Shown here in pieces: positions 1 through 64,000 of a stretch of 64,000 nucleotides of DNA. The notes beneath the pieces were generated by a model that worked only from the letters and a program-made list of their open reading frames with translations, was not told the origin of the DNA and did not search any database. This DNA is from Bacteroidota bacterium. Its GTDB lineage: Bacteria; Bacteroidota; Bacteroidia; Chitinophagales; Chitinophagaceae. The position numbers were made by a program, and so were the translations under genes. Positions within the stretch are counted from its first letter, which is position 1. Each line of letters starts with the position of its first letter. The stretch spans positions 1 to 64,000 of the forward strand of contig JABDAZ010000005.1 in assembly GCA_013288945.1 (NCBI GenBank), read 5' to 3'.

Positions 1-183
1 ACCAATGAGTGCTGAACCGAATTGCAATTTTGTTTTAAAAACTGCCTGCTCTATTTTCATCTGTGTGTTTTCAGTTCCTATCATTTCAACTTTTTTTTCA
101 AGAATATCAACACGCCTTAACAGCAGTATTAATAGTTCTCTCTGAGAAAGATTGTTTAAGTCTATATCCTGTTCGTGTGCCAT
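1..183 (-). CDS. hypothetical phage protein, coiled coil (C-terminus cut by window edge)
   Basis: The reading frame opens at an ATG at 183 and runs off the window; 61 codons are visible with no stop. The visible N-terminus begins MAHEQDIDLNNLSQRELL and continues with a leucine/charge heptad pattern typical of a short coiled coil. It follows the tail-tube gene on the same strand, in the late tail operon, where tail-assembly chaperones or small tail proteins are usual. I do not recognise the family. Confidence 0.55.
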   Translation of the reverse strand, partial: MAHEQDIDLNNLSQRELLILLLRRVDILEKKVEMIGTENTQMKIEQAVFKTKLQFGSALIG

Positions 184-192
184 TCATAAAAA

Positions 193-621
193 TTATTTTT
201 TCCAAATAATGTGACTACAGATTAATGGCAACTGCACTTCAATTTTTGTATCGCCCTCTTTCATGCTGCGCGCATTTTTAGTGAACTCAACATTTTTAAG
301 CACGTGCGTTTTAATATCAGTGCCAACCATAAATTGAACGATAACTTCGAACACGCCATACTTTGTCAGCTTACCACTCGGCGCCCTGTCCATCAAGCCT
401 TCAACTTCAGAAGCATACATCGTAACTGATGCAGTTGCTTTCTCGCGGCCATAACCACGGCTCACAGGAACAGTACCTTGTCCGTAATTATCTTCTTTCA
501 CCTGGTCTTCATCATAATCAATAGCAGTTACACCGATGATTACAACGCCGCCAATGTTTATGATAACATCGCCCCAGGCATATTCGCGGCCATTGATGAG
601 CGGGACATTATTTTGAGGCAT
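193..621 (-). CDS. phage tail tube protein (putative)
   Basis: This 142-residue protein directly follows the sheath gene on the same strand, the standard sheath-tube order of contractile-tailed phages. Its size and beta-rich composition, with Gly-rich turns and the segments GREYAWGDV and IEVQLPLI, fit myophage tail tubes. Tube subunits polymerise into the inner channel through which DNA passes. No catalytic motif is present or expected. The assignment rests mainly on order, size and general resemblance to tube proteins of Bacteroidota Mu-like phages. Confidence 0.65.
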   Translation of the reverse strand: MPQNNVPLINGREYAWGDVIINIGGVVIIGVTAIDYDEDQVKEDNYGQGTVPVSRGYGREKATASVTMYASEVEGLMDRAPSGKLTKYGVFEVIVQFMVGTDIKTHVLKNVEFTKNARSMKEGDTKIEVQLPLICSHIIWKK

Positions 622-668
622 ATTTTAAAAAAATTAAAGATTTGAATAATTAAATTGCTATGCAGTTT

Positions 669-1850
669 TTATGAACCGCTTGTACTTGTTGCGTAAGAAA
701 TTTTCACATTGAAAATTCTGCTCACGCCCATTGGTACATCTATGATTGCAATTTCAATAGTGCTTGTGCTTAACACATTCTGGTCTGGGTCAACAAATGT
801 CATGTAGCCGCTAAGCTCACCGGCTTGTTGCATAATCAACAATGCAGCATCACCTAAATTTTCAAGATGTACAACATAGTCCGGGTCAAGCTTGCCGGTT
901 TCAGCATCGACGTTAACAGGGCCATTTAATTTTGGAAGCAATGCAGCGCGTACTCCACGGATTGATTTATCCATAGTGCGGTTGGCTTCTATATATGCAT
1001 AATCATTGTCAATGGCAATGGCTGTGTGGGAGTCATTGAAATAAACCTGGCCATCGCTGTCATACTTGCGAAGAAAAATCCATCCTTTACCATCAATAAC
1101 ACCAAGAGTTGTTTCATCAAGTGTTTTAACTAGCGTACCATTTGCAAGCGCTGGGTTGCCAAGTTCAACTGCATCCATAGGAAATTTCTCAACCCATCCA
1201 ATACATTCACTCACTTTGGAATAACTAATAGCGCCGAGCAATGCGCCAAGTGCAGGAACTGAATAACCCGCTTCCAGTGCCAGTGATGCGCCGAGCTGGT
1301 CGCCATCTTGCGCAAGCACGCCACTAACTTTCGGGTCAAACAAAGCCCGGAGGTTCACCAATGCAGATGTTGCAACTCCAACAAGGTTTGATGCATATAA
1401 AACAGAACTGATTGGCTGATTCTCCAGGTCAAGCGCGGTAAGGATACCTTGGATTAACGATAACGAGGCGGCGGCAAAAGCTTTCTTACTGAAAATACCA
1501 ATTTGCCTTATTTTCTTTTCAGCGAAATAATAAACGTCATTTATTTGAACAAATGTTTCTGTAGATACTGCTTCCGGTAAAATTGCAACGTATAAAGTTG
1601 CACCAGGACTGACGCGGTAAAATTCAGAAATGTAATAATGCATGATACGGATAAGTATATCCGTGCCGGTTGTTTTAACGATGCCGAGAGCTTCCGCATC
1701 CAGCAACTGGTTTACAACCTGAATATTATTTTGAGTGGTAAAGCCGGACGGAAGTACATTGCTGTAAAACATCAATGAACTGATTTGGTCAGTTCCGGGA
1801 GCACGTCTTTTTAATCCGCCTTGTCCTTTTTGAAAATTTATCTGACCCAT
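669..1850 (-). CDS. phage tail sheath protein (DUF2586-like)
   Basis: This 393-residue protein resembles the DUF2586 tail-sheath proteins of Bacteroidota Mu-like phages: an N-terminal extension rich in Gly and Lys, a mixed alpha/beta middle (YVAILPEAVST) and a C-terminal domain with VDPDQNVLSTSTIEIAI. Sheath subunits form the contractile outer tail cylinder. It lies 47 bp upstream of the tube gene and starts one base before the neighbouring lipoprotein gene ends (stop at 1852), so the late tail genes are probably co-transcribed. It is somewhat short for a sheath, usually 380-500 residues. Confidence 0.75.
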   Translation of the reverse strand: MGQINFQKGQGGLKRRAPGTDQISSLMFYSNVLPSGFTTQNNIQVVNQLLDAEALGIVKTTGTDILIRIMHYYISEFYRVSPGATLYVAILPEAVSTETFVQINDVYYFAEKKIRQIGIFSKKAFAAASLSLIQGILTALDLENQPISSVLYASNLVGVATSALVNLRALFDPKVSGVLAQDGDQLGASLALEAGYSVPALGALLGAISYSKVSECIGWVEKFPMDAVELGNPALANGTLVKTLDETTLGVIDGKGWIFLRKYDSDGQVYFNDSHTAIAIDNDYAYIEANRTMDKSIRGVRAALLPKLNGPVNVDAETGKLDPDYVVHLENLGDAALLIMQQAGELSGYMTFVDPDQNVLSTSTIEIAIIDVPMGVSRIFNVKISYATSTSGS

Positions 1851-1851
1851 A

Positions 1852-2376
1852 TTAAAACTTATAAAAGGTTTTTAAAATCATGAAAATTGCAGCAAGCACA
1901 AGAAGTATTAATGCTATGCGCCCTGCCCATATTTCAAAATTTTCAAATGATGTAATGCAATCAACAGTTGTTGTTACTGTTTTTGAAATAGTAGAATCGT
2001 GCTCTTCGTGTATGGTGCTGTCCGTTTTTTCAAACCGCTCTTTATATTGCATGTAAACCGAAAAACTATCTACATAACAACTCACTTTAAGTGTATCACC
2101 ATTTACTTTTACTGATGCCGGTCGTACATTTTTACCAGGCGTTACAGCAAGCACATCTTTTATTTGCATTTGCCTGAGACTATCGCACTCAAAAAGCATA
2201 TCAATAAGCGAAGCATCCTGATTGATTTTTATGATAGTATCTTTTGGCGAATTATTTATGATACGAGTTACCACTGTTGTTACTGTGTCATGCAGTTGAA
2301 TATTACTTGACGGCGCAAGTTTTTTTGTGCATGATGCGAACAGGAACAACAGTGGTATGATAATTATATATTTCAA
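1852..2376 (-). CDS. lipoprotein with C-terminal membrane anchor, candidate u-spanin
   Basis: The 174-residue product has a type II signal peptide (MKYIIIIPLLFLFASC, lipid Cys at residue 16), a hydrophilic segment of about 135 residues, and one C-terminal transmembrane helix at about 152-170 followed by KTFYKF. A lipoprotein that also carries a C-terminal inner-membrane anchor is the topology of unimolecular spanins such as T1 gp11, which fuse inner and outer membranes at the last step of Gram-negative lysis. The residues after the Cys are TKK, without the acidic surface-export signal of Bacteroidota lipoproteins, which suits the periplasmic leaflet. Holin and endolysin are not visible. It could instead be a membrane-spanning exclusion lipoprotein. 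Confidence 0.6.
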   Translation of the reverse strand: MKYIIIIPLLFLFASCTKKLAPSSNIQLHDTVTTVVTRIINNSPKDTIIKINQDASLIDMLFECDSLRQMQIKDVLAVTPGKNVRPASVKVNGDTLKVSCYVDSFSVYMQYKERFEKTDSTIHEEHDSTISKTVTTTVDCITSFENFEIWAGRIALILLVLAAIFMILKTFYKF

Positions 2377-2381
2377 TTTGC

Positions 2382-2777
2382 TTAAGAGTGTGTTGACATT
2401 TCGTTTAATACTTCAGCAACAATTGCAGGTTCAAAATTTGCTTTCAGTAATCCTGCTTTCAAGGCTTCCGGATTAGTGATTTTAAATGCCTGCATTTCTG
2501 CGATGGCAGATTTCACGGCTGCAATTTTATCTGCGTGAGTTGGCTCAACTGGCTTTTCAGCCTCACCTTCTTTTTTGGGAGCTTCGAATTTGAAAACTTC
2601 TGCGTCAGCAAATTTTGTTTTCACATGTTTGAGATGATGATCATTGGCAAGGCTCTGGCTTGATTGGTCAGGCAAAAAGAAATTGCCATCTACAGTAGCC
2701 GTTACGAATTCAGCATCGTAAGCTTTTAATAATGCATCAGCCTGTTTTTGTAATTCGTCTTTTGTAAAGCGTTTCAT
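2382..2777 (-). CDS. hypothetical phage structural-region protein
   Basis: The 131-residue product is unrecognised. The N-terminal 55 residues are mixed; residues 65-80 are a Glu/Lys/Pro-rich linker (KKEGEAEKPVEPTH); the C-terminal 50 residues look helical, with a pattern (NPEALKAGLLKANFEPAIVAEVL) like a small helical DNA- or protein-binding domain. It sits between the major capsid gene and the lipoprotein gene in the late operon, where head-completion or decoration proteins often lie. No function is assigned. Confidence 0.6.
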   Translation of the reverse strand: MKRFTKDELQKQADALLKAYDAEFVTATVDGNFFLPDQSSQSLANDHHLKHVKTKFADAEVFKFEAPKKEGEAEKPVEPTHADKIAAVKSAIAEMQAFKITNPEALKAGLLKANFEPAIVAEVLNEMSTHS

Positions 2778-2809
2778 ATAAATTATTTGATGATAAAAGT
2801 TTTAAAAGA

Positions 2810-2852
2810 AGCCATGCTACTGGGGCATTTCTTTACCTTTTTTCGCATGGCT
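2810..2852. other. inverted repeat in capsid-downstream spacer
   Basis: Eight-base arms AGCCATGC and GCATGGCT are separated by 27 bases in the 97-bp gap after the capsid gene. On the minus strand the 5' arm reads AGCCATGCG, the same nine bases that open the hairpin at 22,379-22,400. There is no clear T-run, so it is a weak terminator candidate. Confidence 0.3.
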
Positions 2853-2874
2853 CTTATTGCTATACCAAAGAAGT

Positions 2875-3957
2875 TTATGCGGTTGTGTCGGAAACAATAG
2901 CACCAAAACCCATTGCTTTTTTCTGCAAGCACAACTGATATATTCTAAAACCCACAGTTGATTGCCTGGTTGTTGGGTTTATTACGGCATCGCTATAGTA
3001 CATTTTTGCACTTCCTACCGCTTGCACCGCACGTTGGCTATAAAAAAACAGAGATGATCTTTGGTCGGTTGCTGGAACTGAAGCTGCGCCGAATGCTTTC
3101 TTTGTATAAACTCCACCGGCTACAGTATATACTGGAGGCCTGTAATTTTCAGCTATCGTGAAGCCATACATCTGTGTCATCAATGTTCCTGAATCTTTGT
3201 TCATCCATTGCTGTCTGAACTTTTCATCAAGCGTTAATAAATCATTGAGGTGATAAAAATCAAGCAATACAATTCTGCCTGTAGATGGAACATCAAGTTC
3301 ATCAAGCTTTTCCTTTGCCCTGATTAAATCATTTGGAGTAAATATTTTTCTTGCATTTACACGGTTATCGCTTGCACCGGTTGTTAAAACAATTGGCGTG
3401 TTAGGGGTTGAACCATCTGTTTTTCCTGAGGCCGGCGCTAAGCTCCATGCACTTTTTATAGCCGTTGCATCTTCTAATGCAAGTCTGTGTTGCTGTAATA
3501 CACTGCCCGGTTTATCGTATGGCAAATTGTATAACTCATCATCAGTAATAGTTGTATTGACAGTATCAAATTTGTCAAGCGATAAAGTGATATCCGAATC
3601 CGTCCGGCCGCTGGTAGCAATTGGATATGCTGTGTTGTTTATCAGAACTGAAGGGTCAACGCCGATATCAACTAAATGCACAGCGTTTGAGTTTACCAAG
3701 TCATCTCTACGAGGAATAAGCGAAAGCCAGCTCTTGTCAAAACGAAATTTATTGATCAATTCACCAGTCCATAATTCAGGATAAAGACCTGCAAAAAAAC
3801 TTGCTTTAGGTGCCGATGTTAATCCAAGTAATATAGCCGTTCCACCAGCTGTCAGTAAGGAAGGCATCGGTCGCAATCCTGTAGACATTAATAAAAATGC
3901 AGTGGCAAGCGTAAACAACAGTGCTGCAATAATTCTGTTAAAAGATTTCATGTTCAT
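2875..3957 (-). CDS. phage major capsid protein with hydrophobic N-terminal extension
   Basis: This 360-residue protein follows the protease-scaffold gene, the usual place for the major head subunit of Mu-like phages. Its body (RFDKSWLSLIPRRDD, ITLSLDKFDTVNTTITDDEL, IVLLDFYHLNDLL) looks like an HK97-fold capsid protein. The first ~55 residues are odd: two hydrophobic stretches, about 8-24 and 34-48, precede the capsid body with no intervening stop. They could be a delta-domain-like arm removed by the upstream ClpP-type protease, or could target the nascent capsid to the membrane. Translation may begin at Met1 or Met3; the difference is two residues. Confidence 0.75.
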   Translation of the reverse strand: MNMKSFNRIIAALLFTLATAFLLMSTGLRPMPSLLTAGGTAILLGLTSAPKASFFAGLYPELWTGELINKFRFDKSWLSLIPRRDDLVNSNAVHLVDIGVDPSVLINNTAYPIATSGRTDSDITLSLDKFDTVNTTITDDELYNLPYDKPGSVLQQHRLALEDATAIKSAWSLAPASGKTDGSTPNTPIVLTTGASDNRVNARKIFTPNDLIRAKEKLDELDVPSTGRIVLLDFYHLNDLLTLDEKFRQQWMNKDSGTLMTQMYGFTIAENYRPPVYTVAGGVYTKKAFGAASVPATDQRSSLFFYSQRAVQAVGSAKMYYSDAVINPTTRQSTVGFRIYQLCLQKKAMGFGAIVSDTTA

Positions 3958-4028
3958 GATTATGTTTGATTAATCGGTTGCTAATATTCTTTGGTACAGC
4001 AACAAGATTTTTTCAAAAAATCATTTAC

Positions 4029-4517
4029 CTATTTTCTAAAACCCATTTCACTCATATTGCGGGAATACTTGGCTTGATACATTGCTTCGAAACCGGCTGG
4101 GTCTTCCGTCTTTTTCTTTGCAACCGCGTCAATACCTTCAGCATATAATGCATCCCATGCATCGCTTAATGCTTTTTTTCCTGTTGGTTTTGCTTGTTCC
4201 TGTTCGCTACCAATTACATTTTGTGTTGTTTGATTTATCACTTGCAAAGGTTTTAATGCAGGAACAATTTTTCCTGTAGCCAACAAAAGACCATCAACAT
4301 TATTTGCATACGCTTTTGTCCAGGCATCTTTATCAGCAGCAACCAATTTTTTATCAGTTATAGCCTGATCAATTATTGCTTCAATACGTTTCGTTGCAAT
4401 TGAAGCTGCATTATCTTCAGCAGTTTTCTTTGCAGCATTTAACTCTGCAATTTTTGCGTTTATCTGCGCTTCGGTTGCGTCTTTAGGCAAGCCAAGCGCC
4501 AATGCGGTTGATTCCAT
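4029..4517 (-). CDS. possible nested scaffold protein from internal start
   Basis: An in-frame ATG at 4,517 (residue 221 of the protease-scaffold protein) follows a very AT-rich, Asn-coding stretch and opens exactly where the scaffold-like half begins (MESTALALGLPKDATEA). Translation from it would yield a free 162-residue scaffold, as with Mu Z or lambda Nu3. Bacteroidota starts often lack a Shine-Dalgarno and favour A/T-rich upstream sequence, which this has. This is inference from layout only. Confidence 0.4.
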   Translation of the reverse strand: MESTALALGLPKDATEAQINAKIAELNAAKKTAEDNAASIATKRIEAIIDQAITDKKLVAADKDAWTKAYANNVDGLLLATGKIVPALKPLQVINQTTQNVIGSEQEQAKPTGKKALSDAWDALYAEGIDAVAKKKTEDPAGFEAMYQAKYSRNMSEMGFRK

Positions 4518-5177
4518 ATTTTTTGAATTATTATTTACAATTGAATTATCAAACTTTGCCGCGAATGCAGTCCACATTGCTTTTGCATCTGTAGTATTTG
4601 CAGGCATATCAACCGGTTCACCATCATAAATGCCATCAATTAATTTATCGGCGAGCGCCTCACTTGGAGTTATCCATTTATCAATTCCTTTTTGCAGGTA
4701 ACGTTTTTGTGCATCATCAGGAGTTAAGCCCGTTTTTTTTGCAAGGATTGATGCCATACTTTTATTGAGGCCATCAAGTAAATCTGCATTTTGTCTTAAT
4801 GCATCTGCATCGCCACCACTACCGCCATCACTTGCCGGATGGGTCATAAGCCGCGAATATTTACTCATGTAAACTTTTTTACCTGCAAGCGCAAGTATAG
4901 CACCCATGCTTGCGGCAATACCGTCAACATAAGTATTGATGTCCTTGCCAAGTTTGATGAGGTTTACAATCGCATTGTAAATAGCAACGCCTTCAAATAC
5001 ATTTCCACCACCTGAATTGATGCGGACATTAATTGTATTATTTGTTGCTGCCAACTGGATAAGCTCCTGGACAAAATCAGCAGCCGTTATATCCCACATG
5101 CCTATGTAACCATAGAGCAGAATTTCTGCGGTTGAATTATTTAAGAGGTTTACTATCCAAAATTTTTTCTTCATCAA
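4029..5177 (-). CDS. ClpP/S49-type prohead protease fused to scaffold
   Basis: The 382-residue product has an N-terminal ClpP-fold serine protease of about 200 residues: RINSGGGNVFEG supplies the oxyanion Gly segment, GIAASMGAILA holds the nucleophilic Ser, and RLMTHPAS holds the catalytic His. After a linker comes a helical, Ala/Glu/Lys-rich C-terminal half (LGLPKDATEAQINAKIAEL and onward) typical of head scaffolds. In Mu the protease gpI and scaffold gpZ are read from overlapping in-frame starts. It is the first gene of the leftward late operon, behind the 5,225-5,254 promoter. The protease is expected to remove scaffold and possibly trim the capsid N-terminus. Confidence 0.85.
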   Translation of the reverse strand: MMKKKFWIVNLLNNSTAEILLYGYIGMWDITAADFVQELIQLAATNNTINVRINSGGGNVFEGVAIYNAIVNLIKLGKDINTYVDGIAASMGAILALAGKKVYMSKYSRLMTHPASDGGSGGDADALRQNADLLDGLNKSMASILAKKTGLTPDDAQKRYLQKGIDKWITPSEALADKLIDGIYDGEPVDMPANTTDAKAMWTAFAAKFDNSIVNNNSKNMESTALALGLPKDATEAQINAKIAELNAAKKTAEDNAASIATKRIEAIIDQAITDKKLVAADKDAWTKAYANNVDGLLLATGKIVPALKPLQVINQTTQNVIGSEQEQAKPTGKKALSDAWDALYAEGIDAVAKKKTEDPAGFEAMYQAKYSRNMSEMGFRK

Positions 5178-5224
5178 TTGTGTTTGTTACATTTTCTATT
5201 GTTTGTTTTTGAACGATTGCAACA

Positions 5225-5254
5225 CAAACATAGAAGCGATTTTTACCGTCAAAA
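5225..5254 (-). promoter_or_regulatory. late leftward promoter (Bacteroidota type)
   Basis: The minus strand carries TATGTTTG at 5,232-5,225, an exact match to the TAnnTTTG -7 element of Bacteroidota, with a TTTTG block about 20 bases upstream (5,254-5,250) in the place of the -33 element. It lies some 45 bp ahead of the protease-scaffold start codon at 5,177, so it should drive protease, capsid and tail genes. Confidence 0.6.
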
Positions 5255-5284
5255 AATCATGAAAACGCCATGGTCGAAAAAAAG

Positions 5285-5316
5285 AACGTGTTGTGCTTTT
5301 AAAAGCACAACACGTT
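5285..5316. promoter_or_regulatory. perfect 32-bp palindrome in the divergent late control region
   Basis: The 16-base arm AACGTGTTGTGCTTTT is followed at once by its exact reverse complement. The palindrome sits between the two divergent structural operons, about 60 bp upstream of the rightward and 80 bp upstream of the leftward predicted transcription starts. That position suits an activator or repressor dyad controlling both late operons, like the Mor/C sites of Mu. With no gene ending into it, a terminator role is less likely. Confidence 0.65.
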
Positions 5317-5348
5317 TTTGGAAAGCCGCAAAAACCTGTTGATACAAG

Positions 5349-5356
5349 TAAGTTTG
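5349..5356 (+). promoter_or_regulatory. late rightward -7 promoter element
   Basis: TAAGTTTG matches the Bacteroidota TAnnTTTG -7 element exactly and lies 24 bp ahead of the terminase small-subunit ATG at 5,380, giving a short leader. No convincing -33 element is seen at the usual spacing, which would fit dependence on an activator bound at the palindrome. Confidence 0.5.
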
Positions 5357-5379
5357 TGCTATAACAATACTTTTTTTAC

Positions 5380-5826
5380 ATGAGCAGAAAAGTTGATTCT
5401 TCAAAACATGATTTGGCTTTTTTATTATTCATGGCTGGTGAATTGCAAAAAGATATTTGCGAACGGGTTGCCACAACTTCAAAAACTTTACAGCGCTGGA
5501 TTGATGATGGAGGCTGGAAAGAAAAACGTAGTGCAAAAAATATTACACGCACAGAACTTGTTAATAAAGCACTGCAAACAATCAATAATCTTTTAGAAGA
5601 TTCTATTGAAAACAAAACTGACATAAGCGATCAGCTCTCCAAGATGGGCGCATTCATTGAAAGGCTTGATAAGAAAAATTCTGTTGTTGATGACATGGAA
5701 ACTTTTATTGGTTTCAGTAAGCAATTAAAAACGTGGAGTGAAGATGATAAAAGCATAACGCACGATTTAATTAAGACAATCAATAAACTTCAGGACAAGT
5801 ATATCACAGAACGCATTTCACAATAA
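5380..5826 (+). CDS. terminase small subunit (Mu gp27-like)
   Basis: The 148-residue protein has an N-terminal helix-turn-helix (HDLAFLLFMAGELQKDICERVATTSKTLQRWID) typical of phage small terminases that recognise the packaging site, followed by a helical oligomerisation region. It is the first gene of the rightward head operon and lies 3 bp ahead of the large subunit. Small subunits form rings that bind packaging DNA and regulate the large-subunit ATPase. A 249-bp antisense frame over its 5' half is a shadow. Confidence 0.8.
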   Translation: MSRKVDSSKHDLAFLLFMAGELQKDICERVATTSKTLQRWIDDGGWKEKRSAKNITRTELVNKALQTINNLLEDSIENKTDISDQLSKMGAFIERLDKKNSVVDDMETFIGFSKQLKTWSEDDKSITHDLIKTINKLQDKYITERISQ

Positions 5827-5829
5827 ATC

Positions 5830-7395
5830 ATGATTGATAAAAGCAGCAAGCAATTCAAAGAAATGTATGAACAGTGGCAACAACATTGCCGCTACATACA
5901 GGAAACAACTTCCGGCATTTTTGGTACTGAAGAGGACAAAAAAAAACGCATTAAAAGGAGCAAGAAAGATTATGCATTTTTTGTAAATGAATATTTTCCG
6001 CACTACGTTTTCGATGCAAAAAGAAATGCAAATATCCCTTGCGCTGACTTTCATATTGACTGGGCAAATGATGTTAAGAAAGATGATAATTTTTATGGTA
6101 TTGCCGAGTGGCCGCGTGAACATGCAAAGAGTACACACAATACAATCTTTCTTCCATTGTGGCTCAAAATTGACAACAAGCTTGATGGAATGATGCTCGG
6201 CGGAAAAAGTTCTGATGATGCATGCCGGTTACTTGGCGATGTACAAGCAGAGCTTTGTTATAACCAGCGTTTCATAAATGATTTTGGCGAGCAGTATAAT
6301 GAAGGCCATTGGGAAGATGGCGATTTCATGTGCAAGGACGGAACTTTCTTTGTTGCGCTCGGTCGCGGCCAGTCACCGCGCGGGATGCGCAAAGGAGCTA
6401 AACGGCCCAACTATGGTGTGCTGGATGATATAGATGATGATGAAATTGTAAACAACCAGGACAGGGTTTCTAAGGTTATTGAATGGATACTCGGCGGATT
6501 TATCGGCGCATTAAATATAAAGAGCAGCAGGTTTGTAATGTGCGGCAACCGCATCCATCCAAAATCAATTCTTGCACACATGGTTGGTGATGTTGAAGAG
6601 GAAGATCCAAAACGTGAAGGCTACAACCATTCAAAAATATTTGCAACAACAAACGGCGAGCTCGACGGAGAACCTACATGGTACCAGAATTTTAAAAAGG
6701 AAGATTTACAAAGACGTTTCAAACGCGTTGGTTCCTTCATGGCACTACGTGAATATTTTCATAAATACATATTAAAAGGCAAGCGGTTTAAACAGGAATG
6801 GTTCCATTGGGATAAGGTTCCTGCACTTGATAAAATGGATGCGCTCGTTTGTTATTTTGACCCATCATACAAACCAAAAACAACAAGCGATTATAAAGCA
6901 ATTGTCTTCTGGGGAAAACTAAAAAATAAATTTTACCGCATTGATTGTTTTGTAAAACAAACCTCAATAACCCAGGCTGTAAAATGGATGTATGATTTAT
7001 ACAGTTCATTACCTGCTGGTGTTATTGTTGATTTTTATATGGAAGATGTTTTTTTACAGGATCAATTTTTTGAAGATTTTGAAATTGAAGGAATCGACCG
7101 CGGCTATATACTTCCCATACGTGGTGACAAGCGTGATAAGCCCGATAAATTCGCACGCATTGAAAGTATGACTGCATTTTATGAACGCGGTAATATGATT
7201 TGGAATGAAGAGAAAAGAAAATTGCCGGACATGCAAACAAGTTACCTCCAGTATATGGGTTTCGAAAAAGGCAGTTCAATTCACGATGACGCACCAGATG
7301 CGGACGAAGGTGCAATTTATATATTGAACAGGAAAGTTAATAAGAACGCTGATGGCTGGGAACTTGGCGAAAGGGAAAACGGCTATGTATGGTAA
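5830..7395 (+). CDS. terminase large subunit (Mu gp28-like)
   Basis: The 521-residue protein is a packaging motor. IAEWPREHAKST is the Walker A-like P-loop of Mu-type terminases, GVLDDIDDDE is the Walker B segment with its acidic pair, and the C-terminal half has the RNase H-like nuclease acidic positions, beginning with VCYFDPSYK and continuing with the DFYMEDVF segment. It would hydrolyse ATP to pump phage DNA through the portal and cut at headful length. It lies between the small terminase and a small unknown gene. Length is normal for the family. Confidence 0.9.
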   Translation: MIDKSSKQFKEMYEQWQQHCRYIQETTSGIFGTEEDKKKRIKRSKKDYAFFVNEYFPHYVFDAKRNANIPCADFHIDWANDVKKDDNFYGIAEWPREHAKSTHNTIFLPLWLKIDNKLDGMMLGGKSSDDACRLLGDVQAELCYNQRFINDFGEQYNEGHWEDGDFMCKDGTFFVALGRGQSPRGMRKGAKRPNYGVLDDIDDDEIVNNQDRVSKVIEWILGGFIGALNIKSSRFVMCGNRIHPKSILAHMVGDVEEEDPKREGYNHSKIFATTNGELDGEPTWYQNFKKEDLQRRFKRVGSFMALREYFHKYILKGKRFKQEWFHWDKVPALDKMDALVCYFDPSYKPKTTSDYKAIVFWGKLKNKFYRIDCFVKQTSITQAVKWMYDLYSSLPAGVIVDFYMEDVFLQDQFFEDFEIEGIDRGYILPIRGDKRDKPDKFARIESMTAFYERGNMIWNEEKRKLPDMQTSYLQYMGFEKGSSIHDDAPDADEGAIYILNRKVNKNADGWELGERENGYVW

Positions 7396-7411
7396 AACAT
7401 AAAAAAACATT

Positions 7412-7666
7412 ATGAAAAAACTGATTATCAAAATTGTTACTGCTTATCACAAGTTCACATTGAAGCAAGATTTAAAAATAGCTATTGACGCTGCAAAAGA
7501 ATTAAGATATAAAAATCATAAGAAGCACTTGGTGTTATATCTCAATGGCGGGTTTAGAATTTTTGAAAAACAACAATTAAAAGAGCTTATTAGAAAAGGG
7601 GGCTATTTTAAAAAAGGGGTTTCGTTTAAGCACATCGAACAAAATGCATATTACATAACTGATTAA
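7412..7666 (+). CDS. small hypothetical protein in head operon
   Basis: The 84-residue Lys-rich basic protein (KKLIIKIVTAYHKFTLKQ) lies 16 bp after the large terminase and 8 bp before the gp36-like gene, in the same direction. It has a mixed alpha/beta pattern with a conserved-looking LVLYLNGGFRIF strand pair. No transmembrane helix or known motif is seen, and no function is proposed. Confidence 0.6.
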   Translation: MKKLIIKIVTAYHKFTLKQDLKIAIDAAKELRYKNHKKHLVLYLNGGFRIFEKQQLKELIRKGGYFKKGVSFKHIEQNAYYITD

Positions 7667-7674
7667 TTTTTTTT

Positions 7675-8112
7675 ATGAGTGATTTTTTAACACCTGATGA
7701 TTATAAGCCCAATGTAAGAAGTGAAATATTGGATGCTGTAATCCGCTCCGACCAGGCAACACTTGAAATTGCTGAAGACCGCGCTATTCAGCAAATGAAA
7801 AGCTATCTGGGTACCAAGTATGATACCGATGCAATTTTTTCCGCCACCGGTGATGCAAGGTTAAGCCTTGTTGTAATGTTTGCTATTGACATAACATTAT
7901 ATCATTTGTATTCAGGTGTCAACAGAATGCAAACTCCAAAGGAACGTGTTGACAGGTACAACGATGCAAAACAATGGCTGATTATGGTGGCTGATGGCAA
8001 AGTTGTTCCTGATGGGATGCCAACAAAAACAGACCCTATTACTGGCCAGCTTGATAGTTTAAATGCTATAATATATGATAGCACCAGTTGCCCTTATCGC
8101 ACAGACTGGTAA
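7675..8112 (+). CDS. Mu gp36-like head protein (DUF1320)
   Basis: The 145-residue protein matches the Mu gp36/DUF1320 pattern: FLTPDDYKPNVRSEILDAV at the N-terminus, then AIQQMKSYLGTKYD and a central helix LVVMFAIDITLYHLYSG, then KERVDRYNDAKQWL. Members are short helical head-tail connector or adaptor proteins. It lies between the packaging genes and the portal gene, a usual position for the family in Bacteroidota Mu-like phages. Confidence 0.75.
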   Translation: MSDFLTPDDYKPNVRSEILDAVIRSDQATLEIAEDRAIQQMKSYLGTKYDTDAIFSATGDARLSLVVMFAIDITLYHLYSGVNRMQTPKERVDRYNDAKQWLIMVADGKVVPDGMPTKTDPITGQLDSLNAIIYDSTSCPYRTDW

Positions 8113-8147
8113 TCATTTTTTTCAAGAATTCATTTTAATAATCTGAC

Positions 8148-9434
8148 ATGAAACTTCCTTCAATAAAAAGTTTATTAGGCCGCAAAGAAATTAAAGAACA
8201 TGACGTGTATGATTTTCGTGATCATCCCAATGCAGTACGCATGAGTGCTGATGATCAGGAAAAAATAAAAGGTATCTTAATTGACCTTGTGCAAATGACG
8301 CAAAGTCTGGTTAAACAGGATAATGCGACATGGCGGCAAGCATGGCAACAAGCAATCTTTGTTCTTAATCCGCGCCGCTTAAATTTACTAATGCATTACA
8401 GAGATGCAGTTGTTGATGGAAGTCTTAGCGGGTTGATGTTGCAAAGAAAATTATCAACCATTCAAAAGGTTTTTAAAATAACAAATACAGCAGGAGAAGA
8501 GCAACCAGAAAAAACAAAATTGTTTAAGAAAAGTTGGTTTAGGCAATTCATGTATATCACTCTTGATACACCATACTATGGCCATTCACTAATACAACTT
8601 GGCGATGTAATAATTGATGAAAATGGTTATCGTTTTAAGAATGCGGAAGTAGTTCCGCGTGAACATGTAATGCCTGAATTCAATGTCATCATTCCTTACC
8701 AGGAATCGTTATGGCAAAATGGTTATGATTATACCGTTGCACCATTTAACAACTGGTGCATTCCTGTTGGTGAAAAATATGATTTGGGATTGCTTTTAAA
8801 ATGCGTTCCTGAATGTATAAGTATTCGCCACATGGGCGCGTTTTGGGATAAGTTCGCAGAGCTTTTTGGAATGCCAATCCGCATTGGTAAAACTTCAAGC
8901 CGAGACCCAAAAGAACGCAGCAAAATTTCTGATATGCTTTCGAAAATGGGTTCAGCAGCATGGGGATTGTTTCCTGACGGAACTGAAATTGACATTAAAG
9001 AAAGCACGCGGACTGATAGCTGGATGGTTTTTGATAAACGCATTGAACGAAGTGAAAACAGGCTTGCTTATATCATACTTACGGAAAGCATGACTATGAA
9101 GCAGGGAAGTTCAAGAAGCCAGGGCGAAGTACATAATGACCAGAAAGATTTGGTTACAAAAAGCGATGCAGATATGCTTGCTGAAGTAACCAACGAATAT
9201 TTAATTCCATTAATGATTCGTCATGGTTTCCCACTGGAAAAAGGGGACACTTTTGTTTTTGATGACAGCAAACAATATTCACCCGAAGAATTAGCAGCGC
9301 TGTTAACTGCGCTCATGGGAGAATTTGATATTGACGAAAACTACATCAATAAAATCGTTCAGATACCGGTTAAAAAGAAAGCTGTACAAACCCCGAAACC
9401 AAATACTTTTTTTCCTACAAATTTTTTCGACTAA
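8148..9434 (+). CDS. phage portal protein (Mu gp29-like, DUF935)
   Basis: The 428-residue protein has the DUF935 portal features: an N-terminal segment with QAWQQAIFVLNPRRLNLL, a central WDKFAELFGMPIRIGKTSSRDP and the helix-rich clip region ending KQGSSRSQGEVHNDQKDL, where the Ser/Arg-rich motif precedes the long stem helix. Portals form the dodecameric ring at one head vertex for DNA entry and tail attachment. It is followed 14 bp later by the gpF-like gene, the order found in Mu (29 then F). Slightly shorter than Mu gp29. Confidence 0.88.
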   Translation: MKLPSIKSLLGRKEIKEHDVYDFRDHPNAVRMSADDQEKIKGILIDLVQMTQSLVKQDNATWRQAWQQAIFVLNPRRLNLLMHYRDAVVDGSLSGLMLQRKLSTIQKVFKITNTAGEEQPEKTKLFKKSWFRQFMYITLDTPYYGHSLIQLGDVIIDENGYRFKNAEVVPREHVMPEFNVIIPYQESLWQNGYDYTVAPFNNWCIPVGEKYDLGLLLKCVPECISIRHMGAFWDKFAELFGMPIRIGKTSSRDPKERSKISDMLSKMGSAAWGLFPDGTEIDIKESTRTDSWMVFDKRIERSENRLAYIILTESMTMKQGSSRSQGEVHNDQKDLVTKSDADMLAEVTNEYLIPLMIRHGFPLEKGDTFVFDDSKQYSPEELAALLTALMGEFDIDENYINKIVQIPVKKKAVQTPKPNTFFPTNFFD

Positions 9435-9448
9435 GCCCTTCGCAACAA

Positions 9449-10798
9449 ATGAAGATTGTAGAAGGGCAGGCAATGATCACAAAGAAGCGAATGGATGCTA
9501 TGTATTCGCATCAGTGCCCTCATTGCGGCGGGATTAAACATGCTATTAATGCAAACGACGATGCGCCGTCACCGGCAATGATTAAAGAAGCTGAACGCAT
9601 TGCCAAAGGAATTTATGATGGTACAATTAAAGCCGGAAAATTAGATGCCAGGCTTACAAAACTGGTTGCTGCTGATTTGGCAAAAGCTGTGTTTGAAGGT
9701 TTCGGAAAGAACTACAGTGATGTTAAATATGACAGTCCGAATTACAAACTTTTAAATAAACTGGAAACTTCAGTGTATCAGTTTTCGGGCGCGAAAACTT
9801 ACCAGCAGATGCAAAGCATCAGCCAACTTTTAATGGATGGTGGCAAGCGTAGAAGTTTTCAAGATTTCAAAAAAGAAGTTTTAAAAATTAATGATACTTA
9901 CAACGGCGCATGGCTGAAAACGGAATATAATACAGCAATGGCCGCTTCACAGATGTCCGCAAAATGGGCAACGTTTGAAGAACAAAAAGGCGCTATTCCA
10001 AACCTTCAATACCGGACAGCCGGTGATGCGCGCGTGAGGCCATCACATGCCTTACTGGACGGTATTATTAAACCGGTGGATGATTCGTTCTGGCTTCAAT
10101 GGTTTCCACCAAATGGCTGGAATTGCCGCTGTGACGTAATACAAAGCCTTCACGGCAAGGAAACCGCTGACGACAAGATTATTACCCCGGACGATGTTCC
10201 GGCCATTTTTCGCAAGCCAATTGCCCAAAAAGGACTGGCTTTGCCACCAGACCATCCATATTACCGGGACGTTCCTGCATCCATTTTAAAGGAAGCGGTG
10301 GCGCTGATGCCCGTCCAGAGCGAGGCTTACGAGATTGTAAAAGAATTTTCCAGCGGTGGAATATTGAGGAAACACGTAAAAGTTGATGCTGCAAATGCAG
10401 AAAAAGAGGGCATTATGGGGGTATCTATCGACAAAGCAGCGGCGGGAAATAAGGTTGATTTATTGCCGGAGTTAAGGCCGGAAGACCCGGCAAGGGAAAC
10501 CATTTTTAAAGGAGCGAAGGCAAATAAAAACCCTGATTTAAAGGTGAATGACGGATTTGTGGAAGTGGAAAAAGTATCATCACCGGTGCACAGTAACAAA
10601 ATCGGCCATGCAATTGAAGCCGGAAGTAAACAGGCTGATGATGTAGTTGTTGTGTTGCCTGATAATGTTGATGAATCTTTATTATCACGCGTTGCAAAAG
10701 GAAAATTTAACCATCATAAAGCGCTTAATTCAATTGAGTTTAAAATGCATGGTAAAGTAATACGCTTTGAAAGAAAGGACTTCTATAAAAAGCAATAA
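9449..10798 (+). CDS. gpF-like minor head protein fused to a C-terminal nuclease-like domain
   Basis: The 449-residue protein has a short N-terminal CPHCGG Cys pair, then a Mu gpF/SPP1 gp7-type minor head domain (about 60-260) with the hallmark DARVRPSHALLDGII and FPPNGWNCRCDVIQ segments. Residues ~335-449 are an added domain (ETIFKGAKANKNPDLKVN, GFVEVEKVSSPVHSNKI, SKQADDVVVVLP) resembling the CdiA-C/barnase-EndoU-colicin-like tRNase domains known as C-terminal riders on gpF-like proteins; PD and ExK-like residues are visible. The head part helps initiate capsid assembly at the portal; the rider may be injected with DNA and act in the new host. Nuclease activity is inferred. Confidence 0.8.
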   Translation: MKIVEGQAMITKKRMDAMYSHQCPHCGGIKHAINANDDAPSPAMIKEAERIAKGIYDGTIKAGKLDARLTKLVAADLAKAVFEGFGKNYSDVKYDSPNYKLLNKLETSVYQFSGAKTYQQMQSISQLLMDGGKRRSFQDFKKEVLKINDTYNGAWLKTEYNTAMAASQMSAKWATFEEQKGAIPNLQYRTAGDARVRPSHALLDGIIKPVDDSFWLQWFPPNGWNCRCDVIQSLHGKETADDKIITPDDVPAIFRKPIAQKGLALPPDHPYYRDVPASILKEAVALMPVQSEAYEIVKEFSSGGILRKHVKVDAANAEKEGIMGVSIDKAAAGNKVDLLPELRPEDPARETIFKGAKANKNPDLKVNDGFVEVEKVSSPVHSNKIGHAIEAGSKQADDVVVVLPDNVDESLLSRVAKGKFNHHKALNSIEFKMHGKVIRFERKDFYKKQ

Positions 10799-10847
10799 CC
10801 ACTCTGTGACAAGTGGCTATCGGGAGCAGTAACCCGTAGATTACTGC
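10799..10847. other. double hairpin between gpF-like and gpG-like genes
   Basis: Just after the gpF-like stop codon, CCACT (10,799) pairs with AGTGG (10,812-10,816), and GCAGTAA (10,826-10,832) pairs with TTACTGC (10,841-10,847) over an 8-base loop. Two clean stems in a 78-bp gap of an otherwise tightly packed operon suggest an RNA processing, translation-control or partial-termination element. Confidence 0.45.
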
Positions 10848-10876
10848 GGTATTGTAAATATACACAACTTTTTTAA

Positions 10877-11380
10877 ATGCCGGAAACAGACCTTAAAATA
10901 ATTACTGAACGCTACCAGGCAATGCGCCAGCAACTAATGACAAAGATTGGTGCGCTTATGCTGGAATTTACTGAACAGCGTTTTCGCGAGCAGGGCTGGG
11001 CTGGAACTGTCATGCAGCCGTGGCAGGCACGCAAAAATAATACTGACCCTGGCAGGGCTATTTTAATTAAATCCGGCGCATTGCGGCGAAGTGTTTATGT
11101 GGTGGCAAAAACAGAAGACAATGTTACTATCGGAAGTGATTTGCCTTATGCAAAAATTCACAATGAAGGCGGCGATATAAAACACTATGCTCGTTCGGAA
11201 GTTTTTGTACGTAACAGGAAAGAAGGAAGATTTGTAAAAGGCACAACACCTGGTCACGGATTTTCTTACGGAGAAAATAATATGCAAATGCCGCAAAGGC
11301 GCTTCATGGGTGACAGCCCGTATTTGCGGTTGCAGATAAGAAGGCTGATTACACTTGAAATTAATAAATGCTTTAAATAA
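10877..11380 (+). CDS. phage virion morphogenesis protein (Mu gpG-like)
   Basis: The 167-residue protein matches the Mu gpG/P2 gpS-type virion morphogenesis family: an N-terminal helix pair, EQGWAGTVMQPW, then the conserved ILIKSGALRRSVYV and PYAKIHNEGGDI segments and a C-terminal PQRRFMGDSPYL. Members act in tail completion or head-tail joining. It lies after the gpF-like gene, matching Mu order F-G. No membrane segment is present. Confidence 0.85.
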   Translation: MPETDLKIITERYQAMRQQLMTKIGALMLEFTEQRFREQGWAGTVMQPWQARKNNTDPGRAILIKSGALRRSVYVVAKTEDNVTIGSDLPYAKIHNEGGDIKHYARSEVFVRNRKEGRFVKGTTPGHGFSYGENNMQMPQRRFMGDSPYLRLQIRRLITLEINKCFK

Positions 11381-11385
11381 TTTTT

Positions 11386-11898
11386 ATGCGCACGAATTTA
11401 CTTGCAGCAATCCTTGACAGAATAGAAGCTAAAGTACCTGCAATTATATGGATTGATAAAGACTGGGGTCAGCTTGAAATACCTGCTGAAAGTTATCCGC
11501 TGCAATTTCCGTGCGCACTGGTGAGTTTTCCTGACATTCCCTGGAATCAATTGAAGGGCGGCTATTATGATGGCGTTGTTACCGTTAATGTCCGGGTTGC
11601 AATTGATATGTATAATGATACGTACACTGTTGGTAATGTTACAGCTCCTGACAGGGCAACTGCATTAAGCAGAATGAATATTGTTGATGATTTAAACGCC
11701 GGGCTTAGTGGCTTTGAAGATACATGGTTTCAAAAGTTGGTGCATATTGAAAGCAAAGAAGAAAAGCGCGCTGATGGCTTACTTGTTTTTAATGAAATTT
11801 ACGAAACAAGATTAACGGACAACAGTGCAGTCCCTGTTCGCACTACTGTAGTTCCTAAATATAAAATTGATGGGATGTTTGCTGATAAAGTGGAGTGA
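11386..11898 (+). CDS. hypothetical head-tail completion protein
   Basis: The 170-residue protein is the last gene of the rightward operon, 5 bp after the gpG-like gene. Size, alpha/beta pattern (VPAIIWIDKDWGQLEI, VVTVNVRVAIDMY) and position suit a tail-terminator or gp37-like neck protein, but no diagnostic motif is visible. Its stop codon abuts the stop codon of the convergent early gene at 11,899 with no space for a terminator. Confidence 0.6.
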   Translation: MRTNLLAAILDRIEAKVPAIIWIDKDWGQLEIPAESYPLQFPCALVSFPDIPWNQLKGGYYDGVVTVNVRVAIDMYNDTYTVGNVTAPDRATALSRMNIVDDLNAGLSGFEDTWFQKLVHIESKEEKRADGLLVFNEIYETRLTDNSAVPVRTTVVPKYKIDGMFADKVE

Positions 11899-12258
11899 TT
11901 AGTTAAGCTGAATTCTGATAACCATTTTATCATCTCCGATTCTCCAATTATCAATATGGAATATTGTTATAAAATTATCATAAGAACCAATTACAGGAAC
12001 GCCCATAAAAATTAAATTGGAGCCGGCGCTTAAGTGTGGCGGGAGTAAAAAATTATCAATCAAAAACTGAGGCATAGAAATTCTGTATTCATCGCGTTGG
12101 GCGTATGCTTCACCTTTACTAAATAAAGTGTCCAGCGCATCCTTAATTGCAGTTTCAATATTAATAAAAGTCCTCAATCCCTCACGTCCCCAAAATTCAA
12201 ACTTTTTGTATTGCAAATTGTCTACAACTAAATCTTCTATACTTCTTAATTCAGACAT
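11899..12258 (-). CDS. hypothetical protein, distal early region
   Basis: The 119-residue protein begins MSELRSIEDLVVDNLQYKKFEF and is of unknown family. It has a mixed composition with no membrane helix. It is the last gene of the leftward early block, ending back-to-back with the rightward head operon. With the three genes upstream of it, it forms a group following the structured 13.4-13.8 kb spacer, which may be an accessory (moron-like) module. Confidence 0.6.
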   Translation of the reverse strand: MSELRSIEDLVVDNLQYKKFEFWGREGLRTFINIETAIKDALDTLFSKGEAYAQRDEYRISMPQFLIDNFLLPPHLSAGSNLIFMGVPVIGSYDNFITIFHIDNWRIGDDKMVIRIQLN

Positions 12259-12268
12259 AAAAATAATT

Positions 12269-12514
12269 TTATTCCCAAGAATAGTTTTGCAGTTTTTTTA
12301 CTGATGGTTTTTCAGATTTCAATGCAAAAAATTTATCAAGATTTTTTCTAATGATGCGCTGTATTGTTATTTCTTCGAGGAAAAATTCATTGTTGCTAAG
12401 AATTACTATTACATCATCAGAGCGGCGGCGCTCTATCTCCCGCCAATAGTAATAGCGGAGTATAATTCTTTCATTCCTTATATCAACAAGGGGTCTTCGC
12501 GGGGTTGCGACCAT
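12269..12514 (-). CDS. hypothetical protein, basic
   Basis: The 81-residue Arg/Lys-rich protein (TPRRPLVDIRNERIILRYYYWREIERRR) has no recognised motif. It begins with GTG or ATG near 12,514 and sits 10 bp upstream of the 119-residue gene. The basic N-terminal half could contact nucleic acid, but this is composition only. Confidence 0.5.
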   Translation of the reverse strand: MVATPRRPLVDIRNERIILRYYYWREIERRRSDDVIVILSNNEFFLEEITIQRIIRKNLDKFFALKSEKPSVKKLQNYSWE

Positions 12515-12556
12515 TTGGATTCACGTAATTTTCATCGTAAAAATAATAAAAATTAT

Positions 12557-13192
12557 TCAATGAACTATATCATCGTAAATTCTCATTTTATTTGGTGTAA
12601 TATTGATCGTTGCAATGCGTAAAGCTCTATTAATTTTTAAAGCAACATGGTCACCAAAAGATTCATAGTTAAAAATTTCTCCTTTTTTAAAATCTCCTTC
12701 GCTTAGAGGCTGTGGCCAATATTTTATATATAATTCAATCACCTCTGTTAGTTGACCGCTTATATTCATTGTTTTTATTTTTAATTCACCAAGTGTTTTT
12801 GTAGTATCTGCAAATATTGTAATTGTAAAAGCTTTGACGTTAGTGAAACCGACAGTATGGATGTAATCACTTTTAAGTTGGAAAGATTTTTTTCCATTAA
12901 AATGACCGCTTGTATTTGTTTCAGCAAGTTCCATTTGGTGAGAAAGAAAATATTGTAATCTATTGTTTGCGAAGTTCAGTGAAATGTTTGTAAACTGCGT
13001 TAGATGATGATGCCATGCCGCCGAATTAAAAGCTTGCAAAACTGACGCTTCGTTTGTTGTCATACCATTTTGTTCCTGAGCTTCCTTTTTTTTATTATTT
13101 TCTCTCGCTTCGTCAATTGAATCTTTTACTCTGTTTTGTCCATAACATTTCAGCACAAATAAAAAAACAAAAAATAGTAGAATTTTTTTCAT
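12557..13192 (-). CDS. secreted hypothetical protein, possible lysogenic-conversion gene
   Basis: The 211-residue product begins with a classical signal peptide (MKKILLFFVFLFVLKCYGQN) of the kind cleaved near YGQ in Bacteroidota; the Cys is preceded by Lys, so it is not a good lipobox. A charged linker (EARENNKKKEAQEQ) is followed by a folded domain rich in Phe/Tyr/Ile. A secreted protein inside the early half of a prophage is unusual, and suggests expression from the lysogen, for example superinfection exclusion or a host-surface role. The family is unknown to me. Confidence 0.65.
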   Translation of the reverse strand: MKKILLFFVFLFVLKCYGQNRVKDSIDEARENNKKKEAQEQNGMTTNEASVLQAFNSAAWHHHLTQFTNISLNFANNRLQYFLSHQMELAETNTSGHFNGKKSFQLKSDYIHTVGFTNVKAFTITIFADTTKTLGELKIKTMNISGQLTEVIELYIKYWPQPLSEGDFKKGEIFNYESFGDHVALKINRALRIATINITPNKMRIYDDIVH

Positions 13193-13197
13193 AATAA

Positions 13198-13416
13198 TTA
13201 ATTTGAGGATAAAGCCGTTTCCTGCTGTCGAAGGTTTGGCAAAAGGTTTTTTAAAATTTTTGTGTAATAAAAAATTGATAATTGTTTATCTTCTATTTTA
13301 TCAAACTGAGCCGTTTCAAGTATTGCCATCATCGCTTGTTGCATTTCGTACAAATCTTCGATAGGTGTTTTTGAATCAATAGTTATAACGATTTGCTCGT
13401 CTTTTATAAGAACCAT
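13198..13416 (-). CDS. small hypothetical protein
   Basis: The 72-residue acidic protein (IDSKTPIEDLYEMQQAMMAILET) is probably helical and is not recognised. It lies 5 bp upstream of the secreted-protein gene and is the first gene after the 355-bp structured spacer, so it may be the start of a separately expressed four-gene group. Confidence 0.55.
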   Translation of the reverse strand: MVLIKDEQIVITIDSKTPIEDLYEMQQAMMAILETAQFDKIEDKQLSIFYYTKILKNLLPNLRQQETALSSN

Positions 13417-13771
13417 AGGTGGTAGTTTTTAAGGAGGTTTAAAATAATAATAATCGGAAGGGTAAATGATCAGAGGTTGTTTGAAAGTAGGTTGGATTAA
13501 ACGGGCTATAAAAACCCGGAAGTGAACGTCACCTGAAATGCATACGCACAAGCAAGCCGGGTGGCATTACTGCTCACCGCCTTCCGGGATGTTTTGATTA
13601 TACATCTCGGCTTGTGGTATAAAAACATTTGCTGGTGACGTTCGGAAAGCAAACTATTTAATTCATTTGACATTAACAATTGAGTTTTAAAAATTGAGTG
13701 TTATTACTTGTAAGTGTATTATTGATTGTTATAAAACGAGTGTATAAAATACTGTGGCATTTACTATTTAA
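13417..13771. other. 355-bp gene-free spacer in the early region
   Basis: No open reading frame of substance is seen on either strand. The spacer holds the structured segment listed separately at 13,502-13,643 and, toward its right end, a direct repeat AATTGAGT (about 13,679 and 13,694) in AT-rich DNA. It separates the GemA-side early genes from the four distal genes, in a phage where other gaps are mostly under 50 bp. Confidence 0.6.
13502..13643 (-). ncRNA. candidate structured RNA or attenuator with alternative stems
   Basis: Perfect inverted repeats nest and cross here: GAACGTCACC (13,524-13,533) with GGTGACGTTC (13,634-13,643); CAAGCCG (13,553-13,559) with CGGCTTG (13,608-13,614); and CCCGGAAG (13,515-13,522) with CTTCCGGG (13,581-13,588), whose pairing crosses the first stem. 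A fourth short stem, CGGG/CCCG at 13,502-13,518, competes for the same bases. Read on the minus strand, the direction of flanking genes, the CTTCCGGG arm is followed by TTTTTAT. This resembles a terminator/antiterminator switch or pseudoknotted RNA. A small inverted-repeat element is the alternative. Confidence 0.5.
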
Positions 13772-14053
13772 CTATTCGCGCTGGACATTGCCTTCATGTT
13801 TTAACGGATATTTTTTGAGCATCCATTCTTTTCGTTCGACTGGGTAATTTACATGTACAATTACTATTGCGTTCTCATAACCTTCAAGTATTTTAATCCC
13901 GTAAATCTCCCATCTTGTGAGTTGATTTTGGACAATCAAATCATTAATTTTTTCTATAGGAATATATATACGCGCAAATTGTTTTTCCCATAGCAGTTTC
14001 GGGCTGATTTCTGTTAACGCACTTTCTATTTCATCAAGAATTGTTACGGCCAT
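13772..14053 (-). CDS. hypothetical early protein
   Basis: The 93-residue protein (MAVTILDEIESALTEISPKLLWEKQFARIYIP) is soluble-looking with alternating helix and strand; the segment LTRWEIYGIKILEGYENAIVIVHVNYPV suggests a small alpha/beta fold. It precedes the structured spacer in the direction of transcription. No family is recognised. Confidence 0.55.
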   Translation of the reverse strand: MAVTILDEIESALTEISPKLLWEKQFARIYIPIEKINDLIVQNQLTRWEIYGIKILEGYENAIVIVHVNYPVERKEWMLKKYPLKHEGNVQRE

Positions 14054-14062
14054 AATAGCGGT

Positions 14063-14479
14063 TTAAATAGCTTTTAAATGCTTTTTATATAACTGCCTGA
14101 ATTGGGTAACGACCTGTACTAATTCCTGGTAAGAATGGTCTTGCAAAGCCTTTTTAAATTTGCCATGCTTGCCAATAGAAAATAAATTGATCTTATCAAG
14201 TGCTGTTTTCCAATCACCGGCGCTTGCCCAACCCATTTCATAGGCCATGCTGATAACACTGCGGCGCATGCGGTTCATTCTCACACCTTCGTTTTCACCT
14301 GTGCCTTTGTTAAGTTCATCCTGCAAGTAATTACAAAGCTCTGTAGCCTCTTCATCATTCATCTCGCTGCTGTGCGTTGTGCGATCGTCAGTAAAACTGC
14401 AAACCAAATCCGGTTTTAATGGTGTGAGGTTTGTTTTATTTAATAATGAATGGAGGCGCTTGTTTAATTCTGTTGTCAT
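14063..14479 (-). CDS. GemA/Mu gp16-like early regulator (putative)
   Basis: The 138-residue protein resembles the GemA/gp16 family of Mu-like phages: an N-terminal helix with LHSLLNKTNL, a middle SEMNDEEATELCNYLQDEL and a C-terminal helical SYQELVQVVTQFRQLYKK. In Mu, GemA affects host DNA topology and gene expression early after induction. The Bacteroidota version differs, with an inserted RMNRMRRSVISMAYEMGW segment. Its position in the mid-early operon fits. The assignment rests on pattern, not a catalytic site. Confidence 0.55.
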   Translation of the reverse strand: MTTELNKRLHSLLNKTNLTPLKPDLVCSFTDDRTTHSSEMNDEEATELCNYLQDELNKGTGENEGVRMNRMRRSVISMAYEMGWASAGDWKTALDKINLFSIGKHGKFKKALQDHSYQELVQVVTQFRQLYKKHLKAI

Positions 14480-14483
14480 AAAA

Positions 14484-14912
14484 TTATTTGTATTCGTTTT
14501 CCCAATATTGATTACGCAAATAAGTTTCCGGGTCAGCTTTGCCTCTCCAACTTTCTTTCTTTAAATACCTGCTGTAATCTTTCACTGCATTGAAAGCTTT
14601 TATCTGTTCAAACTTGTTAAGCTTATTCCATAATAAAGTGCAACGGGCTTTATTAATTTTTTTATCATAATCATTCCAGAACATATCAAACGTTACTTCG
14701 TATTCAGCTTCTATAATTGTAGTATCATTTGAAAAACTTTTTCCATCAATCAATCCGGCAAGTGTTGCTGGTACAGCTTTTTTAAAATGGTCAATCGTTA
14801 CTGCTGACATTTCTGTTGATGTGCAATCTATCTTACAAAGAATGCCACCAGCAGTATAAAATAATTCTGCCTGTCCTTTAAATTTTGATGATGTTACAAT
14901 AAAGCGCCGCAT
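14484..14912 (-). CDS. hypothetical protein with phage-type C-terminal helical domain
   Basis: The 142-residue protein has an N-terminal beta-rich part (FKGQAELFYTAGGILCKID) and a C-terminal domain FWNDYDKKINKARCTLLWNKL ending ESWRGKADPETYLRNQYW. The latter pattern is recurrent in Bacteroidota phage replication-region proteins, where it follows a DNA-binding part, but its function is not known to me. It overlaps nothing and lies 4 bp from its downstream neighbour. Confidence 0.6.
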   Translation of the reverse strand: MRRFIVTSSKFKGQAELFYTAGGILCKIDCTSTEMSAVTIDHFKKAVPATLAGLIDGKSFSNDTTIIEAEYEVTFDMFWNDYDKKINKARCTLLWNKLNKFEQIKAFNAVKDYSRYLKKESWRGKADPETYLRNQYWENEYK

Positions 14913-14913
14913 G

Positions 14914-15105
14914 TTATATAGTTTTTTTGCCTTTCATTTTTGCATTAATAGCTCGTGTATATAACGCAATAATTGACTTGCGGTTCTTTCCAGTTGCTTC
15001 ATTAAGTTTTGCCGTTTGCAAATCATCAATAGATACTCTTTCAATGCTGCATTTAAATGAAGAGCTCAAATCATCTACAGATGTTGCCTGTAAAGTTTCA
15101 TTCAT
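14914..15105 (-). CDS. small hypothetical protein
   Basis: The 63-residue protein (MNETLQATSVDDLSSSFKC) ends in a basic tail (INAKMKGKKTI). Its start overlaps the previous stop by four bases, indicating translational coupling within the early operon. No recognised motif. Confidence 0.5.
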   Translation of the reverse strand: MNETLQATSVDDLSSSFKCSIERVSIDDLQTAKLNEATGKNRKSIIALYTRAINAKMKGKKTI

Positions 15106-15431
15106 AATAAAGGTTTTACTGTTTCAATAAAATGTTGTTCATTTTGGAAGTACTCGGTAATAGCGCTACTAATGCCATCCATCGCAAAATCTTTCTCTAT
15201 GCCTTCTGAAACAAATTGCAGAAATATTCCGAACTGCATTGCAATTGGCAATTCATGATATTTTGGATCATGCCATCCTTGTTTTGAGTAGTGCGGATTT
15301 CCGAAGTTGAAAAGCACAACCCATTTTTCTTTTAATTTATATTCATCAATCCATTTGTAAAAAGCCGCTAATGCATCAGGATATTTTTCCGCTAATGGTT
15401 TCCAGAAATTTTCTATTGTAAGTTTTTCCAT
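15102..15431 (-). CDS. hypothetical protein
   Basis: The 109-residue protein has many aromatic residues (FWKPLAEKYPDALAAFYKWIDEY, WVVLFNFGNPHYS, PIAMQFGIFLQF) and looks like a compact helical fold. It is coupled by a 4-base overlap to the 63-residue gene. I do not recognise it. Confidence 0.55.
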   Translation of the reverse strand: MEKLTIENFWKPLAEKYPDALAAFYKWIDEYKLKEKWVVLFNFGNPHYSKQGWHDPKYHELPIAMQFGIFLQFVSEGIEKDFAMDGISSAITEYFQNEQHFIETVKPLL

Positions 15432-15432
15432 T

Positions 15433-15654
15433 TTAGTTTTCGTTGTGTCGTAAAAAAATCACTTCAGTATCACCATTCATTGGAACTCCACGAAGCTGTA
15501 CATCAGTTTTTGCAAAATTGGCGTAGGTTCTGTAATTGGTTCGTTTAAAAGGCTCATAAACTTTTTCAAAAACAATTTTATTTTTATCTCTGCATTTATA
15601 AAACCGATCACCAATTTGCAATTCCTTTATTAATGTTTTTGTGTTGCGCTCCAT
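15433..15654 (-). CDS. small beta-rich hypothetical protein
   Basis: The 73-residue protein (LQIGDRFYKCRDKNKIVFEKV, TEVIFLRHNE) looks like a five-strand SH3-like or OB-like barrel. It overlaps its upstream neighbour by one base. Small barrels of this type occur among phage proteins that bind host factors, but no specific function is visible. Confidence 0.5.
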   Translation of the reverse strand: MERNTKTLIKELQIGDRFYKCRDKNKIVFEKVYEPFKRTNYRTYANFAKTDVQLRGVPMNGDTEVIFLRHNEN

Positions 15655-15878
15655 TACTTAAAGTTTACATTCCATTCATGATTAGAATAAGTTTCAGAAC
15701 TGTAACTATTGTCAAAATATTTTTCAATAACGGCCTCAAGCTCTGCCTTTAATTGTTGCAACCGAACTTCCGCACAATTCGTGTTAAAGCACGGCTTACT
15801 AAAAACAACATGAGCATGAATAGTTGTTTGTTCAATTACTCTCGGCTTATCAGAACCTTGTATTAAAATATGCGGCAT
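15654..15878 (-). CDS. small hypothetical protein
   Basis: The 74-residue protein begins MPHILIQGSDKPRVIEQTTIHAHVVF and contains CFNTNCAEVRLQQLKAELEAVIEKYF, a probable helix. Two Cys and several His are present but do not form a clear metal site. No family is assigned. Confidence 0.5.
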   Translation of the reverse strand: MPHILIQGSDKPRVIEQTTIHAHVVFSKPCFNTNCAEVRLQQLKAELEAVIEKYFDNSYSSETYSNHEWNVNFK

Positions 15879-15880
15879 TA

Positions 15881-16114
15881 TTAAGGATTGAGAATGATAT
15901 ATTTTATGTCACGTGTAGTTTGATCAGGAAAAGTTCCAACCCTGCCAGATTCTTCCATTTGGCGAAGAGCATATTGATACCCGAGCCACGATGTGTTCTG
16001 AAGATTTTTCTTTTCGAGAATTTCTTCAAATGAAAGTGGCTTGTTTTCTTGCTCAAGTATTGCAACGATATCAACCTTTATTACTTGCAATGATGCTGTT
16101 AATGATAGTTCCAT
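15881..16114 (-). CDS. small winged-helix-like protein
   Basis: The 77-residue protein has a helix-turn-helix-wing pattern: IKVDIVAILEQENKPLSFEEIL, SWLGYQYALRQMEESGRVG, then a short beta pair KYIILNP. It resembles the 70-residue protein at 16,828-17,040 in layout, suggesting paralogy. It may be a small DNA-binding regulator of the early operon. It overlaps its downstream neighbour by one base. Confidence 0.55.
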   Translation of the reverse strand: MELSLTASLQVIKVDIVAILEQENKPLSFEEILEKKNLQNTSWLGYQYALRQMEESGRVGTFPDQTTRDIKYIILNP

Positions 16115-16374
16115 TATTTTTTTATTAAACGAAATGTATAAATCAAATTGCTTTGATGAACAACCGGCTTGATTATATCATGCTGCAATTGGTGCCCAGG
16201 ATTTGTTCTCAATAAAAACTCCTTTTCCATTTCAACCACTTCATCAATCACTGATTGCTTTTTTGCTTTATAGCAATAAATTGTTTTCTGAAACGTAAGC
16301 GCTGTGTTTTTTATATCTAATCGCTTTTGCTCCCATTGTTGATAATCTTGAAGCTCCTCTTCTGACATTCCCAT
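16114..16374 (-). CDS. hypothetical protein, helical
   Basis: The 86-residue protein is charged and largely helical (MSEEELQDYQQWEQKRLDIKN, SVIDEVVEMEKEFLLR). It starts one base into the neighbouring stop and belongs to the run of small early genes. Function unknown. Confidence 0.5.
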   Translation of the reverse strand: MGMSEEELQDYQQWEQKRLDIKNTALTFQKTIYCYKAKKQSVIDEVVEMEKEFLLRTNPGHQLQHDIIKPVVHQSNLIYTFRLIKK

Positions 16375-16376
16375 GA

Positions 16377-16631
16377 TTATAATTTTTGCTGCTCTGCGTT
16401 TTGTTTTTCAAGTTTTATATCAAGCATTAATTTGCTTAAAAATTTTGCAATATCTTTTAAGCATTCACTGTCAAACTCTGCTTTTGAAGGACTGAAAACA
16501 TATCTGCGCCAATGCGCCTTCCATGCAATAAGACCAAGTGTTTCATTACCTGCTTTATTCAAAACAGAAAACATTTTTGTTTTTGCATTGGGTCTAACGA
16601 CCTCTTCGAATTTTAGATAAATTGATTCCAT
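16377..16631 (-). CDS. hypothetical protein, alpha/beta
   Basis: The 84-residue protein has the pattern YLKFEEVVRP, KMFSVLNKAGNETLGLIAW, KAHWRRYVFSPSKAEFDSECL and a final helix DIAKFLSKLMLDIK. It looks like a three-strand sheet with one helix, found in small phage proteins of Bacteroidota that I cannot tie to a function. Confidence 0.55.
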   Translation of the reverse strand: MESIYLKFEEVVRPNAKTKMFSVLNKAGNETLGLIAWKAHWRRYVFSPSKAEFDSECLKDIAKFLSKLMLDIKLEKQNAEQQKL

Positions 16632-16641
16632 GATATGTATT

Positions 16642-16824
16642 TTATTTTTTGTTTAATAAGAAGCCAAGGTTATGTACGCGCCGATGCGCTGTTAATAAAT
16701 CATCTCTGATTTTTTCAATCAGGTAATTCGCAAGTGGATTTAATTCCTGTTGGTCATGCTCGAAAACTTCTATCAACTGGTGAAGTGTTTGGTCTGCGTT
16801 TATTACCTTGCTACTGAATTCCAT
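16642..16824 (-). CDS. small helical hypothetical protein
   Basis: The 60-residue protein (MEFSSKVINADQTLHQLIEVF) is helical with basic and acidic patches. It lies 3 bp downstream of the 70-residue winged-helix-like gene. No motif is recognised. Confidence 0.5.
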   Translation of the reverse strand: MEFSSKVINADQTLHQLIEVFEHDQQELNPLANYLIEKIRDDLLTAHRRVHNLGFLLNKK

Positions 16825-16827
16825 TAT

Positions 16828-17040
16828 TTATTTTTTTAAAAGAAAAACTTTACCATTACTGTCAGACAAAATTTTATTTTCAAATTCCAAATAAGCAAAA
16901 GCATATCCACACGAAATGGAAGGTGTGTTGTATAATCTTTTGTCCCGAAACAATTCTTTCACTTCCATTAACCGATCGTTTTCTTCCAATATTTTTATGA
17001 TTAGCTTTTTAGTTGAATTGATTTTTTTAAAGTATTTCAT
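16828..17040 (-). CDS. small winged-helix-like protein
   Basis: The 70-residue protein has the order STKKLIIKILEENDRLMEVKEL, a second helix in CGYAFAYLEFENKIL and a wing SDSNGKVFLLKK, like the 77-residue protein at 15,881-16,114. Two paralogous small winged-helix proteins in one operon suggest a pair of early transcription factors or antirepressor-like proteins. Confidence 0.5.
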   Translation of the reverse strand: MKYFKKINSTKKLIIKILEENDRLMEVKELFRDKRLYNTPSISCGYAFAYLEFENKILSDSNGKVFLLKK

Positions 17041-17042
17041 AA

Positions 17043-17243
17043 CTATTTTTTTAACGCTATTACTTTGTTTATTAAATCACGAATTGCTTTCAATTCTTTA
17101 AGGTCAATATTTATAAAAACCTCACTGTGTCCACTTTTAACCTGAAGCTGCCTCATGCCTTGATGGCAAATGCGAAAAAGGAATTCTCCGTTTTCGTCTG
17201 ATGAACTGAATTCGTAATAATGTTCTGTTTCCTTTGTTGTCAT
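17043..17243 (-). CDS. small hypothetical protein
   Basis: The 66-residue protein (MTTKETEHYYEFSSSDENGEF) is acidic at the N-terminus, with strands FRICHQGMRQLQVKS and a C-terminal helix LKELKAIRDLINKVIALKK. Function unknown. Confidence 0.5.
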   Translation of the reverse strand: MTTKETEHYYEFSSSDENGEFLFRICHQGMRQLQVKSGHSEVFINIDLKELKAIRDLINKVIALKK

Positions 17244-17274
17244 AGCTATTTTTTTTCTTGATTATCATTTTCAA

Positions 17275-17973
17275 TCAATGGCAACTGGTCACCGCTTTTT
17301 GGTTTTTGTTGCTGCATAAATTTTTCCATTCAGGTTTTATAACCGCTCGTTCTGGCCAGATAACAAACGGAGTGCTTCCACCGAAACGGCTTACCGGATA
17401 CGCTACATAATCCTGCACATGAACTTTTATATCTACATCATACCGTATGCTTTTTGCAGCGGCACCAGCGGGCTCTTTACCTTCGCAATGGCTTATGAGT
17501 ATGAAACATTTTTTTCTGAATTTTTCGCGCAGCTCTGTCCATTGTTCGTATGTCATGCGCATGTGCTGCAAACTGTTTATCACGACTATTTTTGGGCTCT
17601 TCTTGCGCTTCAAACGATATACGAGCGTACTATACTTTTCACGGTCAACAAGAAGCATCTTGCCCATTATATCCATCATGTTCATTTCCTGAAATGCTTT
17701 TTGCATTGTTAAACTTTTGCCCTCTTCCAGGCAATCCATTATCACGTTGCCATATTCAGAAAGTATTTTAATAAGCATCAGCGCAAACCTTGTTTTTCCT
17801 TTACCGCTATTGCCCCATATTATCATGCTGAAATTGTTGGATACCTGACCTATACAGCGTTTCCATTCGTCCGGCAATTCCCAACTATCAAACTTTGCTT
17901 CATACATATCTTTCACCGTTAAGGCTCTTTTAAGCCTGATTTTCGGTGCATTAGGGTCGTTTTGTTGTTGCAT
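17275..17973 (-). CDS. RecA/KaiC-like P-loop ATPase
   Basis: The 232-residue protein has Walker A IWGNSGKGKTRFAL (about residue 52-65), Walker B SPKIVVINSL and a following FILISHCEGK strand typical of RecA/DnaB-type motors in which a His or Gln senses nucleotide. It resembles single-domain phage RecA/RadA-like ATPases. Mu itself has none. In this phage it may load or remodel replication or transposition complexes. It begins 45 bp after the HD-domain gene. It lacks an N-terminal helicase domain and ends in a Lys/Asn tail. Confidence 0.7.
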   Translation of the reverse strand: MQQQNDPNAPKIRLKRALTVKDMYEAKFDSWELPDEWKRCIGQVSNNFSMIIWGNSGKGKTRFALMLIKILSEYGNVIMDCLEEGKSLTMQKAFQEMNMMDIMGKMLLVDREKYSTLVYRLKRKKSPKIVVINSLQHMRMTYEQWTELREKFRKKCFILISHCEGKEPAGAAAKSIRYDVDIKVHVQDYVAYPVSRFGGSTPFVIWPERAVIKPEWKNLCSNKNQKAVTSCH

Positions 17974-18018
17974 TTTTCGTTTTTACTGGATAAAAAAGGG
18001 TATTAAGACTACGTTTAT

Positions 18019-18594
18019 TTACCGAATTGGTATGTTGAATGCTTTGCGGTAAGCTGACATGAATTCGAACCTTGCCTGGCCGTGTGTCCATGCAAAAAAT
18101 TCGCCACCATCAATCATTTCATGTTTATTCATTTCAATCATAAGCGGGATGGCATTTCTTTTTTGCAATGCTTCACTTTCCAATTTCAGCGCTTGTATAT
18201 CGTATTGCTTTGTGAGAATATGCAGCTTGTGCGCATTAAGCCCGAAACGGTCGCAAATAACTTTTGTGAATTTGTTCTCAAGCTCTTCATACTTATCGCC
18301 GATAAGATGTTTTAAAGGCTTTACAACATCTCCCAGGAAAGCTTCTGCTGCATCATGCATCAATGCTTCTTTTTTTAATTCAGGAGGTGCGAGGTGCATT
18401 ACTAAAACGCTGTGCTGTGCTACAGTATAGAAATCATGAATCTGTCCGCCGAACCTGCAAATCTTGCTGAGGCCGCAAGCAATATCATCAATAGAGAAAA
18501 TTGAAAGTTCTGGTTGTTTAAAATTTATCTGTCCGGTATAGCCATCGCAAATGCCGTCTTTATAGTCAAGTATCGGATGAAATTTTCTTTCCAC
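18019..18594 (-). CDS. HD-domain nucleotide phosphohydrolase
   Basis: The 191-residue protein belongs to the phage/bacterial HD hydrolases related to YfbR-like 5'-nucleotidases: DIACGLSKICRFGGQIHDFY, then YTVAQHSVLVM with the first metal His, and the HD pair in LMHDAAEAFLGDVVKPLK. It would dephosphorylate deoxynucleotides, adjusting pools or removing signalling nucleotides. It lies behind the terminator at 18,611, so it may be more strongly expressed from its own start. DatZ of Z-genome phages is in the same superfamily, but no purZ or dpoZ is visible here. Confidence 0.8.
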   Translation of the reverse strand: MERKFHPILDYKDGICDGYTGQINFKQPELSIFSIDDIACGLSKICRFGGQIHDFYTVAQHSVLVMHLAPPELKKEALMHDAAEAFLGDVVKPLKHLIGDKYEELENKFTKVICDRFGLNAHKLHILTKQYDIQALKLESEALQKRNAIPLMIEMNKHEMIDGGEFFAWTHGQARFEFMSAYRKAFNIPIR

Positions 18595-18610
18595 TGGTTT
18601 TGGTTTTAAT

Positions 18611-18637
18611 AAAAGCCCGGCATTGCGCCGGGCTTTT
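18611..18637. terminator. bidirectional Rho-independent terminator
   Basis: AAAAGCCCGGC pairs perfectly with GCCGGGCTTTT over a 5-base loop: an 11-bp GC-rich stem with A- and T-runs on both sides, so it should work in either direction. It lies between the 114-residue gene upstream and the HD hydrolase downstream on the minus strand, splitting the early operon. Confidence 0.8.
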
Positions 18638-18647
18638 AAATTAATAA

Positions 18648-18992
18648 TTAACTCTGCGCGTCTGATGTTCCAGTTCCTGTACCATTGTCAGATGTTGGTG
18701 GTGCATCTGTGGGAGGAGCTTCTACTGGTGTGTTCGCTGTAACCGCTGCTGCAAGAATTCCCGCTTTAGCTTTTACATCTGTTGCGAGTGCAGCAATCGC
18801 ATCTGCATCTGGTGGCAATGCCGCAATCTTTTCGGCCATTCCGTTTATCAGCGCAACGGCTGAATCAATTACTGCGTCTTCCTGTGCTACTGCGTCTTGC
18901 AGGTCTTTTAAATTGTCCATGATTCTTGTTTGGTTTTTGATGATTAAATCGAGTTTTGAAAACAGCGTTCTAAAAAATATTTTGCCGAACAT
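18648..18992 (-). CDS. hypothetical coiled-coil protein with low-complexity tail
   Basis: The 114-residue protein starts with a hydrophobic-basic segment (MFGKIFFRTLFSKLDLIIK), continues as a long helix or coiled coil (LKDLQDAVAQEDAVIDSAVALI) and ends in a Pro/Thr/Gly-rich tail (EAPPTDAPPTSDNGTGTG). Translation may instead start at the internal Met25 (MDNLKDLQ). It is the last gene before the terminator. The family is common in Bacteroidota phages but of unknown role. Confidence 0.6.
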   Translation of the reverse strand: MFGKIFFRTLFSKLDLIIKNQTRIMDNLKDLQDAVAQEDAVIDSAVALINGMAEKIAALPPDADAIAALATDVKAKAGILAAAVTANTPVEAPPTDAPPTSDNGTGTGTSDAQS

Positions 18993-19005
18993 ATAGTTGA
19001 GTTTA

Positions 19006-19260
19006 TTAGTGAATCATTTGATGAAGAGATGTTAAATAAGCAGTCCTCTCATCCAATAAACTTTCGGTTAATGGATGCTGGATGAAAGTGTCCATGCAAT
19101 CATCTGAGCAAATAAATACATCCCACGTAGCATTCTCTGCAATAAAAATTTCAGCACTATACCAGCCAAAAGGCACCTCTGCAACTCCGCAACAATTGCA
19201 CACAACTTCTTTCTGATCAAAATGGGCTATCTCTTTAAATTCTAATTCGGAAGGCTTCAT
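19006..19260 (-). CDS. zinc-ribbon-like small protein
   Basis: The 84-residue protein has VVCNCCG near residue 20 and FICSDDCMDTF near residue 50, four spaced Cys able to bind one zinc ion. Such small ribbons often bind nucleic acid or host proteins. It begins after the hairpin at 19,285. The precise family is not recognised. Confidence 0.6.
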   Translation of the reverse strand: MKPSELEFKEIAHFDQKEVVCNCCGVAEVPFGWYSAEIFIAENATWDVFICSDDCMDTFIQHPLTESLLDERTAYLTSLHQMIH

Positions 19261-19284
19261 GATTATATTTTGATTTTTATAAAT

Positions 19285-19306
19285 CCCCTGTGTAGAAACA
19301 CCGGGG
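19285..19306. terminator. short hairpin between small genes
   Basis: CCCC-T-GTGT pairs with ACAC-C-GGGG over the loop AGAA, giving an eight-pair stem with one mismatch. It lies in the 51-bp gap downstream of the 35-residue membrane gene on the minus strand. There is no long T-run, so it may be a weak terminator or an mRNA-stability element. Confidence 0.35.
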
Positions 19307-19311
19307 CTACC

Positions 19312-19419
19312 CTAAACCGTAGAAAAGTGTTTAATCAGTTCAATTATTTTCCAAATGCCAAAGAGAAAAACGATAACCGCAATCATATCTATCAGTAACA
19401 TTAATTTGGCGTTTCTCAT
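19312..19419 (-). CDS. 35-residue single-pass membrane peptide
   Basis: An ATG at 19,419 opens 35 codons (MRNAKLMLLIDMIAVIVFLF, then GIWKIIELIKHFSTV) and ends at TAG. Residues 7-26 form one hydrophobic helix with a basic C-terminal tail. It lies 2 bp after the DUF3164 gene stop, in the same direction. Function unknown; small early membrane peptides in phages can mediate exclusion or lysis timing. Confidence 0.55.
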   Translation of the reverse strand: MRNAKLMLLIDMIAVIVFLFGIWKIIELIKHFSTV

Positions 19420-19421
19420 TG

Positions 19422-20051
19422 TTATATTTTGATAGATGAAAAATTCATATCAATGCTTTCGTACTGGCCTTCATCATTCTTAATCCATACGCGGAAGTAT
19501 GTTTTACTTGTTGGCCGGCGAATGCTCTGGTCAATAAAAGTCATTGCCTCATGAAAGCGTTTATCAGTAATGCGCGCGGCATGTTTTTTTAAACCAAGTA
19601 CTTTTTTTGTATCCAGTTTGCCGCCACTGTTTTCAAAAGCGCTCATTATAAGTTCCTTTAAAAATTCTGCTTTTTCGGTGATGCCTTCGCCGATCATATC
19701 GTACAATTTTTGCTTTGCTTTTTCAATCAGCAAACCATCAAACTCAATATTTTCATTAATGGCAACTTCTATTTTTATAGAACCATCGAAATTGTACCAG
19801 GTAAAATTTCCCTTGGTAATTTTCTTCTGTTCTTTTTCTGTCATTACAGAAGAAACAACCTGGTCACACAATAAGGCAATCGTTGTTTTATAATCTGTGA
19901 TTGATTTATTTAGTGCCAGCGCGCCTTTAGCAAGCGTGTATGCATGTTTCTCTTTTATTTTTTCGCTGGCCGTAATGCGCTTGTAAGGCACCGGTGTTTC
20001 GATTTCATCTTTCCAGATTAAATCTTTTGATGTTTGCTGTTTGATGGTCAT
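19422..20051 (-). CDS. DUF3164 family protein
   Basis: From the ATG at 20,051 (MTIKQQTSKDLIWKDEIETP) the protein is 209 residues. It shows the DUF3164 pattern: an N-terminal WKDEIETPVPYKRI, a long helical centre, and C-terminal KKVLGLKKHAARITDKRF with SKTYFRVWIKNDEG. DUF3164 proteins are conserved early genes of Mu-like phages of unknown biochemical role. The frame extends 57 bases upstream, but that part would overlap the 53-residue membrane gene, so I use the internal start. Confidence 0.75.
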   Translation of the reverse strand: MTIKQQTSKDLIWKDEIETPVPYKRITASEKIKEKHAYTLAKGALALNKSITDYKTTIALLCDQVVSSVMTEKEQKKITKGNFTWYNFDGSIKIEVAINENIEFDGLLIEKAKQKLYDMIGEGITEKAEFLKELIMSAFENSGGKLDTKKVLGLKKHAARITDKRFHEAMTFIDQSIRRPTSKTYFRVWIKNDEGQYESIDMNFSSIKI

Positions 20052-20061
20052 GTTGTGTTTT

Positions 20062-20223
20062 TTATTTTTTGGTATACTGTTCGCGATATGCTTTTGGATA
20101 ACTGTCAATCTTCTCTCTCACGTGCTTGTTTAACTTTGAATTATACTTCCATTCATGGAAAAGAAATCTGCAAAATGATATCAGCATAAATATTAATGCT
20201 GTGTATCCGATTATATGTTTCAT
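20062..20223 (-). CDS. 53-residue single-pass membrane protein
   Basis: The ATG at 20,223 overlaps the upstream stop codon (ATGA), and 53 codons follow: MKHIIGYTALIFMLISFCRF is a signal-anchor helix, then a charged cytoplasmic or periplasmic tail (HEWKYNSKLNKHVREKIDSY). The tail ends KAYREQYTKK. Four-base overlap with the upstream gene argues for real, coupled translation. No family is recognised. Confidence 0.65.
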   Translation of the reverse strand: MKHIIGYTALIFMLISFCRFLFHEWKYNSKLNKHVREKIDSYPKAYREQYTKK

Positions 20224-20522
20224 AGTTGATATTTTTGATGAATGCTGGTAATAATTTGATTAATAAGATTTCCCTCGAAGCTTGCATTTGGAAAACTGTG
20301 CGCGCGGAAATAAAGTTTGAATGCAAGTGCTTCAACAGGATTTAATTTGATATTGTATTTACTTTCTTTTGTATGGGCTTTGCTATAAAATTTTTTATAT
20401 AGTCCTACTAAAATGAGGCGCACAATTTTTGCAATTGTTTCTTTCGGTTCCGGTTTGAAAGTCTCGTCTCTTAATAATTCATAAAGGAACATGAAGCCGC
20501 TGTATGTTAATTTTAATTTCAT
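20220..20522 (-). CDS. hypothetical protein, basic helical
   Basis: The 100-residue protein (MKLKLTYSGFMFLYELLRDETF) is helical with a conserved-looking AKIVRLILVGLYKKFY and LNPVEALAFKLYFRAH. It is coupled by 4-base overlaps to its neighbours on both sides, so it is likely co-translated with the DnaA-like gene. Function unknown. Confidence 0.6.
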   Translation of the reverse strand: MKLKLTYSGFMFLYELLRDETFKPEPKETIAKIVRLILVGLYKKFYSKAHTKESKYNIKLNPVEALAFKLYFRAHSFPNASFEGNLINQIITSIHQKYQL

Positions 20523-20920
20523 TGGTTGATTAATTTTTCAATCTGTGAAACCCATACTGTTGTTTGAAAATCATTTGTTTTTAATAATCCTTTTATTGTA
20601 TCAACTGAATGAATTCCCGTTGTGCGATGCCTGTCAAATTGATAGGTTATTTTTCCCATTGAAATATTATTTGTCCGCTTATTCATGAGGTAACAAAAAA
20701 TTTGACGCGCTCTTACTATTTCTGTTTTTCGTGTACGTTCTTGCATTTGTTCTTTCGTCACCCCCATTACTTTTTTTATTGCACGTATAACATCTGCTGA
20801 CGAATAATTACTCTTTGGTGTATAAAAAACATTAACAGGCTTTTCAATGATGGATGAAATTTTTCTTTCCGCTTCATCAATAATCATCTGCAATTGCTCG
20901 TATTGTTCTTTGCTTGTCAT
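20519..20920 (-). CDS. DnaA domain IV-like DNA-binding protein
   Basis: The 133-residue protein has in its C-terminal half the layout of DnaA domain IV, which reads the DnaA box: TRKTEIVRARQIFCYLM, then SMGKITYQFDRHRTTGIHSVDTI, where RHRTTGIHS corresponds to the RDHTTV-H signature of DnaA. The AAA+ ATPase domain is absent; the N-terminal half is a short coil. It could bind DnaA boxes in host or phage DNA and compete with host DnaA, or serve as a phage replication adaptor. Function is inferred; the domain match is strong. Confidence 0.8.
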   Translation of the reverse strand: MTSKEQYEQLQMIIDEAERKISSIIEKPVNVFYTPKSNYSSADVIRAIKKVMGVTKEQMQERTRKTEIVRARQIFCYLMNKRTNNISMGKITYQFDRHRTTGIHSVDTIKGLLKTNDFQTTVWVSQIEKLINQ

Positions 20921-20927
20921 GATGATT

Positions 20928-21371
20928 TTAACTTGCTTGTTTTTGAAGATTATTTATCATTCCCTGCACTGCATATACAGCGGTATTTTCTGACTGTATT
21001 TGTTTTTGCAATTCATAAGTAACAATGCCCATCATCTTTTCCATTACAGGCCGTTGCGGTTTTTTGTGCAGGTAATTTGCGCTATGCATGTAACAGTAAA
21101 TATCTTCAAGCCTTGTCCGGTCAATTACATCACTATGACTAACAAAAGTTTTATCGCGCATGTACCATTCATTCTTCCACCACTGCCAGAATATTTCACA
21201 CTTATAAAATGCTTCAACGGGTATTTCATCTTCATTGAAATACATTTTTAAAAACGCATTAGCCTGGTCAATGTAAAAGTTGTTTAGCTGCTCTTCCTGC
21301 CAGCCAATCTTTTTTAAAACAACTTCACGTGTTGCGGCCATATCCTTTTTGTATTGGTTAATCTGTGTCAT
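20928..21371 (-). CDS. hypothetical protein next to transposition genes
   Basis: The 147-residue protein is aromatic-rich and helical (YKCEIFWQWWKNEWYMRDKTF, IDRTRLEDIYCYMHSANYL). It lies 13 bp downstream of the MuB-like gene and upstream of the DnaA-like gene, in the position where transposition accessory proteins occur. I recognise no catalytic motif. Confidence 0.6.
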   Translation of the reverse strand: MTQINQYKKDMAATREVVLKKIGWQEEQLNNFYIDQANAFLKMYFNEDEIPVEAFYKCEIFWQWWKNEWYMRDKTFVSHSDVIDRTRLEDIYCYMHSANYLHKKPQRPVMEKMMGIVTYELQKQIQSENTAVYAVQGMINNLQKQAS

Positions 21372-21384
21372 GTAATGCAGTTTA

Positions 21385-22347
21385 TTAAGCCCTTCTTAAT
21401 CTGGTTGGAATATGATACATGCGTCTGAATAATTCTTCTGTTGGTTGCTCATTGCGCAAATCAGCTTCACGCAAAAAAGGTTCTATGTAATCATTCAGTT
21501 CGCCGTAGTTATCGCAGAGCTCCAGCAGTAATTTTTTAAATGAGCTATCGAAATTGTATTTCTCAATAAACAGTTTGAAACTCTTATCCATCTCTGGTAA
21601 AAAGATGGTACCAGCTTTAAACCGGCGAGCCAGTTGCGGCATACCTTCCTTGTTTTTGATGCGCATTTTTTCAATCTTATTGTACAATTGTGAAGTACCA
21701 ATAAGAACGATGCTGCAATGATTTTTAACGCCATCATACAAAGCCTTCACCATCTGGAATGCCGGTTGTTTCAGATTCTCCCCTTCATCAATAATTAATA
21801 TAGGATTGCCACCGCTGATAGAAATATCATTGAGCTTATTTGCAACGCGCGCGAGCCGCCTTGCTTTTGTGCCATTCACTTCAAGACCCAACTTGTTTAA
21901 TAAATCATACAGCAAATCATTGAGGTTGTAAACTGCGCTTGCTGTTACACGAAATGTGTGCACCGGATTTTGCATTACAAACTTGTCTGTTGTAAAAGTT
22001 TTTCCGCAACCTGTTTCACCAATAAGCATTGCAACACGACCCGACAATTTTGCTTCTTTCAGCGTTACAATTGTTTGTTTAAATTCCGGCGTTGCTACAG
22101 GCTCCCAATAACTTTTTAATATTTTAAATCCAATGGCGTCGGCAAGTTTTATAAACACCTTGTCTTTTATTTCGGAGAGCTTTCCACCGGTGCCAATGGA
22201 AAATTTTCCGTTCATTAATGTGTTCAGATAAGCGTTATTAAGACTGGCAAGAGCAGATAATTTTATCTGGCTCATACCTTCATGCTTATGATCATCCATG
22301 TAGCGTTTTGCCGCTTCGATGATTTTGATTTTAGTTTCTGAATTCAT
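21385..22347 (-). CDS. MuB-like transposition ATPase
   Basis: The 320-residue protein has a helix-turn-helix-like N-terminus (MSQIKLSALASLNNAYLNTLM), as in MuB, and an AAA+ core with Walker A LIGETGCGKT (residues 108-117) and Walker B PILIIDEGENL (Asp187-Glu188). SIVLIGTSQLYNKIE is the sensor 1 region. MuB binds DNA as ATP filaments, selects the target and activates the transposase, and gives target immunity. It follows the transposase, as in Mu (A then B). Length agrees with MuB (312 residues). Confidence 0.9.
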   Translation of the reverse strand: MNSETKIKIIEAAKRYMDDHKHEGMSQIKLSALASLNNAYLNTLMNGKFSIGTGGKLSEIKDKVFIKLADAIGFKILKSYWEPVATPEFKQTIVTLKEAKLSGRVAMLIGETGCGKTFTTDKFVMQNPVHTFRVTASAVYNLNDLLYDLLNKLGLEVNGTKARRLARVANKLNDISISGGNPILIIDEGENLKQPAFQMVKALYDGVKNHCSIVLIGTSQLYNKIEKMRIKNKEGMPQLARRFKAGTIFLPEMDKSFKLFIEKYNFDSSFKKLLLELCDNYGELNDYIEPFLREADLRNEQPTEELFRRMYHIPTRLRRA

Positions 22348-22378
22348 ACATTTGATTTTTTACATGAATTAATTAATG

Positions 22379-22400
22379 GCCATGCGTTCCCGCGCATGGC
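22379..22400. other. hairpin in the leader of the MuB-like gene
   Basis: GCCATGCG and CGCATGGC pair over a 6-base loop, followed on the plus strand by a T-rich stretch. On the minus strand, the sense direction, it sits between the 31-residue gene and the MuB-like start, so it may reduce read-through or shape translation of the MuB-like gene. Its arm AGCCATGCG is shared with the repeat at 2,810. Confidence 0.5.
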
Positions 22401-22409
22401 TATTTCTTT

Positions 22410-22505
22410 TTAACTGTGCATCATTTTAAATGATACGATAACAACAATTGTTAGCCCGATAAAAAAGGTGTACCGGATAAATTTTTCTGCGTTGAGTTGT
22501 TTCAT
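22410..22505 (-). CDS. 31-residue membrane peptide
   Basis: An ATG at 22,505, 16 bp after the transposase stop, opens 31 codons: MKQLNAEKFIRYTFFIGLTI then VVIVSFKMMHS. A single hydrophobic helix (about 12-26) is flanked by basic residues. It lies in the transposase-MuB gap, where nothing else is encoded. Whether it is translated is unknown. Confidence 0.45.
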   Translation of the reverse strand: MKQLNAEKFIRYTFFIGLTIVVIVSFKMMHS

Positions 22506-22521
22506 GATGATTGTTTTTAGG

Positions 22522-24558
22522 TTATAGATATTCTTCAAAATTTTGTTTGCTGTCTAAATATTCCACCTGCTTTTCAAGCAAGCTTTTTTCTTCACGCTTC
22601 AAATCTTTATGTTCACGGTTTGCATTTATTTTTCTTGCATGGCCTAAATGTTTTGCATCCTGCAAGCGCTCTTTTTGCTGGCCGTTTTGTGTGAACATTA
22701 ATTTTATCCTGGTCTCGTTTTCATCAGTCATAGAAAGCGGCGTGCTGCGCATAATGTCTTCAACAAGTGCTGCATCTCTTGCGTAAGTATCAATGATTTC
22801 TTCTTTGCGGTTTTTGTTGAACTGGTTGATTTTTGCGACATAATCTGTATCGCCCTCGTTGCGGTTCATGAAGCCCATGCCAACAGTTTTTGTCTGGTCA
22901 AGTAAGAAACTACACTTCCCGTCTTCACTTGTGGCAACAATTTTTTCGAGGTTATCAGGGAGGTAAGTAACACGCCATTTGAGATGTTGTAGGGCGCGGA
23001 ATTCTGGTTCAAATGAATCGTAAATCAATTTCTCACCTTCAATAGTTGGAAGCAATCCACGACCTGTTATTGTGTTGAGGTAGCCGGTTGATTTTCCGTA
23101 AACATTTATCAGTTGTTTGGTATCAAGCAAAGCAGGTTTTAAATCAGGCGGCATAGTTACCCATGCTTCCATATATTCAATGCGTTTTACTTTTCTTTCG
23201 CATTCAATAACTTGTTTTATCTGCAATTCACACCCTTTTTTGTCGGGAAAACTGCGCTTTATCTTGTCTAAATACTCACTGTTTGGCTGGTTTTCTTTGC
23301 GTGAATTGATGTTAAAACCACTCCAATTGGGGTAATATTTGCAGTATTTTTTATTTAAATCCTTGAAAAAAGGTTCAATAACCTTTGATTTCGCGTTGCC
23401 AACTGCTGCTGGTGTAAAAAGATGTCCCATTGCTTCATAAAAGGGCGTGAGAGCCTTCATTCCGTAATGGTCGCTTTGTATCTGCCAAGGCCTGTAATTA
23501 TCGCCAAACAAGTCTTTAGCGTGTGCAATGGCATTGCGGCAAGCTGCACGGATAAGCTCCACGTTTTCTCTGTCACCGATTGCATAACCGAGCGGATAAT
23601 TATTCATTACATCCAGCACGATAACAGCCACCAACCGGTTATCAAATCCGTTTTCGTCCTGGTACAACAATTCTACAGTCCAGCCATCCAGTGTAACATA
23701 TTGCAAAGGGTGGTGCGGACGTTCGCGCACCACCTGCCTTGCGATAGTGCTGTTATAAATTCTTGTACCAGCACGACCAGGAGTTATAATATGTTTATTG
23801 GCATCAAGGATGTTTGAAATTGTTGCGCGGGAAAGCATCTGCCAGTCGTTCTTTTTGAATACCGGATTTACATTGATGGCTATTTCTTCCGGTGTGAAAT
23901 TCTGATGCAATGAGGCTGCTCGGCGAATCATGGCAATTTGCTTCGCAGCCACATCTGCATCAATTGTACCATCCATTGTCTTACCAACCTTCATGGAGTT
24001 GGAGTTGCCGAATTTTTTACTGACCAGGCATTCATAACCTTTCAGTTTATATTCTTTCACGCGCTCCCGCAAATTGCGTTCGCTGGAAGGCAACTCAACT
24101 TTAAAAACTTCAATAAGTTCACAAGTATTTTTCCAGAATTGTTCTAATGAAATATGAAGTTGTTTCTTCAGGATTAATTTATTGCTGAGCGTTTCAACAA
24201 TCATATTAAGCCAGCTCGCAGCGGTCGAATATTCCTGCACATAATTTCTCGGCTGTTTTGGAAGCCTCGAACCATTTTCCAATTCAAACTTTTCAAAGAA
24301 CTCTTCTGCTTTAAAATCTTTTCTGACTAACTTTTTAATCGGCTCTTTTACCACGTGCTCGTATGGATTGCCAAACTTTGCACGCACTAAAATTTTATAT
24401 TTATCCTGTAGCAGCTCGTAATTAATAAGTTTATACCGTGCATCAGCAGGGTCGGATATTTTTAAAGGTTCTTTCCATTCCTTCAAAGTGCGTTCGGGAA
24501 TGCCCAATGCATTGCACTCTTTAAATTCAAGGAATAACTGGTTTTCTACAATCTTCAT
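22522..24558 (-). CDS. MuA-like DDE transposase
   Basis: The 678-residue protein has an N-terminal DNA-binding portion (about 1-230, with helix-turn-helix segments such as GIPERTLKEW and TISNILDANKHI) and an RNase H-fold integrase core whose catalytic triad is visible: Asp291 in QYVTLDGWTV, Asp363 in IQSDHYGM and Glu395 in SKVIEPFFKDL. A beta-barrel-like region and a Lys/Glu-rich C-terminal tail follow, the part that contacts MuB in Mu. It cuts and joins the prophage ends during integration and replicative transposition. Length matches MuA (663). Confidence 0.93.
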   Translation of the reverse strand: MKIVENQLFLEFKECNALGIPERTLKEWKEPLKISDPADARYKLINYELLQDKYKILVRAKFGNPYEHVVKEPIKKLVRKDFKAEEFFEKFELENGSRLPKQPRNYVQEYSTAASWLNMIVETLSNKLILKKQLHISLEQFWKNTCELIEVFKVELPSSERNLRERVKEYKLKGYECLVSKKFGNSNSMKVGKTMDGTIDADVAAKQIAMIRRAASLHQNFTPEEIAINVNPVFKKNDWQMLSRATISNILDANKHIITPGRAGTRIYNSTIARQVVRERPHHPLQYVTLDGWTVELLYQDENGFDNRLVAVIVLDVMNNYPLGYAIGDRENVELIRAACRNAIAHAKDLFGDNYRPWQIQSDHYGMKALTPFYEAMGHLFTPAAVGNAKSKVIEPFFKDLNKKYCKYYPNWSGFNINSRKENQPNSEYLDKIKRSFPDKKGCELQIKQVIECERKVKRIEYMEAWVTMPPDLKPALLDTKQLINVYGKSTGYLNTITGRGLLPTIEGEKLIYDSFEPEFRALQHLKWRVTYLPDNLEKIVATSEDGKCSFLLDQTKTVGMGFMNRNEGDTDYVAKINQFNKNRKEEIIDTYARDAALVEDIMRSTPLSMTDENETRIKLMFTQNGQQKERLQDAKHLGHARKINANREHKDLKREEKSLLEKQVEYLDSKQNFEEYL

Positions 24559-24567
24559 GGTCTGGGT

Positions 24568-24801
24568 TTAGAATTTCACCGCCTTTTTTACGGCTTCTCT
24601 CAAGTTGTCAAAGCCGTCATTCATCAGCATATCCGCTACCTGTATTGTTTGCTCAAGGGGTGTTTCAATGGGTTTATTGAGCTTTTCTTTTTCTCTTACA
24701 TTGCGTACATGCCTTTCTGAGCAACCTACCACTTCGGCAATTATTTGACTTTTAAATATTTTTTTATGATGTTTCGTTTTCTTGCCGTACTTTTCGTTCA
24801 T
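24568..24801 (-). CDS. Ner-like small DNA-binding protein
   Basis: The 77-residue basic protein has a helix-turn-helix (KSQIIAEVVGCSERHVRNVRE) and sits first in the leftward early operon, opposite the repressor, the place of ner in Mu. Ner represses the early and repressor promoters as a Cro-like switch. Its ATG at 24,801 is 4 bp from an inverted repeat that may be an operator. Alternatively it is a terminase-like HTH protein, but position argues against that. Confidence 0.7.
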   Translation of the reverse strand: MNEKYGKKTKHHKKIFKSQIIAEVVGCSERHVRNVREKEKLNKPIETPLEQTIQVADMLMNDGFDNLREAVKKAVKF

Positions 24802-24804
24802 ATT

Positions 24805-24821
24805 GTGCCGAATTGTGGCAC
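24805..24821. promoter_or_regulatory. candidate immunity operator
   Basis: GTGCC and GGCAC form a dyad spaced by 7 bases, just upstream of the Ner-like start codon and in the 77-bp divergent gap to the repressor. Its place and symmetry suit a repressor or Ner binding site. AT-rich DNA next to it probably holds the early promoters, though I see no exact TAnnTTTG element. Confidence 0.45.
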
Positions 24822-24878
24822 TAAGATATTTAAAATTTCAATATTCCCAAACTTTATTTATTTATTTTTTCAATATTA

Positions 24879-25313
24879 ATGACTTCACTTTCAGATAAAC
24901 TAATTGCTGCGCGCAAACTATTGGAGCTTACGCAAAAAGAAGCTGCAATGCAGTCTGGTATTGCACAATCTGATATTAGCCAAATGGAAAACGGGTATAA
25001 AAAATTTATCCCGCTGGACTATATTAAATTTTTAAATAAAAAAGAGATTGATTTGAACCTTCTCTTCAATGAAGAGATAGAAGACGTGTTTTTTGCGACT
25101 GGTATTTTTGCAGAAATTGCCCCTAAAGTTGCCCCTATTGTTGCCCCTAATTCAGAAATTGAGACTTCAAATGACGGTAGGACTGGCTCGCGCAAAAAGA
25201 CCGGGACTGCCTCCGATTCGGTTGTAATCGATGCCAACACAATGGCCTATTTTAAAGCATTTCAGCGGGAATTGGCAGAATTAAAGGTTAGGCTGGCAAA
25301 AGCGGGACTATAG
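24879..25313 (+). CDS. cI-type phage repressor (XRE family)
   Basis: The 144-residue protein starts with an XRE helix-turn-helix domain (SLSDKLIAARKLLELTQKEAAMQSGIAQSDISQMENG), then an Ala/Pro/Val repeat (IAEIAPKVAPIVAPN), a charged linker and a C-terminal helix FQRELAELKVRLAKAG able to oligomerise. It is transcribed away from the early operon and is the outermost gene, as is Mu c. It would maintain lysogeny by blocking early promoters. No LexA-type peptidase domain is present, so induction is not by RecA-stimulated self-cleavage in the usual way. Confidence 0.85.
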   Translation: MTSLSDKLIAARKLLELTQKEAAMQSGIAQSDISQMENGYKKFIPLDYIKFLNKKEIDLNLLFNEEIEDVFFATGIFAEIAPKVAPIVAPNSEIETSNDGRTGSRKKTGTASDSVVIDANTMAYFKAFQRELAELKVRLAKAGL

Positions 25314-25494
25314 TCGTTTGAACGATTAATAAAAAGCTTTTAAATGGAACTTAAATTGGAGTTAATAGGATGAATCGTTTTGCGGCGAATTTTTGACTGT
25401 TTCACATGAAACCCTTTACAGACGTGCATTTTTCGCACTTTTTTTGTTTCTTTTATTCTTTATTAATAGGATGATTCGTTATAACCCCCATACA
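25314..25494. repeat. prophage left-end region with transposase-site-like repeats
   Basis: Two 20-bp direct repeats 101 bp apart, TTAATAGGATGAATCGTTTT (25,362) and a copy identical at 18 of 20 positions (25,463), lie between the repressor and the chromosome. A weaker inverted AACGATT is at 25,321. Repeated transposase-binding sites at the ends are a Mu hallmark. A 6-base-arm dyad GTTTCA/TGAAAC (about 25,400) lies between them. The outer end is placed at 25,494, where the reverse strand reads TGTATGGGGG. Confidence 0.55.
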
Positions 25495-25551
25495 TGATTA
25501 ATAGTTTATGATTTTTATAAAAAATTATTGTCTATCATTAATAGATAAATA

Positions 25552-27948
25552 TTATTCTGTTTTCAAACTTTTTACCGGGTTTGTAAATGCAGCTTTTATT
25601 GCATGAATGCTTACAGTAGCAACTGCCAATAAAATCGTTAATGATACAGCCAACAAATAAATTCCCCAACTCATTTCAGTTCGGTATGTAAAATCCTGCA
25701 ACCACTTTGTCATTGCGAGCCATGCAATTGGCACCGCTATTAATATGGCAATCAGCGATAATTTTATAAAATCTTTGGAAAGTGCGATTACAATATTGCC
25801 AACGGATGCACCGAGTACCTTGCGTATTCCGATTTCTTTAAAACGTTGTTGCGCAGTGTAAGATGATAAACCAAATAACCCGAGGCACGCAAGTACAATC
25901 GCAATGCCTGAAAATAAATTCATCACTTTGCCCAGGCGCAATTCTGCATCGTATAATTTATTGTAATCATCATCCATAAAATGATATTCAAATGGCATAG
26001 CAGGAACAAGGCTTTTCCATTTTGTTTCTAAAAAAGAAATGGTGTTTGAAAGATTATGGCCGCTTGTTTTTACAAGCAATTCCCTGTTCCAGTCATCAGG
26101 AAATAATACATAAGATTTTATAGGATCATGCAATGATTGAAAATGAAAATCTTTTACAACAGCTCCTACAAAACCCGGGCGCGAATCATCCAGAAACATT
26201 TTTTTACCAATCGCTTCCTGCGCTGTCCATCCAAGTTTTTTTGCGGCGGATTCATTTAAAACAAAATGATAAATTCTCCTGCTGTCATTAGTATCTGTTG
26301 CATCTTTATAATCCTGTTGCGTTAAATCGCTTCCCGCAATAATTTGAAAACCTACTGTTTTAATAAAATCTTCATCAATGGGATTTGCAAACACCGCAAT
26401 CTGTTGATTGGCGGGCATTTCAGCCGATCGCATATTATAACCGCCGCCACCTTCTACCGGAGATCTGTCGCAACTTGCAACGCTTATAATATTTGGATTT
26501 TCTTTAAACTGCAATTTGATTGCAGCCATATTTTTTTGCATTGCTTTTGTGATTGGCAACACAATTACATGATCCCTATCGTAACCCAAATTTTTATGCT
26601 GTATATAATACAATTGTTTTTGAATCATAAAAGTTGATACAATCAAAAACACAGAAATCGCAAATTGAAAAACGATTAATGATTTGCGCAACCATTGCCC
26701 GGAACTTGTATTTTTAAATGATCCTTTTAAAACTTTTACAGGTTGAAATTTTGTAAGCACCAACGCAGGATAACTGCCTGCAACAAAACTCACACAAACA
26801 ACTATTGCAAGGCAAAAAAGAATAAATGGCAATGAAAACAATGATTGCGCATGCAATTGTTTATCCGTAAGCTGGTTAAAAGATGGCAACAATAATGCTG
26901 ATGCGATCAAGCTCAATAACACAGCAACCAAGCACACAAAAAAAGATTCACCAATAAATTGCCAGAACAATTGTTTTTTATCAGCGCCAATAACTTTGCG
27001 GATGCCAACTTCTTTTGCACGTTCAATTGATCGTGCAGTACTAAGATTAATATAAGTAGAGCAAACAATTATTAATGTAAGCAATGCAACTGCAGCAAGA
27101 ATATAAATATAACTGCTGTTATTATTCGGTTCAAATCCGCCATACGGCGAGTGCAAATGAATTTCATCAAATGGTTCCAAATAAAAATTTACGGTTGCGC
27201 CTTTTCCCTGCATTTCTTTTTTCATAAATGCCGGAAGTTTTGCTTGCAATGAAGCAATTGAATTTTTATCTTTTAATAATAAATACGTGGTATAATTTGC
27301 ACCCCAATATGTTTCTTCATTTTTTTTATCAATACCAAATGATGCAAACGACGTGAGAAAATCAAATTTAATTTGAGAGTTTGTCGGGCAATCTTCCATC
27401 ACGCCTGTAACCTGGTAAGCGTTGCTGTCGCTTGCCAAATGAAGCGTTTTGCCAATCGCATTTTCATCACCAAAATATTTTTTCGCAGTTGATTCTGTAA
27501 CAACAATTGTATATGGCGCAGCCAAAATTTTATGAACGTCTCCCTGCAACAATTTAAAAGAAAACAAATCAAAAAAAGTTGAGTCCGCAAACATGAACCT
27601 TTTCTCATCAATATATTTATCATTATAATTCACCACTCTTTCGCGCAGCGCCATCCTGGTTGCAGATTCCACTTCAGGAAAATTTTTTTTCATCACCGGC
27701 GCCACACGCACACTTGTATAATTTCCTTTGTTCGATTCAGGGCTGCCATCGAAATTATATTCCATAATCACGCGCGCAATTCTTTTTCCGTTCTGTTCAA
27801 AATTGTCATAGCTCAGTTCATGTTTAATGTATAAAGCAATCAGCAAGCAACTCGTAAGCCCAATAGTTAAACCGAAAATATTAATAGCAGAAGAAGTTTT
27901 ATTCTTCCACAAATTGCGCAGCGAAATTTTAAAATAATTCTTAAACAC
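25552..27948 (-). CDS. ABC transporter permease, MacB/FtsX type (copy 1)
   Basis: The 798-residue protein has the two-module Bacteroidota layout: N-terminal helix (INIFGLTIGLTSCLLIALYI), periplasmic MacB-like core domain, three FtsX helices containing RAKEVGIRKVIGADK, a fifth helix near 425-445, a second periplasmic domain, and a final FtsX triplet with RFKEIGIRKVLGAS, ending NPVKSLKTE. Such permeases work with the shared ATPase and membrane-fusion protein in lipid, peptide or drug export, not transmembrane import. It is the last gene of the leftward cluster; the prophage lies 58 bp beyond its stop. Confidence 0.88.
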   Translation of the reverse strand: MFKNYFKISLRNLWKNKTSSAINIFGLTIGLTSCLLIALYIKHELSYDNFEQNGKRIARVIMEYNFDGSPESNKGNYTSVRVAPVMKKNFPEVESATRMALRERVVNYNDKYIDEKRFMFADSTFFDLFSFKLLQGDVHKILAAPYTIVVTESTAKKYFGDENAIGKTLHLASDSNAYQVTGVMEDCPTNSQIKFDFLTSFASFGIDKKNEETYWGANYTTYLLLKDKNSIASLQAKLPAFMKKEMQGKGATVNFYLEPFDEIHLHSPYGGFEPNNNSSYIYILAAVALLTLIIVCSTYINLSTARSIERAKEVGIRKVIGADKKQLFWQFIGESFFVCLVAVLLSLIASALLLPSFNQLTDKQLHAQSLFSLPFILFCLAIVVCVSFVAGSYPALVLTKFQPVKVLKGSFKNTSSGQWLRKSLIVFQFAISVFLIVSTFMIQKQLYYIQHKNLGYDRDHVIVLPITKAMQKNMAAIKLQFKENPNIISVASCDRSPVEGGGGYNMRSAEMPANQQIAVFANPIDEDFIKTVGFQIIAGSDLTQQDYKDATDTNDSRRIYHFVLNESAAKKLGWTAQEAIGKKMFLDDSRPGFVGAVVKDFHFQSLHDPIKSYVLFPDDWNRELLVKTSGHNLSNTISFLETKWKSLVPAMPFEYHFMDDDYNKLYDAELRLGKVMNLFSGIAIVLACLGLFGLSSYTAQQRFKEIGIRKVLGASVGNIVIALSKDFIKLSLIAILIAVPIAWLAMTKWLQDFTYRTEMSWGIYLLAVSLTILLAVATVSIHAIKAAFTNPVKSLKTE

Positions 27949-28285
27949 GGGAGAGATTTATGAGTTATGAATTATGAGTTATGAGTTTTTAATTAAACAC
28001 TTCAAAACAATTACATTAATTGTATTTCATTTTCACACTTCCACATTTTTATATTTTCACATTAATATATTGTCCGATCTATTAGTCCATTAATGATCTT
28101 CAGTTGCGTCGCACACTTGTACTTTTATTCTTTATTGATCTTTTGTCTGACCTAGGATTAATAGAATTAATAAAATTTTATTTATTTTTGTTCAACCCCG
28201 TTGGGGTTTGTATTAATGATATTTTCACATTTTCACATCTCCACATTTTCAAATCTTCACATTTTCAAATTTTCAAATTAATTAC
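27949..28285. other. spacer between permeases 1 and 2
   Basis: No gene is seen. The spacer contains heptad repeats (GAGTTAT/GAATTAT type) at 27,962-27,989, the 52-bp dispersed repeat at 28,071-28,122, a small hairpin AACCCC-GTT-GGGGTT at 28,194-28,208, and an octad tract of CATTTTCA-like units at about 28,218-28,275 beside the stop codon of permease 2. Confidence 0.6.
28071..28122 (-). repeat. 52-bp dispersed repeat, copy 1
   Basis: On the minus strand it reads from GTACAAGTGTGCGACGCAA through TCATTAATGG to GATCGGACA. It lies 123 bp ahead of the start codon of permease 1. No inverted partner is present in this spacer. Confidence 0.75.
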
Positions 28286-30685
28286 TCACTCGCTTCTCAA
28301 ACTCTTAACCGGGTTTGCAAGCGAGGCCTGCAGCGACTTGTAGCCAACCGTTAATGCGGCAACTATAAATGTTGCAACTATTGCCAGCACAAAAATGCCT
28401 GCGCTAATTGGAATGCGGTATTTAAAATCCTGCAAATATTTTGTCATTGCCCACCAGCCAAGTGGCGCTGCAATAAAAAATGCAATGATTAATAATCTCG
28501 AAAACTCTTTGCCAAACAGCCAGATAATACTCGATAAGTTTGCGCCCAAAACTTTACGCACACCGATTTCTTTCGTTTTGCGCACAGCCATAAAAGAAAC
28601 CAATCCATACAAACCAAGACAGCCAATAAATATTGCAATGCCTGCAAATGTTTCAATCAGTTTGAGCATGATATCATCAAGCTCATAAAATTTTGCAATG
28701 CGTTCATCCAAAAATTGCGAACTATAAACATATTGCGGATACGTATCATTCCATATTTTTTCGATGGCATTCAGTGTTGGTTTTATATCTGCAAGATTAA
28801 TTTTTACAGCACAGTTTTGATACTGGTGGAAGTTTGAAAAAATAGCAACCGGCGAAATATCTGTGCGGAAAGAATAATTGTAAAAATCTTTTACAACGCC
28901 AACAACAAGCGCATGCTTACCACCAATGGTAACAAATTTATTAACCATGTCTTGCGGCGATTTTAAATTCAGTTTGCGTACAAAAGTTTCGTTCACTAAA
29001 AATTCGCGCACTGTATCTGATTTATATAAATTTCTTCCGGCAACTATTTTTAAATCAAATGTTGGCACGTAGCTTTCATCTGCATCTTTTGCATTAACGC
29101 CCCATAGTTCTGGTTTAGGGCGGTTATCATACGTAATATCATTCACGTTATTTGATTGCGAAGCCGGCGCCTGCATACAAAAAGAAATTTTCTCCACGCC
29201 GGAAATGCCTGCCAGCCTGTCTCTCAGCGTTTGCATTTTTGAAAGCCCGACAGAATCATTTTGCGGAACAGGCAACATTACAATAGCATCTTTGCGAAAA
29301 CCAAGATCAGATTTTTTTGAAAAATTCATTTGCCCGGCAATTACAATTGTACCAATAATTAATATTTGTGAAATGGCAAATTGCGTTACAACCAACACTC
29401 TTCTTAATGAAAAACCACCAATACTTTTTTGTGATAATTTCCCCTTCAGCGCAGCTACTGGTTGAAAGCCCGACAACACCAATCCCGGATATGCGCCGGA
29501 TAAAAAAACTACAATAACAGCCGTTACAAGAATGAATATTAATAAGCCAATATTTGCAAACGGATTTATGCTTAATTGTGTTTTAAATAATCCATTTAAG
29601 TAAGGCAGCCCGATAAATGCAAAACCATACGCAACCAATATTGCAAACAAAGTTATTAATGCAGTCTCCGCAATAAATTGCCAGAACAACTGGAAACGCA
29701 TGCTGCCAAGCACTTTGCGTATGCCCACTTCTTTTGCGCGGTTAAGTGCTTGTGCAGTGGCGAGATTAATAAAATTTACACAAGCAGTTACAATTAAAAA
29801 AATGCCAACAAAAATTAATGCCCATAAATATTTTTTGTCTGCATATCCATCATAATCCGGATTAAAATGAATATCAGAAAGTGGTTGCATTTTAAAAAAA
29901 TTGCCATGAGGGCCGGCTGCATTTTCTTTATAATATTTTTTCTTCAATCCCGGAAAAGCAGCTTCCACTTGCTTTGCAGTTACGTTAGGTTTTAATAATA
30001 AAAAACAATGTGTTTCACTATTAATGCCGCCCCAATTATCGCTCGCTAAAAAATCGCTGAGTGTTTTTAAACTTTTATGAGATACATAAATTTCCTGCTT
30101 CCTGTCTGTATTTAATGGTATGTCTTTTAATATGCCGGTAATTTTAAAATCAGTTTTATTATCAACGCGAAAAACTTTTCCGATGGCATCTTCTGTTCCA
30201 AAATATTTCTTTGCAATTTTTTGAGTGACCAAAGCCGTGAACGGATCATTCAACGCAGTTTTTATATCGCCTTGCACAAGCGGGAAATTAAAAATATCAA
30301 AGAATTCCGGATCAACACATGTAAAACCATTTTCTTCCTGAAACTTTTTATTATCCGTTGATGCCGGAATCGAAATCAGTTCATCCCAAAAAGTAACAGC
30401 CTGTGCAGTTTTTTCTGCAAACGAATAATCATCGCGCATTGCTTTTGCAAATGGCGGCGGCGTGCCCGGCGTATAACTTACTTCATCGCTGTGCAACTCG
30501 GTAACCACGCGGTAAATCCTGTCTTTATTTTTATTAAAATTTTCATAACTCAAATGAAAAGACACCAGCGTAAATATCAAAATGCTGCTCGCAATACCAA
30601 GCGACAATCCAATAATATTAATAGCCGCATAAGATTTATTGCGCTTCAAATTTCTCCAGGCAATTTTGAAATAGTTTTTTATCAT
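28286..30685 (-). CDS. ABC transporter permease, MacB/FtsX type (copy 2)
   Basis: The 799-residue protein shares the two-FtsX-module plan with its neighbours: INIIGLSLGIASSILIFTLV helix, periplasmic domain with FDIFNFPLVQGD, RAKEVGIRKVLGSM in the first module and RKTKEIGVRKVLGAN in the second, ending NPVKSLRSE. The end motif is shared with copy 5, suggesting these two are the closer pair. The first bases after the start codon on the leader side are heptad repeats (30,691-30,732). Substrate unknown. Confidence 0.88.
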   Translation of the reverse strand: MIKNYFKIAWRNLKRNKSYAAINIIGLSLGIASSILIFTLVSFHLSYENFNKNKDRIYRVVTELHSDEVSYTPGTPPPFAKAMRDDYSFAEKTAQAVTFWDELISIPASTDNKKFQEENGFTCVDPEFFDIFNFPLVQGDIKTALNDPFTALVTQKIAKKYFGTEDAIGKVFRVDNKTDFKITGILKDIPLNTDRKQEIYVSHKSLKTLSDFLASDNWGGINSETHCFLLLKPNVTAKQVEAAFPGLKKKYYKENAAGPHGNFFKMQPLSDIHFNPDYDGYADKKYLWALIFVGIFLIVTACVNFINLATAQALNRAKEVGIRKVLGSMRFQLFWQFIAETALITLFAILVAYGFAFIGLPYLNGLFKTQLSINPFANIGLLIFILVTAVIVVFLSGAYPGLVLSGFQPVAALKGKLSQKSIGGFSLRRVLVVTQFAISQILIIGTIVIAGQMNFSKKSDLGFRKDAIVMLPVPQNDSVGLSKMQTLRDRLAGISGVEKISFCMQAPASQSNNVNDITYDNRPKPELWGVNAKDADESYVPTFDLKIVAGRNLYKSDTVREFLVNETFVRKLNLKSPQDMVNKFVTIGGKHALVVGVVKDFYNYSFRTDISPVAIFSNFHQYQNCAVKINLADIKPTLNAIEKIWNDTYPQYVYSSQFLDERIAKFYELDDIMLKLIETFAGIAIFIGCLGLYGLVSFMAVRKTKEIGVRKVLGANLSSIIWLFGKEFSRLLIIAFFIAAPLGWWAMTKYLQDFKYRIPISAGIFVLAIVATFIVAALTVGYKSLQASLANPVKSLRSE

Positions 30686-30781
30686 GGTTTGAAGTATGAA
30701 GGTTGAAGTATGAGTTATGAATTATGAGTTATAATTTTTTTGCAAAAAGTTTTTAGCTTTTAGCTATTGGCTTTAAATTTT

Positions 30782-30833
30782 TGTCCGAGCTTTTAGTTTA
30801 TTAATGATCTTCAGTTGCGTCGCACACTTGTAC
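30782..30833 (-). repeat. 52-bp dispersed repeat, copy 2
   Basis: The minus strand starts GTACAAGTGTGCGACGCAA and ends CTCGGACA. It lies 97 bp upstream of permease 2 and faces the inverted copy at 31,081. Confidence 0.75.
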
Positions 30834-31080
30834 ATTATTTCTTTACTCAACTTTTTTTCTGAACTGGGATTTATAGGATGATTGAGATTTTATTTTTTAT
30901 TAATCTGCGAATGTGCAGCTAAAAATTTTTATTGCAGACTAACAGGTTTTTTTAATCAAATTTCATTTTTCACATTTTCATATTTTTCACATTTTCACAT
31001 TTGATATTAATAACAACAGAGTCGCATAAAGAATATTAATGTTGCTTTTATAAAACCTTTTGTTCAATAAAGAACAAAAA

Positions 31081-31132
31081 GTACAAGAGTGCGACGCAAA
31101 TGAAGCTTAATAGTTATTCAATCGTTCGGCTC
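31081..31132 (+). repeat. 52-bp dispersed repeat, copy 2 inverted partner
   Basis: The plus strand starts GTACAAGAGTGCGACGCAA and ends CGTTCGGCTC. With copy 2 it forms a 351-bp inverted-repeat unit resembling a REPIN. Confidence 0.75.
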
Positions 31133-31335
31133 TAAAAAAGTTGACAGTTGACAGTTGACGGATGACTGTTGACGATGGTCGATGGCCGATGGCCGATCTA
31201 TGTTTGAAATTTCTGATTTAAATTTCTGCTTTATAATTTTTACTTTTTGTTTTTTACTTTTTGTTTTTTACTTTTTACTTATTCTCATTGAGCTATTTTC
31301 AAATTTTCAAATTTTCAAATTGCCAAATTTCCAAA

Positions 31336-33720
31336 TCAATCATTCGCTCGCAAACTCATAACCGGGTTTGCTATGGCAGCTTTTATTGCCTGGAAACTCA
31401 CTGTCAGCAAGGCTATCAGCAATGCGGTGATTCCTGCAACGGCAAAAATCCACCAGCTTACATTAATACGGTATGCAAAACCAAGCAACCATTTATGCAT
31501 AAAATACCATGCAATGGGCGCCGCAATTACAAATGAAATGATGACGAGTTTTAAAAAATCTTTCGATAATAAGTTTACAATATTTGCAACGCTTGCGCCC
31601 ATCACTTTGCGCACGCCGATTTCTTTTGTGCGCTGCATCGTACTATAACTTGCAAGCCCAAGCAAACCAAGGCATGAAATAAAAATAGCGAGAATGGCAA
31701 AGTTTAAAAACAGTTTACCGAAGCGGTCTTCACTGCGATATTGTTTGTCGAAAAATTCATCTAAAAAATAATAACTGAAAGGCCTGTGCGGTATTAATAC
31801 TTTCCATTTGTTTTCTATTGATGCAATGGTTGATTGAAGGTTTACCGGCGATACACTTACAGAAATTAAATCGCAACCATTCGGTTCAATGCGCATGCTT
31901 AACGGTTTTATAACTTCCTGCAACGAACGGAAATGAAAATCTTTTACAACGCCAATCACCATTCCGTTTCTGCCCCACTGATCAAATTTTTTACCAACGA
32001 TTTGTTGTGGCGAAGTATAGCCAAACATTTTCATTGTTGCTTCATTCACAACCATCGCTTGTGTTGTGTCGGATCCAAAATCTCTTGAAAACGCTCGCCC
32101 GGCAAGCATCTTCATTTTATATTGAGGAATGTAATCGTAGTCAACAAAATATAAATCGAGGTTGGCAATTTGCATTTCACCTTTTATATTTTCAATTTTC
32201 GAATACGCACCAGGATTGCCGCCGCCGGGAACGCTGCCCGCCATAGCCGTTGATATTACATTTGGAAGCGCAGCAATTTCCTGCTTCAATGCAATTTTTA
32301 AAGAATCGCCATGCGTGTCCAAAATCATTTTTTGTTCTTTATTAAAACCCAAATCCTGGCTGCGCATAAAATTCATTTGGCTGGAAACAACAATGGTTGC
32401 AATGATTAATGCGATAGAAATAGTAAACTGCGCAACCACCAAACCTTTACGCAAAATGATGCCTTTTGTGCTTGTAGAAAATCGCCCTTTTAAAACTGTT
32501 ACCGGTTGAAAAGATGATAAAACAAGCGCGGGATAAAGTCCCGCCAAAATACCAATGCCGATTGATGTTATTAATAACATTAATAAATATTGCGGGTGCG
32601 AAAAAATATTATGGCTTATAATTTTGCCCGACAATTGATTGAACAACGGAAGTAATAATGCAGAAAATAAAACGGATAATAAAAAAGATATAATACAAAT
32701 CAAAACACTTTCACCGATGAATTGCCGCGCCAGTTGCAGCTTTCCGGCACCCACTACTTTTCGTATCCCTACTTCTTTTGCGCGTTCTGCAGATCTTGCT
32801 GTAGTAAGATTTACAAAATTAAAACAAGCTATTAATAAAATAAAAATCGCAACGATAGAAAAAATATACACGTTGGTGATGTTGCCGCTTTTATTTCCAT
32901 CGCGTGTGGAATATAAATAAACGCCGCGCAAAGGTTCTAAAAATAATGTCGGGAACATTTGCATTTGCTTCATCTCACCACCGTTTCTTCTTTCTAAAAA
33001 AGCAGGAAATTTTGCTTCCAAACGTTTTGCATCAACGCCGGGTTTTAATAATAAAAAAGCGCTCGCGCCATAATTTCCCCATTGATCATCCAGGCCTTTA
33101 TTAAATTTTTCAGTCACCGTTGTCATCGATACAAGCATGTCTGCTTTTATCGTCGAGTTCTCCGGAATATCCTGCATTACACCCGTAACTTTTGCACTAA
33201 AATTTCCATCAGTTAATAAAATAGTTTGCCCGATTGGATCGGCATTGCCAAAATATTTTTTCGCTGCGCTTTCTGAAAACACAATACTCAGTTGATCTTT
33301 CAATGCAGTTTTTGGATCGCCGCGCAGCAACTTAAACCCAAACACATTAAAGAAAGATGAATCAGCAAACAGCGAATTATCTTCCTGAAATTTTATATCG
33401 CCTTTGCGCACAAGCAAACTTGCATTGCTCACGCGCACGCTCGCTTCCACTTCCGGAAAATCCATTTTAAGATGCGGCGAAACTGCCCACGCAGGTTTGT
33501 CGCCATTAATAGTTTCCGTTGGCGTTTTCAAATCAGCAACAATGCGATAAATCCTATCGGCTTTCGGATGAAACGAATCGTAACTCATTTCAAATTTTAC
33601 ATACAAAAAAATGAGAAAAAAAGCAGTGATGCCAACCGTTAATCCCATAATATTTATAAACGAAAAAGCCTTGTGCCGCCACAAATTTCGAAACGCAATT
33701 TTGAGATAGTTTTTTATCAT
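31336..33720 (-). CDS. ABC transporter permease, MacB/FtsX type (copy 3)
   Basis: The 794-residue protein has the same plan: INIMGLTVGITAFFLIFLYV helix, periplasmic domain with FNVFGFKLLRGDPKT, first FtsX module with RAKEVGIRKVVGAGK and second with RTKEIGVRKVMGAS. Its C-terminus NPVMSLRAND departs from the NPVKSL ending of the other four, so it may be the most diverged copy. The 52-bp repeat lies 74 bp upstream of its start. Confidence 0.88.
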   Translation of the reverse strand: MIKNYLKIAFRNLWRHKAFSFINIMGLTVGITAFFLIFLYVKFEMSYDSFHPKADRIYRIVADLKTPTETINGDKPAWAVSPHLKMDFPEVEASVRVSNASLLVRKGDIKFQEDNSLFADSSFFNVFGFKLLRGDPKTALKDQLSIVFSESAAKKYFGNADPIGQTILLTDGNFSAKVTGVMQDIPENSTIKADMLVSMTTVTEKFNKGLDDQWGNYGASAFLLLKPGVDAKRLEAKFPAFLERRNGGEMKQMQMFPTLFLEPLRGVYLYSTRDGNKSGNITNVYIFSIVAIFILLIACFNFVNLTTARSAERAKEVGIRKVVGAGKLQLARQFIGESVLICIISFLLSVLFSALLLPLFNQLSGKIISHNIFSHPQYLLMLLITSIGIGILAGLYPALVLSSFQPVTVLKGRFSTSTKGIILRKGLVVAQFTISIALIIATIVVSSQMNFMRSQDLGFNKEQKMILDTHGDSLKIALKQEIAALPNVISTAMAGSVPGGGNPGAYSKIENIKGEMQIANLDLYFVDYDYIPQYKMKMLAGRAFSRDFGSDTTQAMVVNEATMKMFGYTSPQQIVGKKFDQWGRNGMVIGVVKDFHFRSLQEVIKPLSMRIEPNGCDLISVSVSPVNLQSTIASIENKWKVLIPHRPFSYYFLDEFFDKQYRSEDRFGKLFLNFAILAIFISCLGLLGLASYSTMQRTKEIGVRKVMGASVANIVNLLSKDFLKLVIISFVIAAPIAWYFMHKWLLGFAYRINVSWWIFAVAGITALLIALLTVSFQAIKAAIANPVMSLRAND

Positions 33721-33793
33721 GTGGGGAGTATAATATTTGAGTGATGAAATATTTTTTGGCTTTTAGCTTTTAGCTATTGGCTTTTATTAATAT

Positions 33794-33845
33794 TGTCCGA
33801 TCTTTTAGTTCACTAATGATCTTCAATTGCGTCGCACACTTGTAC
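33794..33845 (-). repeat. 52-bp dispersed repeat, copy 3
   Basis: The minus strand starts GTACAAGTGTGCGACGCAA and ends GATCGGACA; it lies 74 bp upstream of permease 3 and is paired with the inverted copy at 34,121. Confidence 0.75.
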
Positions 33846-34120
33846 TTTGTTTCTTTACTCAACTTTTTTCTTGGCAAAGATTTGCGGATTTATAGGATGC
33901 TTGGGATTTTATATTTTATTATTAATCTGCGCATGTACGGCTAAAAACTTTTGCCGCAGATGCGCAGATTTTTTGCTTTTTTACTTTTTAATTTTTACTT
34001 AAACTAAATGTACGAAATATTTCGTTTATTTAATCTTTGTTTGTAATTTTTTATTTTTTTTAAGCTTTTTACAAATGAACATTTATTCATTTTTACATTA
34101 TGTCGAATAATGAACAAAAA

Positions 34121-34172
34121 GTACAAGAGTGCGACGCCAATGAAGCTTAATCGTTATTCAATCGTTTGGCTC
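34121..34172 (+). repeat. 52-bp dispersed repeat, copy 3 inverted partner
   Basis: The plus strand starts GTACAAGAGTGCGACGCCAA and ends CGTTTGGCTC. Arms and interior with copy 3 span 379 bp. Confidence 0.75.
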
Positions 34173-34317
34173 AAAAAAGTTGACAGTTAACGGATGACAG
34201 TTGACAAATTTATTTTCTATATCGCTTCAATTTTATTTTTTACTTTTTATTTTTTACTTTTTACTTTATTAATGATTTCCGCACTTCTACATTTTCATAT
34301 TTCCACATTAATCATCA

Positions 34318-36744
34318 TCATTCCGTTTTCAAACTCTTCACCGGATTTGTAAGCGCGGCTTTTATTGCTTGGAAACTTACTGTTGCGAGTGCGACTATTA
34401 ATACGGTTAATCCTGCTGCGGCAAAAATCCACCAGCTTAAGCTTATGCGGTACACAAAATCCTGCAACCATTTATTCATAAAATACCAACCCGCAGGAAC
34501 TGCGATTATAAATGCTATGGCCACCAGTTTCACAAACTCTTTTGAAAGCAACTGAACAATGCCTTGCACACTTGCACCCAATACTTTTCGTATGCCGATT
34601 TCTTTGGTTCGCTGCTCTGCAATAAATGTGGCGAGGCCAAATAAACCAAGGCATGCAATTAAAATTGCAAGTACAGAAAATATCATAGCAATTTTTCCAA
34701 CGCGTTGTTCAGAGCGGTACATTTCATCAAATGATGCATCCATAAAACGATAACTGAAAGGCATTGCCGGCGCCATCGCTTTCCATTTATTTTCTACCTG
34801 CGAAACAAGATTATTAATATTTGATGTGTTTACTTTAAATGATGCAAAACCATCGCTCTTGCCAAGGAAAAAGGCCAGCGGGCTTATGTTTTGCCGCAAT
34901 GATTCGAAGTTGAAATTTTTTACAACACCGATAATATTATAAGCAATTGTTTTTTTATCATTGCCAATACCATATATTTTTTTTCCAATTGGATCTTTAT
35001 AGCCGATTACTTTTGCTGTAGTTTCATTAATAATAACAGCGCTTGAATCGCTGCCAAAATCTTTTGAAAAATTTCTTCCGCTAATAATTTGCATGCCCAT
35101 CGTTTTGATATAGTCATAATCAACTGTCCAGTTTTGCATATCAAACCCGTTTGAAACATCAATGGCAGATGATGTAGAAAAACTATTATCGTTCCGCCAT
35201 GAATTATCGACAGGCAAATAACCACTCACAGTTCCGCTTTGAACACCGCTCAATTGCAGTATGTCGTTTTTAAAAGTTTCCGTATTTTTTAATGCGCCCG
35301 TGCCATTAATAATCAGCACTTGATCTTTTTTAAAACCTAAATCTTTTGTTTGTATAAAACTTAATTGCTTGTAAATAACAATTGTTCCGATTATCAAAAT
35401 GATAGAAGTAAAAAATTGAACTACAACTAACACACTTCTCAAGGTTACAGTTTTTTCACCTGCTTTTAATTTGCCTTTTAATACTTCAATCGGTTTAAAT
35501 GCGGATAAATAAAATGCAGGATAACTTCCCGCAAGCAAACCAACAACAAACGGAAGTGCGATTAATAATGGTAAAATAACCGGTGAAAAAAGGCTGCCTA
35601 AAACCATTGATTTGCTGGCAACATTATTAAACAATGGCAACACGATGGATGCAATACCAATTGCAATGATTAATGACAAAAACACCATTAATGTAGACTC
35701 TGCCAAAAACTGCGTTATTAATTCTTTGCGTTCTGTTCCCAATACTTTTCTTATTCCAACTTCGCGTGCGCGGTTGGCAGAACGCGCGGTTGTGAGGTTC
35801 ATAAAATTGATGCATGCAATCCCTAAAATTATTAATGCGACAATCGAAAAAATATACACGAATTGTATATTTCCATTTGGCGAAAGCTCGGAAGAAAGGT
35901 CAGAATACAAATGAATTTTTGTGAGCGGAATTAATGAGTATTCTAATTTGTTACCAGCTTTTCTAAACTCAGCCATACTTTTTATTTGCACAAATTGTTG
36001 TATAAAAGGCAACACATATTTATTAATGTATGCATCAAAATTTTTTTCAAACGCTTTATAATCTGTCCCTTTTTTCATTAATAAATACGTGTGAAAATTA
36101 TGGCTGGCAAATTGGCCCCATTGATAATCCAGGCTCTTCATCGTAAACAAAAAATCATAATTAAAATGCCCGTTATGTGGCATATCTTTTATCACGGCAG
36201 TTACTTTATATAAAGTGCTTCCCTTTTCATTTGTTTCAATGGTTTTTCCAAGCACATCCGTTGTTCCAAAATATTTTTTTGCAACAGATTCTGTTATCAC
36301 CACTGTGTTCGGATCATTCAGCGCAGTATGTGTGTTGCCGGCAATCGCAGGAAAAGTAAACACATCAAAAAAAGTGGAATCAACATACGCAACTTTTTGC
36401 TCATCAATAAAGGAGTTGTCTTTTTTGATAAGCTTGCTGCCGTTGTTGGTATAAATGCGCGTGTATTGTTCTACCTGCGGATAATCTTTTTTCAAAACCT
36501 GTCCCGTCATGTCCGACGATTCAGACATTTTCAAATCAGTTCCGCCAAAACGTATGTAAGAATTAACACGATAAATGCGATCTGCATTTTCATTAAATTT
36601 ATCATAACTCAATTCATCAAGCACGTACAAAGCAATCAGCAAAAAGCAGCACAAACCAATTGCCAAACCAGCAATATTAATAATGGAAAAAGTTTTGTTG
36701 CGTAACAAATTTCTCCATGCGATTTTTATATAATTCTTCAGCAT
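34318..36744 (-). CDS. ABC transporter permease, MacB/FtsX type (copy 4)
   Basis: The 808-residue protein (ATG at 36,744, MLKNYIKIAWRNLLRNKTF; a TTG three codons upstream is not needed) is the longest copy. It has the INIAGLAIGLCCFLLIALYV helix, RAREVGIRKVLGTERK in the first FtsX module, RTKEIGIRKVLGAS in the second, and ends NPVKSLKTE like copy 1. Extra length lies in the first periplasmic domain (FVQIKSMAEFRKAGNKLEYS). Heptads GCTATTA occupy its leader at 36,771-36,805. Confidence 0.88.
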   Translation of the reverse strand: MLKNYIKIAWRNLLRNKTFSIINIAGLAIGLCCFLLIALYVLDELSYDKFNENADRIYRVNSYIRFGGTDLKMSESSDMTGQVLKKDYPQVEQYTRIYTNNGSKLIKKDNSFIDEQKVAYVDSTFFDVFTFPAIAGNTHTALNDPNTVVITESVAKKYFGTTDVLGKTIETNEKGSTLYKVTAVIKDMPHNGHFNYDFLFTMKSLDYQWGQFASHNFHTYLLMKKGTDYKAFEKNFDAYINKYVLPFIQQFVQIKSMAEFRKAGNKLEYSLIPLTKIHLYSDLSSELSPNGNIQFVYIFSIVALIILGIACINFMNLTTARSANRAREVGIRKVLGTERKELITQFLAESTLMVFLSLIIAIGIASIVLPLFNNVASKSMVLGSLFSPVILPLLIALPFVVGLLAGSYPAFYLSAFKPIEVLKGKLKAGEKTVTLRSVLVVVQFFTSIILIIGTIVIYKQLSFIQTKDLGFKKDQVLIINGTGALKNTETFKNDILQLSGVQSGTVSGYLPVDNSWRNDNSFSTSSAIDVSNGFDMQNWTVDYDYIKTMGMQIISGRNFSKDFGSDSSAVIINETTAKVIGYKDPIGKKIYGIGNDKKTIAYNIIGVVKNFNFESLRQNISPLAFFLGKSDGFASFKVNTSNINNLVSQVENKWKAMAPAMPFSYRFMDASFDEMYRSEQRVGKIAMIFSVLAILIACLGLFGLATFIAEQRTKEIGIRKVLGASVQGIVQLLSKEFVKLVAIAFIIAVPAGWYFMNKWLQDFVYRISLSWWIFAAAGLTVLIVALATVSFQAIKAALTNPVKSLKTE

Positions 36745-36753
36745 AAAAAACAA

Positions 36754-37014
36754 TTTGTGATTATGAATTGGCGAATAGCCATTAGCTGTTTGCTATTAGC
36801 TTTTTAAAATTTTTGTCCGATCTTTTAGTTCATTAATGATCTTCATTGGCGTCGCACACTTGTACATTATTTCTCTACTGAACTTTTTTTCTGAACTGGG
36901 TTTTATTTTTTACTTTTTGTTTTTTACTTTTTGTTTTTTACTTTCTACTTTATTAATAATTTTCACACGTATACATTTCCAATTTTCACATCTCCACATT
37001 TTCAAATTTTCAAA
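36754..37014. other. spacer between permeases 4 and 5
   Basis: It holds heptads GCGAATA/GCTATTA at 36,771-36,805, the 52-bp repeat at 36,814-36,865, heptads TTTTACT/TTTTGTT at 36,908-36,949, and an octad CATTTTCAA tract at about 36,990-37,014. No inverted partner of the 52-bp repeat and no gene are seen. Confidence 0.6.
36814..36865 (-). repeat. 52-bp dispersed repeat, copy 4
   Basis: The minus strand starts GTACAAGTGTGCGACGCCAA and ends GATCGGACA. It lies about 70 bp upstream of permease 4. Confidence 0.75.
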
Positions 37015-39372
37015 TCATTCACTTCTCAAACTTTTCACAGGATTTGCAATAGCAGCTTTAATCGCCTGGAAGCTTACTGTTATTAATGAAATGACGATTG
37101 ATAAAATTCCTGCCAATGCAAAAACCCACCATTCAATATTTATTCGGTATGAATAATCGCTTAACCATTTGCTCATAAAAAACCATGCAACCGGCGACGC
37201 GATAATTAATGAAACAATTACAAGCACCAAAAATTCTTTTGATAATAAAGTAGTAATGCTCAACACAGATGCACCAAGCACTTTGCGCACGCCAATTTCT
37301 TTGATGCGGTTTTCTGCCATGTATGCTGCAAGTCCAAATAAACCAAGGCAGGAAATAAAAATCGTTAATGCTGCAAACACGCCGATGAGTGTTGCTGTGC
37401 GTTGCGTGTCATCAAACTTTTTTGCATATTGCTCATCTACAAAATGATATTCAAAAGGGTATTTCGGGTTGTATGATTTAAATATTTTTTCAATCGCTTT
37501 CATATTTTGCGGCGTGGTGTTGGCGGCATTTAATTTTATATTAATCACATTAATAAAACCAGATTGCACGCCTGCAATAAACATTGGCCTTGTTGGTTCA
37601 TAAGGCGAGCGCAAAACGAAATCTTTTATCACGCCGATTACATGCCATTCTTTATTATTGTCACGCAAAATTTGTCCAATCGGATTTTTAAAGCCCATTG
37701 CTTTTACTGCAGATTGGTTTAATATAATTGCCAATGAATCTGTTGGAAAAGTGGTAAGATCCATATCGCGCCCTTCAACAATTTGCAGGCCCGCAGTTTT
37801 TACCAAACCTTCATCTGCACTATAGCGATCGAAATCTGTTTTATCATTTGCAGCTTTTCCAGCCCAGCTAATTCCCCAGGTATCGCTCCAGCCTTCTGTT
37901 AGTGGCGAACTTGTTTTGGTAACAGAAACTGCCGCGCCGGATTTAAGCAATTCATTTTTTACCATCTTAAAATTTTTATCCAAATCGCCGGTAATAAAAT
38001 GATAAACAAGTTGCCCGCGTTCATAACCTGTGCTTCGCGCTTGCGCATATTTCATTTGCTGCGTAACGATAATTGTTGATACGATTAATATTATTGCAAA
38101 CGTGAATTGCAGTACCACCAACACTTTGCGGGGATTAATAAATGCATTGGCTTTTTTAAAACTTCCTTTTAAAACAACCACAGGTTTGAAGGATGATAAA
38201 AATAATGCAGGATAACTTCCTGCAATAGTTCCTGTAAAAACAATAAACAATAATAAACCGCCCCAAAAATAAATGCTTGTATAAGGAACAAAAAGTTGCT
38301 TGTTTGCAAGTGTATCAAATGATGGAATGGCGAGCTGCACAAATAACAATGCAAGCATTCCGGATATTAATGCAATCAAAATTGATTCGCCTAAAAACTG
38401 CGCTATTAATGATCCTTTGCCTGCGCCAACTACCTTACGTATGCCAACTTCTTTCGCGCGTTTTTCACTGCGCGCTGTACTCAGGTTCATAAAGTTGATG
38501 CATGCTATTAATAAAATAAATGCAGCGATAATTGCAAACGTGATTACAACAGCTATTAATCCGCCAACATTTTTTCCATTTTCAAAGTTTGAATACAAAT
38601 GCCACTTTGCAATCGGGTGCAAAAAAACTTCCTGTTGTTCATCGCCGTTGCTATGCTTTTTTGTGATGTTCATTATTCGTGCATCAGCAACAGCTTCTGT
38701 TACATTCGGTTTCAGTTGCACATAAGTATTTACAGAATTATTTCCCCAGTAATTATCATCCCAGCCCATCTTCGTTAAAAATGCCCACGGCATTATAAAT
38801 TCAAAATCGAATTTTGTATTGGTTGGCAGATCTTTTAAAATGCCTGTTACATTAAAATTGTTGCTGTCAATTCGCAACACTTTTCCCATCGCGTCTTCTG
38901 TGCCAAACATTTTTATGGCCATCTTTTGTGTAATCACTACATCATACACACTTGCAAGTGCAGTTTTTGCATCGCCGCGCACCAAGGGAAAACTGAACAT
39001 ATTTAAAAAAGAAGGATCAGCAAAAATGCCAGCGCTGCTCAATTGTTTTAGCCCAACTGTTGTAACAAACCATTGATTATTTACTCTTGCCACATCAGCA
39101 ATTTCAGGATATTCTTGTTTTAAAGTCGGGCCAAGAATTTTTGGTGTGCTGTTCCAACATTCTAGTTTATTATTAAAAGTTCCGCGGTTCCACGCTTCGT
39201 ATAAAACATCTTTATTCTTATGAAATTTATCATAGCTGATTTCATTTTGTATCCACAACAATATAAGAATGGCGCTCGCCATGCCAACCGCAAGCCCGAT
39301 AATATTAAGCGCAGAAAACCCTTTATTGCGAAGCAAATTTCTAAAAGCGATTTTGAAATAATTTTTTATCAT
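37015..39372 (-). CDS. ABC transporter permease, MacB/FtsX type (copy 5)
   Basis: The 785-residue protein is the first permease downstream of the ATPase. It has the INIIGLAVGMASAILILLWI helix, LNMFSFPLVRGDAKT in the first periplasmic domain, RAKEVGIRKVVGAGK and NRIKEIGVRKVLGAS in its two FtsX modules, and ends NPVKSLRSE. Long periplasmic loops and eight predicted membrane helices fit the family. The 52-bp repeat lies 84 bp upstream. Confidence 0.88.
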   Translation of the reverse strand: MIKNYFKIAFRNLLRNKGFSALNIIGLAVGMASAILILLWIQNEISYDKFHKNKDVLYEAWNRGTFNNKLECWNSTPKILGPTLKQEYPEIADVARVNNQWFVTTVGLKQLSSAGIFADPSFLNMFSFPLVRGDAKTALASVYDVVITQKMAIKMFGTEDAMGKVLRIDSNNFNVTGILKDLPTNTKFDFEFIMPWAFLTKMGWDDNYWGNNSVNTYVQLKPNVTEAVADARIMNITKKHSNGDEQQEVFLHPIAKWHLYSNFENGKNVGGLIAVVITFAIIAAFILLIACINFMNLSTARSEKRAKEVGIRKVVGAGKGSLIAQFLGESILIALISGMLALLFVQLAIPSFDTLANKQLFVPYTSIYFWGGLLLFIVFTGTIAGSYPALFLSSFKPVVVLKGSFKKANAFINPRKVLVVLQFTFAIILIVSTIIVTQQMKYAQARSTGYERGQLVYHFITGDLDKNFKMVKNELLKSGAAVSVTKTSSPLTEGWSDTWGISWAGKAANDKTDFDRYSADEGLVKTAGLQIVEGRDMDLTTFPTDSLAIILNQSAVKAMGFKNPIGQILRDNNKEWHVIGVIKDFVLRSPYEPTRPMFIAGVQSGFINVINIKLNAANTTPQNMKAIEKIFKSYNPKYPFEYHFVDEQYAKKFDDTQRTATLIGVFAALTIFISCLGLFGLAAYMAENRIKEIGVRKVLGASVLSITTLLSKEFLVLVIVSLIIASPVAWFFMSKWLSDYSYRINIEWWVFALAGILSIVISLITVSFQAIKAAIANPVKSLRSE

Positions 39373-39455
39373 AAGTATGAGCTATGAAGGATGGTGTTAT
39401 AATTTTAAAGCTACAGGCTAATAGCTATTAGCCATTGGCTGTTGGCTTTTTTTAT

Positions 39456-39507
39456 TGTCCGAACTTTTGGTTCATTAATGATCATCAGTGGCGTCGCACA
39501 CTTGTGC
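39456..39507 (-). repeat. 52-bp dispersed repeat, copy 5
   Basis: A variant copy whose minus strand starts GCACAAGTGTGCGACGCCA and ends TTCGGACA; it lies 84 bp upstream of permease 5 and pairs with the copy at 39,631. Confidence 0.75.
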
Positions 39508-39630
39508 ATTGGAAGCTTTGGTGAGCAAAAAAATTCTTTAAACAAAAAATCTGCGAATCTGTGGCAACATTTTTTTGGCCGCAAATGCGCAGATTAATAA
39601 AATAAATACCCGTTCATACAAAGAACTCAA

Positions 39631-39682
39631 GTACAAGTGTGCGACGCCAATGAAGCTAAATTATTATTCAAATGTTTGGACA
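39631..39682 (+). repeat. 52-bp dispersed repeat, copy 5 inverted partner
   Basis: The plus strand starts GTACAAGTGTGCGACGCCAA and ends TGTTTGGACA, closest to perfect symmetry with copy 5. The pair spans 227 bp, the most compact of the three. Confidence 0.75.
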
Positions 39683-39834
39683 AAAAAAGATAACAGTTGA
39701 CAGATGACAGTTGACCGATCCAATTTTAAAAACCAAACATGATTTTTTACTTTTTAATTTTTACTTTTTATTTTTTACTAATTAATCTTTCATTTTCACA
39801 TCTCCAAATTCATCACATTTTTCACATTAATAAA

Positions 39835-40512
39835 TCAAATCAAAATATTTTGCGTAACCGTTTGTCCATCGAGCATGCGGATAATTCTGTGGCTGTAGCG
39901 CGCATCATGTTCGCTGTGCGTAACCATTACGATTGTTGTTCCCTGTTCATTTAATTCTGTAAGCAATTGCATTACTTCATTACCGTTGCTGCTGTCCAAA
40001 TTTCCGGTAGGCTCATCCGCCAAAATTAATTTTGGATTATTAACAACGGCGCGCGCAACTGCAACACGCTGTTGCTGGCCGCCTGAAAGCTGCTGTGGGT
40101 AATGGTTTCGGCGATGCATGATTTGCACTTTGTCCAACACTTCTTCTACTTTCTTTTTTCTGTCTGCAGCTTTTACGCCGGTATATATTAATGGCAATTC
40201 TACATTTTCGAACACCGTTAATTCATCAATCAAATTAAAACTCTGGAATACAAAACCAATATTGTGCTTGCGCAAATCTGCACGTTTACGTTCATTGAAT
40301 TTTGCAACTTCAATATTATTAAACATAAAACTTCCTGCATCAGGATCATCAAGCAAACCAAGAATATTCAGCAAAGTAGATTTGCCACAACCAGACGGGC
40401 CCATTACCGCAACAAATTCTCCATCTTTTACTTCCATCGTAAGTTTATTAAGTGCAATGGTTTCCACTTCTTCTGTGCGGTAAATTTTTTCGAGTTGGGT
40501 GATGTTAATCAT
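39835..40512 (-). CDS. ABC transporter ATPase (MacB/LolD type)
   Basis: The 225-residue protein has Walker [10 protein letters not shown] (38-46), Q-loop VFQSFNL, signature [14 protein letters not shown], Walker [13 protein letters not shown] and the switch His in MVTHSEHDA. It matches the LolD/MacB clade, whose ATPases power mechanotransmission by FtsX-type permeases. It is the only ATPase of the cluster, so it probably serves all five permeases. It lies between the membrane-fusion protein side and permease 5 on the same strand. Confidence 0.93.
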
Positions 40513-40571
40513 TGTATGTACTGTTTAGGTGTGAATATTTAAATAGTGAATGCTGTTAATAATAATTTTTA

Positions 40572-40775
40572 TCAGATTTGAAACAACAACAATTTCAATG
40601 GCGAAATTTCTATGTCTTCATTATCAGCAACTGTTTCCTTATTTACTGAGACGTTTTTTCCACTTCCATTGTTACAACCCATTTCAGATTTTATACACTT
40701 GCAATTTTCTTTGGAAAAAGCAAAGCTGTTCACAAACAAAATAAGCAGCAGTGCAACAATAAATTTCAGTTTCAT
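40572..40775 (-). CDS. small secreted Cys-containing protein
   Basis: From the ATG at 40,775 the product is 67 residues with a clear signal peptide (MKLKFIVALLLILFVNSFAF) and a mature part with ENCKCIKSEMGC and an acidic tail ending LLLFQI. Three closely spaced Cys could form a disulfide or bind metal. A longer frame starts 26 codons upstream but lacks a signal peptide, so I prefer this start. It sits between the membrane-fusion protein and ATPase genes and may be a substrate or periplasmic accessory of the pump. Confidence 0.6.
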   Translation of the reverse strand: MKLKFIVALLLILFVNSFAFSKENCKCIKSEMGCNNGSGKNVSVNKETVADNEDIEISPLKLLLFQI

Positions 40776-40809
40776 AACAAGTTGTTTAATGGTTAATGGT
40801 TTTGTTTTA

Positions 40810-42066
40810 TTATTTTTCAAGAACAAGCTCCTGCATATTGCCGTATGTTTCATAACTGCTTGTTATTACTTTATCGCCTGGTTTTAAACCTTGCAATACT
40901 TCATAATAATCTGTGTTCTGGCGATTAAGTTGTATGTCTACACGATATGCAGACTTGCCATCATCTCTTACTTTAAAAATCCAGTTGCCACCAGTTTGCT
41001 GAAAGAAACCGCCTTTCGGAACCAAGATTGCAGTTGTTTCATCGCTTAATGCGAGAACGATTTGCAAAGTTTGCCCGCGCCGCAAACCTTGCGGCACAGC
41101 ACCAACAAAATCCATATCCACCTGGAATGTTCCACCGGTATTTACCTGTGTAAAAACTTTTTTAATAATGAGTTTATATTCTTTATCTGCAAAAGTAAAC
41201 GTGCCTGTTTGCCCGATAAAAACGCGCGACAAATAATGTTCATCAACATTAACGCGCACTTTAAAACCACTGATAACATCTATCTGCCCGAGCCTTTGGC
41301 CTTGTGTTTTATTTTCACCAATTTCTGCATCCATTGACGTTAATTGCCCATCAACCGGTGCGCGCAAAATCAAATCGTTTACTTTTTGTTTCATAATATT
41401 CAGCGCTTCCTGCGAGCCCTGGTATGATTTTCTATCCTGCGCTTCCTGCTGTGTGCGCGAAATAGAATCTTGCGATAAAATCTGTTCTGTCAAATCTTTT
41501 TTCTGCTTTAAATAATTGTAATTATTTTCTGCAGATTTAAATTCCTGCGAGCCGATTACTTTTTGCGCAAACAAACGTTTATCTAAATTGTACACACGTT
41601 CAGCTTCGTTAAAAAGGCTTTGCACATCGGCCATGCTTTGTCTTTTATTAACCGTGTTTTGCAAGGCAGAGTTTTGATTAATCTGCATTTGCGTTAATGT
41701 ATTGTACACCGTATTTTGCTGGCTCATCATCGTCATCATTAATGTGGAGTTGGAAAGGCGCAAAATCGGTTGGCCTGCTTTCATAATCGCACCGTCTTCT
41801 ACATATTTTTCTTCCACACGCCCACCTTCTGTTGCATCTAAATAAATACTCTTTAATGGCAACACAATTCCGTTTACCGGAATATTATCTTTATAAGGCC
41901 CTTTTTTTACTTCACTTATTGTAATGCGATCAACCGGCACATTTAATTTTGATTTGCCAGATGTAAAATAATAGCTCGCTGCTATTAATAAAACCAATGC
42001 AAGTATTCCGCCGATAGTTAGCAGGCGTTTTGCCGGCCATTTTTTTTGTTCAATAACTCTGTCCAC
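40810..42066 (-). CDS. membrane-fusion protein (HlyD/MacA type)
   Basis: The 418-residue protein has an N-terminal membrane anchor (RLLTIGGILALVLLIAASYYF), a lipoyl-like half motif (VDRITISEVKKGPYKD), a long coiled-coil hairpin of about 110 residues (SNSTLMMTMMSQQNTVYNTL through AENNYNYLKQK), the second lipoyl half (LILRAPVDGQLTSMDAEIGE), and beta-barrel and membrane-proximal domains ending VITSSYETYGNMQELVL. It bridges the permeases to an outer-membrane factor, not encoded here. First gene of the leftward cluster. Confidence 0.9.
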   Translation of the reverse strand: MDRVIEQKKWPAKRLLTIGGILALVLLIAASYYFTSGKSKLNVPVDRITISEVKKGPYKDNIPVNGIVLPLKSIYLDATEGGRVEEKYVEDGAIMKAGQPILRLSNSTLMMTMMSQQNTVYNTLTQMQINQNSALQNTVNKRQSMADVQSLFNEAERVYNLDKRLFAQKVIGSQEFKSAENNYNYLKQKKDLTEQILSQDSISRTQQEAQDRKSYQGSQEALNIMKQKVNDLILRAPVDGQLTSMDAEIGENKTQGQRLGQIDVISGFKVRVNVDEHYLSRVFIGQTGTFTFADKEYKLIIKKVFTQVNTGGTFQVDMDFVGAVPQGLRRGQTLQIVLALSDETTAILVPKGGFFQQTGGNWIFKVRDDGKSAYRVDIQLNRQNTDYYEVLQGLKPGDKVITSSYETYGNMQELVLEK

Positions 42067-42161
42067 TTTTTTAAAATTTTAATTTTTTGATGCTGGCATT
42101 AATAAATTTTTTTCAAGCAGATCCATTTTTCAATTTCACTTTTCATTTTCACTTTTTAAAA

Positions 42162-42189
42162 GCCGCCCGGTATAAAGATATCGGGCGGC
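42162..42189 (-). terminator. GC-rich hairpin in the membrane-fusion leader, possible attenuator
   Basis: GCCGCCCG pairs with CGGGCGGC, extended inward by four A/U or wobble pairs around an AAAG loop; on the minus strand TTTT follows at once. It lies 96 bp upstream of the membrane-fusion start, downstream of any promoter in the divergent gap, so it would interrupt the leader transcript. An attenuator role is inferred. Confidence 0.6.
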
Positions 42190-42264
42190 AACTCTGGATA
42201 CTACATTGAGAATTTTTCTATCCTATTGTATTCAATCACATGCCAGAATCCATTTGCGTGATTT

Positions 42265-42279
42265 ACAATTTCTTAGCCA
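42265..42279 (-). promoter_or_regulatory. weak sigma-54-like promoter for the efflux operon
   Basis: The minus strand reads TGGCTAAGAAATTGT: GG at -24 and TTG at -12 with the right 10-base spacing, but the usual GC of the -12 element is GT. It is supported by the adjacent sigma-54 activator gene and is otherwise weak. Confidence 0.3.
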
Positions 42280-42450
42280 TATATTATATACGAAGTAGTT
42301 CGTTATTGATACATAACCTGTCCGTTTTTGATACACTTTATTTACCCTGTTTACAGCTAAAAAATTAATTGCCACAGCTTTATATTTAAGGTGTACTTAT
42401 AGTTGTAAATTGTTGCACCGATTTATAAAAATATTTTAGCAACAAAGAAA

Positions 42451-43812
42451 ATGGTTTTAAAAAACGCGTCCGTATTAGTGATAGATGATGACACAGATGT
42501 GCTCACGGCTGTACGATTATTAATAAAAACTGAAGCTGCAGATGTGGTGATTGAAAAAAATCCGGAAAACATCCGTGCGCAACTGGCAAAGCAAAACTTT
42601 GATATTATTTTACTGGACATGAATTTCAACAGCTCTATTAATACGGGCAATGAAGGTTTGTTTTGGCTGAAAAAAATAAAAGAATTTGGTTCAGAAGCTG
42701 CCGTGATAATGATAACGGCTTACGGAGATATTGATCTCGCCGTGCGATCATTAAAAGAAGGCGCTACAGATTTTGTAGTAAAACCCTGGCATAATGAAAA
42801 ACTGATTAGAACCATAAAAGATGCATTAAAGAAAAATGGCAGTAATAAAAATGAAACTGAAAATATTATTTCTGCCGACTCAATGATTGGAACAGAATTA
42901 ATAGGCGCATCACAACCGATGCGTGATATTTTTTATAAGATAGAAAAAATTGCACCAACCGATGCAAACATATTAATACTTGGAGAAAACGGAACGGGAA
43001 AAGATTTAATTGCAAAAGCAATTCATCAACAATCATTGCGCGCAGACAAACCTTTTATTAAAGTAGATGTTGGCGCACTTACGGAAAGTTTATTTGAAAG
43101 CGAATTGTTTGGCCATAAAAAAGGCGCGTTTACAGATGCGCGCGAAGACAGGATCGGTTTGTTTGAAGCAGCAAATGGCGGCACTTTGGTATTGGATGAA
43201 ATCGGAAATATTTCTTTGCACCAGCAGGCAAAATTATTATCTGTTTTACAAAACAGAAAAATTACAAGGCTCGGAACAAACCAACCTATTAATGTTGACA
43301 TCAGGCTGATATGCGCCACCAACGTGCCTTTGAGCGAACTCGCCAATGAAAGCCGTTTTCGCAAAGATTTAATTTACCGCATTAATACGGTTGAAATAAT
43401 GGTGCCGCCTTTGCGCAAACGCGATGAAGATATTGTGTTGCTTGCAAAACATTTTGTAAATGTGTATGCAAAAAAATACATGAAAGTTTCAAATGGTTTT
43501 GATGCAAAGGCATTGGAAAAATTAAAGAGTTATTATTTTCCGGGAAACGTGCGGGAGTTACAATACACTATTGAACGCGCAGTGATAATGGCAGAAAATG
43601 ATGTGATGCAACCAACAGATTTAATCTTCTCTCCCATCGAATCAAATAAAGAAACAGAAGATGAACCGTTTGAATTAAAACTCAGTATTATTGAAAAAAA
43701 TACCATCTTAAAAGTGATTGAAAAAAATAACGGCAACATCAGCAAAGCCGCTAAGGAACTTGGTTTAACACGCACCGCATTATACCGCCGCTTAAGCAAA
43801 TATGATATTTAA
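42451..43812 (+). CDS. sigma-54-dependent response regulator (NtrC family, GAFTDA variant)
   Basis: The 453-residue protein has a receiver domain with Asp56 in DIILLDMNF, acid pocket IDDDTD and Thr/Lys switch residues (MITAYGD, FVVKPW), an AAA+ domain with LGENGTGKD, Walker B GGTLVLDEIGN and R-fingers, and a C-terminal Fis-type helix-turn-helix (GNISKAAKELGLTRTALYRRL). The sigma-54 contact loop is GAFTDA instead of GAFTGA, a change I have seen as typical of some Bacteroidota regulators. It is divergent from the efflux operon and overlaps the kinase gene by 11 bp, so it probably controls the pump. Confidence 0.9.
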   Translation: MVLKNASVLVIDDDTDVLTAVRLLIKTEAADVVIEKNPENIRAQLAKQNFDIILLDMNFNSSINTGNEGLFWLKKIKEFGSEAAVIMITAYGDIDLAVRSLKEGATDFVVKPWHNEKLIRTIKDALKKNGSNKNETENIISADSMIGTELIGASQPMRDIFYKIEKIAPTDANILILGENGTGKDLIAKAIHQQSLRADKPFIKVDVGALTESLFESELFGHKKGAFTDAREDRIGLFEAANGGTLVLDEIGNISLHQQAKLLSVLQNRKITRLGTNQPINVDIRLICATNVPLSELANESRFRKDLIYRINTVEIMVPPLRKRDEDIVLLAKHFVNVYAKKYMKVSNGFDAKALEKLKSYYFPGNVRELQYTIERAVIMAENDVMQPTDLIFSPIESNKETEDEPFELKLSIIEKNTILKVIEKNNGNISKAAKELGLTRTALYRRLSKYDI

Positions 43813-45145
43813 ACAATACCACATCCGCTTATTAATAAGAGTGTGTTTTCTTTTTATCACACTTACTGCCACTTCTTTTTTAGTTGTAAAAGGCCCGTGG
43901 GTTTATCTCGCAATAATGATTCCTGTAATCATTTTTCAGCTTATTGATTTTTATAATTTTAATAAAAAAGCGCAGGACGAAGTACAGCAATTTGTTGAGT
44001 CTGTTCATTACCGTGATTTTTCGCGTCATTTTGACGTTAAACACGCCCCGCTTGAGTTACAGCCTTTACGCAAAGGTTTTAATGATATTAATACAACCTT
44101 CAAATTAATAAGCCGCGAACGCGAAACGCAATATCAATATTTACAAAAAATATTGGAGCTTGTTGACACCGGCATTCTTTCTTACGAACATAAAACCGGC
44201 GATATCGGATGGATGAATGAATCATTAAAAAAAATGTTGTCCATTCCGTATTTAAAAACAATTCATTCGTTAGAAAAAAGAGATGACGCTTTATATAATG
44301 AAGTAATCAATTTAAAACCGGGGGAAAATAAAGTAGTTTCTATAACACGCGATAATAATATTTTCAAGGCATTGCTTTCTGCCACTGCGTTTCAAACGGA
44401 AGACAGGATTTATAAATTAATTGCTTTTCAAAATATTGATGAAGCACTTGATGAAACCGAAGCAAAAGCATGGCAAAAATTATTAAGCGTTATGACGCAT
44501 GAAATCATGAATTCCATCGCGCCGATTTCTTCACTTGCTGATACAATGCTTAACCGTTTGCAAAATTCCGTTGTGCATTTGCGCGATAAACCTGCGGCGA
44601 TTGAAGACTTGGAATTGGGCATTGAAACCATAAGAAGGCGCAGCGAAGGATTATTAAAATTTGCAGAAACCTACCGCAACCTCAATAAAATTGTAAGCCC
44701 AAACCGCAAACGAATTTACGTGCGCGACCTTTTCGAAAACCTACATCATTTAATGTTGCCAACGCTCGAACAAAAAAATATCGATATAGAAATAATCCTC
44801 AAAGATCCAGACCTGTGGCTAGATGCAGACGCAAGCCTTATTGAGCAGGTATTAATAAATTTAGTTGTCAACGCCATCGAAGCAGTGAAAGATAAAGCAG
44901 AACCACACATTATTTTATCAGCAACTTCCACATCAAATAATAAAGTATTAATAAAAGTTACCGACAATGGCGGCGGCATTTCCAACGAATTAATCGATAA
45001 AATTTTCATTCCATTTTTCAGCACGCGTAAAAACGGAAGCGGCATCGGCCTCAGCCTTTGCAAACAAATAATGATGTTGCACAAAGGCAATATACAAGTG
45101 CATTCCATCGAAAACGAAGGCAGCTCATTCAATTTGCTTTTTTAA
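43802..45145 (+). CDS. sensor histidine kinase
   Basis: The 447-residue protein has two membrane helices at the N-terminus (LLIRVCFLFITLTATSFLVV and WVYLAIMIPVIIFQL) with almost no periplasmic loop, a PAS-like middle, a phosphorylation helix MTHEIMNSIAPISSL holding His, N-box NLVVNAIEAVKD and G2 box NGSGIGLSLCKQIM. The short loop suggests membrane or cytoplasmic sensing. It overlaps the regulator gene and is its partner. Its DNA is rich in ATTAAT hexamers, seven copies in 1.34 kb. Confidence 0.9.
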   Translation: MIFKQYHIRLLIRVCFLFITLTATSFLVVKGPWVYLAIMIPVIIFQLIDFYNFNKKAQDEVQQFVESVHYRDFSRHFDVKHAPLELQPLRKGFNDINTTFKLISRERETQYQYLQKILELVDTGILSYEHKTGDIGWMNESLKKMLSIPYLKTIHSLEKRDDALYNEVINLKPGENKVVSITRDNNIFKALLSATAFQTEDRIYKLIAFQNIDEALDETEAKAWQKLLSVMTHEIMNSIAPISSLADTMLNRLQNSVVHLRDKPAAIEDLELGIETIRRRSEGLLKFAETYRNLNKIVSPNRKRIYVRDLFENLHHLMLPTLEQKNIDIEIILKDPDLWLDADASLIEQVLINLVVNAIEAVKDKAEPHIILSATSTSNNKVLIKVTDNGGGISNELIDKIFIPFFSTRKNGSGIGLSLCKQIMMLHKGNIQVHSIENEGSSFNLLF

Positions 45146-45220
45146 TTATTATTTTTTTAAACCCAATAATGCACGCCAATTATCAACAACAAATTTTTAT
45201 TTTTTATTAATAAATATTTT

Positions 45221-45272
45221 TGACCCGTCAGAAGTATTTCAATTAAACTTCATTGGCGTCGCACTCTTGTAC
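45221..45272 (-). repeat. 52-bp dispersed repeat, copy 6
   Basis: The minus strand starts GTACAAGAGTGCGACGCCAA and ends TGACGGGTCA, the outer half diverged. It is outside the permease cluster, so the repeat did not spread only by permease duplication. Confidence 0.7.
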
Positions 45273-45446
45273 AATTATTCTTTACTCAGCAATTAAATTT
45301 TATAAACTCTCTTTAATAAAGTTTATAATAATGCTCTTCATTAAAAGTTCATTATTCATGATTATTATTTGTCATTAAGAATTTTCTTTTTTGCATCAAG
45401 GCAAAAAAGAAAACAAGGTGCGTGCAGAATAATATTGTGCTACTGT

Positions 45447-45461
45447 TGGAAACTATGGCGC
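45447..45461 (+). promoter_or_regulatory. weak sigma-54-like promoter upstream of the permease
   Basis: TTGGAAACTATGGCGC has GG (45,448-45,449) and GC (45,460-45,461) at the correct 10-base spacing, 46 bp from the start codon. The flanking -12 bases differ from TTGC. A sigma-54 activator gene lies at the end of this gene set, which is the main support. Confidence 0.3.
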
Positions 45462-45506
45462 AATAAAATTCGCTTCAATTTCATTATCTTCATCAATAAT
45501 AAAAAT

Positions 45507-46865
45507 ATGCCCGTTCCAAATATACAAATCACTCAAAAGCCGCACCTGTCGCGCACTTTAGGCCCGTTTATGTTATGGGGTTTAGGCGTTGGTTATGTAA
45601 TCTCAGGCATGTATTTCGGCTGGAACCTTGGCCTCGCAGAAGGCGGCACTTATGGATTAGCCATCGCAACTTTTTTCAGCATTATATTATACATCACCTT
45701 TACTTTTTCATACACGGAGCTTGCATGCGCCATTCCAAAAGCCGGCGGAGTTTTTGATTACGCAACAAAAAGCTTAGGAAAAAATATTGGCTTTATTGCA
45801 GGCGTTGCGCAAATTATAGAATTCGTTTTTGCACCACCGGCAATTGCCGCAGCTATCGGTGCATACTTTCATATTTTTTTTCCGCAACTTTCAGTAACAT
45901 CAATTGCAATTACTGCATACATAATTTTTGCTGCATTAAATATTTATGGCGTTAAAGCAGCAGCAACTTTCGAGTTAATAATAACCATTTTTGCCGTGTT
46001 CGAATTGTTGCTTTTTTCAGGCATCACGCTTCCGCATTTTCATCTCGCAAATTTGCAACACAATGCTTTTCCAAAAGGCTGGAACGGCGTGTGGGCCGCC
46101 ATTCCATTCGCCATCTGGTTTTTTCTCGGTCTTGAAGGCGTTGCCAATGTTGCAGAAGAAACCATTAATCCGCAACGCAATGTTTTGCGTGGGTTTGGAT
46201 CAGCATTAATAACATTAATAATCCTGTGCGTACTTATTTTTATTTCATCTATCGGCGTTGCAGGATGGGAAGCGATTGTATATACATCAAACAGTTTAGA
46301 AACTTCTGATTCGCCATTGCCAATGGCATTATCAAAAATTGCAGGCAACAGCAGTTTGATGTATCACTTATTAATAACGATTGGATTAATGGGATTAATC
46401 GCATCTTTTCATGGAATTATTTTAGCATCAGGCCGCGCCACTTTTGAGTTTGGAAGAGTAAAATATATTCCAAAAATGTTTGGCAATGTTCATACAAAAT
46501 TCAAAACTCCGGCTAACGCATTAATCATAAATATGCTTATTGGAATTGTCGCATTAATAAGTGGCAAAACCGGCGACATCATTACCCTGTCTGTGTTTGG
46601 CGCGTTGACGCTTTATTTTATTTCCATGATTAGTATATTAATGCTACGCAAAAAAGAACCCAATCTTGCGCGGCCATTTCGCGTTCCGTTTTATCCTTAT
46701 TTTCCAATTATTGCATTAATCATTTCAGGAGTTTGTTTGGTTGCGATGATAACGTTGAATATTAAATTATCGCTTATCTATTTTGCAATAATCGCTCTGT
46801 CTTATATTTGGTTTCACTTCTTTGTAAAAAAATCGATCGATGCAGAACAAATTATCAATTCCTGA
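45507..46865 (+). CDS. ethanolamine permease (EAT family, APC superfamily)
   Basis: From the ATG at 45,507 (MPVPNIQITQKPHLSRTLGP) the protein is 452 residues with twelve predicted helices. It matches EAT-type permeases: LWGLGVGYVISGMYFGWNLG, AIPKAGGVFDYATKSLG, and the family pattern FPKGWNGVWAAIPFAIWFFLG followed by EGVANVAEET. It would import ethanolamine or a related amino alcohol. A longer frame to 45,369 adds 46 unlike residues and is not used. It overlaps the following ligase gene by 26 bp. Confidence 0.8.
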   Translation: MPVPNIQITQKPHLSRTLGPFMLWGLGVGYVISGMYFGWNLGLAEGGTYGLAIATFFSIILYITFTFSYTELACAIPKAGGVFDYATKSLGKNIGFIAGVAQIIEFVFAPPAIAAAIGAYFHIFFPQLSVTSIAITAYIIFAALNIYGVKAAATFELIITIFAVFELLLFSGITLPHFHLANLQHNAFPKGWNGVWAAIPFAIWFFLGLEGVANVAEETINPQRNVLRGFGSALITLIILCVLIFISSIGVAGWEAIVYTSNSLETSDSPLPMALSKIAGNSSLMYHLLITIGLMGLIASFHGIILASGRATFEFGRVKYIPKMFGNVHTKFKTPANALIINMLIGIVALISGKTGDIITLSVFGALTLYFISMISILMLRKKEPNLARPFRVPFYPYFPIIALIISGVCLVAMITLNIKLSLIYFAIIALSYIWFHFFVKKSIDAEQIINS

Positions 46866-48210
46866 AATCATAAAACAGCTTACAGAAAAAGATACACAAA
46901 AAGTAAAATTAGCAGTTGTTGATATGGATGGCGTGCTTCGTGGAAAAGTAATCAGTTTCGAAAAATTTAAATCAGTTGCAGAAAAAAATTTTGGTTTTTG
47001 CGATGTTGTTTTTGGCTGGGATGCGGCAGATGTTGCATATGATAATGCATCTTTTACGGGCTGGCACACGGGTTATCCGGATACAAATGCAGTTGTTGAT
47101 CCGCAAACGTTTCGTCAAATTCCGTGGGAAAATGATTTGCCTTTTTTTCTTGCAGATTTTCGCGACACGCAAGGAAATGATTTACCAATTTGCCCAAGAA
47201 GTTTATTAAAAAAACTTATTAAAGAAGCAAAAGACGAAGGTTATCTCCCCTACTTTTCACAGGAATTTGAATGGTTTAATTTTATTAATAATGGCAATGA
47301 ATTATATGAAAATAAATTTCAAAATATTCAACCATTATCAAATGGAATGTTTGGCTATTCGATATTGCGCGCTTCGCAACACAGCAATTATTTTCATGAT
47401 TTATTTGATCTTTTAAAAAAATTTGATGTGCCGCTCGAAGGCATCCATACAGAAACCGGGCCCGGCGTTTATGAAGCTGCCATATTATATTCAGAAATTT
47501 TGGAAGCTGCGGATCGTGCAGTTCTTTTTAAAACTGGTGTAAAAGAAATCGCGCATCGTCATGGAATTTTGCCAACATTTATGGCAAAGTTTAATGAAAA
47601 TTTACCTGGTTGCAGCGGGCATGTTCATCAAAGTTTATGGTCTGTCGATGGAAAACAAAATTTGTTTTTTGATAAAAAAAGTAAAATAAATATCAGCCCA
47701 TTAATGGAAAGTTATATTGCGGGTCAACTGCTTTGCCTTCCATATATTTTACCGATGTATGCGCCAACAATCAACAGCTACAAGCGTTTGGTAGAAGGTG
47801 CCTGGGCGCCAACAACAATCACATGGGCGATTGATAACCGCACAACTGCATTAAGAGTTTTATGTGGCGGCGCAACTTCAACAAGATTAGAAACAAGAGT
47901 TGTTGGATCAGATTCAAATCCATATCTGGCAATGGCTGGTTGTTTGGCATCTGGTTTATATGGAATAAAAAATAAATTGAAATTAAAAATTGCTGCAACA
48001 AATGGTAATGGTTATGTAGATAAAAAAAACGGCGTGTTGCCAAAAAATTTATGGGACGCAACGCAAGCCATGAAAGAATCTGATCTTCCTGCAACGCTGT
48101 TTGGAAAAACATTTGTTGATCATTTTACCGGCACACGCGAATGGGAATGGCGCCAGTTTTCAAAAGTTGTTACTGATTGGGAATTGAAAAGATATATGGA
48201 AATAATTTAA
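46840..48210 (+). CDS. glutamine-synthetase-like gamma-glutamyl-amine ligase
   Basis: The 456-residue protein has the GS fold: VDMDGVLRGK near the N-terminus, SQEFEWFNF with metal Glu residues, GIHTETGPGVYEAAI, GCSGHVHQSLW with the ammonia-site His/Ser region, and TSTRLETRVVGSDSNPYLAMA. It lacks the adenylylation site of GlnA and resembles PuuA and GlnA4 ligases, which join glutamate to polyamines or ethanolamine. Next to an EAT permease and downstream oxidoreductases, ethanolamine is the likely amine. It overlaps the permease gene, so coupling is expected. Confidence 0.85.
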   Translation: MQNKLSIPEIIKQLTEKDTQKVKLAVVDMDGVLRGKVISFEKFKSVAEKNFGFCDVVFGWDAADVAYDNASFTGWHTGYPDTNAVVDPQTFRQIPWENDLPFFLADFRDTQGNDLPICPRSLLKKLIKEAKDEGYLPYFSQEFEWFNFINNGNELYENKFQNIQPLSNGMFGYSILRASQHSNYFHDLFDLLKKFDVPLEGIHTETGPGVYEAAILYSEILEAADRAVLFKTGVKEIAHRHGILPTFMAKFNENLPGCSGHVHQSLWSVDGKQNLFFDKKSKINISPLMESYIAGQLLCLPYILPMYAPTINSYKRLVEGAWAPTTITWAIDNRTTALRVLCGGATSTRLETRVVGSDSNPYLAMAGCLASGLYGIKNKLKLKIAATNGNGYVDKKNGVLPKNLWDATQAMKESDLPATLFGKTFVDHFTGTREWEWRQFSKVVTDWELKRYMEII

Positions 48211-48294
48211 GCGCATTTCTATTAATAAAGATTTCACACAAAGCAATAATTATGCCCGCGCGATATTCTTAATTTTGCACATTAAATAAAACAC

Positions 48295-49446
48295 ATGACT
48301 GACTTTAATATAATCCGCCAATATAATTTTCCCACGATAATAAGATTTGGCGCAGGCGCCGTGAAAGAACTTCCTGATCATTTGATTAATAATAATCTTC
48401 GCAAAGCACTTCTTGTTACAGATCCGATGGTTGCAAAACTTAATTTTTTTCAAGACATAAAAAAAAGTCTCGAAGCAAAATCAATTTCTGTTGAAGTGTT
48501 TTCTGATATCCATAAAAATCCTGTAAAATCGGATGTAATAAAAGGTGGCGATGTTTTTAAAAGTACAAACCGCGATTGTATTATTGGCATCGGCGGCGGC
48601 GCTGCGATGGATGTTGCGCGTGCAATTGCATTGCGCATAAATCATCACCGCGATTTATTTGATTATGATGATTTAATTGGCGGCGATAAATATGTAACGG
48701 AAGATGTTCCTTATTTTATAACCATACCAACTACAAGCGGCACAGGCAGTGAAGTTGGACGAAGCGCGATTATTTCTGAAGATGATACACACAGAAAAAG
48801 AATTTTATTCTCACCAAAATTATTGGCGAAAATTGTTTTTGCAGATCCATTATTAACGATGGAGCTTCCAGGTTTTATAACTGCCGCAACAGGAATGGAC
48901 GCATTAACGCACAACATGGAAGCCTTTGTGGCAAAGGGTTTCCACCCAATGGCAGATGGAATTGCATTGGAAGGAATTACATTAATAAATGAATCAATCG
49001 CTGATGTAGTTAATAATCCTTCGCTTGAATCGCGCAGCAAAATGATGATTGCTTCATTAATGGGCGCGGTTGCTTTTCAAAAAGGTTTGGGCGTTGTTCA
49101 TTCATTGGCGCATCCGTTATCATCTTTGTTAGATACGCATCATGGTTTGGCAAATGCTGTTAATCTTCCTTATGGAATGCGTTTTAATATTGCAGGATTT
49201 GAAGATAAATTTAAACGTATCGCACGTGCAATGAATTTAAAAAATGAAACAGGCGAAGCAGTTGTTGAACATTTATTTTCATTAAACAAACAAATGAATT
49301 TGCCATTAAAACTAAGCGCGATTGGCGTTAAGCATGAACATATAGAAACTTTATCAGCATTGGCTTTCGCAGATTTTTGTCATCCAAGCAATCCGAAGGT
49401 TGTTAATGAAAATGATTTCAAAAAATTATATCTCGAAGCTTTATAA
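48295..49446 (+). CDS. iron-dependent alcohol dehydrogenase (group III)
   Basis: The 383-residue protein has the NAD motif GIGGGAAMDVARA, the family signature TIPTTSGTGSEVGRSAII and the iron-ligand region VHSLAHPLSSLLDTHHGLANAV with several His. In this context it should oxidise the hydroxyl of gamma-glutamyl-ethanolamide to the aldehyde. It lies 84 bp after the ligase and 103 bp before the fused dehydrogenase. A different alcohol substrate is possible. Confidence 0.88.
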   Translation: MTDFNIIRQYNFPTIIRFGAGAVKELPDHLINNNLRKALLVTDPMVAKLNFFQDIKKSLEAKSISVEVFSDIHKNPVKSDVIKGGDVFKSTNRDCIIGIGGGAAMDVARAIALRINHHRDLFDYDDLIGGDKYVTEDVPYFITIPTTSGTGSEVGRSAIISEDDTHRKRILFSPKLLAKIVFADPLLTMELPGFITAATGMDALTHNMEAFVAKGFHPMADGIALEGITLINESIADVVNNPSLESRSKMMIASLMGAVAFQKGLGVVHSLAHPLSSLLDTHHGLANAVNLPYGMRFNIAGFEDKFKRIARAMNLKNETGEAVVEHLFSLNKQMNLPLKLSAIGVKHEHIETLSALAFADFCHPSNPKVVNENDFKKLYLEAL

Positions 49447-49456
49447 ACAACCTGAT

Positions 49457-49471
49457 AAACCTTGAAGGTTT
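49457..49471. other. 15-bp perfect palindrome in spacer
   Basis: AAACCTT-G-AAGGTTT lies between the alcohol dehydrogenase and the fusion gene, 79 bp before the latter start. It may be an operator or small stem; nothing else distinguishes it. Confidence 0.35.
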
Positions 49472-49549
49472 TATTAATCACTGATAAAATTTACTCTTTA
49501 ATAAAACTTCAAGATTTAGTGCGGAATATTTAAGATTTAAAATTTTATA

Positions 49550-51631
49550 ATGATCAAAAAAAAAATAGGCATCAGTTTTACAACAACTAATTTTCAATAT
49601 TACTGGAATTGGTTTACTGAAAATGATTTGCAAAATGATGTTGAACTCGTTGAATTATCATTTGTAAAAAATAATGTTGCTGATGTTTTTACCTGCGATA
49701 GTTTTATTTTAACCGGCGGCGTTGATGTTGATCCATCTTTATATAATGGAAATAAAATTTATAATAATCAACCATCTTCTTATCAAATTGAGCGCGATAA
49801 TTTTGAAAAAATAATTTTTGAATACGCGCAAACCCGCAGCCTGCCTGTGTTAGCGATATGCAGAGGAATGCAGTTAGTAAATGTTTTGCATGGCGGAAAA
49901 CTCATTCAGGATTTAGATGAATTAAATATTACACATCGTAAAGACGGAGATATTGATAAGCAACATGAAGTAAATATTGAGCAAAAAACTTTGTTATCTC
50001 AAATCACAAAATCACAAAAAGGAAATATTAACAGCGCGCATCACCAGGCTATTAATAAAAATAATTTGGGAGAAAATTTATTAATAAATGCTTTTGCAAA
50101 AGATGGAACTGCGGAAGGAATGGAATTTAAAAATAAAACCAACAAAGCGTTTATGCTTTGCGTGCAATGGCATCCGGAAAGGATTATTAATAAAGAAGAA
50201 AATGTGTTTTCAATAAATATTAAAAAAAGATTTTTAGAAGAAACAAGAAATTCAACCATGAAAAAATTATCTATTATTAATCCAGCGACTGAGGAAATAA
50301 TTACAGAAATTAATGAAGACAACGAAGAAAGTATTAATAAAAAATTCTTTTTATTGAAAGAAGGACAGCCAGTGTGGGCAAGCATTTCAGTAGATGAAAG
50401 AATTGCGTGCATTGCAAAATTTCATGCTCTTCTTGATGAAAATAAAGATGAACTCGCAAATACATTAACGTCAGAAACAGGTAAACCTTTGCAGCAATCG
50501 CACAACGAATTAAATGGTGCGCGCAATCGTATAAAATTTTTTATAGATAATTCTGCCAAACATCTTGCAGAAGAATTGATAACAACTGAAGGTTCAACCA
50601 AAGAAAAAATTGTTTATGAACCATTGGGAATTATCGCAAATATTTCTGCATGGAATTATCCTTATCTCGTTGGCGTAAATGTTTTTATTCCTGCATTAAT
50701 CGGTGGCAATGCGGTGTTTTATAAACCGTCTGAATATTCAACATTAACAGGCATTAACATTCAACAATTATTATACAAATCTGGTGTGCCGGAAAATGCT
50801 TTTCAAATTGCAGTTGGCCGCGGAACTGTTGGCGATTTATTATTACAACTTCCACTCGACGGATATTTTTTTACCGGCAGTTATAAAACCGGAAAATATA
50901 TTGCAGAAAGAGTTGCAACAAAATTAGTTCCTTGTCAATTGGAATTGGGTGGCAAAGATCCATTGTATGTAATGGATGATGTGGCAGACATTAGTAAAAC
51001 CGCAGAAGCCGCGCTGGAAGGCGTTGTATATAATAATGGACAAAGCTGCTGCGCGGTGGAAAGAATTTATGTACATGAAAAAATTTATGATCAGTTTGTT
51101 GATTCATATACATCACAAATTAAAAAAATGAAAATCGGAAGCCCAGTTGATGCATCAACTGAAATTGGCCCGCTTAGCCGAAAAGAACAAGTTGATTTTT
51201 TATTGTCACAAATAAATGATGCAGTTGAAAAAGGCGCAACATTATTAGCTGGCGGAAAATCGATTTCATCAAAAGGTTATTTTATTGAACCAACGGTTTT
51301 AACCAACGTTAATCATGAAATGAAGATCATGAAAGATGAATCTTTCGGCCCTGTTGTTGGTATACAAAAAGTAAAAGATGATGATGAAGCATTGTTATTA
51401 ATGCAAGACACTGAATATGGATTAACAGCAGCGATCTATTCAAAAAATTATGAACGTGCTGAAGCAATGATGAAAAAAATAAATACAGGAACCGTTTATT
51501 GGAACTGCTGTGATCGAGTAAGCGCAACACTTCCATGGAGCGGAAGAAAACATTCTGGACTCGGAACAACATTATCTTTTCAGGGAATTCGTGCGTTTGT
51601 GCAACCGAAAGCGTATCATATTCGGGGATGA
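49550..51631 (+). CDS. fused gamma-glutamyl amide hydrolase / aldehyde dehydrogenase
   Basis: One uninterrupted 693-residue frame joins two enzymes. Residues 1-235 are a class-I glutamine-amidotransferase-like hydrolase of the PuuD/C26 type: SFILTGGVDVDPSLY, nucleophile Cys104 in AICRGMQ, and His208/Glu210 in QWHPE. Residues 237-693 are an NAD-dependent aldehyde dehydrogenase: ISAWNYPYLVG, Glu465 in LELGGKDP, Cys500 in NNGQSCCAVER. In the proposed path it oxidises the gamma-glutamyl aldehyde to gamma-glutamylglycine and then splits it to glutamate and glycine. Met237 (50,258) could give a free dehydrogenase. Confidence 0.88.
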   Translation: MIKKKIGISFTTTNFQYYWNWFTENDLQNDVELVELSFVKNNVADVFTCDSFILTGGVDVDPSLYNGNKIYNNQPSSYQIERDNFEKIIFEYAQTRSLPVLAICRGMQLVNVLHGGKLIQDLDELNITHRKDGDIDKQHEVNIEQKTLLSQITKSQKGNINSAHHQAINKNNLGENLLINAFAKDGTAEGMEFKNKTNKAFMLCVQWHPERIINKEENVFSINIKKRFLEETRNSTMKKLSIINPATEEIITEINEDNEESINKKFFLLKEGQPVWASISVDERIACIAKFHALLDENKDELANTLTSETGKPLQQSHNELNGARNRIKFFIDNSAKHLAEELITTEGSTKEKIVYEPLGIIANISAWNYPYLVGVNVFIPALIGGNAVFYKPSEYSTLTGINIQQLLYKSGVPENAFQIAVGRGTVGDLLLQLPLDGYFFTGSYKTGKYIAERVATKLVPCQLELGGKDPLYVMDDVADISKTAEAALEGVVYNNGQSCCAVERIYVHEKIYDQFVDSYTSQIKKMKIGSPVDASTEIGPLSRKEQVDFLLSQINDAVEKGATLLAGGKSISSKGYFIEPTVLTNVNHEMKIMKDESFGPVVGIQKVKDDDEALLLMQDTEYGLTAAIYSKNYERAEAMMKKINTGTVYWNCCDRVSATLPWSGRKHSGLGTTLSFQGIRAFVQPKAYHIRG

Positions 51632-51637
51632 AAATAG

Positions 51638-51687
51638 TGATGAGTGATGAGTTATAAGTGATGAGTTATAAGTTATAAGTTAACTTA
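51638..51687. repeat. heptad repeats GTGATGA/GTTATAA
   Basis: Seven or so units alternate GTGATGA, GTTATAA in the gap after the fusion gene. They are related, in reverse complement, to the TTCATAA units further downstream. Confidence 0.7.
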
Positions 51688-51703
51688 CACATCCAAAAAT
51701 TAA

Positions 51704-51850
51704 TTCATAATTCATAATTCATAATTCATAATTCATAATTCATAATTCATAATTCATAATTCATAATTCATAATTCATAATTCATAATTCTTAATTCTTA
51801 ATTCTTAATTCTTAATTCTTAATTCTTAATTCTTAATTCTTAATTCTTAA
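51704..51850. repeat. 21-unit heptanucleotide array, 12 TTCATAA + 9 TTCTTAA
   Basis: Twelve perfect TTCATAA units (51,704-51,787) are followed without a break by nine perfect TTCTTAA units (51,788-51,850). The array ends 5 bp before the TTG start of the sigma-54 regulator, filling the whole leader. Perfect repeats of this length are prone to slippage. Each unit contains TAA, so no frame crosses it. Confidence 0.95.
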
Positions 51851-51855
51851 TTCAC

Positions 51856-53208
51856 TTGGCTTCCGGAAATATTTTATTAATAGATGATGAAGAAAAACTG
51901 AGGACGTTGTTAAAACGCATCATCAGCCTGGAAGGATTTTTTATTTACGAAGCCAACAATTTAAAAGCTGCGAATAAAATTTTAGATAAAGAACAAATTG
52001 ATATTGTATTGTGCGATGTAAAATTGCCCGACGGAAATGGCGTTGATTTTACAAAGCATGCAAAAAATAAATTTCCATCTGCTGAAATTATTTTGATGAC
52101 GGCTTATGGAAATATTACTGACGGCGTGCAGGCCATGAAAAATGGCGCGTTCGATTATATTATTAAAGGCGATGACAATGAAAAAATTATTCCGCTGCTT
52201 AATAAAGCAATGGAAAAATCAAAATTGCAGAAGCGCATTGAGCAATTAGAAAAACAAGTTGGTAAGAAATATAGCTTTGAAAATATACTCGGGCAATCTT
52301 CATTAATACAAGATGCAATTATGTTGGCAAAAAAAGTTGCGCCAACTGATGCAACCGTTTTATTGCTTGGCGAAACAGGAACTGGCAAAGAAGTTTTTGC
52401 ACAAGCCATTCATTATGAAAGTAAGCGTGCCGCAAAACCCTTTCTGGCATTGAATTGCAGCGCCTTTGGAAAAGAATTGTTAGAGAGTGAAATATTTGGC
52501 CATAAAGCTGGCGCATTTACCGGCGCGATAAAAGATAAAAAAGGTTTGATTGAAGAAGCAGATAATGGAACTTTTTTCCTGGATGAAATTGGAGAAATGC
52601 ATATTGATTTGCAGGCGAAATTGTTGCGCGTTTTGGAAACAAGTGAGTTTATAAAAGTGGGCGATACAAAATCTACCAAAGTAAATGTGCGCATTATTGC
52701 AGCAACCAATCGCGACTTGCAACAAGATGTTGCCGATGGAAAATTTCGCGAAGATTTATTTTACCGCATTAATGTTTTTACAATTCAATTGCCAGCTTTG
52801 CGCAATAGAAAAAAAGATATTCCTGTCTTAGCAGAACATTTTCTTGCTATCTTTTCTAAAAAAACAAATCAACGGATAACCAGCATCAGTAAGGATTTTA
52901 TGGAACATTTGCAAAACCATGAATGGAAAGGGAATATCCGTGAATTAAAAAACGTGATGGAACGCGCATGTATTTTAGCCAACAGCGAACAATTAAATAT
53001 TGACAGTTTGCCTGTTGAATTTTTATTAAACACAACTTCATCTTCAAACAATCAGCTCTCTGCTTTTTCATTAGCAAGTGTTGAAAAATTACATATTCAG
53101 CGCGTATTAAATCATACAAAAGGAAACAAAACAGAAACTGCGCGTTTATTAAATATTGGCCTCACTACGTTGTATAGAAAAATTGAAGAGTACAACATCA
53201 CTCCATAA
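51856..53208 (+). CDS. sigma-54-dependent response regulator (NtrC family), TTG start
   Basis: The 450-residue protein has a receiver domain (ILLIDDEEK; phosphoacceptor Asp in IVLCDVKLPDG; LMTAYGN), an AAA+ domain with LLGETGTGKEVF, a canonical GAFTGA loop, Walker B GTFFLDEIGEM, and a Fis-type helix-turn-helix (GNKTETARLLNIGLTTLYRKI). No ATG lies before the conserved ILLIDDE, so it starts at TTG 51,856; an in-frame TAA stands 15 bp upstream. No kinase is adjacent. It probably controls the ethanolamine set or the following porins. Confidence 0.88.
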   Translation: MASGNILLIDDEEKLRTLLKRIISLEGFFIYEANNLKAANKILDKEQIDIVLCDVKLPDGNGVDFTKHAKNKFPSAEIILMTAYGNITDGVQAMKNGAFDYIIKGDDNEKIIPLLNKAMEKSKLQKRIEQLEKQVGKKYSFENILGQSSLIQDAIMLAKKVAPTDATVLLLGETGTGKEVFAQAIHYESKRAAKPFLALNCSAFGKELLESEIFGHKAGAFTGAIKDKKGLIEEADNGTFFLDEIGEMHIDLQAKLLRVLETSEFIKVGDTKSTKVNVRIIAATNRDLQQDVADGKFREDLFYRINVFTIQLPALRNRKKDIPVLAEHFLAIFSKKTNQRITSISKDFMEHLQNHEWKGNIRELKNVMERACILANSEQLNIDSLPVEFLLNTTSSSNNQLSAFSLASVEKLHIQRVLNHTKGNKTETARLLNIGLTTLYRKIEEYNITP

Positions 53209-53306
53209 TATAAACTTGTGTTTTAAAAATTTCTCTTTGTAAATAAAAAGTGTTTGACTTTATATTTACAAAAAAATTATCAGGATTATTTATTAATAGT
53301 TCAACG

Positions 53307-54389
53307 ATGAAAAATATTTTCCTAATCATTATTGGTTCATTTTTTTGCAATTGTATTTTTGCACAAGACAGTAGTATTAATAAAAATAAATTGACCATAT
53401 CGGCTTATGCAGAATTGTATTATTCTTACGATTTTAATAATCCGCAAAACAACACAAAGCCAGGTTTTATTTACAATTTTAACCGCAACAATGAAGTAAA
53501 CCTTAACCTTGGTTTTATTAAAGCATCTTATAATTCTGAAAATGTAAGGGCCAATCTTTCCATTGCCGCGGGCACTTATATGAATGCTGCTTATTCTTCT
53601 GAGCCCGGCACTTTAAAAAATATTTTTGAAGCAAATGCAGGAATAAAAATTTCGAAGAAAAACAATATGTGGATTGATGCTGGTATTTTTTCTTCGCATA
53701 TCGGATCTGAAAGCGCTGTTGGCGCAACATCATGGAACCTTACACGAAGTATTGTTGCAGAGAACACGCCTTATTACGAAAGCGGTGTGAAATTTAGTTA
53801 TACATCTAAAAATAATATCTGGTTATTAAGCGCATTATTTTTAAATGGATGGCAACATATTGCAAGGCCCAATAGCAATACCAGCCCGGCTTTCGGGACA
53901 CAAGTTACTTTTACTCCGTCAGCAAATTTCAGTTTGAATTATAGTACGTTTATTGGAAATGATAAACCAGACAGTATAAAACAGGAACGTTATTATAATA
54001 ATCTTTACGCCATTTTTCAATGTACCAAATCACTCGCTTTGCAACTTGGTTTTGATTATGGATTGCAACAAAAAGCAAAAGGAAGTTCATCCTTTAATAA
54101 TTTATTTGCGCCACTGATTTTATTGCGGTTTACTTCCGGCAATAATAATATTGTGGCGCGCGCAGAATATTATTCTGATCCAAATGAAATCATTGTTCAA
54201 TCAGGAACGCCAAATGGTTTTAAAATTTTTGGATGGAGTATTAATTACGACAGGCAAATAACTTCCAAAATAATGTGGAGAATTGAAGCAAGAAATTTGG
54301 TGGGAAAAGATAATTATTTTTCTGACCATAACAACAACACTTCTAACAACTCTACTTTTTTAACTACATCAATTGCTGTCAGTTTTTAA
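53307..54389 (+). CDS. outer-membrane beta-barrel porin (BBP2-like)
   Basis: From the ATG at 53,307 (MKNIFLIIIGSFFCNCIFAQ) the protein is 360 residues with a signal peptide cleaved near FAQ. Alternating amphipathic strands (LTISAYAELYYSYDF, NIVARAEYYSDPN, SKIMWRIEARNLVG) and a C-terminal Phe (SIAVSF) are barrel hallmarks; it resembles the putative beta-barrel porin-2 family. It lies after the sigma-54 regulator. A frame extending 19 codons upstream lacks a signal and is not used. Substrate unknown. Confidence 0.75.
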   Translation: MKNIFLIIIGSFFCNCIFAQDSSINKNKLTISAYAELYYSYDFNNPQNNTKPGFIYNFNRNNEVNLNLGFIKASYNSENVRANLSIAAGTYMNAAYSSEPGTLKNIFEANAGIKISKKNNMWIDAGIFSSHIGSESAVGATSWNLTRSIVAENTPYYESGVKFSYTSKNNIWLLSALFLNGWQHIARPNSNTSPAFGTQVTFTPSANFSLNYSTFIGNDKPDSIKQERYYNNLYAIFQCTKSLALQLGFDYGLQQKAKGSSSFNNLFAPLILLRFTSGNNNIVARAEYYSDPNEIIVQSGTPNGFKIFGWSINYDRQITSKIMWRIEARNLVGKDNYFSDHNNNTSNNSTFLTTSIAVSF

Positions 54390-54497
54390 ATTCTAAAAAA
54401 ATATTTTGAAAACAGCAACTTCCTTAATCACTTTTCTTTTTTAAAAATCTTCAACTGCATTTGCAAAGCTTTCCATTCTTTTCATTTTGATAATAAC

Positions 54498-54514
54498 CAT
54501 ATCAAATTGATATG
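54498..54514. promoter_or_regulatory. 17-bp palindrome, candidate operator
   Basis: CATATCAA-A-TTGATATG is a perfect dyad 142 bp before the next porin gene, in a 266-bp gap. A related dyad, CCTTATCA-AAA-TGATATGG, lies upstream of the kdp operon at 56,487-56,505, so one regulator may bind both. Confidence 0.5.
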
Positions 54515-54655
54515 TTGTTGAACGCAGCATACATTCTCTTTATTAATAAAACACAGTTACAGCAAGGCTTTCAACATATAAAATATTTTAAGGCATTCTT
54601 TTGGCAAAGCTTGAGTTATTAATAAGATTACTATTTTTTAAGAAATAATTTTAAG

Positions 54656-55987
54656 ATGAAAAAAAGAATTATAATAATCATAGCCTTTGCAAGTATTGCA
54701 TTTTGCGTGAGTGCACAAAATGCAGACAGTGTAAATAAAATAAAAAAAGATAGTGTAATACGCTCGCTTCCATCACCGCTTTCTAATCCGCCATTTCCAA
54801 CTTCAGATTGGGATGGCGGCCCATTGGTTGGTGTTGATGCAACTGCGCCAAATTATCTTTTGCAAAAAGCATTAGGGCTTACAAAAAGCAAAGTAAAAAT
54901 TTATGGCTGGATTGATTTCGGCGGAAATTTAAGTACATCCAAACATTCGAATGCGCCTACATCTTATGACTTAATTCCGAATTCAGTTGTGCTTGACCAG
55001 GCAGGTATTAAGTTTGACAAACAACCAAATACTGCGCAAACAGATCATATTGATTGGGGTTTTTTATTAACCACAATTTTTGGAACTGATTACAGGTATA
55101 CAACTGCAAAAGGTTATTTCAGCAACCAATTGCTTGCGCATAATAACAAATATGGTTTTGATCCTGCAGAGCTGTACGGTATAATTTATTTTCCAAAGAT
55201 TGCTGATGGAATGATTTTAAAAGTTGGCCGTTATATTTCGCCGGCCGATATTGAAGCGCAGTGGGCAACCGATAATTATTTGTATTCGCATTCATTAATG
55301 TTCACTGTCGATCCATACACGTTCACAGGTGTGCAGGCAACTTTTAAATTGGGATCTTATTGGCAGTTGGAAGTTGGCGCACACTTTGGAAATGACATGG
55401 CGCCATGGAGCAATTCTGCAAAATTGAATGGCTTATTAATGGCAAGATGGGTTTCAAAAAATAATAACAACTCGCTGTATGGTGGAATCAATTCCATCGG
55501 AAGTGGCCAGTATACAAATCAGCATGATGATTTGCAAATGGCTGTTATTACATGGGGGCATAAATTCAATGAAACCTTTCACATGATGACGGAAGCTTAT
55601 TATATGTGGCAATACAATGCATTAACAGGCGGAACAGTTATTAACGGGCCAGGACGCCCATTTTACGAAGGCGTCGGTGCGGGCACATTAATACCAGGCG
55701 CATCAAACACTGTTGGTTTTGTAAATTATTTTCAAATACTATTTTCAAAGAAAAATTATTTATCAATAAGAAATGATTTGCTGAATGATCCGCAAGCGAA
55801 CAGAACTGGGTTTGCAACAATGTATACAAGCCATACGATTGGCTTTGTTCATTTCTTTAATGATTACATCCGCGTTCGCCCTGAAATCCGCTATGAGCGT
55901 GCTTATGCAGATGGTGCAACGCCTTACGATAATGGAACGAAGAAAGATCAGTTTACTGCTTCGATGGATTTGATAATGCGGTTTTGA
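54656..55987 (+). CDS. outer-membrane beta-barrel protein (BBP2-like)
   Basis: The 443-residue protein has a signal peptide (MKKRIIIIIAFASIAFCVSA), then barrel strands (KVKIYGWIDFGGNLS, MILKVGRYISPADIEAQWAT, YFQILFSKKNYLSIRNDLL) ending in Phe (MDLIMRF). It resembles OmpL/BBP2 barrels, larger than the preceding porin. Its stop codon TGA falls inside the first unit of the TTGATAA array that follows. It may admit substrates of nearby transporters; its role is not shown by sequence. Confidence 0.75.
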   Translation: MKKRIIIIIAFASIAFCVSAQNADSVNKIKKDSVIRSLPSPLSNPPFPTSDWDGGPLVGVDATAPNYLLQKALGLTKSKVKIYGWIDFGGNLSTSKHSNAPTSYDLIPNSVVLDQAGIKFDKQPNTAQTDHIDWGFLLTTIFGTDYRYTTAKGYFSNQLLAHNNKYGFDPAELYGIIYFPKIADGMILKVGRYISPADIEAQWATDNYLYSHSLMFTVDPYTFTGVQATFKLGSYWQLEVGAHFGNDMAPWSNSAKLNGLLMARWVSKNNNNSLYGGINSIGSGQYTNQHDDLQMAVITWGHKFNETFHMMTEAYYMWQYNALTGGTVINGPGRPFYEGVGAGTLIPGASNTVGFVNYFQILFSKKNYLSIRNDLLNDPQANRTGFATMYTSHTIGFVHFFNDYIRVRPEIRYERAYADGATPYDNGTKKDQFTASMDLIMRF

Positions 55988-56039
55988 TAATTGATAATTG
56001 ATAATTGATAATTGATAATTGATAATTGATAATTGATAA
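55984..56039. repeat. 8-unit heptanucleotide array TTGATAA
   Basis: Eight perfect TTGATAA units begin at the last bases of the barrel-protein gene; the first unit supplies its stop codon. The array is the same length of unit as the one at 51,704 but different in sequence. Confidence 0.95.
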
Positions 56040-56189
56040 TAAAAAACGCAATGGTGATTTGATGGTTGCTTTGGCAACAAGAATTTCAGAATAAAAATGC
56101 AGTTATTAATAGCTGCATTTTTGTTTTAAATGAAAGTGAAATTTGCATTGACTATCTTGCGCACGTTTTATTATCATTTAAAATACATT

Positions 56190-56468
56190 ATGACTGCAAC
56201 GGAAATTATTGGTTTATTAGCAGCGTCATTAACAACCGCTGCATTTTTTCCGCAGGTTATAAAAACGGTGAAATCAAAATCTACAAAAGATATTTCATTG
56301 CCAATGTATTCATTAATGTTTGCGGGAACAGTAAGCTGGTTAGTTTATGGTTTACTTATTTTTGATCTTCCTATTATTCTCGCAAATGGCATTTCTTCTA
56401 TCGCTTCATTTGTAATTTTTTATTTTAAATTTCGCGAAGTGCTTCATCATAAAAAAGCTGCAAAATAA
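56190..56468 (+). CDS. SemiSWEET sugar transporter
   Basis: From ATG 56,190 (MTATEIIGLLAASLTTAAFF) the protein is 92 residues with three helices, the PQ-loop half-unit: TTAAFFPQVIKTVKSKSTKDISLPMY carries the PQ motif, SWLVYGLLI the second helix, and ILANGISS the conserved Asn. SemiSWEETs form homodimers moving sugars by facilitated diffusion. The frame extends 20 codons upstream but the conserved family start is this Met. It lies alone between a porin and the kdp operon. Confidence 0.88.
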   Translation: MTATEIIGLLAASLTTAAFFPQVIKTVKSKSTKDISLPMYSLMFAGTVSWLVYGLLIFDLPIILANGISSIASFVIFYFKFREVLHHKKAAK

Positions 56469-56486
56469 ATTTCCAATTTGAAAATA

Positions 56487-56505
56487 CCTTATCAAAATGA
56501 TATGG
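56487..56505. promoter_or_regulatory. 19-bp dyad, candidate operator upstream of kdp
   Basis: CCTTATCA-AAA-TGATATGG has one mismatch in eight-base arms and resembles the 17-bp palindrome at 54,498. It lies 19 bp past the SemiSWEET stop and 146 bp before the first kdp-region small gene. Confidence 0.45.
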
Positions 56506-56581
56506 TTATTATTCTTGCAACTTTTCTTCCGTAAAAAATATATCTCCTGAAAGCGTTGACAGCATTGAGTTTAGCTGCTTA

Positions 56582-56607
56582 ATGCCTTTTTATTTTATTA
56601 AAGGCAT
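56582..56607. other. 8-bp stem hairpin before kdp small genes
   Basis: ATGCCTTT pairs with AAAGGCAT over a 10-base AT loop, without a T-run afterward. It may be an mRNA leader element or an operator in the 182-bp gap upstream of the kdp genes. Confidence 0.35.
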
Positions 56608-56650
56608 ATCGTTTGGAATATTGGTGCAACAGAAATCAAAACATTCAATT

Positions 56651-56734
56651 ATGCTGTTACTAATATTAATACTTGCAGGGCTTTTTTGCTTTGTGATATT
56701 TTTTAAATCCGTTGATTTTTTTGATAAAATTTAA
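56651..56734 (+). CDS. 27-residue membrane peptide upstream of kdpF
   Basis: ATG 56,651 opens 27 codons: MLLLILILAGLFCFVIFF, then KSVDFFDKI. A single hydrophobic helix with a short charged tail resembles small Kdp-operon membrane peptides. It lies 4 bp before the kdpF ATG in the same direction. I know no proven role; it may be a second KdpF-like subunit. Confidence 0.5.
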   Translation: MLLLILILAGLFCFVIFFKSVDFFDKI

Positions 56735-56738
56735 TTGT

Positions 56739-56816
56739 ATGACCATTTTATTTATTCTCTCAATTTTTGTTTTTGTGTACTTGTGTTATGTACTTATTAA
56801 GCCGGAAAAATTTTAA
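56739..56816 (+). CDS. kdpF: KdpF-like K+-transporting ATPase small subunit
   Basis: ATG 56,739 opens 25 codons: MTILFILSIFVFVYLCYVLI then KPEKF. One hydrophobic helix followed by the KPEKF end matches KdpF (the E. coli peptide ends RPEKF). KdpF binds between KdpA and KdpB and stabilises the complex with lipid. Its position just ahead of kdpA supports this. Copy 7 of the dispersed repeat lies between it and kdpA. Confidence 0.8.
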   Translation: MTILFILSIFVFVYLCYVLIKPEKF

Positions 56817-56864
56817 TAGTAACAGGTTGTTGCATTTTATTAATCGATAAATAACGAACAAAAA

Positions 56865-56891
56865 GTACAAGAGTGCGACGCAACGATGATG
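56865..56891 (+). repeat. dispersed repeat, copy 7 (partial)
   Basis: The plus strand reads GTACAAGAGTGCGACGCAA then diverges. It lies 65 bp upstream of the kdpA start, the same orientation and distance class as the copies before the permeases. Confidence 0.65.
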
Positions 56892-56955
56892 CTATGAAAA
56901 ACAAATGCTGGTTACAAAAACAAAAAAAGTTGAAAAGAAATTATAACTCCAGATT

Positions 56956-58656
56956 ATGAACACAGAAATTTCAGGAATAATATTTATGTACGTTGCGATG
57001 GTGCTGCTGGCGATTCCGCTGGGCAGTTATATCGGAAAAGTTTTTGAAGGACAGCGCACATGGCTTGATGTAATTTTTAATCCGCTTGATAAATTATTTT
57101 TTAAACTCGGCGGTATTAAACCAGAAAAAGAAATGAATTGGAAGCAACATTTATTTGCGTTGCTCACGATTAATGTAGTGTGGTTTATTTTTTCGATGAT
57201 TGTATTAATGACGATGGGTTCGCTTCCATTGAATCCGGATGGAAATCCTTCGATGAGTGCAGATTTAGCATTTAATACAACCATCAGTTTCATCTCAAAC
57301 ACAAACCTGCAGCACTATTCAGGCGAATCAGGAGTTTCATATTTGGGGCAATTGATATTAATGTTGTTTCAATTTATCAGCGCTGGTGTTGGAATTGCTG
57401 CGTGTGCAGTTGTGTTTAATGCAATGAAAGAAAGGACAACAGAAAAGTTGGGCAACTTTTATAATTACTTTATAAAATCATGTACGAGAATATTGTTGCC
57501 ATTATCAATTGTTGTTGCGGTTATACTTTTATTTAACGGAACGCCGATGACGTTTAAAGGAAAAGATAAATTCATTTCTTTGCAAGGCGATACCGTTAAC
57601 GTGAGCCGCGGGCCGGCAGCAGCAATGGTTGCAATAAAACAATTGGGTACAAATGGCGGCGGATTTTTTGGTGCAAATTCTGCACATCCATTAGAGAATC
57701 CCAATTACTTCACCAATATTGTAGAGAATGTTTGTATTGTATTAATACCAATTGCGCTCGTGTTTGCTTTGGGATTTATTTTGAAAAGAAAAAAATTAGC
57801 ATGGGTAATTTTTGGTGTGATGACAATTGGTTTTTTATCATTTGTTGTTCCTTCTGTTTATTATGAAATGAAAGGAAATACATCGATCGCAAAGTTGGGC
57901 ATCGCTCAAAATAATGGAAGCATGGAAGGCAAGGAAACCCGCTTTGGCGCTGCTGCTTCAGCGTATTGGGGAATTACTACAACTGTTACATCAAACGGAT
58001 CTGTTAATGCTGCGCATGATAGTTTTACGCCACTCACAGGCATGTTTGCGATGCTTGGAATGATGGTGAATTCTTTTTACGGCGGCGTTGGTGTGGGCTT
58101 TCTGAATTTTTATATTTATATGATCATCGCGGTATTTATTTCCGGATTAATGGTAGGAAGAACACCAGAATTTTTAGGTAAAAAAATTGAAGCGAAGGAA
58201 ATGAAAATTGCAACCATCATTGCATTGTTGCATACATTTTTAATTTTAAGTTTCACTGCATTATCATCTCATTTATATGCGCATGATCCAAAAACATACG
58301 CATCATGGTTGAACAATCCAGGCAATCATGGCTTCTCTGAAATGTTGTACGAATACACATCTTCATCCGCAAACAATGGTTCTGGTTTTGAAGGTTTGGG
58401 AGATGGTGTTCCATTCTGGAATATCACTTGCGGCATTGTAATGATACTTGCGCGATACCTTCCAATCATAGGCCCACTCGCTATTGCAGGCATTTTGGCA
58501 AAAAAGAAATTTGTTCCTGAAAGTGCAGGCACATTAAAAACAGATACCGTAACATTTGGCATAATGATTTTTGCAGTCATTATGATTGTCGCAGCATTAT
58601 CATTTTTCCCGGCACTTGCTTTAGGGCCAATTGCAGAATTCTTTTCACAGAAATAA
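56956..58656 (+). CDS. kdpA: K+-transporting ATPase subunit A (KdpA)
   Basis: The 566-residue membrane protein has about ten helices and the selectivity-filter Gly motifs of KdpA, e.g. [28 protein letters not shown] and [15 protein letters not shown]. KdpA is the K+ channel-like subunit that binds K+ from the periplasm and passes it to KdpB. The filter segments appear intact. It starts 139 bp after the kdpF stop and ends 11 bp before kdpB. Length equals the family norm (about 557). Confidence 0.95.
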
Positions 58657-58667
58657 TTATTAATAAA

Positions 58668-60713
58668 ATGAAACGTAATACAGATAATAAATTATTTGAA
58701 ACTTCATTAATGAAAGATGCGCTGAAACAATCTTTCGTAAAATTAAACCCGAAAATATTAATCCATAACCCGGTAATGTTTACGGTTGAAATCGGAACTA
58801 TTGTAATGTTGTTTGTGTGCGCATGGATTTTTGCCGGAGAAAAATCACAAGGTAGTTTAGCATACAACCTGATTATATTTTTCATTCTTTTATTAACGTT
58901 GTTGTTTGCAAATTTTGCGGAAGCCATTGCAGAAGCAAGAGGAAAAGCACAAGCCGACAGTCTAAGAAAAACACGTGAAGACACGCCAGCAAAAAAAGTA
59001 TTTTCTATTGGAGAAATACATGTTGATGAACTAAAAATTGTTCCATCATCACAATTAAAAAAAGGTGATTTATTTATTTGTGAAACTGGCGATACCATTC
59101 CGATGGATGGAGAAATTGTTGAAGGTATTGCAACGATCGATGAATCTGCAATTACGGGAGAATCGGCGCCAGTGATAAGAGAATCTGGCGGCGATAAATC
59201 TTCTGTAACCGGTGGCACAAAAGTATTGAGCGATAAAATAAAAGTGCGCGTAACTACAGAACCTGGTGAAAGTTTTTTAGACAAAATGATTGCGTTAGTA
59301 GAAGGTGCATCGAGACAAAAAACACCGAATGAAATCGCATTAACGATTTTGCTTGCTGGCTTTACATTAATATTTATTATCGTTTGCGTTACATTAAAAC
59401 CATTTGGTGATTATGCAAATACACCAATAACAATTGCTGCATTTATTTCCCTATTTGTTTGTTTAATACCAACAACAATTGGTGGTTTATTAAGTGCAAT
59501 TGGTATTGCAGGAATGGACCGTGCGCTGCGTGCAAACGTGATAACAAAAAGTGGCAAAGCAGTTGAAACAGCAGGAGATTTAGATACATTGTTATTAGAT
59601 AAAACCGGAACGATTACAATTGGAAACAGGAAGGCAACAAACTTTTGGCCTGCAAATAATATTGATAAAAATATTTTTATTGAAGCATGTGCATTATCAT
59701 CTCTTGCAGATGAAACGCCGGAAGGAAAATCAATTATTGAATTAGCTGGCATTAATACAAATACATTCAGTACAAATGGCGCAAAGTTTATTGAGTTTAC
59801 TGCAGAGACGAGAAGCAGTGGCATTGATTTACCAAGTGAATTACGCATTCGTAAAGGTGCTTTTGATTCAATAAAAAATTTAGTTACAAAAGCAGGAAAT
59901 ATTTTTCCTGAAGAAACAATTCAACAAGTAAAAAACATTTCTAACAACGGCGGAACGCCGTTGGTTGTAAGCCAGAATGAACAAGTGCTTGGTGTAATAG
60001 AATTGCAGGATATTATTAAACCCGGAATTTTTGAACGTTTTGATCGCTTGCGCAAAATGGGCGTGAAGACAGTGATGGTTACCGGTGACAATCCGTTAAC
60101 TGCAAAATTTATTGCAGAGAAAGCTGGCGTTGATGATTTTATTGCGGAAGCAAAGCCTGAAGACAAAATGAATTATATTAAAAAAGAACAACAAGGCGGC
60201 AAGCTTGTTGCGATGATGGGCGATGGCACGAATGACGCGCCAGCACTGGCTCAAGCTGATGTTGGCGTTGCAATGAACAGCGGCACACAAGCTGCAAAAG
60301 AAGCTGGCAACATGGTTGATTTGGATAATGATCCTACAAAGTTGATTGAGATTGTGGAGATAGGAAAGCAATTATTAATGACACGCGGAACACTTACAAC
60401 TTTTTCAATTGCGAATGATGTTGCAAAATATTTTGCAATTGTTCCGGCATTGTTTATTGCATCTATTCCTGGTTTGCAAAGTTTAAATATTATGAATTTG
60501 CACAGCCCTGAAAGCGCAATTTTATCAGCCGTTATTTTCAACGCAATCGTAATTCCTTTATTAATACCGTTGGCATTGCGTGGTGTTGCTTACAAACCAA
60601 TTGGTGCAAGTGCATTGCTGCGGAGAAATTTATTAATCTACGGTTTAGGTGGAATAATCGTTCCATTTATCGGAATAAAATTGATTGATTTATTAGTATC
60701 AATTTGGTTTTAA
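58668..60713 (+). CDS. kdpB: K+-transporting ATPase subunit B (KdpB)
   Basis: The 681-residue P-type ATPase has the actuator motif ITGESAPV (163-166 TGES), the phosphorylated Asp311 in [10 protein letters not shown], an N-domain with Phe-containing ATP pocket, and [10 protein letters not shown] and [12 protein letters not shown] in the P-domain. It hydrolyses ATP to drive K+ uptake through KdpA. A 234-residue frame on the other strand is a shadow. It is followed by kdpC after 39 bp. Confidence 0.96.
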
Positions 60714-60752
60714 AATTTATTCTGAATAAAAAAATTTATAAAAATTTAAATT

Positions 60753-61316
60753 ATGAAACAACATATTTTACCGGCATTAAAACTTACAATTATTTGCATT
60801 GTATTTTTTTGCGGTATTTATACTTTATTAATACTTGCAGTTGCACAACTTGCGCCAAATAAAGGAAACGGTGAAACGATCAGTATTAATGGAAAAGTTG
60901 TTGGCTATGAATTGGAAGGGCAAAGTTTCAGCAACGATAAATATTTTTCATCAAGGCCATCTGCTGTAAATTATAATGCAGCAGGAAGCGGCGCAAGTAA
61001 TAAAGGCACAACAAACCCGGATTATTTAAAAGATGTAGAATCAAAAATTGACACATTTTTATTTCATAATCCTTCAATAAAAAAATCCCAAGTGCCTGCT
61101 GAATTAGTTACAGCGTCTGGCAGCGGGCTCGATCCGGATTTATCAATTGATGCAGCCAATATTCAAATTGCAAGAATTGCAAAATCAAGAAATTTGACAG
61201 AAGACAGAGTAAAAACTTTGGTTGAAATGCATACGGAAAAACCTTTGCTCGGTTTGTTTGGGCCAGCAACTATTAATGTTTTAAAATTGAATATTGATTT
61301 GGATAAATTGAACTGA
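60753..61316 (+). CDS. kdpC: K+-transporting ATPase subunit C (KdpC)
   Basis: The 187-residue protein has one N-terminal helix (KLTIICIVFFCGIYTLLILA) and a periplasmic domain with ELEGQSFSNDKYFSSRPSA and the C-terminal KPLLGLFGPATINVL, both family signatures. KdpC assists ATP binding or assembly of the complex. Its stop overlaps the kdpD start by one base, so the sensor is translationally coupled. Confidence 0.95.
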   Translation: MKQHILPALKLTIICIVFFCGIYTLLILAVAQLAPNKGNGETISINGKVVGYELEGQSFSNDKYFSSRPSAVNYNAAGSGASNKGTTNPDYLKDVESKIDTFLFHNPSIKKSQVPAELVTASGSGLDPDLSIDAANIQIARIAKSRNLTEDRVKTLVEMHTEKPLLGLFGPATINVLKLNIDLDKLN

Positions 61317-62437
61317 TGGATAAAGATCAGAACGTACAGCATTTTTTGGAACTTATCCGCAAGTCGCGGCGGGGAAAGTTTAAAATTTACATTGGCATGA
61401 GCGCTGGTGTGGGCAAGACTTTTCGCATGTTGCAGGAAGCGCAGACTTTATTAAGAAATGGCGTTGATATTAAAATCGGTTTTATTGAAACACACAATAG
61501 AAAAGAAACACAGGCATTAATAGAAGGCTTGCCAATTTTACCTAGAAGGCATCTTTTTTATAAAGGAAAAAGTTTAGACGAAATGGATGTACAAGCCATT
61601 TTAAATTTGCATCCTGAAGTTGTAGTTGTAGATGAACTCGCACATACAAATATTGAAGGAAGCAAAAATGAAAAACGCTGGCAGGATGTGATGGAAATTT
61701 TAGATGCAGGCATTAATGTTATCAGCGCTATTAATATTCAGCATATTGAAAGTTTAAATAAAGATGTAAAACAAATAACAGGTGTTGATGTTGCAGAACG
61801 CGTGCCTGATAATGTTTTAAAGCAAGCAGATGAAATGGTGAATATCGATCTTACAGCAGATGAATTAATAACAAGATTAAAAGAAGGGAAAATTTATACG
61901 GCTGATAAAATTGAAATCGCGATGAAAAATTTTTTTCAACCGGAAAAAATTTTGCAGTTGCGTGAGTTGGCGTTGAAAGAAGTTGCATCGCAGGTAGAAA
62001 GAAAAATTGAGACAGAACTCCCGCGTGGCGCGCATTTGAGGCCCGAACATTTTATGGCTTGCATCAGCAGCAATTATGAAATTGCCACAAAAGTTATCCG
62101 AAAAACTGCGAGGCTTGCTTCTTATTATCATTCAAAATGGTTTATGCTGTATGTGCAAACTTCCAAAGAAGATGGCGATAAAATCGGGCTTGCTGCACAG
62201 CGACATTTAATTAATAATTTTAAACTCGCCACAGAATTGGGCGCAGAAGTAATTCGTGTAAAACAAAATAATATTGCGAAAGCGATTATGGAAACTGCAG
62301 AACAAAAATCAATCACAACAATTTGTATTGGCAAACCGCATCTAAGTTTGTTCAATGTAATTTTAAATACGGCTGTATTCAATCAGTTATTAACGAAACT
62401 ATCATCATCAAATATTGATGTTGTAATTTTATCTTAA
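61316..62437 (+). CDS. kdpD: KdpD N-terminal sensor protein without kinase domain
   Basis: The 373-residue protein equals the cytoplasmic half of KdpD: Walker A GMSAGVGKT (27-35), Walker B VVVVDELAHTN (Asp106-Glu107), then a universal-stress-protein-like domain (about 250-373). It ends after the USP part, with no membrane helices or histidine kinase. Next, overlapping by one base, is a separate HAMP/PAS histidine kinase, so the sensor appears split over two proteins. Normal KdpD is about 890 residues. Confidence 0.9.
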   Translation: MDKDQNVQHFLELIRKSRRGKFKIYIGMSAGVGKTFRMLQEAQTLLRNGVDIKIGFIETHNRKETQALIEGLPILPRRHLFYKGKSLDEMDVQAILNLHPEVVVVDELAHTNIEGSKNEKRWQDVMEILDAGINVISAINIQHIESLNKDVKQITGVDVAERVPDNVLKQADEMVNIDLTADELITRLKEGKIYTADKIEIAMKNFFQPEKILQLRELALKEVASQVERKIETELPRGAHLRPEHFMACISSNYEIATKVIRKTARLASYYHSKWFMLYVQTSKEDGDKIGLAAQRHLINNFKLATELGAEVIRVKQNNIAKAIMETAEQKSITTICIGKPHLSLFNVILNTAVFNQLLTKLSSSNIDVVILS

Positions 62438-64000
62438 TGAAATTAAAAACAAAATTATCAATTGGATTAATCTTCCTTTTTGTCGTAATACTTTTATTCG
62501 GCATTCTTGGAATAATCAGTATTAATAAACTAAGCAATGATAATAGCCTTGTGTTAAAAAATAATCACGAGTCGTTGGTGTATTCTAATAATATGCTAAA
62601 GGCTTTGGAGAATATAAAAATTCAAAAAGATGCCACACAATTGTTTGAAGAAAATTTAAAAAAACAGGAAACAAACATTACAGAAGTTGGCGAAAAAGAA
62701 GCAACAACTGAACTCCGAAAAAATTTTAATGAATTAAAAATTGATCCAAACGATTCAACAAATTATCCTGAGATAAGGCAATCAATAATACAAATTCAGG
62801 ATTTGAATGAGATGGCAATTTTAAGAAAAAGCGCCATCGCAAAAAATACAGCAGAAACTGCAAAAGTCTGGCTCAGCGTGATTTTCACTATTCTTACATT
62901 AATTGCGTTTACTTTTATTTTTAATTTGCCCGGCATCATTTCAAACCCGATAAGTACATTATCAGAAGGCATAAAAAACATTGCTGATAAAAATTATAAA
63001 AAAAGAATTTACCTGGAACAAAATGATGAGTTTGGCGATCTCGCAAATGCCTTTAATGAAATGGCTGGCAAATTAGATGAATATGAAAACAGCAATCTTG
63101 CACAAATAAAATTTGAAAAAAGCAGGATTGAAACAATCATTAATCAAATGCGTGATGGAATTGTTGGATTAGATGATAAAAGAAATATTTTATTTTTAAA
63201 TGCAGTTGCAGAAAAATTATTGGGATTAAAAGAATCGTCTATTATTGGCAAATATGCGCCAGACGTGGCTTTAACGAATGATTTAATGCGTACATTGTTA
63301 CAAGAAGCTGAAGAGAAAGAGGAATTAAAGATTTATGCTGATAATAAAGAAAGCTATTTTAATAAAGATATTTTGAATGTAACCAATAATGAAATCGTTA
63401 TTGGAAAAGTAATTGTTTTGCGAAATATAACTCCGTTTCATGAACTGAATGAAGCAAAAACAAATTTCATCGCAACTGTTTCGCATGAATTGAAAACGCC
63501 AATTTCTTCTATAAAAATGAGCGCACAATTATTAAATGATGAACGTGTTGGCACATTAAATAATGAGCAAAAAGAATTATCAAACAGTATTAATGATGAT
63601 GCAGATCGATTACTAAAAATAACCGGCGAATTATTGAATATGGCGCAGGTAGAAACTGGAAACATTCAATTAAAATTACAACATACATTGCCGGAAACAA
63701 TTGTTCAGCAAGCGTTACAAACCGTACAATTTCAGGCGCAGCAAAAAAATATTTTACTTCAAAAAAAAATACAAAATAATTTACCGCTTATTAATGTTGA
63801 TACAGAAAAAACAACGTGGGTGCTTATTAATTTTATTACAAATGCCATAAAATTTTCTTCTGAAAAAAGTGTGATTGATATTAATGTGTATCAAAAAAAT
63901 AATGCGGTTGATTTTGTGGTGCAGGATTTTGGAAGAGGAATTGACGAAAAGTTTTTACCCAAAATATTTGAACGTTATTTTAAAGTTCCCGGAAGCAATG
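62437..64000 (+). CDS. HAMP/PAS sensor histidine kinase (truncated by window edge)
   Basis: ATG 62,437 overlaps the previous stop and 521 codons run to the window end. It has a first helix (LSIGLIFLFVVILLFGIL), a periplasmic domain of about 110 residues, a second helix (VWLSVIFTILTLIAFTFIFN), a HAMP segment NPISTLSEGIKNIADKNY, a PAS-like domain, HisKA FIATVSHELKTPISSI, and the ATPase domain with the N-box NFITNAIKFSSE. It probably supplies the kinase for the KdpD-type sensor; a response regulator would be expected next. Confidence 0.85.
   Translation, partial: MKLKTKLSIGLIFLFVVILLFGILGIISINKLSNDNSLVLKNNHESLVYSNNMLKALENIKIQKDATQLFEENLKKQETNITEVGEKEATTELRKNFNELKIDPNDSTNYPEIRQSIIQIQDLNEMAILRKSAIAKNTAETAKVWLSVIFTILTLIAFTFIFNLPGIISNPISTLSEGIKNIADKNYKKRIYLEQNDEFGDLANAFNEMAGKLDEYENSNLAQIKFEKSRIETIINQMRDGIVGLDDKRNILFLNAVAEKLLGLKESSIIGKYAPDVALTNDLMRTLLQEAEEKEELKIYADNKESYFNKDILNVTNNEIVIGKVIVLRNITPFHELNEAKTNFIATVSHELKTPISSIKMSAQLLNDERVGTLNNEQKELSNSINDDADRLLKITGELLNMAQVETGNIQLKLQHTLPETIVQQALQTVQFQAQQKNILLQKKIQNNLPLINVDTEKTTWVLINFITNAIKFSSEKSVIDINVYQKNNAVDFVVQDFGRGIDEKFLPKIFERYFKVPGSN

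Follow-up and report, generated by a model that had tools for sequence, protein, structure and literature searches.

A four-gene cluster from a Chitinophagaceae bacterium is likely a shell-free, EutBC-independent operon for ethanolamine utilization via gamma-glutamylation, with the term shell-free referring here to missing EutB. It was analyzed within a 64,000-nucleotide stretch of contig JABDAZ010000005.1 (assembly GCA_013288945.1), hereafter the window, and specifies an Eat-type permease, a glutamine synthetase (GS)-like ligase, an Fe-alcohol dehydrogenase (Fe-ADH), and a fusion of a C26-type hydrolase with an aldehyde dehydrogenase (ALDH). In the proposed pathway, the permease would import ethanolamine, the ligase would use ATP to join it to glutamate as gamma-glutamylethanolamide, and the Fe-ADH would convert this product to gamma-glutamylacetaldehyde. 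Next, the ALDH half of the fused protein would yield gamma-glutamylglycine, from which the C26 half would release glycine and glutamate, thus recovering the glutamate carrier. The fusion would place these last two steps on one polypeptide. The order put forward in the sequence-only reading (ligase, alcohol, aldehyde, hydrolysis) holds as a prediction from the domain calls. We infer the substrate, the order of reactions, the origin of the fusion, and any benefit that it brings.

If this assignment is correct, shell-free ethanolamine catabolism extends to a phylum for which the literature searched yielded no report, and the pairing of a GS-like ligase with an adjacent Eat-family permease becomes an annotation marker that separates this pathway from glutamine synthesis. 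The fused version and the split version of sister species would also form a natural experiment on whether aldehyde escape is limited when the aldehyde-oxidizing and carrier-releasing steps are joined. We know of no pathway step that has been shown biochemically in any Bacteroidota.

Cluster layout and the fused hydrolase-ALDH protein

Permease, ligase, Fe-ADH, and fusion follow each other in this order on a single strand, the genes being either slightly overlapping or separated by short gaps (Table 1). Coordinates, Pfam calls, and the TIGR00908 model bear out the earlier description of these four genes as running in one direction, and the permease exceeds the cutoff of this curated "ethanolamine permease" model (446.9 versus 381.75 bits). 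The gene set and its catalytic residues, conservation, linkage, and distribution are directly supported.

Table 1. Predicted features of the cluster in window coordinates
Feature	Position	Strand	Family or structural match	Remark
Eat-type permease, 453 aa	45504..46865	+		From ATG 45504; mechanical ORF begins at TTG 45369
GS-like amine gamma-glutamyl ligase, 456 aa	46840..48210	+	PF00120	
Fe-ADH, 383 aa, proposed gamma-glutamylethanolamide dehydrogenase	48295..49446	+	PF00465 + PF25137	
N-terminal C26/PuuD-like hydrolase domain, proposed gamma-glutamylglycine hydrolase	49550..50257	+	PF07722; PDB sequence matches 3fij, PuuD 6vtv	
C-terminal ALDH domain, proposed gamma-glutamylacetaldehyde dehydrogenase	50258..51631	+	PF00171	Met237 at ancestral start

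Translation of positions 49550-51631 yields a single 693-aa frame with no internal stop and one terminal stop, in which Pfam places Peptidase_C26 at residues 48-210 (E 4.7e-44) and Aldedh at 236-688 (E 1.1e-128). The C26 domain scores 151.2 bits against a Pfam gathering score of 20.5, and its residues align with those of PuuD, in agreement with membership of the family. Cys104, His208, Glu210, Asn369, Glu465, and Cys500 are invariant in all 21 aligned fused proteins (alignment A2). Translation, Pfam, and alignment A2 thus confirm the C26-like and ALDH frame of 693 residues and the catalytic residues named for it in the sequence-only reading. An AlphaFold model of the fusion has a mean pLDDT of 84.6, with low values at 461-468, a segment covering Glu465, and at 646-676. 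The best 50 Foldseek matches listed for this model are ALDHs only and therefore add nothing on the hydrolase half.

The ALDH half carries the motifs GQSCCAVERIY and ELGGKDPLY. The former, as GQxCCxxERxY, is common to the ALDHs of seven other ligase clusters (Legionella lytica, Photobacterium, Ruegeria, Marinovum, Burkholderia, Rhizobium, and M382), and so is the latter except in Photobacterium, which has ELGGNDP. Both are missing from PuuC, from the ALDHs of IpuC clusters, and from the two ALDH paralogues of the window genome. Among the 80 ALDH rows aligned, window included, the first motif is universal; the second occurs in its strict form in 72 and with one change in the other eight. The Fe-ADH shares Asp202, His206, His269, and an HHG motif with its counterparts in the Legionella lytica, Photobacterium, Ruegeria, and Marinovum clusters, and is 36-39% identical to those of Legionella, Ruegeria, and Marinovum; it falls below the cutoff of all 17 family models that it matched, EutG included. 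An ADH and an ALDH with their catalytic residues therefore both lie within the cluster, and their linkage is conserved.

The ligase scores below the cutoffs of the GlnA (217.5 versus 429 bits), type III GS (215.2 versus 470), and gamma-glutamylputrescine synthetase (207 versus 650) models. Its best PDB sequence matches are 11zs and 5dm3; the molecule name of the latter is L-glutamine synthetase, and we take it to be the Chromohalobacter salexigens ligase. Aligned with E. coli GlnA, the protein retains the metal and ATP residues together with R321, R359, H271, and R344, and it is substituted at the ammonium-flap E327 (Trp) and at N264 (Pro), with a Phe aligned with Y179; an Asp aligns with D50 in a stretch that is poorly conserved. 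The cluster thus has the expected GS-like ligase devoid of the ammonium-site E327, a loss reported for GlnA4 and PauA7 in the accessible portion of PMC6529630. Since IpuC and ligases from polyamine-type clusters also have Trp at this position, the residue marks an amine ligase and is not specific to ethanolamine ligases.

Beyond the operon, positions 51856-58656 of the window hold an NtrC-type regulator, two BBP2 porin-family genes, a PQ-loop protein, and a KdpA-like frame, the Kdp name being our presumption from the look of the sequence. The regulator has similar neighbors in some relatives; since Kdp-like genes are close to it here and in several of them, this NtrC2 was not counted as an operon member. 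Whether the flanking NtrC/NtrB genes exert sigma-54 control was considered, and the idea was found unsupported: the -24/-12 consensus occurs in 1 of 58 upstream regions, and with up to two mismatches it has 46 matches in the window versus 48 expected.

Distribution and origin of the fusion

The fusion is real and occurs fairly often in Chitinophagaceae and in Bacteroidota related to them. An intact, stop-free version is present in 8 of the 33 genomes of the genus-level group of the window, its own included. A scan of GTDB contigs returned at least 585 candidate stretches, 516 of which were confirmed and 80 kept as named loci; among the matches listed, these 80 comprise 21 fused, 57 adjacent, and 1 separated pair, plus 1 locus without the hydrolase. 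Two of the fused loci are incomplete, L090 being cut by a contig end and L148 having its ALDH frame broken after the junction. Recurrence at this scale argues against an assembly accident, with the limit that the two counts are not independent because several of the 80 loci are contigs of genomes in the genus-level group. Among the fused loci are those of isolates such as Terrimonas pollutisoli, Foetidibacter luteolus, and two Flavisolibacter species. Of 395 genomes drawn evenly from the class Bacteroidia, 47 match the fusion profile at E <= 1e-100: two are fully fused (the window's own and G167), 10 have both domains in line with stops, and 35 match over the ALDH part only, a class in which a separate hydrolase, if present, falls below the E threshold. 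Open frames of 735 and 780 aa had suggested further fusions in G019 and G030, but these have two and four stops between the domains, respectively, and were discarded as unfused.

As to the origin of the fusion, two genes lying close together most likely became one when the stop codon between them was lost. In several unfused relatives, only a few bases separate the hydrolase stop from the ALDH start, and at L144 the two overlap as ATGA. The ancestral start Met of the ALDH, residue 237 in the window protein, is kept in 17 of the 21 fused proteins and lost in four. This retained internal Met and the tight spacing of the genes give the fusion the appearance of a stop-codon loss.

The same features leave some room for a protein pair encoded in one frame, with Met237 starting a separate ALDH, or for a neutral read-through devoid of functional coupling. 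Retention of Met237 in most fused proteins, the tight gene pair of several unfused relatives, and the several changes between fused and split states would all be in keeping with this alternative, which we nevertheless judge unlikely because all 21 fused proteins keep the six catalytic residues of the two halves unchanged and four of them have lost the internal Met.

Phylogenies of the two halves would be compatible with a single fusion, or a small number of them, and later splitting. The hydrolase tree was built from 73 of 80 possible rows after dropping short or interrupted ones; all 22 fused rows, window included, fall with 11 unfused rows into one 33-row set (support 99/89), and the remaining 40 rows are all unfused. 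Six changes of the fused state are needed on this tree, three of them forced. The ALDH tree, with 80 rows including the window and excluding L148, the frame of which is broken after 266 aa, needs eight, at least two of them forced by starred branches.

Conserved linkage, permease relationships, and the substrate

The cluster was followed in 59 named loci, among the matches listed, in which at least 6,000 nt precede the ALDH start. Of these, 53 have the ligase, 55 the Fe-ADH, and 45 the permease, and 45 combine permease, ligase, Fe-ADH, and hydrolase; for the 16 fused loci within this listed set, the counts are 15 for the ligase, 16 for the Fe-ADH, and 11 for the permease. Each of these families is large and common, and the window genome has other ALDHs, so that ordinary genes of nitrogen and aldehyde metabolism might adjoin by chance; the conservation of the neighborhood contradicts this explanation, which we regard as scarcely credible.

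Genome-wide counts point in the same direction. Among the 395 Bacteroidia genomes, 44 have both ligase and permease, 8 the ligase only, 10 the permease only, and 333 neither; a strong ALDH and the ligase co-occur in 38, with 4 having the ALDH only, 14 the ligase only, and 339 neither. The ligase was counted at E <= 1e-100 and the permease over its cutoff, five weak ALDH rows were dropped, and all thresholds were of our choosing. Species relatedness means that the small Fisher p-values for these co-occurrences overstate significance. Together with the locus counts, the draw gives a positive answer to the check suggested in the sequence-only reading, namely, whether the fusion architecture accompanies ligase, dehydrogenase, and permease across Bacteroidota.

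Linkage is incomplete in some genomes. The permease exceeds its cutoff in only 7 of 16 genomes checked and in none of the other nine, and five of these nine, of 99-100% completeness (G025, G010, G026, G028, and G015), have ligase, Fe-ADH, hydrolase, and ALDH, the last two either fused or encoded by adjacent genes, with no permease over the TIGR00908 cutoff. Five members of the genus-level group of the window (G008, G016, G005, G006, and G003) have the ADH and ALDH together with the hydrolase missing from the cluster; a hydrolase homologue lies elsewhere in G005, G016, and G006, G008 has a short weak match, and G003 has none.

As no ligand can be proven from sequence, linkage was used as evidence on the substrate. 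The ligase by itself leaves the substrate unfixed, since homologues 43-44% identical and bearing the same Trp occur beside aminotransferase and polyamine-type ABC transporter genes. Deducing the substrate from ligase phylogeny alone was rejected for this reason, near homologues residing in clusters of differing logic. In a 28-row tree that included every fourth Bacteroidota row, the Bacteroidota relatives of the window ligase form their own branch, only 34-35% identical to the Ruegeria and Marinovum ligases.

These polyamine-type neighborhoods, the PuuD-like hydrolase, the GS-like ligase, and its match, below cutoff, to the gamma-glutamylputrescine synthetase model are what a Puu-like pathway for putrescine or polyamines would have in its favor. 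We consider this pathway very improbable, given that the cluster has an alcohol dehydrogenase and no PuuB-type oxidase or aminotransferase, that its ligase and ALDH are only 29% and 30% identical to PuuA and PuuC, and that the best model of the permease is not a polyamine one. Membership in the Puu system proper was rejected on the missing oxidase and aminotransferase and the ligase score of 207 versus 650 bits. An ADH in place of the Puu oxidase or the polyamine-cluster aminotransferase fits an amino alcohol as the substrate.

That this amino alcohol is ethanolamine is supported indirectly, by the occurrence of the permease family both beside EutB and beside Ruegeria-type ligases. In the 395 Bacteroidia genomes, the permease adjoins EutB in 9 of the 10 genomes that have both and adjoins the ligase in 23 of 44 (within 3 kb, same strand). 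A permease tree was calculated from 17 sequences fetched of the 54 over the cutoff, the window permease, and two outgroup rows. Of its 18 permeases, the nine linked to EutB make up a single clade that groups with the ligase-linked ones, apart from the two other APC permeases. Identity to the window permease is 54-76% for the eight ligase-linked, 41-47% for the nine EutB-linked, and 24-25% for the two other APC proteins.

Four permease regions were read from genomes that have no window-type ligase. In G377 and G258, which belong to the same taxonomic order, a ligase 42-45% identical to that of Ruegeria is followed by an open stretch (a short-chain dehydrogenase by Pfam in G377), then by an ALDH and a class-I GATase, and last by a permease that shares 63-65% identity with the window permease. 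This second ethanolamine-type module of Bacteroidota spans positions 5973-11491 of L211 in G377 and 6318-11898 of L212 in G258. In G058, a Ruegeria-type ligase abuts a permease 64-65% identical to that of the window, with TRAP-type frames around; the TRAP binding protein is 23-26% identical to the Ruegeria and Marinovum ones, and therefore no specificity is claimed for it. The permease of L213 (G298; 55% identity) has no ligase, ALDH, ADH, or hydrolase nearby. The arrangements in G377, G258, and G058 thus pair closely similar permeases with two kinds of ligase, in a family that also accompanies EutB. The ethanolamine assignment made in the sequence-only reading gains support from this double linkage, as it does from the gene order that the Ruegeria and Marinovum clusters share with the ethanolamine operon of Phaeobacter.

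Another small amino alcohol, such as 3-aminopropanol, alaninol, or serinol, could be the main substrate of the same enzyme logic. APC permeases can be broad, the window ligase branch differs from that of Ruegeria and Marinovum, and the window ligase shares 37% identity with IpuC, which is annotated as a gamma-glutamylisopropylamide synthetase. Against these points stand the TIGR00908 call, the grouping of the window permease with EutB-linked ones, and the pairing of 63-65% identical permeases with Ruegeria-type ligases, which make a substrate other than ethanolamine quite unlikely.

Membership in the Eut system was rejected: EutB is absent from all 58 genomes searched, the window's own (73% complete) included, in a search that detected the E. 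coli positive control. It was likewise not found in the window's own genome (73% complete) within the 395-genome draw, nor was gcvP found in that genome. In this draw, EutB (16 genomes) and the ALDH (47 genomes) share no genome, which is weak evidence since about two shared genomes are expected by chance, and the ligase is adjacent to EutB in none of the seven genomes that have both. Seven genomes (G171, G259, G336, G346, G407, G419, and G443) combine EutB with an unlinked ligase homologue (55-62% identity) and have no window-type ALDH, so some ligase homologues do something else. Five of the 16 EutB matches (G301, G142, G161, G390, and G299) lie in frames of 779-796 aa with scores much lower than the rest, possibly representing a fused or different type of EutB.

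These distributions bring up a wider proposal, which we see as evenly balanced between true and false, namely, that Bacteroidota hold two interchangeable ethanolamine modules sharing a permease family (Eat-EutB and Eat-ligase-ADH-hydrolase-ALDH), and that in the second the hydrolase and the dehydrogenase have been repeatedly fused and possibly resplit, giving a bifunctional enzyme that converts gamma-glutamylacetaldehyde directly to glycine and glutamate and thereby keeps a reactive aldehyde contained with no need of a shell.

Comparison with known systems

The last-step hydrolase differs among clusters of this kind, being a C26 enzyme in the window; a class-I GATase in Legionella lytica, in G377, and by resemblance in Photobacterium; and an N-formylglutamate amidohydrolase in Ruegeria (by Pfam) and Marinovum (by annotation). 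The plasmids of Legionella lytica and Photobacterium sp. DA100 resemble the window in having ligase, ALDH, Fe-ADH, and hydrolase in one run, with a ligase 44% identical; they differ in the class-I GATase (Pfam call for Legionella) in place of C26 and in a run without a permease. These runs occupy positions 6953-11600 of L174, where annotation is generic, and 6956-11720 of L176, which is unannotated. To our knowledge, the substrate of either ligase operon is unreported.

The Puu system of E. coli (PuuP-PuuA-PuuD-PuuC-PuuB-PuuE) shares with the window the glutamyl-carrier logic, a PuuD-type hydrolase, and an ALDH, but acts on a diamine by means of an oxidase and an aminotransferase, has separate genes, and shows 29-30% identity for ligase, ALDH, and hydrolase.

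A functional precedent concerns Streptomyces coelicolor, for which a four-step gamma-glutamyl ethanolamine scheme with GlnA4/SCO1613, SCO1611, SCO1612, and SCO1615 is proposed in the accessible parts of PMC6529630 and of the review PMC9397018. Ligase, alcohol oxidation, aldehyde oxidation, and amide hydrolysis are common to that scheme and the one proposed here. According to the same portion of PMC6529630, GlnA4 acts on ethanolamine in vitro and the later steps are predicted; step 2 is assigned to a short-chain dehydrogenase, separate genes encode the hydrolase and the ALDH, EpuRI serves as regulator, Streptomyces is reported to have no strong Eat homologue, and SCO1615 is named both a glutamine amidotransferase and a member of the formylglutamate amidohydrolase family.

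In Phaeobacter sp. MED193, as far as the accessible text of PMC10132767 goes, the products of an operon rise on phosphorylethanolamine, and its binding protein binds ethanolamine with a Kd of ~8 micromolar. Ligase, ALDH, and gamma-glutamylethanolamide dehydrogenase lie in that one operon, a likeness to the window, and its genes are called closely related to a demonstrated pathway of C. salexigens and Agrobacterium (PMC10132767, ref. 32); the accessible text of PMC6529630 describes the C. salexigens pathway as predicted in silico. Plasmid clusters of Ruegeria sp. B32 and Marinovum have the gene order given in that account for the Phaeobacter operon, with an Fe-ADH and an ALDH of the same motifs; the link of Phaeobacter to an Fe-ADH and an N-formylglutamate amidohydrolase rests on the identical order in Ruegeria sp. 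B32. Operons of this type have a TRAP transporter versus Eat in the window and no fusion, and the Ruegeria cluster has an N-formylglutamate amidohydrolase (Pfam) versus C26, with a ligase 34-35% identical.

The sequence-only reading regarded the fused last two steps in a Bacteroidota organism as new. For the fusion and for the pathway in Bacteroidota, no description was found among the papers listed from the open-licence literature, judged by title and start of abstract, whereas the four-step pathway as such was already known from the accessible parts of PMC6529630 and PMC10132767. Most likely, the novelty thus lies in an Eat-type permease, an Fe-ADH, a C26 hydrolase, and fused last steps, brought together in Bacteroidota inside a known pathway.
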